A DNA stretch of 34,717 bases from a virus. The notes under the pieces are model-generated. The model made no database searches and was not told the DNA's origin. It saw only the letters and a list, made by a program, of their open reading frames with translations. The stretch covers positions 1 through 34,717 of IMG/VR virus record IMGVR_UViG_3300043119_000042; one strand, written 5' to 3'. Each line of letters begins with the position of its first letter. Positions within the stretch are counted from its first letter, which is position 1. The position numbers and the translations under genes are program-made. Shown piece after piece: positions 1 to 34,717 of the stretch.

Positions 1-123
1 GCCGTATCAGCACTCAGTGGGACAGCGCAGATCGTGGCTTTGGTGTTCTGTGGTATCGTGGCCCTAGCTGCTGTTTGGATCATGCGTGAGCGCCTCCGCA
101 AGTGGGCGGATGGTGATCGTTAA
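1..123 (+). CDS. Endolysin, 3' end only (duplicate of the gene at 33946)
   Basis: This is the last 40 codons of the lysozyme gene that is complete at 33946-34644. The frame begins exactly at base 1 (Ala-Val-Ser-Ala) and ends at the TAA at 121-123. It encodes the C-terminal membrane segment and the basic end RERLRKWADGDR. It is cut by the window edge and is not a separate gene in the circular genome. Confidence 0.9.
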   Translation, partial: AVSALSGTAQIVALVFCGIVALAAVWIMRERLRKWADGDR

Positions 124-196
124 TGTTTGGATGGATTAAACGCACGGCACTATGGGCCATTGGGATTGTTGCTTTAATCCTTACTGCTTGGATGGC
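1..196. repeat. Left copy of 196-bp terminal redundancy
   Basis: Bases 1-196 match 34522-34717. The only difference I find is at base 69 (T here, C at 34590), which is synonymous in the endolysin gene. The repeat spans the 3' end of the endolysin and the 5' end of the inner-spanin gene. It ends at no natural boundary, which fits a circular or permuted genome opened arbitrarily inside the lysis cassette. A true short direct terminal repeat is possible but less likely, because such repeats normally lie outside genes. Confidence 0.9.
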
Positions 197-344
197 TGGC
201 AAGCGTGAGCAAAGTCAGAAGCAAGCTTTGCAAAATGCTAAGAGTTACGCGAAGACAAGAAAGGAGATTGATAGTGTTGAAGACAATATCACTGATGATC
301 CTGCTGTTCTGCGTGAGTGGTTGCGGGATCGCGGCAAACAGTAA
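123..344 (+). CDS. Inner-membrane spanin (i-spanin, Rz-like)
   Basis: This 73-residue protein has a basic N-terminus (FGWIKR), one hydrophobic segment at about residues 8-25, and a charged helical tail rich in K, Q and E. That is the layout of an i-spanin, which spans the periplasm from the inner membrane and fuses it to the outer membrane at lysis. The start ATG overlaps the endolysin stop (TAATG). A lipoprotein gene lies largely inside it in another frame (274-471), the classic Rz/Rz1 arrangement. The assignment rests on topology and position, because i-spanins are poorly conserved in sequence. Confidence 0.75.
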   Translation: MFGWIKRTALWAIGIVALILTAWMAGKREQSQKQALQNAKSYAKTRKEIDSVEDNITDDPAVLREWLRDRGKQ

Positions 345-471
345 TGCACTATGCGATGGCACTGCATCAGCAAGAACTAAACACGCTGCTGCACTTGCTG
401 TTGATGGTGGGGATTCATCTATAAAAACGGGAGCGCAATTGATTATGATGATCGATGCGGCTTGTAAATGA
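274..471 (+). CDS. Outer-membrane lipoprotein spanin (o-spanin, Rz1-like)
   Basis: I place the start at GTG 274, seven bases after AAGGAG (261-266). It gives a 65-residue protein whose N-terminus MLKTISLMILLFCVSGC is a lipoprotein signal with lipobox V-S-G-C, so the mature protein begins at Cys17. The mature part carries a CDGT...HAAALAVDGG segment and a second Cys near the end. I recall this pattern from o-spanins of alphaproteobacterial phages. The first 71 bases lie inside the i-spanin gene in another frame. An upstream in-frame start at 205 would bury the signal peptide behind a basic extension and is rejected. The stop overlaps the next ATG (ATGA). Confidence 0.8.
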   Translation: MLKTISLMILLFCVSGCGIAANSNALCDGTASARTKHAAALAVDGGDSSIKTGAQLIMMIDAACK

Positions 472-1559
472 CACCCCGTCAGAAAGAGGTATATGACCTC
501 TTCCTAAAGCTTAATAACAAAAGAGAAGTTGCTCGTCGTCTTAACATTAGCGAAGCCGCTGTTAGGGCAGTACTTATTAGGGCCGAAAGATATATAGATC
601 CGTCTGTTGTTTCCGCAATGTCAGATGCTGGAATGCAGGATGTAGAGATTCTTCACTCTGGATGGATCAAGACTGAGAGTGCATCATTATATTTTAAGAT
701 GCCCAAGGATGATGTTGTACAAGATTTGACTGATCGCATTAAAGAAGCGATGGAAGATATCAAACCAATCCCTGTCATTCATCGGGTTGAGTTACACGAC
801 GAAGAAATTATGACAGTGTATCCATTGTTCGATGCCCATATTGGAATGAGAGCAAAGCGAGAAGAATCTGGTGAGGACTACACCACTGAGATTGCTGCTC
901 AACGCCTTATAAATGGTGTGGCAAAGTGTGTTTCATCATCGCCATCGTCAAAGTTTGGAGTCATTATTGTTGGTGGAGATTACTTGCACCACAACGACAA
1001 CACCAATCTTACGCAAAGCGGTCATGTTCTAGATGTGGACACAAGGATTGAAGCAACGATTGAGGCAGCAATAGATGCGTTGGCAGCAGCAATAGAGATT
1101 GCAGCATCAAAGCATGAGAAGGTTTTGGTATCTATCATCAAGGGCAATCACGATAGGGATGCTTACATTGCAGTCAAAGTTGCTATGTCCCAAAGATACA
1201 GAGACAATCCAAGAATTGAGATTCAGAAAAACTTTGGTGATTTTTTTATCATGGAGTTTGGTCTTTGCATGATAGCTGCTCATCATGGTGATAAAGCAAA
1301 AGCAGAAAGACTTGTTATGCACCTTGCTAGTGAGTGGCCTGATATGTGGGGCCGAACAAGGTTTCGCTTTTACTTTACTGGTCACTTCCATCATTTGAAA
1401 ATGCAGGATGTGGGCGGCGTACAGGTTGAACAGTTAAGACCCGTGACGCCAAGAGATTATCATGCTGCGTCAAGTGCTTATGGTTCTCAGCCGCAGATGC
1501 AAGCGATTACATTTCATAAGCGTCATGGAGAAATAAGCAGAATCAAAGTTTCTCTATAG
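468..1559 (+). CDS. HTH-calcineurin-like metallophosphatase fusion
   Basis: The 363-residue protein starts with a helix-turn-helix (residues about 1-40, VARRLNISEAAVRAVL), the type that binds DNA. From about residue 115 it shows the full set of metallophosphatase motifs: FDAHIG (D122, H124), GGDYLHH (D171), KGNHDR (N227, H228), AAHHGD (H273) and GHFHH (H306, H308). These residues bind two metal ions in the calcineurin/MRE11/SbcD fold and hydrolyse phosphoesters, often in nucleic acids. The target is unknown. A DNA end or host mRNA is conceivable but not shown. The ATG overlaps the o-spanin stop, so it belongs to the end of the late transcript, and its stop is eight bases from the convergent early operon. 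Confidence 0.88.
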   Translation: MTPRQKEVYDLFLKLNNKREVARRLNISEAAVRAVLIRAERYIDPSVVSAMSDAGMQDVEILHSGWIKTESASLYFKMPKDDVVQDLTDRIKEAMEDIKPIPVIHRVELHDEEIMTVYPLFDAHIGMRAKREESGEDYTTEIAAQRLINGVAKCVSSSPSSKFGVIIVGGDYLHHNDNTNLTQSGHVLDVDTRIEATIEAAIDALAAAIEIAASKHEKVLVSIIKGNHDRDAYIAVKVAMSQRYRDNPRIEIQKNFGDFFIMEFGLCMIAAHHGDKAKAERLVMHLASEWPDMWGRTRFRFYFTGHFHHLKMQDVGGVQVEQLRPVTPRDYHAASSAYGSQPQMQAITFHKRHGEISRIKVSL

Positions 1560-1567
1560 TCTTTTCT

Positions 1568-1783
1568 TTATGGTCGGGTTTTAGGTCTGATTGATCCAGA
1601 TAATTTTGACATACTCCTGCACTGCACCATATCAACTACAAGTCCTTGCAATTCCATCTGTTTACGCATGGTGTCGATGTGCTGTCCGCACGTCATTGAG
1701 TCTTTGTATGGTAGGCCTGTAAACGTTCCGTCGAAGGCCCCTGCACCGAAGGTGATAATCATCACGGTCCAAAACGTTGTCAT
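1568..1783 (-). CDS. Small exported or membrane protein, unknown
   Basis: This is the last gene of the leftward operon, 71 residues. It has a hydrophobic N-terminus (residues 4-15, FWTVMIITFGAG) followed by two cysteines in a soluble part and a basic end (IRPKTRP). The layout suggests an N-terminal anchor or signal with one disulphide outside the cytoplasm. Its ATG overlaps the stop of the gene upstream by four bases (ATGA), which supports translation. I do not recognise a family. Confidence 0.6.
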   Translation of the reverse strand: MTTFWTVMIITFGAGAFDGTFTGLPYKDSMTCGQHIDTMRKQMELQGLVVDMVQCRSMSKLSGSIRPKTRP

Positions 1784-2103
1784 TCTGTTTTCTCCAGTTC
1801 AGCCAGCACGTTGCGGATGTCAATAACAGCATCTTCTCCCCATACACGAAAAGAAGTGTCGTCAGTGTAAAACATAATATTCTGATCTGTTTTCCGCAGC
1901 GCCTCCACAGCCTTAGCCAGCTTGGCTTCGGTCTTTGCAGCGCCCAGCATGGCATTGTGCATCAAACCGTTCTGCCGCAGTGCTTCTTTCTGCCATATGC
2001 TCTGTTCTTTCACCAACTGCTCAATGCAGTCGGCGGCGGCGTTTCCCAGATTGGGCCAGCCCTTGCTGTTTCGTAATTCACGGATCAGTTCTTCATGGGT
2101 CAT
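1780..2103 (-). CDS. Hypothetical early protein, alpha-helical
   Basis: The 107-residue protein is mostly helical, with a long K/A/E-rich stretch at about residues 50-72 (AAKTEAKLAKAVEALRK) that may form a coiled coil. The segment GWPNLGNAAADCIEQL is typical of small phage proteins found among early genes, but I cannot name a function. It overlaps both neighbours by four bases (ATGA), so the reading frame is well supported by context. Confidence 0.65.
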   Translation of the reverse strand: MTHEELIRELRNSKGWPNLGNAAADCIEQLVKEQSIWQKEALRQNGLMHNAMLGAAKTEAKLAKAVEALRKTDQNIMFYTDDTSFRVWGEDAVIDIRNVLAELEKTE

Positions 2104-2282
2104 TTCTTCTCTCCGATCAGGGCGAGGATTTCATCACGGCATTGGCACGTTTCGCACTGGGTAGCAGCCTTACGCAGCACGGCCTCACGGATGGCGTTAG
2201 CCGACCTCCACTCATAGATGATCCCCAGACACACCCCGATCACCAACGCGCACACCAATATTAAGATATATGGTAAGGTCAT
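2100..2282 (-). CDS. Small single-pass membrane protein with CETCQC motif
   Basis: I choose the ATG at 2282, not the longer frame to 2354, because GGGAGGAAAAGGA precedes it and it overlaps the upstream stop as ATGA. The 60-residue product has one membrane helix (residues about 4-23, PYILILVCALVIGVCLGIIY) followed by a short soluble tail with CETCQC. The cysteine cluster could bind a metal or form disulphides. The function is unknown. It belongs to a run of tiny membrane or cysteine proteins at the distal end of the early operon. Confidence 0.6.
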   Translation of the reverse strand: MTLPYILILVCALVIGVCLGIIYEWRSANAIREAVLRKAATQCETCQCRDEILALIGEKK

Positions 2283-2698
2283 TCCTTTTCCTCCCGATGT
2301 GCGTCCGTAACTAGGACGGCGATAAACTCGTAAACGCTCATTGTAGCAGGGCATTCAGCTTCTACCCACTCAGTGACTTCTGGCGATAAAAACTCAAAAA
2401 CCTTACCATAATATTTTAACTTCAAAACGTGCCTAACTTTTGAAAATGGCACATCAAACTGAAGCACAATGCTTTTGAGAGACAAGCCTTGTTTATATGC
2501 CTTGCGGATTTTTGCGTGAGTTTCTTTTTCCTCGCGAGATGCGGCTTTATAGATGGGCTTGTATTTGATCCCCTCGCGCTTGCACCACTTGGCTATCGTA
2601 GCGCGATGAACGCCAAGTATCTTTGCCGCTTCTTGTGCGGTGTTTGCTTGGATTATATCGAAGTCCTGCTGTGTTAGTTTTCTTTTAGGTTGAGGCAT
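2279..2698 (-). CDS. Double helix-turn-helix DNA-binding protein
   Basis: The 139-residue protein has a clear helix-turn-helix at about residues 20-42 (AQEAAKILGVHRATIAKW), of the type found in transposase-like and FIS-type domains. A second HTH-like stretch lies at about 62-92 (IRKAYKQGLSLKSIVLQFDVPFSKVRHVL). It ends in an acidic region (VEAECPAT...HREEKE). It most likely binds DNA, perhaps as a transcription regulator acting late in the early phase. Target sites are unknown. Its stop overlaps the next start by four bases. Confidence 0.7.
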   Translation of the reverse strand: MPQPKRKLTQQDFDIIQANTAQEAAKILGVHRATIAKWCKREGIKYKPIYKAASREEKETHAKIRKAYKQGLSLKSIVLQFDVPFSKVRHVLKLKYYGKVFEFLSPEVTEWVEAECPATMSVYEFIAVLVTDAHREEKE

Positions 2699-2878
2699 TT
2701 ACTTATATTGCTCCATCATATCTACAAGCATAAATACGGGCCATAACAATACCCATATGGTTGCTTTCCAACGGCTGCCAGTTTGCTCAACAAGAAACTT
2801 AAAACCATCTAATAGCCAAAAGACTGGGATGATGTATAGGATAACCACCAATGGCATCCAGATGTTTGGATCAGTCAT
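2699..2878 (-). CDS. Tiny two-helix membrane protein
   Basis: This 59-residue frame begins ATG ACT GAT CCA AAC ATC and ends TAT AAG TAA. It holds two hydrophobic segments, MPLVVILYIIPVFWLL (about residues 8-23) and WKATIWVLLWPVFMLV (about 37-52), separated by a charged link. Its start overlaps the end of the upstream gene by eight bases (ATGACTGA), which argues for real translation. A two-helix hairpin can be a holin-like or superinfection-type protein, but it sits in the early operon away from the lysis genes, so I leave the function open. Confidence 0.6.
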   Translation of the reverse strand: MTDPNIWMPLVVILYIIPVFWLLDGFKFLVEQTGSRWKATIWVLLWPVFMLVDMMEQYK

Positions 2879-3044
2879 AGTCCACCCCCATTATGCAATC
2901 GCCGCCACGCCACTCGTATCCTGCCTTGATACATTGCTGTAACGGGCTGGTCCTCGCAACAAATCCAAATGACAATACGATTGCCACACTCATGAACGTG
3001 ATAGCAAAAATTACTAGCGCCATACCTAAAGCTTCGTCATCCAT
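2871..3044 (-). CDS. Tiny membrane protein with CIKAGYEW motif
   Basis: This 57-residue frame begins MDDEALGM and contains one hydrophobic helix (about residues 7-29, GMALVIFAITFMSVAIVLSF). A short exterior part follows with two cysteines (CIKAGYEWRGGDC). An N-in membrane anchor with a small disulphide-closed tail is a recurring shape among small phage proteins. An upstream GGGGAAAGAAA may serve as ribosome site. It overlaps the previous gene by eight bases. The function is unknown. Confidence 0.55.
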   Translation of the reverse strand: MDDEALGMALVIFAITFMSVAIVLSFGFVARTSPLQQCIKAGYEWRGGDCIMGVDYD

Positions 3045-3231
3045 TTTCTTTCCCCTCTGTAACGCTGCGCCCGCATTCTGGGCATTTCAAACAATTGATC
3101 ACCTTGCCAGTGCCTCCAGCAGAAAACGTACTGGAGTGCCTGTCACCCGCAAAGTCAGGCATGCCCCCGACATAGGTCTGCTGGGTTGCAATGCCCTGAC
3201 CCATCGGCACGTTGCACTTGTTGCAGATCAT
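3037..3231 (-). CDS. Small zinc-ribbon protein
   Basis: The 64-residue protein has two CxxC pairs: CNKC near the N-terminus (residues 3-6) and CLKC/CPEC near residues 47-53. These are spaced as in a zinc ribbon. The middle is glycine-rich (PDFAGDRHSSTFSAGGTG). Such small phage proteins usually bind one zinc ion and may contact nucleic acid or a host protein. It overlaps both neighbours, consistent with translational coupling. Function cannot be stated further. Confidence 0.65.
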   Translation of the reverse strand: MICNKCNVPMGQGIATQQTYVGGMPDFAGDRHSSTFSAGGTGKVINCLKCPECGRSVTEGKENG

Positions 3232-3566
3232 TTCGCCATCCGTACAATAGCACCCTTGGTGCGGTCAGCGTAGTGGATGATTACGCTTGGGCTTTCCCAG
3301 CCGTATTTGTCGGCATATTCCTGAAGGTACTCAAGCATCGGCCCACCCTCAACGTCCAACTCTTTGCCCTCATACCAGCGATCACCACAGCAATCGCAAT
3401 CCATTTTATCTTCAACACCATTGTAATAGATGCCAAAGTTAAGTGCTTTATCCTCTGCAAGATCGTAAGTCTTAGCCTCAATGACCACCCGCAAAGTTAG
3501 GTTTTCATCAACAACAAAGTCTCCGCCAGAATTGTTCTGGCTCCACATAAAAAACGCCATGTTCAT
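3228..3566 (-). CDS. Conserved phage hypothetical with CDCCGDRWY motif
   Basis: The 112-residue protein opens with MNMAFFMW, then a predicted beta-rich part (ENLTLRVVIEAKTYDLAEDKALNFGIYYNGV) and a CDCCGDRWY motif at about residues 57-65 that could bind a metal. I recall similar proteins in many phage genomes without a known role. GGAGG lies just before the ATG and the start overlaps the upstream stop as ATGA. Overlaps on both sides place it in the same transcript as the dCTP deaminase-like gene. Confidence 0.65.
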   Translation of the reverse strand: MNMAFFMWSQNNSGGDFVVDENLTLRVVIEAKTYDLAEDKALNFGIYYNGVEDKMDCDCCGDRWYEGKELDVEGGPMLEYLQEYADKYGWESPSVIIHYADRTKGAIVRMAK

Positions 3567-4060
3567 TCCTCCATCTTTGCTGAGACAGGCATATCAGCCT
3601 GATTTTGATATTTGCCGTCATAGTAGGCGTTGGCGGATGTCTGATGAAAGATCACCTGCGCAATGCCCGCCCCTGCTGGGATGTGCAGACCATTGCGCCC
3701 GTGGTAGACCAGCTCCAGCGTTAAGAAACCACACCACGATGGTTCAATCACCGTGTTGAAGACCGACAGACCCTGCCGCGCCCATGTGGACTTGTCGTGA
3801 ACAATGCCGACAAGATTGGATGGCATGTTAAATTCTTCGATGGCGCTGGCGAGAGTGAAGTTGCCAGTAAAAAACTCCCCATCTATGAACACTTCTGGAG
3901 GGTCGTCATCTGTTGCTTTATAAAACCGAACATCCTGCTTGATGCGGATGTCGTATCCTGCTTCTGACAGACCGAAAGACACGCCGTGCTGGCGCATCTT
4001 GTCGTTAATCATGCCCCTGATGGGTGCTGCTTCAATCAAGTGTCTGCCATTAATGACCAT
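3563..4060 (-). CDS. dCTP deaminase / dUTPase-fold enzyme
   Basis: The start at ATG 4060 is chosen because GGAGG lies five bases upstream. The product is 165 residues. Family motifs in order are AGYDIRI (substrate and fold motif), HDKSTWARQGLSVFNTVIEP (trimer active-site segment), GFLTLEL (with the Glu used by dCTP deaminases) and GAGIAQVIFHQ near the C-terminus. These enzymes make dUMP or dUTP from dCTP, or hydrolyse dUTP, and so adjust the dTTP supply for phage DNA synthesis. The TLEL glutamate favours deaminase over plain dUTPase, but a bifunctional enzyme is possible. It overlaps the DnaA-like gene by 11 bases. Confidence 0.85.
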   Translation of the reverse strand: MVINGRHLIEAAPIRGMINDKMRQHGVSFGLSEAGYDIRIKQDVRFYKATDDDPPEVFIDGEFFTGNFTLASAIEEFNMPSNLVGIVHDKSTWARQGLSVFNTVIEPSWCGFLTLELVYHGRNGLHIPAGAGIAQVIFHQTSANAYYDGKYQNQADMPVSAKMEE

Positions 4061-4499
4061 AGTTTCCTCCGTTTGTTTTTGCTTTGTTAAGTGCATCTTG
4101 GATCACATCGACAAGAAACTTATTCTTATCAACGATATTCTTTCCACGAACCCTGCCAGTTTGAACTGTGCTTGGATCTCTTTGAAAGATGCGGGCTATC
4201 TGTGGATTGCTAAGGCCAGTGTACTTGTGCATCACATAGAACAATACGTTCCTTGTGTTTGCAATCACTGCCGTTCTGTCTCGGCTTAACAAAACATCAA
4301 TAGTTGTTGCCGAAAGATTAGCAAACTCTTCAAGCAATACTTCAATGTCATGATTGTTATTCTCTCGGACCTCATGGAAAACATGAATGAATCCGTCGAA
4401 TGATTTGCTTTTCTTCTCTGCGATTTTGTTTGCTTTGAGTGCAAGAGATGTTCTTCTTGCGCTTTGCTCTAGCAATTGCGCGTATGTTTCTTCATTCAT
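4050..4499 (-). CDS. DnaA domain IV-like DNA-binding protein
   Basis: The start is ATG 4499, after GGGGGA. A TTG twelve bases upstream is less likely. The 149-residue protein has a helical N-terminus and then, at about residues 72-115, a segment matching the C-terminal DNA-binding domain of the bacterial initiator DnaA: RTAVIANTRNVLFYVMHKYTG, then LSNPQIARIFQRDPSTVQTG. In DnaA this helix-turn-helix with its signature loop recognises DnaA boxes. There is no AAA+ ATPase part. It could bind the phage origin or compete with host DnaA. The match is from motif recognition, not a search. Confidence 0.7.
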   Translation of the reverse strand: MNEETYAQLLEQSARRTSLALKANKIAEKKSKSFDGFIHVFHEVRENNNHDIEVLLEEFANLSATTIDVLLSRDRTAVIANTRNVLFYVMHKYTGLSNPQIARIFQRDPSTVQTGRVRGKNIVDKNKFLVDVIQDALNKAKTNGGNYGH

Positions 4500-4572
4500 G
4501 AAGTCCCCCAATTAAAAATGGTCAAGGAATTAACCTTGACCAAAGTTGCACATCACGGGAGGATGTCCCATA

Positions 4573-4956
4573 TCACCACGGAATCTCATCGTCCGCAATA
4601 GAAATATTGCTTGGCTTAGGATTTTCTCCATTGTCTCGCGCATCAGATACGGCAAGGGTCATGTATGGATTACCATCTTTGGTGCGTTTCCATGCAGCCA
4701 TGCGACGATCCTTAACAATGCTGCTGATAGGGCCAGTATAATCTGGCGCATTCTCAGACTCTTTCTTTTCATTTACAAAAAGAGTTCCAGCTTTTTCAAA
4801 GATCTCAATGATCTGCTTGCCTGACTTGGTTGTATCTTTGATGAGAACAATCTTACGTTCAGTGCCATCATCATTGATCTTGCCTTGCAAGATAAGCTTC
4901 TGCGTATCAAATGGTTTGAACGCTGCGCCTTTGTCTGTGTTGTCGTACTCTGCCAT
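4573..4956 (-). CDS. Putative ssDNA-binding-type protein with SSB-like C-terminal tip
   Basis: The 127-residue protein is beta-rich, with segments such as QKLILQGKIND, ERKIVLIKDTT and NPYMTLAVSD. The APDYTGPI...AAWKRTKDGNPY part recalls DUF736-like small proteins. It ends in ISIADDEIPW, an acidic stretch capped by Ile-Pro-aromatic, closely like the tip of bacterial SSB (DDDIPF) that recruits repair and replication proteins. It lies next to the putative annealing protein and exonuclease. I infer a single-strand-DNA or SSB-interactome role, but no OB fold is proven from sequence alone. Confidence 0.6.
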   Translation of the reverse strand: MAEYDNTDKGAAFKPFDTQKLILQGKINDDGTERKIVLIKDTTKSGKQIIEIFEKAGTLFVNEKKESENAPDYTGPISSIVKDRRMAAWKRTKDGNPYMTLAVSDARDNGENPKPSNISIADDEIPW

Positions 4957-4985
4957 GCTTCTGGCTCCTCTATGATCTTACGTTA

Positions 4986-5447
4986 TTACCAACCATCCCC
5001 TTCAGGATCGTTGGATTTCGGATTGGCTGTGTATTTGTTGCCATCGTATTCCCCAAGGAACACATCGGCATTGAAGCCAAGATGAGATAGGCACTTAGTC
5101 AGTGCATCAGTGATGGACATCTTGGGTGCATCTTCGTTCATCCGACCTTTTGCTGAGTCAAAGAACTTACGGCATCCTGCAAATGGGCCAAAGACATTAG
5201 ATGGATCACCAGTCCATACATCAACGTGTGACACAACAGCAGTGTCGCCATTGGAGCAGTTAACAAATTCTGTCTTCGCACTCCATCCCCACTTGATCCC
5301 TACTGGACCAAAGGCTTTGGTTGCAGACATGACCTGATACATTGGGTCAATGGCTGTAAACTTACGAGCGCCAAGTGCAACTGACTTTAGATATCGTGGA
5401 TCTGATTTACATACCGCATCCCACAACTCCATGTTCTTGTCATCCAT
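4986..5447 (-). CDS. Putative single-strand annealing protein (Sak/Rad52-like group)
   Basis: I prefer the ATG at 5447 (after AAAGGT); a longer start at 5480 would overlap the exonuclease gene. The 153-residue product contains KAFGPVGIKWGWS, FGPFAGCRKFF and MSITDALTKCLSHLGFNADVFLGEYDGNKY. The last block is the conserved end seen in phage annealing proteins of the Sak/Rad52-type group. Such proteins coat single-stranded DNA and anneal complementary strands. It sits directly after a YqaJ-type exonuclease and before an SSB-tailed protein, the usual make-up of a phage recombination module. Family membership is recalled, so the exact superfamily is uncertain. Confidence 0.7.
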   Translation of the reverse strand: MDDKNMELWDAVCKSDPRYLKSVALGARKFTAIDPMYQVMSATKAFGPVGIKWGWSAKTEFVNCSNGDTAVVSHVDVWTGDPSNVFGPFAGCRKFFDSAKGRMNEDAPKMSITDALTKCLSHLGFNADVFLGEYDGNKYTANPKSNDPEGDGW

Positions 5448-5451
5448 GATG

Positions 5452-6216
5452 TTACCTTTCCGTGAAGAGCAATGATCCATTTTTGGATCGTTTGATTGTT
5501 AGAATGTCGCAGTAAACTTCGCGTTCATTATCTGCGACCATCTGCTTTAGGTTTGTCTTGGCTGTTTCAAAAGCCTTAGCGGCGGCTTTGTTTTGTTTGT
5601 ATTCGTGGGCGTAGGAGATGAACTCGTTGTCTGTACTCGCATCCCTTCTGACCATCTCGTCCACCGCGATCTTGTCGATGCTGATCGTCGGCGTATCGAC
5701 ACCAATAGGCTCTTCATTCCGAAGAACGTAACCCCAGAAGTCCGACACCACTGCCCACATTGAATTGAAATACTCTTCGTTTCTGCGGACATAGACAGAT
5801 TCCCATTTGTTATTGCCAAAGATCACAGACAGATATGCACCATCTGATTCCGCCAAGTGACAATAGAGTTGAAGCTGCGGCATATACCGCTCAATGATTC
5901 CCTCCATGCTGCTCATTGTATTGGTGTGCTTGGCTTCAACAATTGAGTCTTGCCACATTGCATCAATCATACCCTTGGCTGGCACGATGCCAATCTCAGT
6001 GAAGATTGTTTTCTGATGGCTGTGAAGTTGGCAGTCATGCCACTTCTCAAACCAACGTAGGTTAAAGCTTTCAGTATGAATGCCAAGTTGAACAGCAATG
6101 TTGTCAGACAAATTGTCTGATTCAATGCGTCCAGTCTTGATCTGCCACAGTTCTAGCCATTCGCCCTGCATAATTTTTACGCAGTCAGATCCACCGATGA
6201 AACCTTTTCGTTCCAT
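5452..6216 (-). CDS. YqaJ-type viral recombinase / PD-(D/E)XK exonuclease
   Basis: The 254-residue protein begins with FIGGSDCVKIMQGEW and LWQIKTG, the YqaJ-family opening. It then has E49 in LGIHTESFN, D85 in KGMIDAMW, and E94-A-K96 in IVEAKHTN, which together make a PD-(D/E)XK nuclease centre. YRYMPQLQLYCHLA-type helices follow. These enzymes resect double-stranded ends 5' to 3' to give 3' tails for the partner annealing protein encoded five bases downstream. The C-terminal third is helical and charged. The ATG follows GGAGG in a short gap after the upstream gene. All catalytic residues are present. Confidence 0.85.
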   Translation of the reverse strand: MERKGFIGGSDCVKIMQGEWLELWQIKTGRIESDNLSDNIAVQLGIHTESFNLRWFEKWHDCQLHSHQKTIFTEIGIVPAKGMIDAMWQDSIVEAKHTNTMSSMEGIIERYMPQLQLYCHLAESDGAYLSVIFGNNKWESVYVRRNEEYFNSMWAVVSDFWGYVLRNEEPIGVDTPTISIDKIAVDEMVRRDASTDNEFISYAHEYKQNKAAAKAFETAKTNLKQMVADNEREVYCDILTIKRSKNGSLLFTER

Positions 6217-6245
6217 ATTATCCTCCAGTGCTTGGTGTTGATATA

Positions 6246-6722
6246 TTACTGCGTATGAGCAGCAATGTAAACATCATATGGTTCAAGTTCTTTATCGGTC
6301 ACATGATTTAAAAGCCTCCCTCTCTTTGGTTCTCTAAGCCAAGATTCGCATAGGGATTCCCCCGCTCTCACACGCTTGATTGCTATGTTGAGTGGGTCTA
6401 TGCGCCAGCTATCGTTAGACGCGCTGTGCGTTGATATTTGCCCAGTCTGCGTCAATGTCCTGACTACATCAACAAACTCCTTTGCAGTCGGAAGTGTTCG
6501 GCTCTTGGCGGATCGTGAAACCTCTTTTGTGATTGAGGACAAGAGGTTCCCGATCCGCTCCTGTGTGAGTGGGGATGGTAGGTTCCCGTTGATTGCTTCG
6601 ATGACATCCATTGCAGCTATCTTTGCGTCAACATCGCGAGGCATATTGAAGCGAATGGTTATTTCAGATTGAAACCAATTTTTTATGTGAGCGATGCGCT
6701 CTTCATAGTTCATTGAAGACAT
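6246..6722 (-). CDS. Hypothetical early protein in helicase-loader position
   Basis: The 158-residue protein is helical, with EERIAHIKNWFQSEITIRFNMP at the start and TLPTAKEFVDVVRTL in the middle. It has no Walker motif or other recognisable site. It overlaps the end of the initiator-like gene by 20 bases, with GGTGGGG just before its start. This is where lambda-like phages put the helicase loader, so a helper role in replication is a reasonable guess, but only by position. An in-frame ATG at 6713 is an alternative start. Confidence 0.6.
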   Translation of the reverse strand: MSSMNYEERIAHIKNWFQSEITIRFNMPRDVDAKIAAMDVIEAINGNLPSPLTQERIGNLLSSITKEVSRSAKSRTLPTAKEFVDVVRTLTQTGQISTHSASNDSWRIDPLNIAIKRVRAGESLCESWLREPKRGRLLNHVTDKELEPYDVYIAAHTQ

Positions 6723-7368
6723 TGCCCCACCCCGATGCTGGTTTGCTTTCTTCTGTTGCTAGATCATCTTCCCAACGCTCTGCATTAAGCCATGTTGTTG
6801 GATGTGGAATAAACTTCTGTTCAATCTTTGCTTCAGTGCAGTGTGCTGCATAGGCAATGGCTGCTTGAACAATCTTGTTCCCATCAGCAAAGCCAAGTGA
6901 TCTAGCAAATGCAGTCCTTGCTGCGCCTTTACCAATGCGGCGAGGGTATGCTTGCCAAAACGCAAGGAACAGTGGTGAGTCCATAGGTCGTGCCAAATTG
7001 GCACGATAAGATGTATTATCTTTCTTCTTCTTAGATTGATCTAAGTATATAACACCTTCGTGTGCCAAATTGGCACGGGTATCATCAGTCATTTCTTCCT
7101 CCATACTGGTGATGACATAGAAGTTGGACGTTCCGTAACGATGCTCTATCCGAATCAGTCCTTCATTCTCTAGCCATTGTATCGCTCTCACAACAGAACG
7201 CACAGCAATACCGCTGCCGTTAGAGATTGTTTCTCTGGATGGGAAACATTCTCCAACGGAGTTGCTGTAACGTGCAAGTTCTAAGAGGACTATCTTGGCT
7301 ATAGGGTTTGGAATAAAGGTTAGAGCAATGTCAGCGAGAAGATCATACGGGATCAATCTCTGGTTCAC
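6703..7368 (-). CDS. Winged-helix replication initiator-like protein
   Basis: I set the start at GTG 7368, seven bases after GGAGGAGAG; the ATG at 7425 lacks such a site and would lengthen the overlap. The 221-residue product has an N-terminal winged helix (IAKIVLLELARYSN, CFPSRETISNGSGIAVRSVVRAIQWLENEGLI). A linker with a run of lysines (QSKKKKD) follows. The C-terminal part contains FLAFWQAYPRRIGKGAARTAFARSL and FIPHPTTWLNAERWEDD. That C-terminal block is common in phage replication proteins of the lambda O / helicase-loader type. It probably binds the origin and recruits host helicase. No helicase or polymerase is encoded, so host enzymes would take over. Confidence 0.75.
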   Translation of the reverse strand: MNQRLIPYDLLADIALTFIPNPIAKIVLLELARYSNSVGECFPSRETISNGSGIAVRSVVRAIQWLENEGLIRIEHRYGTSNFYVITSMEEEMTDDTRANLAHEGVIYLDQSKKKKDNTSYRANLARPMDSPLFLAFWQAYPRRIGKGAARTAFARSLGFADGNKIVQAAIAYAAHCTEAKIEQKFIPHPTTWLNAERWEDDLATEESKPASGWGNVFNEL

Positions 7369-7624
7369 TGTTGATCTCTCCTCCGCAAGCTGCATAGCCA
7401 GCGATATCAATCCAATTATCTTCATGCTTTGGATTGTCCCACGCCCGCACTGTCTTTAGATCAATCATCATAATGGCAACCTGATGTGGTAGCACAGTTA
7501 CGCCAAGATGCACCGACCAAAGCGCAGCAATCTGAGTAAAGTTACGTTCAGCATTGCCATGTGTGTTAGCACGATCCCGTGTTACATAGTCATAGGCAGT
7601 GTCTAAGATTATTTCTCGTCTCAT
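7343..7624 (-). CDS. DUF6378-type conserved phage protein
   Basis: The 93-residue protein carries a strongly conserved pattern I associate with DUF6378: ERNFTQIAALWSVHLG, then VAIMMIDLKTVRAWDNPKHEDNWIDIAGYAACGGE. It is found in many phage early regions, usually near nucleotide metabolism or replication genes. The NPxHxDNxIDxAGYAA part resembles helices of all-alpha pyrophosphatases such as MazG, but that is only an impression. It overlaps the replication initiator start by 26 bases and the upstream gene by four. Confidence 0.8.
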   Translation of the reverse strand: MRREIILDTAYDYVTRDRANTHGNAERNFTQIAALWSVHLGVTVLPHQVAIMMIDLKTVRAWDNPKHEDNWIDIAGYAACGGEINSEPEIDPV

Positions 7625-7914
7625 ACTCTTGCTTCCATTTGATTTGATTTCATTTCTTCCATTGCGATTTCATACTTGTTGGCAATAGAATGGATGGGCC
7701 ACCACATTTTGTTTTGTTCTAAGCTATAGTGTCCAACGCGCTTTCCGTTTAGAAGTTCTTTTTTTTCACAACGGATGGGCCAGCCTTGATCTTTAAGATC
7801 ATAGATGCGAGCAGATAATCTAAAGCACCCATATAAATCGAGCGCCTCAATCGGCGTCAGGGTCGTCCCAAGTTTCAAGTGATTCAGTATTTGAATCGTT
7901 TGCGATTCGCTCAT
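7621..7914 (-). CDS. Small winged-helix (HTH_39-like) protein
   Basis: The start ATG 7914 follows GGAGAAACCA; a longer frame to 7962 has no support. The 97-residue protein has IQILNHLKLG, TLTPIEALDLYGCFRLSARIYDLKDQGWPI and GKRVGHYSL. This is the winged-helix pattern of small phage proteins often annotated as helix-turn-helix domain 39. It likely binds DNA near the replication genes. Its N-terminal 68 bases overlap the end of the upstream nuclease gene in another frame, and its stop overlaps the DUF6378 start. Confidence 0.75.
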   Translation of the reverse strand: MSESQTIQILNHLKLGTTLTPIEALDLYGCFRLSARIYDLKDQGWPIRCEKKELLNGKRVGHYSLEQNKMWWPIHSIANKYEIAMEEMKSNQMEARV

Positions 7915-8230
7915 TTGGTTTCTCCATGAGTTGCTGAAAGGTTTCGCCAGACATGACGACAACTAATTGCGGAGTTCCGCTCCGTCTTTTATAAAATGCA
8001 ATGTCTCTCTGTTCTAAAACAGAGAAGGGACTTGGGAATCCAGATAGGTCGCGATACTTAACCTCGCCTACCAGTCTGTGTCCCAAGAGTCTGAGGACGA
8101 TATCACCTCTGTACTCACCGCCGAGCGCACCTGAGAGGGGCTGTCGCTTGACTTGGATGCCAAGCTTTTTGAGCCACTCGACGATCCATTTTTCATGGTA
8201 AGTACCTTTTGATTTATTTTTGTTCGGCAT
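7847..8230 (-). CDS. PD-(D/E)XK nuclease, Holliday-junction-resolvase-like
   Basis: ATG 8230 is chosen because GAGG lies seven bases upstream. The 127-residue protein contains KGTYHEKWIVEWLKKLG (Glu of motif I), RQPLSGALGGEYRGDIVL (Asp of motif II) and VGEVKYRDL (E-x-K of motif III), followed by LEQRDIAFYKRR. The order and spacing match small archaeal Hjc-like and phage PD-(D/E)XK endonucleases, which cut branched DNA such as Holliday junctions. It may resolve recombination intermediates before packaging. It lies upstream of the replication genes, and its acidic C-terminal tail overlaps the winged-helix gene. Confidence 0.75.
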   Translation of the reverse strand: MPNKNKSKGTYHEKWIVEWLKKLGIQVKRQPLSGALGGEYRGDIVLRLLGHRLVGEVKYRDLSGFPSPFSVLEQRDIAFYKRRSGTPQLVVVMSGETFQQLMEKPNERIANDSNTESLETWDDPDAD

Positions 8231-8337
8231 TCGGGAGCCTCGTAGCATGAGATGCAGATAAAGATATGCGAGTTATCAAATACAAAAACAGCCACGAAAT
8301 ATTCAACGTGTTTGCTACAGTGTTCACACTGTATCAT
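8068..8337 (-). CDS. Possible small zinc-ribbon protein, overlapping frame
   Basis: From ATG 8337 the frame reads MIQCEHC at once, then CISC about 20 residues later, giving a CxxC-x20-CxxC zinc ribbon. The part after residue 40 is low in information (Ser/Lys-rich) and lies over the nuclease gene in another frame for about 160 bases. Either the full 89-residue protein is made, or only the first third is meaningful. The start overlaps the upstream XRE gene by 14 bases, like other genes here, and otherwise about 90 bases would be empty in a tightly packed operon. Confidence 0.4.
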   Translation of the reverse strand: MIQCEHCSKHVEYFVAVFVFDNSHIFICISCYEAPECRTKINQKVLTMKNGSSSGSKSLASKSSDSPSQVRSAVSTEVISSSDSWDTDW

Positions 8338-8584
8338 CCCGCTTCTTGACTTCGATTTCATAGCTGAGCGCATCAAGCCAACACATTAGCATGAATCCAG
8401 ATGGGATTCGTTTGTTGGTTTCCCACTTGTGGATTAATGACACTGTGCATCCGATGATATCAGCCAAAACTTCCTGACTTAATCCGCGCTCGGATCGTGC
8501 GGTTATTAACCTTTGCACCAGATCCTCGTAGTTCTTTGGAATACTCACGGGCTTGTTGAAGTGTGTGAAGTTTTTCGATTGCAT
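8324..8584 (-). CDS. XRE-family helix-turn-helix protein
   Basis: The 86-residue protein has a canonical lambda-repressor-like HTH: LVQRLITARSERGLSQEVLADIIG, CTVSLIHKWETNKRIPS, then FMLMCWLDALSYEIEV. GAGGG lies six bases before ATG 8584. The start lies 125 bases inside the upstream HTH gene in another frame. It could be a Cro/CI-type regulator. With no integrase or antirepressor in view, control of early transcription is as likely as lysogeny. A GTG at 8548 is an alternative start that would keep the domain. Confidence 0.75.
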   Translation of the reverse strand: MQSKNFTHFNKPVSIPKNYEDLVQRLITARSERGLSQEVLADIIGCTVSLIHKWETNKRIPSGFMLMCWLDALSYEIEVKKRDDTV

Positions 8585-8741
8585 TCATCACCCTCATTGA
8601 TGTTTCATAACGAAGTTCTGTCTTCTCGTTTATTGTTCTGTAGTATGTTGATGTGGGAATGCCCGCCTCTTTGAAGGCGATAAGGAGTGAGAGGCCGCAC
8701 TCGTCGGCCTTCTCTGTGAGGATTGTGAGATATGCTTTCAT
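8460..8741 (-). CDS. Small HTH regulator-like protein
   Basis: ATG 8741 gives a 93-residue protein beginning MKAYLTILTEKADECGLS. A helix-turn-helix-like stretch follows (IAFKEAGIPTSTYYRTINEKTELRYETSMRVMNAI), and the C-terminus is very basic (KVNNRTIRARIKSGSF). The fold pattern resembles small phage repressors. No strong Shine-Dalgarno is visible, so it may be translationally coupled to the zinc protein 28 bases upstream. Its last 125 bases overlap the XRE gene. The longer frame to 8858 would run over the zinc protein and is rejected. Confidence 0.6.
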   Translation of the reverse strand: MKAYLTILTEKADECGLSLLIAFKEAGIPTSTYYRTINEKTELRYETSMRVMNAIEKLHTLQQAREYSKELRGSGAKVNNRTIRARIKSGSFG

Positions 8742-8769
8742 GCGCTGCACAATTGCAGCAACATGATGG

Positions 8770-8949
8770 TTAGTCAAGATCTTTGAGTGCCTCCTCGACA
8801 ACACCTGATCCACTACATAGATCACACATATGCCATGCAGTGTATTCTTCACCAACATCTCTGTTAAATGAAGCGTACTTATAAAATCCTACTTCGACTT
8901 CACCCTGACCATGACAGTCAGGGCAAATCTCAATATGGGATTTCATCAT
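8770..8949 (-). CDS. DnaJ-type zinc-finger mini-protein
   Basis: I start at ATG 8949, which overlaps the end of the SSB-tailed gene by 20 bases; the frame to 9027 would overlap far more. The 59-residue product consists almost entirely of CPDCHGQGEVEV and, about 30 residues later, CDLCSGSGVVEE. These are two CxxCxGxG motifs as in the zinc-binding region of DnaJ. It has no J domain. A structural zinc protein that touches nucleic acid or a chaperone client is possible. Function unknown. Confidence 0.7.
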   Translation of the reverse strand: MMKSHIEICPDCHGQGEVEVGFYKYASFNRDVGEEYTAWHMCDLCSGSGVVEEALKDLD

Positions 8950-9148
8950 CGTCGATCTCTTTGAGTTTGAATCGGTCGGCATTTGCGTTCTCCCACGCTG
9001 TTGTTGCTCGGTTGATAAACTTTTCACGATTGAACTTTGGGTTCGTTTCTTGCAGTTGATCTGCTATCTCATGCAGATCACTAGGCCAGCCCACTAATGG
9101 GCCGACCTTTTCTGCAATGAAATCAAAGTGTTGTTTACTCATCCTCAC
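8930..9148 (-). CDS. Small helical protein with SSB-like acidic tip
   Basis: GTG 9148, eight bases after AAAGGA, gives a 72-residue protein; ATG 9142 is the alternative. It is helical (HFDFIAEKVGPLVGW, DLHEIADQLQETNP, REKFINRATTAWENAN) and ends in KEIDDDEIPY. This is nearly the tip of bacterial SSB, which docks onto SSB-binding repair and replication proteins. The body is unlike an OB fold, so it is unlikely to be an SSB itself. It may mimic the tip to recruit or block host SSB partners, which is inference. Confidence 0.65.
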   Translation of the reverse strand: MRMSKQHFDFIAEKVGPLVGWPSDLHEIADQLQETNPKFNREKFINRATTAWENANADRFKLKEIDDDEIPY

Positions 9149-9353
9149 TTAGTGCATCCTTTGTTCTTTCGCGACGATCAATCTTCTCAAGTGGAACGTG
9201 TTCAAATGGTTCGCCAGTTGTGTGGTACATAGCAAACTCGGTCATGTGACCATTACGATCCGTCACTTTGATGCGGCGACAAGTGAAGCTGTCGTAAGTC
9301 GAAACTATTGTTTCGTATTTGACGATACCCATTACTAAGATTTCGCTAGCCAT
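9135..9353 (-). CDS. Hypothetical early protein
   Basis: The 72-residue protein seems beta-rich (SEILVMGIVKYETIVSTYDSFTCRRIKVTDRNG) with a charged acidic end (RRERTKDALSEDE). GGAGGAG lies nine bases before the ATG. Its start overlaps the DUF932 stop by one base and its end overlaps the SSB-tipped gene by 14, so it is firmly within the operon. I do not recognise a family. Confidence 0.6.
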   Translation of the reverse strand: MASEILVMGIVKYETIVSTYDSFTCRRIKVTDRNGHMTEFAMYHTTGEPFEHVPLEKIDRRERTKDALSEDE

Positions 9354-10186
9354 TAGTGAATCTCCTCCCAGAGTTTGTGTTGCATTGCTTTTGAGATTGC
9401 ATCTTCGCGATTGCGACGAGCAACTTCAGGGTTCTTTAGTTCTTTAGTGTGGCTGGACCAGTAGGTCATTGCATTGTACAGCGCCCACTTGTTGCTGCCC
9501 AATTGATTAGCTTCATCATGCCAAATAGAAAGCAATCTTTCCAATTGTTTCTCATTGGTCTTCTGATGCTGCACTTGATTTGTGAATGACTTGGCAATCG
9601 TTGCTTTGAAGAAAGTCTCAGCCATATCGTCAGTCACATTGGATACCATCCAGTCACGCCAGATGTGTGGCTGATTTACAAAGGTTTCCAAACCAAAGAT
9701 CATCTTTGCTGCACTGCCCTCGATGTTGACAGACTGCGTGTGTTTAAACTTAGATGATGCTGTCTTGCTCGCATTGGTGCAGCCATTCAAGCACCACAAG
9801 CGCAAGCCATCAGCAGCTTGACTGAATGCCCAACTACCATCATAGCTATTGAAGAAGCTGATGCGAAACTTAACGTAGTCACCGACCTTTGGTTCAACAG
9901 TAAGATCGTTGAACAAGATCTCGCCGCGCAACTTGCGACCATCTTCAATGACACTGAAGTTAGTCGTGAAGTCACGGCTGATGTTCGATGCTTTGACTGC
10001 ATCCATTAGTGACGACACCACATCATCATGCTTGATGATCTGATAGCGAGAGCCATGCACACCAAGCACAGTGTTGGTATCGGTTCGCATCACACACTTT
10101 TGATCGGGGATCTCATTGCCAAAGCGATCAAAGATTGGTTGAGTTTCAACGGGAAACTCATAGGCATTGCGTACTACGTCAAACAT
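9353..10186 (-). CDS. DUF932 phage/plasmid-like protein
   Basis: The start is ATG 10186, seven bases after GGAG; a frame to 10246 has no site. The 277-residue protein matches DUF932 (the phage/plasmid-like protein family) along its length. Recognisable parts are VLGVHGSRYQIIKHDDVVSSL near the start, GDYVKFRISFFNSYDGSWAFSQAADGLRLWCLNGCT in the middle, and the FKHTQSVNIEGSAAKMI block. Proteins of this family are common in phages and plasmids, and their activity is unknown. It is a proximal gene of the early operon, so it is probably made early and in quantity. Confidence 0.85.
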   Translation of the reverse strand: MFDVVRNAYEFPVETQPIFDRFGNEIPDQKCVMRTDTNTVLGVHGSRYQIIKHDDVVSSLMDAVKASNISRDFTTNFSVIEDGRKLRGEILFNDLTVEPKVGDYVKFRISFFNSYDGSWAFSQAADGLRLWCLNGCTNASKTASSKFKHTQSVNIEGSAAKMIFGLETFVNQPHIWRDWMVSNVTDDMAETFFKATIAKSFTNQVQHQKTNEKQLERLLSIWHDEANQLGSNKWALYNAMTYWSSHTKELKNPEVARRNREDAISKAMQHKLWEEIH

Positions 10187-10382
10187 TTTTATTCTCCACG
10201 TTGTTGAGGCCGCTGTCTTTGCGCCATTTGAAAAGAGTTGATTCACCTACGTCCAGCATTTTGGCTGCACGGCGAGTGCCATACTTGATGGACAAAAGAA
10301 TTGCTTGAGTCCTCACTGAGTCTGGCAATCCATAGTCAGGATTGTATGGCAGTATTTTCTTAGCGTCGAAGATTGGATTCAT
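10179..10382 (-). CDS. Small HTH DNA-binding protein
   Basis: The 67-residue protein has one helix-turn-helix at about residues 28-54 (AILLSIKYGTRRAAKMLDVGESTLFKW), of the transposase/FIS-like type. A strong GGAAGGA lies before its ATG. It is the first gene after the terminator at 10514-10542 and overlaps DUF932 by eight bases. This position is typical of an early regulator acting on the nearby promoter region. The target is unknown. Confidence 0.7.
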   Translation of the reverse strand: MNPIFDAKKILPYNPDYGLPDSVRTQAILLSIKYGTRRAAKMLDVGESTLFKWRKDSGLNNVENKNV

Positions 10383-10513
10383 TCAGATCCTTCCTTTCAT
10401 TTCATTTGATTTCATTGACGTTGTAATGGGCTGTCGCCAGCGCGGCGTTACAATAACAACCCCTCGCGCCCCTTCCTTGAGGCGCTTGTTGCTTGAGTCA
10501 TAGTCTCGAAGCA
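10383..10513 (-). other. Intergenic leader between terminator and HTH gene
   Basis: These 131 bases separate the terminator from the next early gene, the only clear breathing space inside the operon. They probably hold a promoter for the genes leftward of 10382, but I find no convincing -35/-10 pair on the minus strand. Close to the gene there are repeats of the type ATTTCATTTGATTTCATT (on the + strand). Confidence 0.35.
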
Positions 10514-10542
10514 TAAAAAAAGGGGAGGCTCACGCCCCCCCC
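10514..10542 (-). terminator. Rho-independent terminator for the first early genes
   Basis: On the minus strand a GC stem (GGGGGGCG, loop around TGA, GCCTCCCC) is followed at once by a run of seven T. It begins only a few bases after the stop of the gene at 10550-11164. It would end or attenuate the short proximal transcript and separate it from the long operon to its left. Confidence 0.85.
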
Positions 10543-10549
10543 TCTCTCG

Positions 10550-11164
10550 TTATGCTACATCCCGCTCGTTGGTTTCGACACCATTGGTGTTGAGCGGACC
10601 ATCGACTTTGACATCGATGCCTAGTAAAGCCAGCCTTGCCATTACTGCGTCAGCGTTGGCGCTCGACTGCATCGGTGCTTTCTTCTGCACCGCTGTCTCC
10701 CAAGGTGCATAGGGCTTGAAGTCTTCACCCGTTGCCGCTTCATATACCGCAGCCGTTGTGTAATACATCGTCTGCAATGCGCTAACCTCTGCTTCTAGGC
10801 GCTCGATCCAATCTGCTGCACGATTCAGTGCTTCTAGATCAATCTCTGTATCTGACACGCGCATCGCCAGAGATTTTGCGTAAGATGCTGCGCGGTCAAG
10901 CTGATGTCTGATACCGCGAGGCCGTCCGTCCTTGCCGACCGATGTGTCGTTAAGCTGTCGGTAGGCTGCGTTACCAATGCTTTGCAGCACCAGCTTCTGC
11001 GACCACGACTGAGCATTGCGCTCGCTGTATGTGCCGCTGTCTTTGTCCATGACCATCGATGGATCATAAAACTCTGCTGCGATACGGCATAGCGCCTGTG
11101 TCAGGGTGATGTGGTCGTCTCCATTGTAGGAGTTCTTCAGGTCGATGTTGATCAGGTTGTCCAT
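10550..11164 (-). CDS. Hypothetical early protein, 204 residues
   Basis: ATG 11164 is chosen, six bases after GGAG; nine further codons upstream lack support. The protein is largely helical with a central segment QLDRAASYAKSLAMRV and ALNRAADWIERLEAEVSALQ that may form a coiled coil. A K/A-rich end follows (AVQKKAPMQSSANADAVM). DGRPRGIRHQ in the middle is basic. No family is recognised. It is the second gene of the operon, followed by a strong terminator, so it may be highly expressed on a short transcript early in infection. Confidence 0.65.
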   Translation of the reverse strand: MDNLINIDLKNSYNGDDHITLTQALCRIAAEFYDPSMVMDKDSGTYSERNAQSWSQKLVLQSIGNAAYRQLNDTSVGKDGRPRGIRHQLDRAASYAKSLAMRVSDTEIDLEALNRAADWIERLEAEVSALQTMYYTTAAVYEAATGEDFKPYAPWETAVQKKAPMQSSANADAVMARLALLGIDVKVDGPLNTNGVETNERDVA

Positions 11165-11231
11165 TGTATTTCTCCATTGTGATGTTTGCATAGTTTGTTT
11201 TTAACAATTTCCCCACAGCCGACAGAGTGGA

Positions 11232-11276
11232 TGAGTGTCAAGGGCGCGAAGCGGCGCAGCGTACCCTTGACACTCA
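11232..11276. repeat. Perfect 13-bp inverted repeat with GCGAAGC loop
   Basis: TGAGTGTCAAGGG (11232-11244) is repeated in exact inverted form at 11264-11276, with a 19-base loop that contains GCGAAGC (11246-11252). It lies between two early genes. There is no U-run in either direction, so it is not a standard terminator. As RNA it would form a long hairpin between the two cistrons, and as DNA it could be a protein-binding dyad. Confidence 0.85.
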
Positions 11277-11322
11277 GACATTCCGAGGCATCAGAGTCAT
11301 TGATTCCTGTGAAGGACTATTC

Positions 11323-11505
11323 TCATGCTACGCTCCTCTTTATGTAAACAATCTCCCATTCCCATTCTAACGGGATTCCGAAATCGTAATCCTCCACATA
11401 ACGCAATGCTTCTTCGTAGGATGCGTAACCAGCCCACTGGCTCATTATAATCTTAACAGGGTCTCCATTTGGATAATCTGTCCAATAGAATACTATGTTG
11501 TACAT
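11323..11505 (-). CDS. First gene of the early operon, small unknown protein
   Basis: The 60-residue protein is acidic and rich in aromatic residues (FYWTDYP, SQWAGYASYEEALRYVEDYDFG, LEWEWEIVYIKR). AGGAG lies seven bases before the ATG. It looks like a compact one-domain protein. Being the first gene after the control region it should be expressed immediately after entry, when phages often make small inhibitors of host proteins. The family is not recognised. Confidence 0.65.
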   Translation of the reverse strand: MYNIVFYWTDYPNGDPVKIIMSQWAGYASYEEALRYVEDYDFGIPLEWEWEIVYIKRSVA

Positions 11506-11537
11506 CTCATTCTCCTGCTTACAGACACAGACCTCCC

Positions 11538-11645
11538 GTGTCTTAGGATGTCATTCTGTGCAGGGATTGGTCGTGCTGAGCGAAGCGAGGGAATCGTCAA
11601 GGGAGTTTAGCGAAGCGGCGGCTGACCGAGCCACGCGCAAGACAC
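11538..11645. other. Long-range stem enclosing two GCGAAGC elements
   Basis: GTGTCTT (11538-11544) pairs exactly with AAGACAC (11639-11645). Inside it TTGGTC (11567-11572) pairs with GACCGA (11624-11629, one G-U). The enclosed part holds the GCGAAGC copies at 11580 and 11610. Nested helices at this distance suggest a folded RNA domain rather than a simple operator. Confidence 0.45.
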
Positions 11646-11671
11646 ACGGACCTGCACAAGCCGAATCAAGC

Positions 11672-11685
11672 AACCACCTGTGGTT
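11672..11685. promoter_or_regulatory. Short perfect dyad AACCAC-CT-GTGGTT
   Basis: Six bases on each side are exact inverted copies with only two bases between, too tight for an RNA loop but good for a dimeric DNA-binding protein. The phage encodes several small HTH proteins that could bind it. Confidence 0.45.
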
Positions 11686-11771
11686 ACAAGATAGACGATC
11701 AGGCGCGGAAGGGAGTATGTCGAGCATGGCGACCGAAGACGCAAACTGCCGACCCCCGACCACTTGGGAGC

Positions 11772-11795
11772 GGGGTTGACGACACATCAATCCCC
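11772..11795. other. Stem-loop GGGGTTGA / TCAA-T-CCCC
   Basis: Eight base pairs with one bulged T (11791) close a seven-base loop. An alternative stem CCCCG/CGGGG using the same G-run is possible, so the two folds exclude each other. Confidence 0.5.
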
Positions 11796-11858
11796 TGCCG
11801 CTAGGAGAGATCATCCGCACGGGGGTTTGTGTGTGTGAGTACCACCATTAGCGAGGAC

Positions 11859-11903
11859 ATAACCTGCCCACGCGAAGCGAAGCGAGCAACAGTGGGAGGT
11901 TAT
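11859..11903. other. Strong stem-loop with double GCGAAGC loop
   Basis: ATAACCT-G-CCCAC (11859-11871) pairs with GTGGG-AGGTTAT (11892-11903): twelve pairs with a single bulged G. The 20-base loop holds two overlapping GCGAAGC motifs. Confidence 0.65.
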
Positions 11904-11931
11904 ACCGCAGCGGGCCAGCCTGACGGCAATG

Positions 11932-11955
11932 TGTCGCTACGCGAAGCCAGCGACA
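11932..11955. other. Stem-loop TGTCGCT / AGCGACA with GCGAAGC loop
   Basis: Seven perfect pairs close a ten-base loop that contains GCGAAGC at 11941-11947, so the motif again sits in a loop. Confidence 0.6.
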
Positions 11956-11985
11956 GCATAGGTTGCTGTATATGCAGATGGCGAG

Positions 11986-12036
11986 CCTGATTCGCCGAGC
12001 CATCTTTCCACTTAAGGAAAGTGGCAGCGGATCAGG
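11986..12036. other. Two-level stem-loop with alternative pairing
   Basis: Outer CCTGAT (11986-11991) pairs with ATCAGG (12031-12036). Inside, GCCA-T-CTTTCC (11999-12009) pairs with GGAAAG-TGGC (12016-12025), ten pairs with one bulge around the loop ACTTAA. CCACTT/AAGTGG is a competing inner stem. Confidence 0.6.
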
Positions 12037-12060
12037 TGAAGGGTTGCAGAATCAAGGAGT

Positions 12061-12084
12061 GTATCCCACTTGGACAAGGGATGC
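12061..12084. other. Stem-loop GTATCCC / GGGATGC
   Basis: Seven pairs (one G-U) close a ten-base loop ACTTGGACAA. It follows the previous stem-loop after about 25 bases. Confidence 0.5.
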
Positions 12085-12096
12085 TCACCCGAAGGG

Positions 12097-12122
12097 CGGA
12101 GACTCCCTCTTTGGAGGCTCCG
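12097..12122. other. Stem-loop CGGAG-A-CTCC / GGAG-G-CTCCG
   Basis: Nine G-C-rich pairs with one A-G mismatch close a six-base loop. It is the last strong hairpin before the small terminase gene. It is not followed by a U-run, so it is not a standard terminator. Confidence 0.6.
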
Positions 12123-12171
12123 TTCATGAGTAGCCCGACCCGACGAAGGAGGGATGGCCCATCACTTCTTT

Positions 12172-12221
12172 TGTAACAATCGGTATTGTGAGTTGACAGG
12201 TTTTATGAGGGAGGGAATATG
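12172..12221 (+). promoter_or_regulatory. Weak promoter candidate with small dyad for the late operon
   Basis: ACAAT-CGGT-ATTGT forms a small dyad at about 12176-12189. It is followed by a perfect TTGACA (12193-12198). The -10 at 16-17 bases (GAATAT or AATATG) is poor, so promoter activity is uncertain. It lies about 30 bases before the first late gene. Confidence 0.3.
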
Positions 12222-12239
12222 GGGGGGATACAGGGGGGG
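12221..12239 (+). repeat. Paired G7 tracts before small terminase
   Basis: Seven G, then ATACA, then seven G, ending eight bases before the terS start codon. The second tract is in Shine-Dalgarno position. A second G-rich tract follows the gene at 12667-12680. Confidence 0.7.
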
Positions 12240-12247
12240 CTTCATAG

Positions 12248-12628
12248 ATGAGTAATGTGCCTGAGAAGCGTAAGTTAACTGCAAGACAGATGGCGCTGGT
12301 TGATGTGATGGTAGCAGAAGGACTGAATACAGCAGCCGCCGCAAGAGAAGCAGGATACGCAGAAGGTAAGTCAGGATATGTCACAGCAAGCAAGACGTTG
12401 AAGCTACCCCATGTGCAGCAGTATATGATGCAGAGGATAGCAGAGTCGTTGGGAACCAATGCTGCGTTTGCCGCTGCCAAGGTTATGAGGCTCGCGAATG
12501 GTGCTAAGAGTGAGTATGTTCAGCTCGAAGCGGCTAAGGATATTCTAGATCGTGCTGGGTTCAAGCCGATAGACAGGGCGCAGGTACAGGTGGCTGGTGA
12601 CATACGGGTTCACATAGACCTTGGTTAA
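12248..12628 (+). CDS. terS: Terminase small subunit
   Basis: The 126-residue protein has an N-terminal DNA-binding HTH (LTARQMALVDVMVAEGLNTAAAAREAGYAEGKSGYVTASKTLKLPHVQQYM), the typical opening of small terminases. A helical middle with ASKTLK and AAFAAAKVMRLANGAKSEYVQLEAAKDILDRAG is followed by a short beta-like end (AQVQVAGDIRVHIDLG). It forms a ring that recognises phage DNA and activates the motor. It is the first gene of the late operon, about 1.4 kb ahead of the large subunit. G-tracts flank it. Confidence 0.85.
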   Translation: MSNVPEKRKLTARQMALVDVMVAEGLNTAAAAREAGYAEGKSGYVTASKTLKLPHVQQYMMQRIAESLGTNAAFAAAKVMRLANGAKSEYVQLEAAKDILDRAGFKPIDRAQVQVAGDIRVHIDLG

Positions 12629-12666
12629 TTCTCTAGCCGTTCACTTGGTTGAGTTCTGTTAGGCAT

Positions 12667-12680
12667 GGGGGGTGGGGGGG
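12667..12680 (+). repeat. G6-T-G7 tract after small terminase
   Basis: Six G, one T and seven G in a row in the 132-base gap after terS. With the paired G7 tracts upstream it frames the small terminase gene. The rest of that gap shows no clear promoter or terminator. Confidence 0.7.
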
Positions 12681-12760
12681 AAACTGGACATGACACTTGC
12701 TGTAATAGTCTACCACTCGTATTTTTTCCCAAAAGGGTTCGCTAACAAAAGGAATGTGAT

Positions 12761-13003
12761 ATGAAGGTTGCGGTAATGATGGCTGGTCGGTTTAAGGATA
12801 AGGTTCCAGAGGTTCAGCCTTTTGGTGACAGTTCTAAGGCTAAGGTTGGGATGAGACATGGCAAAGAGTCCAGCGTGGCAGCGGAAGGCGGGCAAGAACC
12901 CAAGCGGCGGGTTAAACGCCGAGGGTCGAGCGAGTTACAATCGGGAGACGGGGGGCAGCCTCAAGGCTCCAGTGAAGTCGGGGGACAATCCGAGGCGGGC
13001 TAG
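12761..13003 (+). CDS. Possible small gene before the DUF6321-like gene
   Basis: The ATG follows AAGGA at a good distance, and the frame opens MKVAVMMAGRFKDKVPEVQPFG. From about residue 33 the frame runs over the next gene in another frame, and the composition becomes G/S/Q-rich without pattern. The N-terminal part may be a real short peptide whose translation couples to the next gene. The full 80 residues are doubtful. Confidence 0.4.
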   Translation: MKVAVMMAGRFKDKVPEVQPFGDSSKAKVGMRHGKESSVAAEGGQEPKRRVKRRGSSELQSGDGGQPQGSSEVGGQSEAG

Positions 13004-13166
13004 TTTCTTAGCGCGTATGGGGAACATGGCTGGTCCTGAGCGTGATGAGAAGGGAAGGCCCACTCGTCTTCTTCTCAGCCTCAAGGTATGGGGTGCAAGT
13101 AGTAAAGAGGATGCTCGTGCCAAGGCTCGTGCAATTAGTCGTCGTCTAAAAGCGAAGAAGGATTAG
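12858..13166 (+). CDS. Small basic DUF6321-like phage protein
   Basis: The 102-residue protein has a conserved pattern I know from many phages: SPAWQRKAGKNPSGGLNAEGRASYNRETGGSL..., KSGDNPRRASFLARMGNMAGPERDEKGRPTRL and a basic end (ARAKARAISRRLKAKKD). It is usually listed as DUF6321. It is strongly basic and positioned between terminase subunits, so a role with DNA during packaging or as a minor virion protein is plausible. Function is unknown. Confidence 0.75.
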   Translation: MAKSPAWQRKAGKNPSGGLNAEGRASYNRETGGSLKAPVKSGDNPRRASFLARMGNMAGPERDEKGRPTRLLLSLKVWGASSKEDARAKARAISRRLKAKKD

Positions 13167-13170
13167 TGAT

Positions 13171-13350
13171 ATGTGTTTCAATGCAGCGCCAGTTACTCCA
13201 GTTGAGATTCCATATCAGAAGCAGGAGTTTGGTCCACTTGAGAAGCTTCCGACTGGAACGCCTGTTGATCGGGCTATGCCAGTGTATGCCAATCGCACAA
13301 CGACTCAGGCTCGTAGTTTGTTGATGCCCTTTACGATGGGTGGATCATGA
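13171..13350 (+). CDS. Small MCF-type protein
   Basis: This 59-residue frame begins ATG TGT TTC AAT (MCFNAAPVTPVEIPYQ) and ends LLMPFTMGGS. It starts with the same MCF signature as the gene at 15622, a start seen in small structural-region proteins of podoviruses. Its last four bases overlap the next start (ATGA). It is proline-rich and probably extended. It may be a minor virion protein, which is inferred from position. Confidence 0.6.
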   Translation: MCFNAAPVTPVEIPYQKQEFGPLEKLPTGTPVDRAMPVYANRTTTQARSLLMPFTMGGS

Positions 13351-13520
13351 AGTCTAAGGTGAATGAGGCTGGTAACTATACCAAGCCAGAGATGCGTAAG
13401 ACCTTGTTCAAGCGGATCAAGGCTGATGATAAGGGCGGCGGTGCTGGTCAGTGGAGTGCGCGCAAGGCACAGATGCTGGCGAAACAGTACAAGGCCAAGG
13501 GCGGCGGGTACACATCGTGA
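13347..13520 (+). CDS. Small basic phage protein (KVNEAGNYTKPE family)
   Basis: This 57-residue frame reads MKSKVNEAGNYTKPEMRKTL, then FKRIKADDKGGGAGQWSARKAQMLAKQYKAKGGGYTS. The pattern NEAGNYTKP...GQWSARKAQ-LAK-YKA-GGGY is highly conserved across unrelated phages, yet its function is unknown. It is very basic. It overlaps the genes on both sides by four bases. Confidence 0.75.
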   Translation: MKSKVNEAGNYTKPEMRKTLFKRIKADDKGGGAGQWSARKAQMLAKQYKAKGGGYTS

Positions 13521-13768
13521 AAGAGACACAGAAGAGTTTACGTCGATGGACCGCGCAGAAGTGGAGAACCAAAAGTGGTAAACCTTCTACGCAGGGCAGT
13601 GAGGCAACAGGTGAAAGATACTTGCCAGAAGCAGCCATTAAGAGTTTAAGTTCTGATGAGTATGCTCGCACAACTGCTGCTAAGCGGGCTGCTGTAAAGG
13701 CTGGAAAGCAAGTAAGTAAGCAACCAACGTCAATTGCAAACAAAGTAAGGAAATACCGAGATGCCTGA
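13517..13768 (+). CDS. Small basic phage protein (DUF5872-like)
   Basis: The GTG at 13517 overlaps the previous stop (GTGA). The 83-residue product reads VKETQKSLRRWTAQKWRTKS, then TGERYLPEAAIKSLSSDEYARTTAAKRAAVKAGKQVSKQP and ends KVRKYRDA. This is a well-conserved family, which I associate with DUF5872, often neighbour to the previous gene. Many K and R suggest nucleic-acid contact. The longer frame from 13451 is a shadow over the previous gene. Confidence 0.75.
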   Translation: MKETQKSLRRWTAQKWRTKSGKPSTQGSEATGERYLPEAAIKSLSSDEYARTTAAKRAAVKAGKQVSKQPTSIANKVRKYRDA

Positions 13769-13856
13769 TATGAAAAAGGGTGGCAAGGCTATTACGAAAG
13801 CAATGCCAAAGCCAATGACGAAACCTACAGCGAAACCAAAGCCCAAGGGAAAATGA
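13761..13856 (+). CDS. 31-residue Lys/Pro-rich peptide
   Basis: The frame from ATG 13761 reads MPDMKKGGKAITKAMPKPMT and ends KPKPKGK. It overlaps the preceding gene by eight bases and the next by four (ATGA). It has no acidic residue after Asp3. Such lysine-proline peptides also occur at this position in related phages, but with this length the coding case rests on the overlaps and on composition. Confidence 0.5.
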   Translation: MPDMKKGGKAITKAMPKPMTKPTAKPKPKGK

Positions 13857-14041
13857 GTTTTCTTTCTTCCCTAGCAGAGCAAGATTTGAACCTTCTTCGC
13901 GGGATCGTGCGGAGGGTTCATCTCATTCATGTGCCTCAAGACTTTGCCACTAACATTGAGTGCGACAAGTTGATTGAGAGTCTTGGCCCAGAGATTGCCG
14001 AGAGAATGATCCGCTTTGGTGTGGACAAAGGGTTGCGATGA
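13853..14041 (+). CDS. Small helical protein before the large terminase
   Basis: The 62-residue protein is conserved in pattern among podoviruses: DLNLLRGIVRRVHLIHVPQDF, then DKLIESLGPEIAERMIRFGVDKGLR. It is all helical, and it overlaps TerL by four bases (ATGA). A role as packaging accessory is suggested only by position. Confidence 0.7.
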   Translation: MSFLSSLAEQDLNLLRGIVRRVHLIHVPQDFATNIECDKLIESLGPEIAERMIRFGVDKGLR

Positions 14042-15561
14042 TCGACTTCAAATACAAACCTGATGGCGAAGTCCTGAAAGCCTTTATGAAGGATGATACA
14101 TTCTTCAGGGGGATTCGCGGTCCAGTAGGATCTGGCAAGTCAGCAGGTTGTTGTATTGAGGTTTTTCGTCGCGCCCTTCTTCAACAGAAGAATGCTGATG
14201 GTATTCGCAAAAGTCGATGGGCCATCATCAGAAACACAAACCCTCAGTTAAGAACGACGACTATCAAGACTTGGCTTGATTGGTTTCCTGAAAATGACTG
14301 GGGAAAGTTTATCTGGTCGGTTCCTTATACCCACCACATCAAGAAGGGCGACATTGATCTTGAGGTTATGTTCTTAGCATTGGACAGACCTGAAGATGTT
14401 AAGAAGCTTCTTTCATTGGAACTTACTGGCATCTGGATCAATGAGGCGCGTGAGATTCCAAAGAGTATCATCGATGCCTGCACTATGCGTGTTGGTCGAT
14501 ACCCTTCTATGCGTGATGGCGGTCCATCATGGACTGGAGTTATCGCAGACACCAACGCGCCAGAGGAAGATCATTGGTGGCCCATCATGTCTGGTGAGGT
14601 TCCTATCCCAGATCACATTCCTAAAGAGCAAGCTAAGATGCTGGTCAAGCCAACCAACTGGCGCTTCTTTACGCAGCCTGCTGGCATGATTGAAGTAAAG
14701 GATGATGAAGGATCTGTCGGATCATATATTCCAAATCCAGTTGCTGAGAACTGCAAGAACATGATGAAGAGTTATTACCCGAACTTGATTCAGGGTAAGA
14801 CTAAGAGTTGGATCGATGTCTATGTGATGAATAGACTCGGGTCCATTCAGGATGGGAAGCCAGTGTATTCCATGTTCGCGCCAGACATCCACGTTGCAAA
14901 CGAAGAGATACCAATTGCCGCTGGTCTTCCAGTTTATGTTGGCTTGGACTTTGGTTTGACGCCAGCCGCAGCAATAGCACAGAAGGTTCGTGGCCGTTGG
15001 CTGATTCAGTCAGAGATCGTTGCCATTGATATGGGCATTGTGCGATTCGCTGAAGTGCTAAGGAATGAACTTGCGATTCGTTTCCCTGCGGCAAGTGAGG
15101 TGATTATCTACGGCGACCCCGCTGGTGACTTCAGAGCGCAGACAGATGAATCAACACCATTCCATATTCTTCGCGGTGCTGGACTTCGTGCATTCCCTGC
15201 TCCATCCAACTCTCCTGATCTTCGGATTGAGGCTGTCTCTTCTCAGCTTACCAAAATGGTTGAAGGCAAGCCCGCCTTTCTAATTGATCGCAGATGCTCA
15301 ACGCTCATCAAAGGCTTTGAAGGTGGATACTCTTATAAGCGCATGGAAGTTTCTGGCGAGAGATACTCTGACAAACCAGACAAGAATATGTACAGCCACG
15401 TTCATGACGCATTGCAATATCTTCTTCTCGGCGCTGGCGAGGGTCGTGCATTGATGAACTCTCAAAAGCCAGCACAGGTTACTGTTGCTAAGAGTGAGTT
15501 TAATGTGTTTGAACGGCATCAGAAACAGAAGCGGCGTCAGGGTCTATGGTCTAGAATGTAG
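14038..15561 (+). CDS. terL: Terminase large subunit
   Basis: The 507-residue protein has the packaging ATPase Walker A at residues 28-35 (GPVGSGKS), an adenine/arginine region (WAIIRNTNPQLRTTTIKTW), and Walker B ending in IWINEARE (132-139) with E136 as catalytic carboxylate. The C-terminal half is an RNase-H-like nuclease with D304 (GLDFG), D360 (YGDPAGD) and D457 (HVHDALQYLL) as metal ligands. It pumps DNA into the prohead through the portal and cuts the concatemer. All expected residues are present and length is normal. Confidence 0.95.
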   Translation: MIDFKYKPDGEVLKAFMKDDTFFRGIRGPVGSGKSAGCCIEVFRRALLQQKNADGIRKSRWAIIRNTNPQLRTTTIKTWLDWFPENDWGKFIWSVPYTHHIKKGDIDLEVMFLALDRPEDVKKLLSLELTGIWINEAREIPKSIIDACTMRVGRYPSMRDGGPSWTGVIADTNAPEEDHWWPIMSGEVPIPDHIPKEQAKMLVKPTNWRFFTQPAGMIEVKDDEGSVGSYIPNPVAENCKNMMKSYYPNLIQGKTKSWIDVYVMNRLGSIQDGKPVYSMFAPDIHVANEEIPIAAGLPVYVGLDFGLTPAAAIAQKVRGRWLIQSEIVAIDMGIVRFAEVLRNELAIRFPAASEVIIYGDPAGDFRAQTDESTPFHILRGAGLRAFPAPSNSPDLRIEAVSSQLTKMVEGKPAFLIDRRCSTLIKGFEGGYSYKRMEVSGERYSDKPDKNMYSHVHDALQYLLLGAGEGRALMNSQKPAQVTVAKSEFNVFERHQKQKRRQGLWSRM

Positions 15562-15577
15562 TTTGTGCATTGATGCT
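15562..15577 (+). repeat. 16-bp motif, copy 1 (after terL)
   Basis: TTTGTGCATTGATGCT directly follows the terL stop codon. A copy with one change (TTTGTGCGTTGATGCT) lies at 30502-30517, also right after a stop codon. A short hairpin (TGATGC/GCATTA) overlaps its end. Confidence 0.7.
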
Positions 15578-15621
15578 TTTTGGCATTAGTGTTTATCCAA
15601 TAGGAAACATAGGAGGTTATC

Positions 15622-15879
15622 ATGTGCTTTGGTCCAAGTGCTGCTGAACAGCAAGCAGCTAGAACGGCTCAGGAACAGCAAGCGGCAGCATCTGCGGCGC
15701 AACGTACAGCCGCAGAAGAAGCCGCTCGTGCTGAAGCAGAACGTCTTGCTACAGCCAAAGCCAGCGATATTTCAGAAGCAATTAAAGCATCTACTGTTCG
15801 TCGCGGTATGCAGGGTGGCGCTGGTCGCCGTTCTCTTTTCACTTCATCTGGTGCTGGATTCTTGGGTAGGTTCTCGTAA
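15622..15879 (+). CDS. Small MCFGPS-type virion-region protein
   Basis: AGGAGG lies five bases before the ATG. The 85-residue protein begins MCFGPSAAEQQAARTAQEQQ and continues as an Ala/Gln/Glu-rich helix (coiled coil), then a Gly/Ser-rich end (GMQGGAGRRSLFTSSGAGFLGRF). This family stands before the portal gene in many podoviruses, where it is usually called hypothetical or minor structural. The stop overlaps the portal ATG by one base. Confidence 0.7.
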   Translation: MCFGPSAAEQQAARTAQEQQAAASAAQRTAAEEAARAEAERLATAKASDISEAIKASTVRRGMQGGAGRRSLFTSSGAGFLGRFS

Positions 15880-17429
15880 TGAAAGATCCATTGGCAAAGA
15901 AATACCTTGAGCGATACATCAAGGCTAAAGCTTTTCGAGAGAACTGGGTTCCCTTGTTTGAGGAATGCTATGAGTACGCTTTGCCTCAGCGCGAATCCTT
16001 TTACTATGAAGAGGCTGGTCAGCGTCGAGACGATAAGATCTTTGACGAGACTGCTGTTGTTGGCGTTCAAGAGTTTGCCAGCCGTTTGCAGAGTGGACTT
16101 GTTCCAAACTTTGCGCGTTGGGCTGATCTTGTTTCTGGCAGCGAGGTTCCAAAGGATCAGCGCGAGTCCGTTGATAAAGATCTTGATGAAGTTACTGAGT
16201 ATGTCTTTGAGATACTTCAGTCCTCCAACTTCAATCAGGAAGTCCATGAATCATTTATGGACCTAGCGGTTGGCACTGGCATCCTTGCAGTTGAAGAGGG
16301 TGACGCGCTTAACCCTGTTGTCTTCTCAGCAATCCCGCTTCCTCATGTGGTTCTTGATACTGGCCCAGATGATCGGATTGACCATGTGTTCCGTGAGCGC
16401 AAGAAGATCCGCTTCGCTGATCTGAAGATTCTCTATCCAAATGGAACCTTCGATGAGCAAGTCACTTTTCGTATGCAACGCGATGATACGACAACTGTTT
16501 TGGAAGTGGTGTGCCGCGATTACGATCTGAAGAACGAAGAGGGTTACTATCACTATGCAATCTGCATGGAGACAGAGACTGTTCTGCACAAGAAACAGAT
16601 GAAAGGCGTTGGGTCTAATCCATTTATTTGTTTCCGTTGGTCTAAGTGCGCTGGTGAGGTCTATGGTCGCGGCCCACTGCTGAATGCTTTGTCTGCCATT
16701 AAGACAACCAACCTAACCATAGAACTTGTGCTTGAGAATGCACAGATGTCTATTAGTGGTATCTATCAGATGGAAGATGATGGTGTCATCAATCCAGACA
16801 CTATACGTTTAGTCCCAGGCACTATTATACCAAAGGCTATGGGCAGCCAAGGCTTGCAGCCTATTAATGCTGCTGGTCGCTTTGATGTCGCCCAACTTAT
16901 CCTAAGCGATATGCGCCTCAACATTAAGCGGGCGCTTTACAATGATATGCTTGGCAATCCAGATAAGACACCTGCTACAGCGACTGAGGTGGCTGAACGT
17001 ATGGCTGATCTATCTCGTCGTATTGGATCTGCATTTGGTCGGCTTCAGGCCGAATTGGTCCAACCTGTTCTTCAGCGCGTGATCTATATCTTGAAGAAGC
17101 AAGGTCGCATTGAAGTCCCAACAGTGAATGGTCGTGAAGTAAAGGTTCGGTCAATCTCTCCATTGGCTCAAGCCCAAGCAACTCAAGACATTTCAAGTGT
17201 TGCTCGTTACCTTCAACTTGTCGGCGGAACCTTTGGTCCTGAGATGCTTCAGCTTCTAATCGATTCGGAAGCAACAGCAGTTCACTTGGCTAAGAAGTTT
17301 GGTGTTCCAGACAGCTTGATTCGCAGCGCAGAGCAGCGTAAACAGATAGCTGCAATAGCGCAGCAGATGGCGCAACAGCAGCAACAGCAACAGCAAATGG
17401 GAGCGCAAGTTGGCGGTCAACCAGTCTAG
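15879..17429 (+). CDS. Portal (head-tail connector) protein
   Basis: The 516-residue protein fits the T7 gp8-type head-to-tail connector family: an N-terminal ERYIKAKAFRENWVPLFEECYEYALPQRE, then the block GVQEFASRLQSGLVPNFARWADL, a stem with SNPFICFRWSKCAGEVYGRGP, and the crown helix ATATEVAERMADLSRRIGSAFGRL. Twelve copies form the DNA gate at one vertex. The C-terminus has a Gln run (about residues 496-509) that may be flexible. Start and end overlap the neighbours. Confidence 0.93.
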   Translation: MKDPLAKKYLERYIKAKAFRENWVPLFEECYEYALPQRESFYYEEAGQRRDDKIFDETAVVGVQEFASRLQSGLVPNFARWADLVSGSEVPKDQRESVDKDLDEVTEYVFEILQSSNFNQEVHESFMDLAVGTGILAVEEGDALNPVVFSAIPLPHVVLDTGPDDRIDHVFRERKKIRFADLKILYPNGTFDEQVTFRMQRDDTTTVLEVVCRDYDLKNEEGYYHYAICMETETVLHKKQMKGVGSNPFICFRWSKCAGEVYGRGPLLNALSAIKTTNLTIELVLENAQMSISGIYQMEDDGVINPDTIRLVPGTIIPKAMGSQGLQPINAAGRFDVAQLILSDMRLNIKRALYNDMLGNPDKTPATATEVAERMADLSRRIGSAFGRLQAELVQPVLQRVIYILKKQGRIEVPTVNGREVKVRSISPLAQAQATQDISSVARYLQLVGGTFGPEMLQLLIDSEATAVHLAKKFGVPDSLIRSAEQRKQIAAIAQQMAQQQQQQQQMGAQVGGQPV

Positions 17430-17676
17430 GATTAACATTGGCATTGACAGCATTCCGCGAGAGATAGCGGAAGACAAACAGATTAGCGCACACATTGCGG
17501 AAGTCTTTTCTTCTCCAGCGGGAAAGGACACGCTTCGCTATCTAAGGTCTATTACGATTGAATCGGTATGCGGACCAAACATCAGCACTGAAGAACTACG
17601 TCACATTGAAGGGCAGCGGTATCTCGTTGGCCTTATCGAAAGACGCATCTCACACGCGCATAGGAGCAAACAATGA
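17410..17676 (+). CDS. Bbp19-like small virion-region protein
   Basis: The frame has no ATG or GTG. The TTG at 17410 follows GGGAG at a good distance and gives an 88-residue protein overlapping the portal gene by 20 bases. It contains FSSPAGKDTLRYLRSITIESVCGPNIS and LRHIEGQRYLVGLIERRI, the conserved pattern of the Bbp19 family first named in the Bordetella phage BPP-1. In that group it lies between portal and capsid. Its function is unknown. Gene order supports a head-related role. Confidence 0.75.
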   Translation: MAVNQSRINIGIDSIPREIAEDKQISAHIAEVFSSPAGKDTLRYLRSITIESVCGPNISTEELRHIEGQRYLVGLIERRISHAHRSKQ

Positions 17677-18440
17677 ACGTATCTCTTTTGAGTCAAGGGA
17701 CTTCTGAGCCTACCGCTCAGACAACAACTGAACCAACAACTGCACCAGCAACTGAGCCTACTGCAACTCCAGTACCTCAGACCACTGATAATTCTCAGCG
17801 CCCAGAATGGTTGCCTGAAAAGTATAAGTCTCCAGAGGAACTTGCCAAAGCCTACAAGGAATTGGAAAGCAAACTTGGAACTAAAGAAGAAGACTATCGC
17901 AAGAAGATTGTTGATGAACTTCAGGCTGAAGCCTTCAAGGATCGTCCAGCATCTGCTGGTGAATACGCATTGCCAGACTTTGTGAATGAAGAAGAATCCA
18001 TCAATAGCGATCTTCTAAAGTGGTGGGCGGATCATTCCTTTGAGAATGGTTACTCTCAAGATGAGTTTGCCAAGGGTATTGAGATCTACAAAAACTCTAT
18101 ACCTCAAGGCCCAGACCTTGATGCTGAGCGAGTGAAGCTTGGTGATAGCGCAAACCAACGGATTGATGCAGCCTCTATGTTTGCCATGAAGTTCTTTCCA
18201 GAGAAAACATTGCCAGCAATTGAGCGTCTGTGCGAAAGCGCGGAAGGCATTATGGCTTTGGAAGTTATCATGGAGTCTATGAAGGATGGATCATTTGCAA
18301 CTCAAGCAAATCCTTCTGGCGGTTCAAGCGAAGCTGATCTTAAAGAGATGATGCGCGATGAGCGTTACTGGAATGCTTCTAAGCGTGATCCAGACTTCGT
18401 GAAGAAAGTTGATGCGGGGTTCAAGAAGATCTATGGCTGA
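17673..18440 (+). CDS. Capsid assembly scaffold protein
   Basis: The 255-residue protein has a Thr/Pro/Ala-rich N-terminus (about residues 10-45), then a charged helical body (SPEELAKAYKELESKLGTK) and a C-terminal helix ending LKEMMRDERYWNASKRDPDFVKKVDAGFKKIYG. This end is the capsid-binding motif found in podovirus scaffolds. It guides prohead assembly and is then lost. It overlaps the Bbp19-like gene by four bases and the gp13-like gene by eight. Confidence 0.88.
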   Translation: MNVSLLSQGTSEPTAQTTTEPTTAPATEPTATPVPQTTDNSQRPEWLPEKYKSPEELAKAYKELESKLGTKEEDYRKKIVDELQAEAFKDRPASAGEYALPDFVNEEESINSDLLKWWADHSFENGYSQDEFAKGIEIYKNSIPQGPDLDAERVKLGDSANQRIDAASMFAMKFFPEKTLPAIERLCESAEGIMALEVIMESMKDGSFATQANPSGGSSEADLKEMMRDERYWNASKRDPDFVKKVDAGFKKIYG

Positions 18441-18951
18441 GATTCATATTCAAGAACGTGGCCTAACACTTGTCGATCTTGAAGAGTCTCATATCCAGCC
18501 CTTTGTTGAGAACATCAGCCCTGAAAGCGAGCGCGAGTTCAGGGAGTTCTACAAGATGTCTTTGACTGATGCTCTCATCAATGTCGTAAATGATCCGTTT
18601 GCATTTACAGTCCTCAAGGACGGCAAGCCAGTTGCAATTACTGGCGCTGCTTTATTTACGGATCATGCTTTGATCTGGGCAGTGTTTAGCAAAGACTTGC
18701 GTCGAAACTGGATTACCTTTGCACGGGCTTCACAGAAACTTATGGAGTTTTATCATAAGTTTCATGGTGAATTACGAGCTACTATTTGGACTGAGAATCA
18801 TATGGTCCACCAGTGGCTGTTGCATTTGGGATTCGTTCCAGCAGACATTGTGTATGATCCAAAGAATAAACAATCATCTCTTCATTTTGTGCGTTGCGAC
18901 CATGATGCAAAATATGTTGATGGTTCTTTATCACGGCCCGTGCTGCACTGA
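18433..18951 (+). CDS. T7 gp13-like / GNAT-fold protein (DUF2833 type)
   Basis: The ATG at 18433 overlaps the scaffold stop. The 172-residue product resembles T7 gp13 and the DUF2833 family, which have an acetyltransferase-like fold: DPFAFTVLKDGKPVAITGAALF, ALIWAVFSKDLRRNWITFARASQKLMEFYHKFHGELRATIW, then HQWLLHLGFVPADIVYD. In T7 gp13 is needed for virion assembly though not found in the mature core. Here it sits between scaffold and capsid instead of after the tail tube. Acetyl-CoA binding is not shown by a clear P-loop motif. Confidence 0.78.
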   Translation: MAEIHIQERGLTLVDLEESHIQPFVENISPESEREFREFYKMSLTDALINVVNDPFAFTVLKDGKPVAITGAALFTDHALIWAVFSKDLRRNWITFARASQKLMEFYHKFHGELRATIWTENHMVHQWLLHLGFVPADIVYDPKNKQSSLHFVRCDHDAKYVDGSLSRPVLH

Positions 18952-18979
18952 GAGGCCCGCAAGGACACCCTCTACGAAG

Positions 18980-19013
18980 TGAGAAGGCGGATACCCGTCC
19001 AACCGCAATCTCA
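18980..19013 (+). promoter_or_regulatory. Leader hairpin before the capsid gene
   Basis: TGAGA (18980-18984) pairs with TCTCA (19009-19013), and inside, GCGG (18987-18990) pairs with CCGC (19003-19006) after a 2x2 internal loop. It ends 14 bases before the capsid ATG. There is no U-run, so it is more likely an mRNA 5' structure or processing site than a terminator. Confidence 0.5.
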
Positions 19014-19027
19014 TATGGACCTTGAAA

Positions 19028-19837
19028 ATGGCAAACACAATTGACCAAGCTTTCATCAAGCAGTTCGAAACCGAAGTTCACATGGCGTATCAGCGCATGG
19101 GTTCCAAACTACGGAACACTGTCCGCACGACCAATGTAACTGGTTCGTCCGCTCGATTCCAAAAGATCGGTGCAGGTTCTGCATCGACCAAATCTCGCAA
19201 TGGTATGGTCACTCCGATGGAGTTGGCTCACACCTACGTTGAAGCAACGATGAACAACTTCTATGCTGCGGAGTACATCGACTCGCTTGACGAATTGAAG
19301 ATCAACATCAACGAGCGTCAAGCTGTGGCCCAATCGGCTGCTGCTGCTCTGGGCCGTAAGACGGACGAAATTCTGACGACTGCTATGGACGCTGGTGCAA
19401 ACGCAACTCAAGTCAACTCGGCTGGCGCTGCCGTTGATAAGGCTGATATGCTTACTCTCTTTGAATTGTTTGGCACTGCCGACATTCCAGAAGATGGTCA
19501 GCGTTATATCGCCATGCACCCCAAAGGTTTTGCAGATCTGTTCAACATCACCGAGTTTGCTTCTTCGGATTATGTTGGTCCACAGAATCTGCCATTCGCT
19601 GGCGGCATGACGATGAAAGAGTTCTTGGGCTTCAAGATCTTCTCGACCTCGGCTGTCGTTGCTGGCAAGAACCTTGCCTACCACACTTCGTCTGTCGGCC
19701 TCGGCATTAACGCCGATGTCAGCACTGAAGTGAACTACGTGCCTGAGAAAGTCTCGCACCTAACAACTTCGATGATGTCGATGGGGGCCATTGTGATTGA
19801 CAGCAATGGCATCTACGAACTCCTCGACAACAACTAA
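19028..19837 (+). CDS. Major capsid protein
   Basis: I choose ATG 19028 over TTG 19022. The 269-residue protein has the pattern of a compact podovirus capsid protein: ANTIDQAFIKQFETEVHMAYQRMGSKLRNTVR, then FQKIGAGSASTKSRNGMVTPME, LDELKININERQAVAQSAAAALGRKTDEIL, and a C-terminal AYHTSSVGLGINADVSTEVNYVPEKVSH. It lies in the expected place after the scaffold. The HK97-like fold is assumed for the family. The Shine-Dalgarno is only GGA, weak for such an abundant protein, so the leader hairpin may matter. Confidence 0.92.
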   Translation: MANTIDQAFIKQFETEVHMAYQRMGSKLRNTVRTTNVTGSSARFQKIGAGSASTKSRNGMVTPMELAHTYVEATMNNFYAAEYIDSLDELKININERQAVAQSAAAALGRKTDEILTTAMDAGANATQVNSAGAAVDKADMLTLFELFGTADIPEDGQRYIAMHPKGFADLFNITEFASSDYVGPQNLPFAGGMTMKEFLGFKIFSTSAVVAGKNLAYHTSSVGLGINADVSTEVNYVPEKVSHLTTSMMSMGAIVIDSNGIYELLDNN

Positions 19838-19852
19838 TCAGGAGAATCAGAC

Positions 19853-20122
19853 ATGGCTTATACTTCGGATTCTTTGACCCGTCTTGCTGGTTCGTCCAGC
19901 GGCTCTTTGTTTCACTACTCCACTGCTGACGCTGTGGCTGATGTGAACACATCGGGTTACTTTAACTCAGCCGCTAATATGCTGCGTGTGAATGATGTAA
20001 TTCTTTGCGTGTCTTCCACTGGTGGTACTCCAGTGATCTCGCAGCTTTACGTCAACTCCAACACTGGCACTGTTGTCGATGTTACCGATGGCGTGACTAT
20101 CACAGCCACCGACAGCGACTAA
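19853..20122 (+). CDS. Head decoration-like protein
   Basis: The 89-residue protein (MAYTSDSLTRLAGSSSGSLF..., DVNTSGYFNSAANMLRVNDVILCV, end VTDGVTITATDSD) has the pattern of small beta-rich proteins that follow capsid genes. They are thought to decorate or stabilise the head. AGGAG precedes it by eight bases. Function is by position and pattern, not by a proven family. Confidence 0.7.
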   Translation: MAYTSDSLTRLAGSSSGSLFHYSTADAVADVNTSGYFNSAANMLRVNDVILCVSSTGGTPVISQLYVNSNTGTVVDVTDGVTITATDSD

Positions 20123-20124
20123 GA

Positions 20125-20150
20125 AAGGAGAGGGGGGCTTCGGTCCCCCT
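20125..20150 (+). promoter_or_regulatory. Shine-Dalgarno plus CUUCGG hairpin before tail tube A
   Basis: AAGGAG (20125-20130) is followed at once by A-GGGGGG-C, loop TTCG, G-T-CCCCC-T (20131-20150): eight pairs with one G-U, closed by the very stable cUUCGg loop. Eight bases then lead to the ATG at 20159. There is no other ribosome site near the ATG. Without the hairpin the distance is 28 bases, and with it about eight. Confidence 0.7.
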
Positions 20151-20158
20151 AACCCCAT

Positions 20159-20737
20159 ATGCCCGCAAATACAGAAATCAAAATATGTTCTCGTGCCTCC
20201 GTCCTAATGGGCGGTTCACCTATTTCATCTTTCTCTGATGGAACTGTTGAGTCTGATGTCTGCGATGCAATGTATGAAGATGTTGCGCGGGCTTCTTTAA
20301 CAAATACTCGTTGGCGCTTTGCGACCAATCAATCAATCCTGACGCGCCTATCTACGGCTCCAACTGGTCGCTTTGATGCTGCTTATCAGCTTCCTTCAAC
20401 TATGCTGATGCTCAATGCGATTACTGTAAATGACTTTCCAATTGAATACGATATCTATGGCGACAAGGCTTACTGCAATGCCGTGTCAAATGATGTTGTG
20501 ATTGCTGACTTTATCTTCCGCGCTGTTGAAGCAAACTGGCCTCCCTACTTTACGATTGCGGTTGAGTTCTCTATGGCTGCTGTCTTGGCTGTATCTGTTG
20601 CTCGGGATGCTTCATTGGCATCCTTGATGGAGCAAAAGGCTAACGTCTACATGATGCAAGCGCGGCGTCTTGACTCTCAGCAACAAACAACGCGCAAGCT
20701 TAATACGTCGAGGTTCATTGCACAAAGGCGCAGCTAA
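20159..20737 (+). CDS. Tail tubular protein A (T7 gp11-like)
   Basis: The 192-residue protein starts with the family's typical MPANTEIKICSRASVLMGGSPI. It continues SFSDGTVESDVCDAMYEDVARASLTNTRWRFATNQ, then DAAYQLPSTMLMLNAI and ends QQQTTRKLNTSRFIAQRRS. It forms the dodecameric ring joining portal and nozzle. Its start codon lies eight bases after a stable hairpin that follows the Shine-Dalgarno. The stop shares one base with the next ATG. Confidence 0.92.
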   Translation: MPANTEIKICSRASVLMGGSPISSFSDGTVESDVCDAMYEDVARASLTNTRWRFATNQSILTRLSTAPTGRFDAAYQLPSTMLMLNAITVNDFPIEYDIYGDKAYCNAVSNDVVIADFIFRAVEANWPPYFTIAVEFSMAAVLAVSVARDASLASLMEQKANVYMMQARRLDSQQQTTRKLNTSRFIAQRRS

Positions 20738-22971
20738 TGCGGAAGATCAGAGTTCCCATCAGTAGCTTTCAGTATGGCGAGATAAGCCGTTCTGCAATGA
20801 TGCGGACTGATAGTCCCATCTATAATGCTTCGGCGCAAAGCATTAAGAACATGACGATTATGGCAGAAGGTTCTCTAATCAAGCGCCGTGGCATGAAGTT
20901 TCAAGCTAGATTGTCTGGCATTACAAGGGATACGTCTAAGACGTTTCAGTCCCACCTTGTTCAGTTTGTTTTCTCTGAAGACGAGCAATACATTATCTCT
21001 ATTGAGAATGCTCAAGTTCGATGCTTTAGAGTTCTTGCATCATCACTAAGTCTTGTGTCGACACTAACTCAAGACACAAACTCAAATGCTTTGCCGTTTG
21101 ATGATGACTATCTTCATCAATACACTGTTGCTCAGTACGGCGATGTAATGTTCATATGCCATCCTTTGTTTATGCCAAGGATGTTGATCCGAACAAGCTT
21201 AACTTCTTTTGAGATCACGCCTTATAGCTTTGATGTTCGCGCTGACAACAATCAGATCTATCAGCCATACGCTGCATTTCATCCACATTCTGTTACGATT
21301 GACCCCACGGCAACCAGTGGAAGCAATGAAATAGTAACAACTAGCGCGCCTTATTTTGACACAACGGGTTCAGTAACGGGTGGCAATTATCTTAGTTCGC
21401 GTCACGTTGGGGTTACTCTTCGTTATGTTGATACTGAAATGGTAATCGTAAGTGTTCAATCTTCAACACAAGCGAAGGTTAACATTATTGGGACTCTTCG
21501 GCAAAGACTCAGTATTATCAATCCACTTCGCACCATTGATACTACAGCTACAATTGAAGTGACTCACATTAAGCATGGTTTTGCTGGTGGGGAATCCATT
21601 ACCATTGAAGACGCTTCTGCTGTTGGCGGCATCAACGCAAACCAAATTAATGGCGTTAGAACTGTCGGTACTATCATTGATGTAAATACCTATACAATTA
21701 CTGTTGGAGCTGTAGCCAACTTATCTACGGATGGTGGTGGCTTGGTTAAGATTGTAACTCATGCTCCCACCGACAACTGGAGCGAACAGGTCTTTTCCGC
21801 TCGTCGTGGATATCCTGCCGCTGTTGCATTTCACGAAAGTCGTCTTGTGTTTGCTGGAACTATTGACCAGCCAGATACAATTTGGTTTAGCAAGATTGGT
21901 GAGTACTTTAACTTTGATGTTGGCAATGCAGCCGACTCTGATTCGTTTGACATCGTTGCAGCAACTGGTGATGTCAATGAGATCCGATACATTGTTTCAA
22001 GTCGTGATCTGCAAGTGTTTACTGACTCGTCTGAGTTTTACATTCCAGCATTTCTAAATCAAACGATCACGCCAACAAATGCTCAGATCAAAAAGCAAAC
22101 TCCTTATGGCAGTGAGTTTGTTCCACCGCATTCTTTTGATGGAGCGACATTGTTTATTCAGACTGGCGGAAACGTCATGCGAGAATATCTCTACACTGAT
22201 GCTGAAGACGCTTATGCTTCAATTGGCGTTTCCACTGTTGCTTCCCACCTTTTGAGTTTGCCAATTGATATGGACGTTGTTCACGGCGCATTTGGTGAAG
22301 CTGAATCCTATGCGGTTGTTGTAAACAAGTCTGGCTTTATCTCCCTGTTTGGTTCTAATCGCGCTGAGAAACGTGCTGGTTGGATGAAGTGGGAATCTAG
22401 TCTTGGTGACTTTGGAAGTGTTGTTGCTATTAATGATAGACTTTTTGCAACTGTTTGGGCTGGCGGTTTTCTGCAACTCTGTGAGTTTACTGATGGTGTT
22501 GGTTTAGATAACTACACCTCTGGTGCTGGCCCTACTATTAGCATGACAAACATTTTTGCTAATGGAACTACTGTCCATATTGTTGGAGTATCTACAGCAA
22601 CTGGTAATCAGGATTATCTTGGCACTCAGGTTGTTGCAAGCGGCTCTGTCAATGTTTCTGCCTTTAGTGGTTACTCAACATTCTATGTTGGAACGCCATT
22701 TAATATTGAAATCAAAACAAATCCAATTGATGCAGACGTTCCAACTGGACCAATGACTGGTGATATTCGATCTGTGTCTACTGTGGTTCTGGACTTGCGT
22801 AACTGCCGCTCTGTGAGTGTTAATGGTCGCCCGCTTGTGACAACGGATTCTATTACAGGCAAAAGGGAGTTTCGACTAAACGGATATGGTCGTGATCCTC
22901 AGATTACGATTACTCAAGCCCATCCCCTGCCGCTTCAAGTTAACGGCCTTATTGCGGAGTTAATAATCTAA
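20737..22971 (+). CDS. Tail tubular protein B (T7 gp12-like nozzle)
   Basis: The 744-residue protein opens MRKIRVPISSFQYGEISRSA, MMRTDSPIYNASAQSIKNMTIMAEGSLIKRRGMKF. It contains the conserved HESRLVFAGTIDQPDTIWFSKIGEYFNFD block and FLNQTITPTNAQIKKQTPYGSE. It forms the hexameric nozzle of the short tail, through which DNA leaves. Length and order match T7-like phages. The family is beta-rich throughout. Confidence 0.93.
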   Translation: MRKIRVPISSFQYGEISRSAMMRTDSPIYNASAQSIKNMTIMAEGSLIKRRGMKFQARLSGITRDTSKTFQSHLVQFVFSEDEQYIISIENAQVRCFRVLASSLSLVSTLTQDTNSNALPFDDDYLHQYTVAQYGDVMFICHPLFMPRMLIRTSLTSFEITPYSFDVRADNNQIYQPYAAFHPHSVTIDPTATSGSNEIVTTSAPYFDTTGSVTGGNYLSSRHVGVTLRYVDTEMVIVSVQSSTQAKVNIIGTLRQRLSIINPLRTIDTTATIEVTHIKHGFAGGESITIEDASAVGGINANQINGVRTVGTIIDVNTYTITVGAVANLSTDGGGLVKIVTHAPTDNWSEQVFSARRGYPAAVAFHESRLVFAGTIDQPDTIWFSKIGEYFNFDVGNAADSDSFDIVAATGDVNEIRYIVSSRDLQVFTDSSEFYIPAFLNQTITPTNAQIKKQTPYGSEFVPPHSFDGATLFIQTGGNVMREYLYTDAEDAYASIGVSTVASHLLSLPIDMDVVHGAFGEAESYAVVVNKSGFISLFGSNRAEKRAGWMKWESSLGDFGSVVAINDRLFATVWAGGFLQLCEFTDGVGLDNYTSGAGPTISMTNIFANGTTVHIVGVSTATGNQDYLGTQVVASGSVNVSAFSGYSTFYVGTPFNIEIKTNPIDADVPTGPMTGDIRSVSTVVLDLRNCRSVSVNGRPLVTTDSITGKREFRLNGYGRDPQITITQAHPLPLQVNGLIAELII

Positions 22972-23558
22972 TGATCCAGTTCCTCATGCTTGCCGCAACG
23001 GCTGTCTCTGCTGGCGCTCAAGTTGCTGGTGGAATTGGTGCATCAAAAGCTGCTGCCTTCGATTCTTGGCAAGCGGAGTTTCAAGGACGTTTAAATGGTT
23101 TCAATATTGAAACAGAACGTCAACTCTATATGGCGGAAGCTTCTCAACGCAGCAATGATCGGCTTGAGATGTATCGCCAAAATCTTTCGTCTAACATTGC
23201 TTCTTTCGCTGCCGCTGGTCGTGACGTTGGTGGACAGGATCGTTCTGTTGCCAACTTCCTTAGCAGACAGAAAGAGATTGCTGGTGAGGATGTAAGGCGC
23301 GTGGCTACTATGGCTGATCTTAACTCTCGAAAGATGCAAGCTGAATCTTTGTCTGCTACTGCTGAGGGCGTTCAACGCGCTGCTGCTATTCGCGCAGAGG
23401 GTCAATCTGCTATGACATCATCTATGATTGGCGCATTCTCAACTGTTGCTGGTGGCTTGTATCAGTACAATCAAATCCGTACACCCGCTGCATCATCCAG
23501 CCTATCCACAAGAGCGGCTTCTGCTCCACCTCCTCGACCTACTTATTTTTCTAGATAG
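22971..23558 (+). CDS. Internal virion protein B (T7 gp14-like)
   Basis: The 195-residue protein has an N-terminal hydrophobic, Ala/Gly-rich segment (FLMLAATAVSAGAQVAGGIGA), a coiled-coil body (ETERQLYMAEASQRSNDRLEMYRQN) with the conserved RDVGGQDRSVANFLSRQKE, and another hydrophobic part near the C-terminus (MIGAFSTVAGGLYQ). In T7 gp14 enters the outer membrane as the first part of the ejection channel. The ATG overlaps the tail tube B stop. Confidence 0.83.
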   Translation: MIQFLMLAATAVSAGAQVAGGIGASKAAAFDSWQAEFQGRLNGFNIETERQLYMAEASQRSNDRLEMYRQNLSSNIASFAAAGRDVGGQDRSVANFLSRQKEIAGEDVRRVATMADLNSRKMQAESLSATAEGVQRAAAIRAEGQSAMTSSMIGAFSTVAGGLYQYNQIRTPAASSSLSTRAASAPPPRPTYFSR

Positions 23559-23568
23559 GGTCTAATCA

Positions 23569-26500
23569 ATGCCAGTAATTCGTGAAGATCGCACATACTC
23601 AATTGGTCCGATTGGTGTGGCAAGAGTGGCTAGTCCAGTGCCAAGCAGCAATGGATCACAGGCTATTGCGCAATCAGTATCTGCTGCGGCAGATAATATA
23701 GCGGATCAGTTTTTCCGTGAGGGTGCAAAGAAGGCTGAACAGTTTGGTACAGAACAGGCTGCATCCGCTTCTAGAGAAACAATCCTTGCTATTGATCCAG
23801 CGACTGGTGCGCCAAAAGCTTATGAAACTCCAAAGGGCTTTGGTACGATTGCACAGGATGCGTATCAGCGCGTGATACTTACCCGCTTCCAATCCTCTAT
23901 TGAAGAAGAGATCCGACTAAAGGCAAAGGAACTTGCCGCTACTTACGATGGTTCCGTTGATCGATACACTTCAGCAATGTCTGAGTATATTGGCGCAATG
24001 GCTGTCAATGCAGATGGTCAGTTTCAAACCTATATCAAGGATGTTGGCACAAGCTATCTCAATGCCACTCGTACAGCGATGGCAATTGATCAGATCAATC
24101 GTGAGCGCAGTGCTGCGGCTAAGGCTCAAGAGGCCAGCATTGCTGCGGGTAATGATGCTCTACGAAGTATGGTTGCCACTTCTGGCGTTGATTCAATTGT
24201 GTCTCAAAGCGTCAGTCCCGCTTCAGTAACCAACACATCTATTGATGTTTCAATTGATGATGCTCAAAAAGCAGAACTATTCACTCCAGAAAAAGTTGCT
24301 CAGCTTGGTCGAGAAAAGGCAGTGGCTCTTGCTTCTGGTCAGATCGAGTATCTTGCATCAAAGATTACTTCATCTACTCAAGCCAAAAGATTTCACGCCG
24401 CTATTACTTCTGGTGATCTATCTTTAATTCCAGATGGTCCTCTTCAGACTATTATGTCCACTCTTAGTTACGAAGATAGAAAAGATCTTGAGAAAGTTTC
24501 AAAGGATTTTCTTGATGATCGCGGTGACTATCTGAAGATTGTTGAGGACGAACAACTTGCTGCTTACAAAGCGGAAGGTGCTGTGGCGGCAATTGACGTT
24601 GCTCAGAACTCAACATCTTTAATCAGTAACATAACTCTAAGGGCTACTCAAAGTCCATTGAATGCAGTTGTTCCAGCAACCAGCCAATCATATTACGACA
24701 CTATGACGTTGGCTGCTCGACTTGAGTCAAGTGGTAGAACTGATGAAGCTGCGGCATATCGTAAGTCGGCAGATAATGAGTTTAATGCGGCAGTTGCGGG
24801 AGTTTTCAACCGCACCCTGATGAATGCAGACAGCGCGGAAACTGATGCAATAGAACGTGCTGTTCGCAATCGCAATCCACAGATGGCTCCTCCAGATAAG
24901 AGATCATCTGTTGAAGCAATCATTAACTTAGAAAATGTTAGAGCTGGTGTTATTGAATCGTTTGGCTCTACGGCCCAATCGTATCGTGAAGATACTGGTA
25001 AGATCATTACGGAGCAGGAGCAGCTTCAAGCTTTTGCTGAAACTGAGTCTTTGATCAAAAGTGCTTCAGTTTCTATGGCTTCACTATCAACGGCTGATAT
25101 CTCTACTGTTTATTCTGAAGGCGTGATTGCTATTGGCAATTCTGGCATGGACCCAGACAAGGCTTTTAGCTTGCGTAAGACATTTGCAAATAGTGCTGCT
25201 GCTGCAAATCTCAGCAATGTTTTCCGTTCTGACCAATTGCCAACCTCTCAGCAGATGGAGGTAATGCAAACCTACATTACTGATGGGGTTGATGTTGGCA
25301 TCTTGACGCCAAGTCAGATTGAAGCTTTGGACAATGTTAGGACGTTTCAAACTATTTCTGAAAACCCTTCTTCTGTAACCACAAAGCTAAACGATTACAT
25401 TCAGGAAACTGAGAAATATTACACGCGCCAAGAAGAGAGCGATAAGAAGTCAAGGCTGCTATATGACATTCAAAGCGGTCAAGCCAATGGATCTCTTCAG
25501 GATGTTCGCGAGGCAACTGATGAACTCTTTGCTCAAGGCCATCCAGAACTTGGTGGCATTAAGGTTGGTGACTTGATTAGCAATGGTACTTTATTCTCAG
25601 ATCCCAAGTATGCAGATGCCCTTAACTCTTTGGGTGCATCTACGATTATGCCAGAGAGCGTTCTTCAGGTGTTTCGCAATACATCAATGGGCGGCATTAG
25701 TGGTGATCGCGCTGGATATGTTCTTCGTGCTTGGAATGAGATTAGGTTCAGCACTGATCCAGTAACAGGCAAGGATTTGTTTTCTCCTGCTGTTCGATCA
25801 GCAATGAACTCAGATGAAATTGCTAAGCTTGACATGATGAGCGGTGCTTACACCATGTCTGGTTTTTCTATGGAAAAAGTCCAAGAGGCTTCAAACCTCT
25901 ATGATAACTACAAGAATAATCCAATCTACAAGGCAAAGGTTGAAGAAAGACTTGGTGCATCGCTTGAGGTTTTTGTTTCTAGTCTTGATGGTATTGATGG
26001 CGCTATGCCTCAAGATGTTGCTGCAATAACTTCTGCTGCTCTTGGATTACTTGGATCTTCTGAAGTTACTGGTGCAACATCCAGTGGCATCAAAAGTCAG
26101 TTAGAAAAACAATTAAACCTCAGCTATCCTAACGATGGCAATGTAATGAACGGATATGGCGGTCTTCGTTCTGGCGCTGCACCATCTGCCGTGCTTGGTC
26201 GGAATGCTCCTCTTTGGAATACATTTGTTATTGATCAGGTAAAGCGTGGCGGATTTACGATTGATGGCGAGAAGGTTTCCAATGCTAAGATGGCAAATCT
26301 AAATGGCATTAATGAAGTGCAAATCGCTACTGGCTTCGGTGCATTTGGTGGTATTCCCGCGCCACGACCAGACGCAAACATGAAGCAAATCTTCTTGCAG
26401 CCAGTTGGATCTTCTGACTCAAACGGAACTTACTATAATGTGATGATGTGGAGACCAGAGTCTGAGGGTGGTCCAGTTGCTCTTCGTCAAGAAGTGACTA

Positions 26501-26808
26501 TTCCATCTGCTGATAATCCATCTGGATCAATCAAGGTTTATCCAGTGATGACTCTTAACACTAAAGACCCTGATTTCTCTCGCGCTATCGAACTTAATGA
26601 GGCGAAACTTCAGGTCGAGGGTCAGCAAACTGCTAATCGCAGAAGGAAGATTGAGTCAGCGGGTTATAACTTAACAGTATTTGGTGCTTTACCAACAGTT
26701 ATGGCGGCATACGGATCTGGTGGTTTTGACGCAGCTAGCTATCTTACTGGAAATGGCTCCAGCAATGGAAGCGATGCGTTTCTTACACAATTGTTTGGGG
26801 CTAAGTAA
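23569..26808 (+). CDS. Internal core/ejection protein (T7 gp15-like)
   Basis: The 1079-residue protein is mainly helical, with an N-terminal REDRTYSIGPIGVARVASPVPSS that is common in gp15-type proteins. FREGAKKAEQFGTEQAA and EEIRLKAKELAATYDGSVDRYTSAM follow. I find no enzymatic motif. In T7 this protein forms the core stack in the head and, after ejection, the periplasmic tunnel. Assignment is from order, size and pattern. It overlaps the next gene by one base. Confidence 0.82.
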   Translation: MPVIREDRTYSIGPIGVARVASPVPSSNGSQAIAQSVSAAADNIADQFFREGAKKAEQFGTEQAASASRETILAIDPATGAPKAYETPKGFGTIAQDAYQRVILTRFQSSIEEEIRLKAKELAATYDGSVDRYTSAMSEYIGAMAVNADGQFQTYIKDVGTSYLNATRTAMAIDQINRERSAAAKAQEASIAAGNDALRSMVATSGVDSIVSQSVSPASVTNTSIDVSIDDAQKAELFTPEKVAQLGREKAVALASGQIEYLASKITSSTQAKRFHAAITSGDLSLIPDGPLQTIMSTLSYEDRKDLEKVSKDFLDDRGDYLKIVEDEQLAAYKAEGAVAAIDVAQNSTSLISNITLRATQSPLNAVVPATSQSYYDTMTLAARLESSGRTDEAAAYRKSADNEFNAAVAGVFNRTLMNADSAETDAIERAVRNRNPQMAPPDKRSSVEAIINLENVRAGVIESFGSTAQSYREDTGKIITEQEQLQAFAETESLIKSASVSMASLSTADISTVYSEGVIAIGNSGMDPDKAFSLRKTFANSAAAANLSNVFRSDQLPTSQQMEVMQTYITDGVDVGILTPSQIEALDNVRTFQTISENPSSVTTKLNDYIQETEKYYTRQEESDKKSRLLYDIQSGQANGSLQDVREATDELFAQGHPELGGIKVGDLISNGTLFSDPKYADALNSLGASTIMPESVLQVFRNTSMGGISGDRAGYVLRAWNEIRFSTDPVTGKDLFSPAVRSAMNSDEIAKLDMMSGAYTMSGFSMEKVQEASNLYDNYKNNPIYKAKVEERLGASLEVFVSSLDGIDGAMPQDVAAITSAALGLLGSSEVTGATSSGIKSQLEKQLNLSYPNDGNVMNGYGGLRSGAAPSAVLGRNAPLWNTFVIDQVKRGGFTIDGEKVSNAKMANLNGINEVQIATGFGAFGGIPAPRPDANMKQIFLQPVGSSDSNGTYYNVMMWRPESEGGPVALRQEVTIPSADNPSGSIKVYPVMTLNTKDPDFSRAIELNEAKLQVEGQQTANRRRKIESAGYNLTVFGALPTVMAAYGSGGFDAASYLTGNGSSNGSDAFLTQLFGAK

Positions 26809-29800
26809 TGGTCGATACATTTTCAACTGGCGTTCCTATCAGCAGTGGTTATGCCCCTGATGCTCCAAGGTTTGGCAATGTTATTGAGGCCAACCTAAAC
26901 CGTACCTTCGATCCTATTATCTCGGCTGCTGAGCGAAGGTTTAAGTTTGGGTCCAAGCAAGATCCAAAGTACGACTTCAAGAAGTATGCTACTGGTCAGT
27001 ACGCTGAGTTTGCCGCTGAGTTTGCTGGACAACCAAACGATCAGGCTGCTGTTAACTTGCGTCAACAGATTGATCGCTCTGCTGCAAATCGTCAGACACT
27101 TGCTATGGCAACGACCGCTCAGCTTCTTGGCTCTGCTTTCTTTGACCCAATCAATTACATTGGCCTTCCATTTGGTGGGCCAGCGTTAACTGTAGGTCGT
27201 GCGGCATTGCGTGTTGGTGCTAGTGTTGGTGCAGTTGAAGCTGTACGCGAAGGCGCAATCCTTGCAACAGATCCAATGGCTCGATACGATGAAGCTGCCA
27301 TTAACGTTGGATCATCTATTTTATTTGGCGCTGCTATTGGCGGCTTAGTTTCTGCTCCAGCAGTTGGTCGCGCTCAAGCCTTTGAGAGAGTAAGCAAGTT
27401 TGTAAACGAATACAGCACTCTTCAAAAAGCCAATGAGAATGCAGCTAACATTTCTCCCAAGATGTTTGCTTCTCGACTGTCTCGTGATCAGCGCCCCTAT
27501 GCTGCAATGGATGATGCTTCTCTTCAGTCAGATCTTCTTGCTCGCGTAGGTGAAGCTGATGATCTAAAAGCGCGGGCTGGTGATGACGAAGGTCTTCAAG
27601 ATCTAAGAGATCGTGCTTCTGAGATTGAGCGTGGTGCAACCGAACTGCGTCAAGAACTTGGCCTTCGCTATATCGAAGACTCTGGCTTTAAGATGGATGA
27701 CCCTTACGGCATTCCCGCCAATTGGTTTACAGACAGTGTGTTCTATAAAGCAATCACAACTCCAATGAAGCGGGCCTTGCAGTCCAAGTATCCAACGACT
27801 GTTAAAAAAGCATTCTTTGATTTGGCTCACGATATGTCGTTGGGCATAAATCAAAACAGTCTTGGTATCCGCAGCGATCCTTCTGTGTTCTTAAAGACTG
27901 CTGTATCTCACGGCAACATGGCAAAGATGGAGTCTGGCCTTAAAGATCTATATGGTCAGGTCCAGCAAAACCCAATGGCCTTTGATGATTGGATTGCTTC
28001 AGCTTCTCGCAAAAGACTTCTTGGTGATCCCAATATGTCTGAGGCTGAACTGAAAGCATCGTCCATTCTTGAAGATTACTTTGGTCGTGATGTCACAGGT
28101 AAGCTTGAAGAGCAGGGATTGATTTCAACAGTCCGTGGTCGTGAGAGTCGTATTCGTATTATCAATAAAGAGATTAACTCTCTTAACGCTCGCCGCGATG
28201 GTGCATCTGATCGTGAACTTTCTGTCATTGAGTCCCGTATTAGAGTCCTGAAGAAGGATGAAGATATGATGGTTAAGATGGCGCGTGGAGATTATGATGG
28301 CGGTGTTCCTCCAGTAGATCAAACCGCAGAGCCATTCTTTCCTCGTTTCTATAATTTAGACAAGATCAGGCAGAACAAAGAAGCGTTCATAAAGATCATT
28401 GCAGAGGAGTTTCACAAGAAACCCTACGTCTATGAGTTTGATGCTGTTAAAGGCGATTATGTTCGCAAAGAATTGTCTAGTGATCCAGCAATGGTTCGCC
28501 AACGCGCTGAAAGAACTGTAAACAATATCTTATCTGAAGGTGATCCAGTTGATGCTGGTGATGTTGTTGCTGGCTTGGGCCGCTCTAAGCACTTCCGTCA
28601 TCGCAAGCTTGATGTTCCTACTGCAGCCATCATTGATTACATTGAACTTAATCCAGTGTCCGTGTTGAACTCTTATAACGCGCGCGTTAACCCACGCACT
28701 TTGTTTCAGGAAAAGTTTGGCAAAGACTATTTCGGCGTAACAACCGAAATGGAGTTGGACATGATTCGTGCTGGTGCAAGCGAAGCTGACATCAACAAGA
28801 TGCGCGTTGACTTCGACTCTCTTTATCGTCGGATTGTTAGCAACGTCCTTGATCGTCCTGATGCTATGAACCAGAAGATTGCTTATGGTCTTCGCAGCAT
28901 GGCGACATTTGCATTCATGGGCGGTGCTGGCATTACATCTCTCGGTGACTTTGGTCGTATCGTTATGCAGTACGAACTTGCGCCATTGATGAAGGGGATC
29001 AAGTCCAGCATTGACATGGATACTTTGCGGATGTCCGCGATGGAAACCAGAATGGCTGGCTCTGCGCTTGAGTACACCTTGGGTATGTATCGCCTTGAAA
29101 GCCAAATCAGTAACAACTTCGTTGCTCCAAAGCTTCTTAACTCTGCACAGCAGGGGTTCTACATTCTCAATGGCTTGACCCCGCTTACGATTGCTTACAA
29201 GCGTCTTTCTGGATTGGTAATGGGCCATACCATTATGGACTCATCCATTCGTTTTGCGGATGGCACGATCAGTGACTTTGATAAGATGCTCCTTCTCAAG
29301 CACGGCATTGACGAAGAGCTTGCTATCCGACTTGCTAAGACACCTTGGGAGCGGAACAAGGAGGGTATGATCTTGCCTAACACTGAGCAGTGGGCAGATC
29401 ACATTGAGATCCCTGAGATCGCAGGTAAACGTGTTACTGTGATTGAAGCTAGAGAAGATGGAAGCCCTGTTGGTAAGACATCTAAGGATGGCGGTTACGC
29501 TCCTGCTTATTATAATCGTGAGACAAACACTATTTACTTTGATCGTGCTTACATCGAAGGCCCGATGTTTGATCGTCAGGCTTGGTTGAAACCACGCATG
29601 GAAGGTGTCGATGCTCTACCCGATATCTTCAAGACACCTAAGCAGTGGTCTAACTTCGTGATGCTGCATGAGATTAATCACTCTCGATTTTCTGCTGATG
29701 ATCTTGGCATTGATCCATTGAATAAAGCTGCTTATGAAAACAAAATTAATCAGCTTGCTCTTGCTGACTTCAAGGCGGCAAAGACTGTTAGCGAGGATGA

Positions 29801-30500
29801 TGTCTTGCGCTTCCGTGTCGCTCTTAATAGCGGCATCACAAACACTGTGATCCACGGAACTCCTGCTGATCGACCAATCATTACTGATGGTGTTGTTCAT
29901 ATCCCCATGAGTGTCGCAGCTAAGTTTGGATTGCAAGAAGACAAGTTTCTCAAGGGCTATGCCCGTGTTGAGAATGGTTTTTTGGCTATGCCATTTCAAT
30001 TTTACAACTTCTTGTTTGGCAGCATGAACAAGACGCTCGGCGCTATGGCTCACAATCAGGTAAAGAATCGTGCGCTTGGTGCAGCTACTATGCTGGGTTT
30101 GTCTTACATGGTCCTGAAGATGAAGACGAATGCGTCCACGTTTGAGAATATGTCTTATCAAGACAAGATGGCTAGGACAATTGATGCAAGCGGTCTGCTT
30201 CCATTTTACTCAGATCTCTTTTATCGCACCATGCACTCAACGATTGCTCTTGGTGGGCCGAATATTACTGGTGGAATCATTCAGCCAAAGTTTAAGCAAC
30301 GTCAAAACCCACTAGATGTTGTGACTGACATTGCTGGTGCGGGTCCATCTTGGGCTGCAAACGTGGCAGAGGGTATCTTCAAAGTTACCACTGGTGATTA
30401 TGGTGAAGGTGCTTCTGATATTCTTCGCATGATGCCAATGGCAAATATGTGGTTTCTTAAAAGTGAAGTTTCTGAACTAGCACAAGCATTGAGGCAGTAG
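26808..30500 (+). CDS. Large ejection protein (T7 gp16-like) with HExxH insertion
   Basis: The 1230-residue protein is the last and largest core gene, as T7 gp16. It has hydrophobic stretches near residues 110-190 (FFDPINYIGLPFGG; SSILFGAAIGGLVSAPA) and a membrane-like, helical C-terminus (RALGAATMLGLSYMVLKMK) ending with the conserved MMPMANMWFLK. The T7 N-terminal lytic transglycosylase motif is not visible. Instead, at residues about 880-990, lies NTIYFDRAYI...KQWSNFVMLHEINHSRF, with H954-E955-I956-N957-H958 and a possible third zinc ligand E977 (AAYENKIN). This suggests a zinc metallopeptidase domain that could cut the cell wall or processed partners. Confidence 0.85.
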   Translation: MVDTFSTGVPISSGYAPDAPRFGNVIEANLNRTFDPIISAAERRFKFGSKQDPKYDFKKYATGQYAEFAAEFAGQPNDQAAVNLRQQIDRSAANRQTLAMATTAQLLGSAFFDPINYIGLPFGGPALTVGRAALRVGASVGAVEAVREGAILATDPMARYDEAAINVGSSILFGAAIGGLVSAPAVGRAQAFERVSKFVNEYSTLQKANENAANISPKMFASRLSRDQRPYAAMDDASLQSDLLARVGEADDLKARAGDDEGLQDLRDRASEIERGATELRQELGLRYIEDSGFKMDDPYGIPANWFTDSVFYKAITTPMKRALQSKYPTTVKKAFFDLAHDMSLGINQNSLGIRSDPSVFLKTAVSHGNMAKMESGLKDLYGQVQQNPMAFDDWIASASRKRLLGDPNMSEAELKASSILEDYFGRDVTGKLEEQGLISTVRGRESRIRIINKEINSLNARRDGASDRELSVIESRIRVLKKDEDMMVKMARGDYDGGVPPVDQTAEPFFPRFYNLDKIRQNKEAFIKIIAEEFHKKPYVYEFDAVKGDYVRKELSSDPAMVRQRAERTVNNILSEGDPVDAGDVVAGLGRSKHFRHRKLDVPTAAIIDYIELNPVSVLNSYNARVNPRTLFQEKFGKDYFGVTTEMELDMIRAGASEADINKMRVDFDSLYRRIVSNVLDRPDAMNQKIAYGLRSMATFAFMGGAGITSLGDFGRIVMQYELAPLMKGIKSSIDMDTLRMSAMETRMAGSALEYTLGMYRLESQISNNFVAPKLLNSAQQGFYILNGLTPLTIAYKRLSGLVMGHTIMDSSIRFADGTISDFDKMLLLKHGIDEELAIRLAKTPWERNKEGMILPNTEQWADHIEIPEIAGKRVTVIEAREDGSPVGKTSKDGGYAPAYYNRETNTIYFDRAYIEGPMFDRQAWLKPRMEGVDALPDIFKTPKQWSNFVMLHEINHSRFSADDLGIDPLNKAAYENKINQLALADFKAAKTVSEDDVLRFRVALNSGITNTVIHGTPADRPIITDGVVHIPMSVAAKFGLQEDKFLKGYARVENGFLAMPFQFYNFLFGSMNKTLGAMAHNQVKNRALGAATMLGLSYMVLKMKTNASTFENMSYQDKMARTIDASGLLPFYSDLFYRTMHSTIALGGPNITGGIIQPKFKQRQNPLDVVTDIAGAGPSWAANVAEGIFKVTTGDYGEGASDILRMMPMANMWFLKSEVSELAQALRQ

Positions 30501-30501
30501 T

Positions 30502-30517
30502 TTTGTGCGTTGATGCT
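30502..30517 (+). repeat. 16-bp motif, copy 2 (after large ejection protein gene)
   Basis: TTTGTGCGTTGATGCT, one base different from the copy at 15562-15577 and also just after a TAG stop. Both copies lead a late sub-block: the portal side at 15.6 kb and the tail fibre at 30.5 kb. Confidence 0.7.
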
Positions 30518-30518
30518 G

Positions 30519-30550
30519 CCTCTTTGCACTGCAAATAGTGTGCAAAGAGG
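30519..30550 (+). promoter_or_regulatory. Perfect 11-bp hairpin hiding the tail-fibre ribosome site
   Basis: CCTCTTTGCAC (30519-30529) pairs exactly with GTGCAAAGAGG (30540-30550) around a ten-base loop. The Shine-Dalgarno AGAGG (30546-30550) lies inside the right arm, seven bases before the ATG at 30557. The fold would lower translation of the tail fibre until it melts. No U-run follows, so termination is less likely. Confidence 0.7.
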
Positions 30551-30556
30551 TGGTCC

Positions 30557-31972
30557 ATGACAATCAATCTTGCCAATAACAATCCACGTATTTCCTATAG
30601 CGTTGCTCAAGGCGCGACTCAGCAAACTTTTGCTGTGCCGTTTGAGTTCTTTAATGACTCGGACATTACTGTTTATGTGGATGGCGTTCTAAAGACTGAA
30701 GGTTCTGACTACACGCTCACTGGTGGCGATGGATCTACTGGTAACGTGGTCTTTGTTACCGCTACACCTCCTGCTGTTCAACAAGTCCTTGGCGCTACTG
30801 GCGGCAGCACTGTTGTGATCTTCCGCACGACTGACATTGAGCGCACAAGCGATTTCTCTGCTGGATCAGATATCAATCGCGCTGCTTTGAATGAGCAACT
30901 TGATATCTTGACTGCTATGATTGCAGATCAGAATGACAAAACGGATCGCACGATTCGCCTCAATGATTATGAAACTGCGCCTTCTTTGATTTTACCTTCA
31001 ATTGCTAATCGCAAAGGTAAAGTGTTGGCTTTCAATGCAACAACTGGTGCTGTTGAAGAAGGACCAACGACTGACAGCATTGTTGATGTTAATTCTTATG
31101 TGGCAACTGCTTCCGCTGCCGCAACTTCTGCCACTGCTTCAGCATCATCCGCCACTGCTTCTGCTGCTTCTGCTACTGCTTCTGCTACTTCCGCTGCTGC
31201 TTCACTAGATAGCTTTGATGATCGTTATCTTGGAGCCAAGACAAGCAATCCTACTCTTGATAATGATGGGAATGCTCTTCTTACTGGCGCTTTGTATTTT
31301 GATAGCGTTAACAATTTAATGAAAGTTTACAATGGTAGTGCATGGGGCGCTCTACTTGTTGCTTCAAATAATCTTTCTGATTTATCAAACGTTTCAACTG
31401 CAAGAACTAACCTTGGACTTGGGACCATTGCAACCCAAACTGCATCTTCTGTAACCATCACTGGTGGTTCTATTACTGGTATCACCGACCTTACAGTGGC
31501 AGATGGCGGCACTGGAGCTTCTGATGCTGCTGGAGCAAGGAGTAACCTTGGGCTTGGTACTATTTCTACTCAGGCTGCTTCTTCTGTAGCTATTACTGGT
31601 GGTACAATTAATGGTACCACTTTTGGAGCCACAACTCCAGCTACTGCATCTGTGACGACTTTAACTGTTTCAAGCAGCATCACCGAAACAATCTTTGCTC
31701 TCACTGGAACTACTCCAGCCTTGAGTGCAGCAAATGGTACAATCCAAACATGGACCCTTACAGGCAACTCCACGCCAACTGATAGCCTTGCAAATGGTCA
31801 ATCGATCACGTTGTTGATTGATGATGGCACTGCATACACCATTACTTGGCCTTCTGTCACATGGAAAACTAACTCAGGTGTTGCTCCAATCCTGAATACC
31901 ACAGGCTTTACTGTTATTGTTTTGTGGGAAGTGGGCGGTGTTCTTTATGGCGCACGAGTGGGTGACGCATAA
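30557..31972 (+). CDS. Tail fibre, T7-type N-terminal domain
   Basis: The 471-residue protein begins with the virion-binding domain of T7-like fibres: NPRISYSVAQGATQQTFAVPF, FFNDSDITVYVDGVLK, TDIERTSDFSAGSDINRAALNEQLD (about residues 1-130). Then comes a short coiled part with an Ala/Ser/Thr run (about 187-222), two similar LGLGTI(A/S)TQ.ASSV.ITGG repeats, and a beta-rich end. The end lacks a chaperone domain or obvious enzyme and may only be a short connector, so the receptor-binding role may lie on the next gene. Confidence 0.9.
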   Translation: MTINLANNNPRISYSVAQGATQQTFAVPFEFFNDSDITVYVDGVLKTEGSDYTLTGGDGSTGNVVFVTATPPAVQQVLGATGGSTVVIFRTTDIERTSDFSAGSDINRAALNEQLDILTAMIADQNDKTDRTIRLNDYETAPSLILPSIANRKGKVLAFNATTGAVEEGPTTDSIVDVNSYVATASAAATSATASASSATASAASATASATSAAASLDSFDDRYLGAKTSNPTLDNDGNALLTGALYFDSVNNLMKVYNGSAWGALLVASNNLSDLSNVSTARTNLGLGTIATQTASSVTITGGSITGITDLTVADGGTGASDAAGARSNLGLGTISTQAASSVAITGGTINGTTFGATTPATASVTTLTVSSSITETIFALTGTTPALSAANGTIQTWTLTGNSTPTDSLANGQSITLLIDDGTAYTITWPSVTWKTNSGVAPILNTTGFTVIVLWEVGGVLYGARVGDA

Positions 31973-33006
31973 TGCTTAGAGAAAAACTCATGTCTGCGAG
32001 TAAAGCTTACCAAGAGTTTATTGCTATTGCTCACACTACCAGCCCATATCTTTCTGTTTACCCTTGGTCAGGTTCAGACTTTGGCACTAAGTTTGCTAAT
32101 CCTGTTACCCTACCCGCAAACAGTGGTCTTGGTGTAGCTTTTTCCCCTTCTGGTAATGCTATTGCAGTATCTCATCCCACTACGCCTTTTATCTCTGCTT
32201 ACTCTTGGAATGGGTTAGGCTTTGGCACTAAGTTTGCTGACCCTGCCACATTGCCTACAGGTACTGGTAATGGTGTGGCTTTTTCTCCTAGTGGTAATGC
32301 TATTGCAGTTGCTCACATTAACAACCCATATCTTTCTGCTTATTCTTGGTCTGGGTCAGGCTTTGGTACTAAGTTTGCTAATCCCGCCGTTCCTCCTAAT
32401 GATCCACTCAATGGAGTTACTTTTCACCCAAACGAAAATGCTATTGCAGTAGCGGGGCAAACAACTACTAAAATTGAAGTTTGGGCTTGGTCAGGTTCAG
32501 GCTTTGGTACTAGGTTTTCTAACCCTACCAATCTACCCAGTGGTACTAATCATGGTCAGAGCATAGCCTTTTCCCCTAACGGAAATGCTATTGCAGCAAC
32601 TACTTTACAGACCCCATTTGTCTTTACCTACCCTTGGTCAGGTTCTGGCTTTGGTTCTAAGTTTCCTAACCCTCCTGCTCTTCCCGCAGGCAGTGGTCGT
32701 GGTGTAGCTTTTTCCCCTTCCAGCAATGCTATTGCAGTAGCTCATGTTTTAACACCCTTTGTCTCTGCTTACCCTTGGTCTGGTTCAGGGTTTGGTACTA
32801 GATTTTCTAACCCTGCTACTCTCCCAGCAGGAGTCGGTACAGATGTAGATTTTTCTCCAACTGGAAATGCTATTGCAGTATCACATGGCACAACACCCTT
32901 TGTTTCTGTTTACCCGTGGTCTGGGTCAGGCTTTGGTACTAAGTTTGCTAATCCTGCTATCTTACCTACAGGCAATGGTAATGGTATAACTTTTGGAAAG
33001 ATATAA
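31972..33006 (+). CDS. Seven-bladed beta-propeller (WD40-like) tail protein
   Basis: The 344-residue protein is built almost only of seven repeats of about 46 residues with the core FSPSGNAIAVAH, then P(Y/F)(V/L)SAYPWSGSGFGTKFANP and LPAG-G-G. The first repeat lacks its leading strand, and the very last residues (ITFGKI) supply it, which is the ring closure used by WD40 propellers. Related motifs occur in marine phages. The gene lies between the tail fibre and the chaperone-like genes, so a receptor-binding or fibre-tip role is probable. It could alternatively be an assembly scaffold. ATG 31990 is an alternative start. Confidence 0.8.
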   Translation: MLREKLMSASKAYQEFIAIAHTTSPYLSVYPWSGSDFGTKFANPVTLPANSGLGVAFSPSGNAIAVSHPTTPFISAYSWNGLGFGTKFADPATLPTGTGNGVAFSPSGNAIAVAHINNPYLSAYSWSGSGFGTKFANPAVPPNDPLNGVTFHPNENAIAVAGQTTTKIEVWAWSGSGFGTRFSNPTNLPSGTNHGQSIAFSPNGNAIAATTLQTPFVFTYPWSGSGFGSKFPNPPALPAGSGRGVAFSPSSNAIAVAHVLTPFVSAYPWSGSGFGTRFSNPATLPAGVGTDVDFSPTGNAIAVSHGTTPFVSVYPWSGSGFGTKFANPAILPTGNGNGITFGKI

Positions 33007-33007
33007 A

Positions 33008-33256
33008 ATGAACGAAGAAAAAATGAGAATCCTCAGCGCAGCAGCGCTAGGCCGTAAGGCTGAGGTAATGAACTACCAAATCAACATCGACAACTTCCGT
33101 CTTGCTATCAAGAAGATTGAGGCTGAGCATTCAGACAAGCCTGCAATGCTAGAGTTTGCTGATCGTCTGCGTGATTTGCTTGAGTCAAGCCTAACAGAGC
33201 AACTGAAAGAGATCATCATGCTTGAAGTAATTGAGCAGCAGTTGGAGGGGCAGTGA
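33008..33256 (+). CDS. Small helical protein near the tail tip genes
   Basis: ATG 33008 follows GGAAAG. The 82-residue product is a helical, charged protein (LSAAALGRKAEVMNYQINIDNFRLAIKKIEAE, then LRDLLESSLTEQLKEIIMLEVIEQQL). Similar short proteins with a YQINIDNYRLAI core occur after the tail genes in many phages, but their role is unknown. It may be a tail-tip assembly factor. The longer start at 32993 would overlap the propeller gene. Confidence 0.65.
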   Translation: MNEEKMRILSAAALGRKAEVMNYQINIDNFRLAIKKIEAEHSDKPAMLEFADRLRDLLESSLTEQLKEIIMLEVIEQQLEGQ

Positions 33257-33714
33257 TGTACGTTAAGGTATTAAAGGATGCTGTTGTTGCATTCCCCTAT
33301 GGCATCAGAGAGTTGATGCAAGATAATCCTAACACCTCTTTTCCAGAGCGTGTCGATGATGCTTTTCTTGCACAGTATGGTATCTATCCTGTTATTCCAA
33401 AAGAAATCCCTCAGCCATTCCACAATGTAATGCAGAATGCTACTACAGTTAATCCTGTGTTTACTGGTGAGGCTTGGGTGCAAGAATGGCAGATTACTCC
33501 TGCCTCTACTGAAGATATTGCACAACGTCTTGCTGACCTTGCTCAGAATGTTCGATCTACACGGAACCAACTTCTGGCCGAGACTGATTGGACGCAGGTG
33601 ATTGATTCACCTGTTAATCTAGTAACGTGGGCAACATATCGTAAAGCACTCCGTGATATCACTGAACAGGCTGGTTTTCCAGAAAATGTAATCTGGCCTA
33701 TAGCCCCAAACTAA
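33256..33714 (+). CDS. Tail fibre assembly chaperone-like protein
   Basis: ATG 33256 follows GGAGGGG; the GTG one codon earlier is less likely. The 152-residue product has an N-terminal part similar to small tail proteins (PYGIRELMQDNPNTSFPERV...LAQYGIYPV). Its C-terminal block RSTRNQLLAETDWTQVIDSP...WATYRKALRDITEQAGFPENVIWP is typical of the phage tail-assembly chaperone domain (APC type). It probably helps fold or attach the fibre or propeller protein before it. The stop of the preceding gene overlaps its ATG. Confidence 0.78.
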   Translation: MYVKVLKDAVVAFPYGIRELMQDNPNTSFPERVDDAFLAQYGIYPVIPKEIPQPFHNVMQNATTVNPVFTGEAWVQEWQITPASTEDIAQRLADLAQNVRSTRNQLLAETDWTQVIDSPVNLVTWATYRKALRDITEQAGFPENVIWPIAPN

Positions 33715-33721
33715 GGATCTA

Positions 33722-33949
33722 ATGATGGACGTTCTTGAGTTTCTTATGAAGTGGGCCGTTGCTCCCGTAATTGGTATTTTGTTTGCTATGTACACACGGC
33801 AGCAAGCGCATTCGACTGACATTGCTGTTCTCAAAGCAACGGCAACCGCTAACAAAGAAGCGCATGATCGTGAGTTCAAACAAATCCAAGATAGCTTTAA
33901 AGCTGTATTCCTGAAACTAGACACCATAGAACAGGCGTTGAGAAAATGA
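33722..33949 (+). CDS. Holin-like small membrane protein with coiled coil
   Basis: The 75-residue protein has one hydrophobic helix near the N-terminus (WAVAPVIGILFAMYT, about residues 11-25) and a coiled-coil tail (DIAVLKATATANKEAHDREFKQIQDSFKAVFLKLDTIEQALR). It directly precedes and overlaps the endolysin by four bases, so it is the best holin candidate in the window. Single-helix holins exist. It could also be an accessory such as XhlA-type proteins. Confidence 0.55.
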   Translation: MMDVLEFLMKWAVAPVIGILFAMYTRQQAHSTDIAVLKATATANKEAHDREFKQIQDSFKAVFLKLDTIEQALRK

Positions 33950-34644
33950 TTAATGAAGCAACCATAAACCTAATCAAAGAGTTTGAAGGCTTCCGCGCCA
34001 AAGCTTACAAATGCCCCGCTGGTGTTTGGACCATTGGATATGGAACCACTGCGGCCGCTCACGTAGGCGTCATCCCTCATGAAGGCATGACGATCAGCGA
34101 AGAAGAAGCCGAGAAGTATCTTCACACGGCGATTAATAAGTTTTCAAACGCAATCAAGCCAGCCATCACGCGCCCCATTAACGACAATGAGTTCGGCGCG
34201 TTTGTGTCCTTGGCCTACAATATTGGATCTGGCGCATTCAAGAAGTCTTCCGCCCTTCGCCACTTCAATGTTGGTGAAACCCAGAAGTCTGCTGACGCAA
34301 TCCTGATGTGGAACAAAGCTGGTGGTAAGGTCTTGGCTGGACTAACGCGCCGCCGTTCCGCTGAACGTGCATTGTTCCTGACGCCCGTTGGATTTGCAGT
34401 TCAAGAAGAAACCAAGGACAGCACTGCTGTCCCAGACGCCCCGCGCAATACTCCAATGGAATCGACCACGATGCAGGCTGGCGCGGTTCAGGCTGTGTCT
34501 GCGGTGGGCGCTGGCGTGTCAGCCGTATCAGCACTCAGTGGGACAGCGCAGATCGTGGCTTTGGTGTTCTGTGGTATCGTGGCCCTAGCCGCTGTTTGGA
34601 TCATGCGTGAGCGCCTCCGCAAGTGGGCGGATGGTGATCGTTAA
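33946..34644 (+). CDS. GH24 endolysin (lysozyme) with C-terminal membrane anchor
   Basis: The 232-residue protein has the T4-type lysozyme triad in the E-8aa-C-5aa-T form: E14 (EFEGFR), C23 (KCPAG) and T29 (WTIGYG). Further family parts are FVSLAYNIGSGAF and GLTRRRSAERALF. It cuts the peptidoglycan sugar backbone. Unusually, the catalytic domain (about 1-145) is followed by an Ala/Gly/Ser-rich linker and a C-terminal hydrophobic helix (about 203-220, IVALVFCGIVALAAVWIM) with a basic end. A tail-anchored lysozyme would be held at the inner membrane until the holin acts or the potential falls. It is joined to holin-like and spanin genes. Confidence 0.9.
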   Translation: MINEATINLIKEFEGFRAKAYKCPAGVWTIGYGTTAAAHVGVIPHEGMTISEEEAEKYLHTAINKFSNAIKPAITRPINDNEFGAFVSLAYNIGSGAFKKSSALRHFNVGETQKSADAILMWNKAGGKVLAGLTRRRSAERALFLTPVGFAVQEETKDSTAVPDAPRNTPMESTTMQAGAVQAVSAVGAGVSAVSALSGTAQIVALVFCGIVALAAVWIMRERLRKWADGDR

Positions 34645-34717
34645 TGTTTGGATGGATTAAACGCACGGCACTATGGGCCATTGGGATTGTTGCTTTAATC
34701 CTTACTGCTTGGATGGC
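34522..34717. repeat. Right copy of 196-bp terminal redundancy
   Basis: Matches bases 1-196 with one difference at 34590 (C, against T at 69), synonymous in the endolysin (Ala). It joins the end of the endolysin to the start of the i-spanin gene. Confidence 0.9.
34644..34717 (+). CDS. i-spanin, 5' end only (duplicate of the gene at 123)
   Basis: The ATG at 34644 overlaps the endolysin stop. The frame encodes the first 24 residues, MFGWIKRTALWAIGIVALIL..., and is cut by the window edge. The complete gene is at 123-344. Confidence 0.9.
   Translation, partial: MFGWIKRTALWAIGIVALILTAWM

Follow-up and report, generated by a model that had tools for sequence, protein, structure and literature searches.

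A candidate Frpo-type three-way junction of single-stranded DNA beside the small terminase gene of a tailed phage

The window analysed here, a single virus record of 34,717 bases, contains at 12078-12142 on the + strand an asymmetric three-way junction, which was missed in an earlier sequence-only reading of the same DNA. Comparisons by sequence and covariance model strongly support that this junction belongs to the Frpo/ssi family of plasmid F. We consider it rather probable that it acts as a Frpo/ssi-type site, where RNA synthesis by the host RNA polymerase begins when the phage DNA is single-stranded or extruded; the product would be used for the leftward operon, for the priming of replication, or for both. 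The analysis shows the structure of the element, the DNA character of its fold, the homology with Frpo and a comparable geometry.

The junction lies in the stretch 11506-12247, around which the two arms of the phage genome diverge and where the cumulative GC skew also reaches its minimum. Terminase, T7-type portal, capsid, tail and internal virion protein are encoded in the right arm, an O-like replication initiator, a RecE-like exonuclease, a RusA-like resolvase and a dCTP deaminase in the left one. The stretch had been singled out as the only long gene-free one, and it is indeed the sole gap of that length between the divergent arms. It is bounded by the first gene of the leftward operon, a 60-aa ORF with an SD-like AGGAG before its ATG (11323-11505, - strand, start at 11505), and by the gene for the terminase small subunit (12248-12628, + strand, start at 12248; Pfam Terminase_2). 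No family could be assigned to the 60-aa ORF, which by analogy with Frpo is the presumed target of the transcript. RNA polymerase, DNA polymerase and primase were not found among the window proteins tested (18 scanned against PHROGs, no polymerase), hence the phage probably depends on its host for all three. The 1079-aa protein of the virion region had no match.

The alignment shows one shared architecture of the junction, in which a closing stem bears hairpins 1 and 2 and the joint is always TTCA; in most cases, an outer stem of the form GCGNN/NNCGC encloses it. The core in the window (12078-12142) scores 63 bits (E 2.5e-18) with covariance model R1, which was built from phage and prophage copies only, without any plasmid sequence. 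On the + strand, it is composed of the outer pairing of GGG (12078-12080) with CCC (12134-12136), the stem TGCTCA (12082-12087)/TGAGTA (12127-12132), hairpin 1 (CCC-GAA-GGG, 12088-12096) with a c(GAA)g DNA triloop, hairpin 2 (CGGAGAC...GGCTCCG, 12097-12122) and the joining TTCA (12123-12126). With DNA energies, the + strand of the window folds to exactly this junction (z -2.9), and the fold is absent on the - strand (z -0.45). Single-sequence DNA folds of other copies did not always return the junction. The outer stem P1, which is poorly formed in the window's own copy, consists of exact complements in 88 of 113 copies compared to 22% for permuted flanks. Because the first collection pattern fixed part of hairpin 2, only free positions count as evidence for covariation. 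The pair beside the GAG stem is CG in 28, GC in 20 and AT in 9 sequences with zero misfits, and the stem-closing pair is GC in 29, AT in 27 and GT in 1. Phosphoketolase genes, which were chance coding matches to the first DNA pattern, were removed; an antisense protein-coding reading was rejected, since the loops vary by single bases.

The loop types, the near absence of G.T pairs and the lack of an Rfam match favour folded DNA over RNA. Among 141 cleaned copies, the loop of hairpin 1 is a triloop in 95 (GNA in 82) and a tetraloop in 46; 43 of the tetraloops fall into the GNNA, GNAB or gCNNGc families, and just 10 are GNRA. The outer two pairs of hairpin 2 comprise 280 Watson-Crick pairs, one G.T and one mismatch across the copies. 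These tetraloops, like d(GCGAAGC), have been described as exceptionally stable in DNA (Hirao 1994 and Nakano 2002, as cited in PMC6479982 and PMC5090098). The sequence-only reading had linked the GCGAAGC repeats of the stretch to an unusually stable DNA mini-hairpin, which proved a good lead towards DNA folding, the conserved part being a folded-DNA element homologous to Frpo/ssi. The same reading had also offered a GOLLD/ROOL-like RNA. Such a structured RNA, or alternatively a leader RNA of the terminase operon, is improbable. It would be consistent with the stable RNA fold of the region (z -2.2 against shuffles, although as single-stranded DNA the stability is greater, z -3.5) and with the position of the junction upstream of the small terminase gene in the same direction. 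However, the Rfam covariance models (cmscan) gave no match for the element, loops of DNA type and almost no G.T pairs were found, the element is antisense to the operon it faces, and the homology with Frpo speaks against an RNA as well. Moreover, in a conjugative element of Bradyrhizobium that encodes ParB, an integrase and a relaxase-type protein (DUF3363), every copy is on the same strand although genes run both ways, i.e. the orientation is independent of neighbouring transcription. A match to 'sar' RNA on the opposite strand of sequence L160 (E 0.096) was regarded as chance.

The F promoters of the Frpo type are active solely on single-stranded DNA. When R1 was applied to reference plasmids, it detected two sites on F, 58104-58166 and 63492-63554 (E ~1e-13, 49 bits each), which are 89% identical to each other and situated on the T-strand that enters the recipient, 477 nt before ssb and 478 nt before the 64032 ORF, respectively. 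These are the positions described for Frpo2 and Frpo1, respectively, and the F homologues of the junction are functional promoters (PMC9849209). R100 also has two R1 sites, and R388 has two with weaker support, whose distances to leading-region genes of the other strand are 531 and 607 nt. In addition, a gokushovirus and the cultured Sphingopyxis phage VSN-002 were reached directly by plain BLAST from F Frpo (E 5e-5). The single-stranded DNA of F Frpo is strongly folded (z -4.8).

The geometry is comparable, too. In Frpo, the junction occupies the template strand, and a leader of ~480 nt separates it from the gene. In the window, 572 nt separate the junction from the first leftward gene (start at 11505); hence 11506-12077 corresponds to the Frpo leader. 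Two traits of Frpo/ssiD, homology with F Frpo and a position on the template strand upstream at similar distance, were found in the window. Among 43 other copies with clear neighbours, the left-neighbour gene is on the opposite strand in 31 (one-sided p 0.003, a nominal value that overstates the significance because of common descent among the copies, the counts being uncorrected for phylogeny; the neighbours of viral copies come from simple ORF calls). The distance to the left neighbour is mostly 250-640 nt, while right neighbours start closer and on either strand. A riboswitch-like leader of downstream genes was rejected, the orientation relative to neighbours being mixed and the motif mainly antisense to the left gene. 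Taken together, the window shares with Frpo1/Frpo2 (ssiD) the three-way junction, recognised by the model and by BLAST to phages, the relations of strand and distance, and the folding. Unlike Frpo, the window element resides in a phage beside a terminase gene, its leader is longer and without visible similarity to the F leader, and no promoter boxes were recognised: when the leader was inspected for a folded -35/-10 arrangement, TATAAC- and TTGAC-like pieces were seen in helices, with no correctly spaced pair. As a separate observation, a DUF932 protein is encoded in the junction-facing operon of both the phage (left arm, window 9353-10246, - strand) and F (leading region, 64438-65259), which is probably coincidence, since DUF932 occurs in 0 of 40 other motif-bearing phages.

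Copies of the junction are widespread. BLAST of the region revealed a 51-base match in a gokushovirus, the same piece was found upstream of the small terminase gene in relatives of that gene, and a pattern scan returned more than 100 viral contigs. R1 matches were obtained in Microviridae, tailed phages, alphaproteobacterial chromosomes and conjugative elements, and plasmids, where the copies adjoin genes for relaxase, partition and establishment. An alternative explanation would be a non-functional repeat hitch-hiking among mobile elements, comparable to REP sequences. Alphaproteobacterial genomes with the motif do have 1-14 scattered copies each, and its occurrence is sporadic, with hits at E 1e-6 in 10 out of 142 such genomes, but strict covariation, constrained loop types and constant geometry, as well as the promoter function of the F homologues (PMC9849209), make this extremely improbable. 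The CGTC/GTAG REP and Br-REP families were compared and are different. Some single cases are worth recording. In Bradyrhizobium nitroreducens (G001:C1), eleven junction copies, all on one strand, are located at 1.21-1.83 Mb and 6.36-6.49 Mb. Genes of the relaxase type, for ParB/KorB and for integrases accompany them there, and these regions look like conjugative elements; the GC skew is too weak to read the orientation of the copies relative to the replichores. Sphingopyxis phage VSN-002 (L435, 13785-14287) carries two oppositely oriented copies ~430 bp apart; a telomere resolvase is encoded close by, and the hypothetical gene annotated across both copies is maybe spurious. A weak match (E 7e-4) is present on the Ti plasmid of strain C58 (L416, NC_003065.3 140277-140330, - strand).

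How such a site could work in the phage can be outlined as follows. If the + strand became single-stranded, or was extruded from supercoiled DNA, 12078-12142 would form the three-way junction by means of GNA mini-loops specific to DNA, with further folding in the 570-nt leader on its left side. Host RNA polymerase would be recruited at the junction, as suggested by the homology with F Frpo, and RNA would start leftward on the + strand template. This RNA could be an early leftward message and/or a primer for second-strand or lagging-strand DNA synthesis; in this phage it may serve leftward transcription, post-initiation priming after the O-like protein, or both. We infer the recruitment of RNA polymerase, the single-stranded stage and the choice of output. 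Several points count against this scheme: the DNA that tailed phages inject is double-stranded, so that the single-stranded or extruded stage is an assumption, no spaced -35/-10 pair was seen in the leader, and only 16 of 70 related phages have the motif. PMC7736820 and a 1997 title cited there attribute to Frpo (ssiD) a double role on single strands, in transcription and in the synthesis of primers, with host RNA polymerase as the enzyme. A site for priming only, which starts complementary- or lagging-strand synthesis and drives no gene, is unlikely in our view. The priming attributed to Frpo in that source is in line with it, and so are the Microviridae, where all genes run along the motif strand with none opposite to serve (in those with a Phage_F capsid gene, the motif is on the coding strand in 5 of 5), such that only complementary-strand priming makes sense as its function there. 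Against a mere priming site stands the opposite-strand gene start at Frpo-like distance in tailed phages, conjugative elements and plasmids.

Coming back to a Frpo/ssi-type site, the occurrence of the family on tailed and on single-stranded-DNA phages suggests that phages use a Frpo-like trick to start RNA or DNA synthesis. With slightly more doubt than confidence, we propose that a large and so far unnamed family of single-stranded-DNA three-way junctions, with Frpo as one of its branches, extends over tailed and single-stranded-DNA phages, conjugative elements and plasmids, and that double-stranded-DNA phages could use such junctions as a switch that is on only when their DNA is single-stranded or extruded. 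Earlier accounts of Frpo in phages may exist beyond the open-access literature. Single-strand promoters have been described as the means by which conjugative plasmids switch on genes for anti-defence and establishment ahead of second-strand synthesis. With a structural definition that also covers phages, single-stranded-DNA phages and chromosomal conjugative elements, one could search mobile elements beyond the reach of BLAST with F Frpo for genes expressed early and for origins of the second strand, and in Microviridae outside the phiX174 group the junction is a candidate complementary-strand origin. It also raises the question of a folded single-stranded control state in a lambda-like replicating podovirus. 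Comparable systems are known. The sites ssi2/ssi3 of ColIb-P9 are likewise described as leading-region single-strand promoters, but ColIb-P9 (NC_002122) gave no R1 match, so that they do not belong to the same sequence family. In phage N4, promoters take the form of DNA hairpins that have CGNAG loops and extrude when the DNA is supercoiled; they serve its virion RNA polymerase, and no such polymerase was recognised in this window. The phiX174 primosome assembly site is likewise a fold of single-stranded DNA, contains GCGAAGC and lies between genes of a microvirus. An origin had been considered for the stretch; the idea of an origin or control site survives in the form of a Frpo/ssi homologue for transcription and priming on single strands, whereas the complementary-strand origin of phiX174, i.e. 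the primosome assembly site type of its F-G intergenic region, was not matched by the model.

A second element is situated between the junction and the terminase gene. An inverted repeat ACAAT-CGGT-ATTGT (12176-12189, + strand) is followed by TTGACA (12193-12198, + strand), and 12176-12198 looks like a promoter/operator-like site of the rightward (terminase) operon. Just before the gene stands a double G-run, G7-ATACA-G7 (12221-12239, + strand), also missed before. Such a double run was found within 200 nt upstream of the terminase gene in 71 of 71 sequences, window included, with runs of 5-7 G about 3-14 nt apart and TTGACA usually 22-26 nt before; in the subset with 24-25 nt spacing, most have a GTGACG..ACGTCAC-like palindrome just before TTGACA. 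The G-run region is possibly a late promoter, a G-quadruplex or packaging DNA, and the family-specific element 12193-12239 could act as promoter or packaging DNA; as a whole, this looks like the promoter/operator region of the rightward operon, maybe combined with packaging DNA. The junction motif, always on the + strand and at the same place just upstream of the gene, occurs in 16 of 70 terminase relatives with upstream sequence and is missing in the other 54, which have the terminase-side element without it; the two are therefore separate. This bears on a cos/pac packaging site recognised by the small terminase, another function suggested earlier for the stretch. The motif adjoins the small-terminase gene in several phage lineages and the G-runs are universal in these relatives, but the former is often lacking, the latter is a separate element, and the motif is common on plasmids and conjugative elements without a nearby terminase, which argues against packaging as its general function and leaves this explanation very improbable.

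The long folded leader from the first leftward gene to the junction (11506-12077, + strand) holds the five copies of GCGAAGC reported before for the stretch, at 11580, 11610, 11872, 11877 and 11941, those at 11872 and 11877 overlapping; one more lies outside at 11246. Within 11506-12247, five copies on the + strand and none on the - strand compare to an expectation of 0.07 from 2000 dinucleotide shuffles, none of which reached five. The stem-loops listed for the previously proposed chain exist, i.e. 11859-11903, 11932-11955, 11986-12036, 12061-12084 and 12097-12122. However, 12061-12084 and 12097-12122 are not independent hairpins, since 12078-12084 is part of the stem closing the junction and 12097-12122 its second arm. 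The hairpin 11859-11903 on the + strand (ATAACCTGCCCAC..GTGGGAGGTTAT, with ATAACCT..CCCAC against GTGGGAGGTTAT) has arms that co-vary in L107 and L003/L205, the + strand hairpin 11932-11955 (TGTCGCT-ACGCGAAGCC-AGCGACA) bears GCGAAGC in its loop, and 11986-12036 pairs GCCTGAT with ATCAGGT. As a whole, the leader is kept only in L107, L170 and L003/L205, and consensus folding of the whole leader with four relatives gave little, and no net, covariation support. Outside the stretch, a near-perfect hairpin GAGTGTCAAGGG..CCCTTGACACTC with GCGAAGC in the loop and TTGACA within the stem is located at 11232-11276, just upstream of a leftward 213-aa gene, and is also present in L003 at ~2059-2095. Finally, the module TCGTCAAG..GGGGTTGACGAC..CCGCTAGGA..TGTGTGTGTGAGT (window 11590-11840) is common to L203, L204, L207 and L208, phages without the three-way junction.
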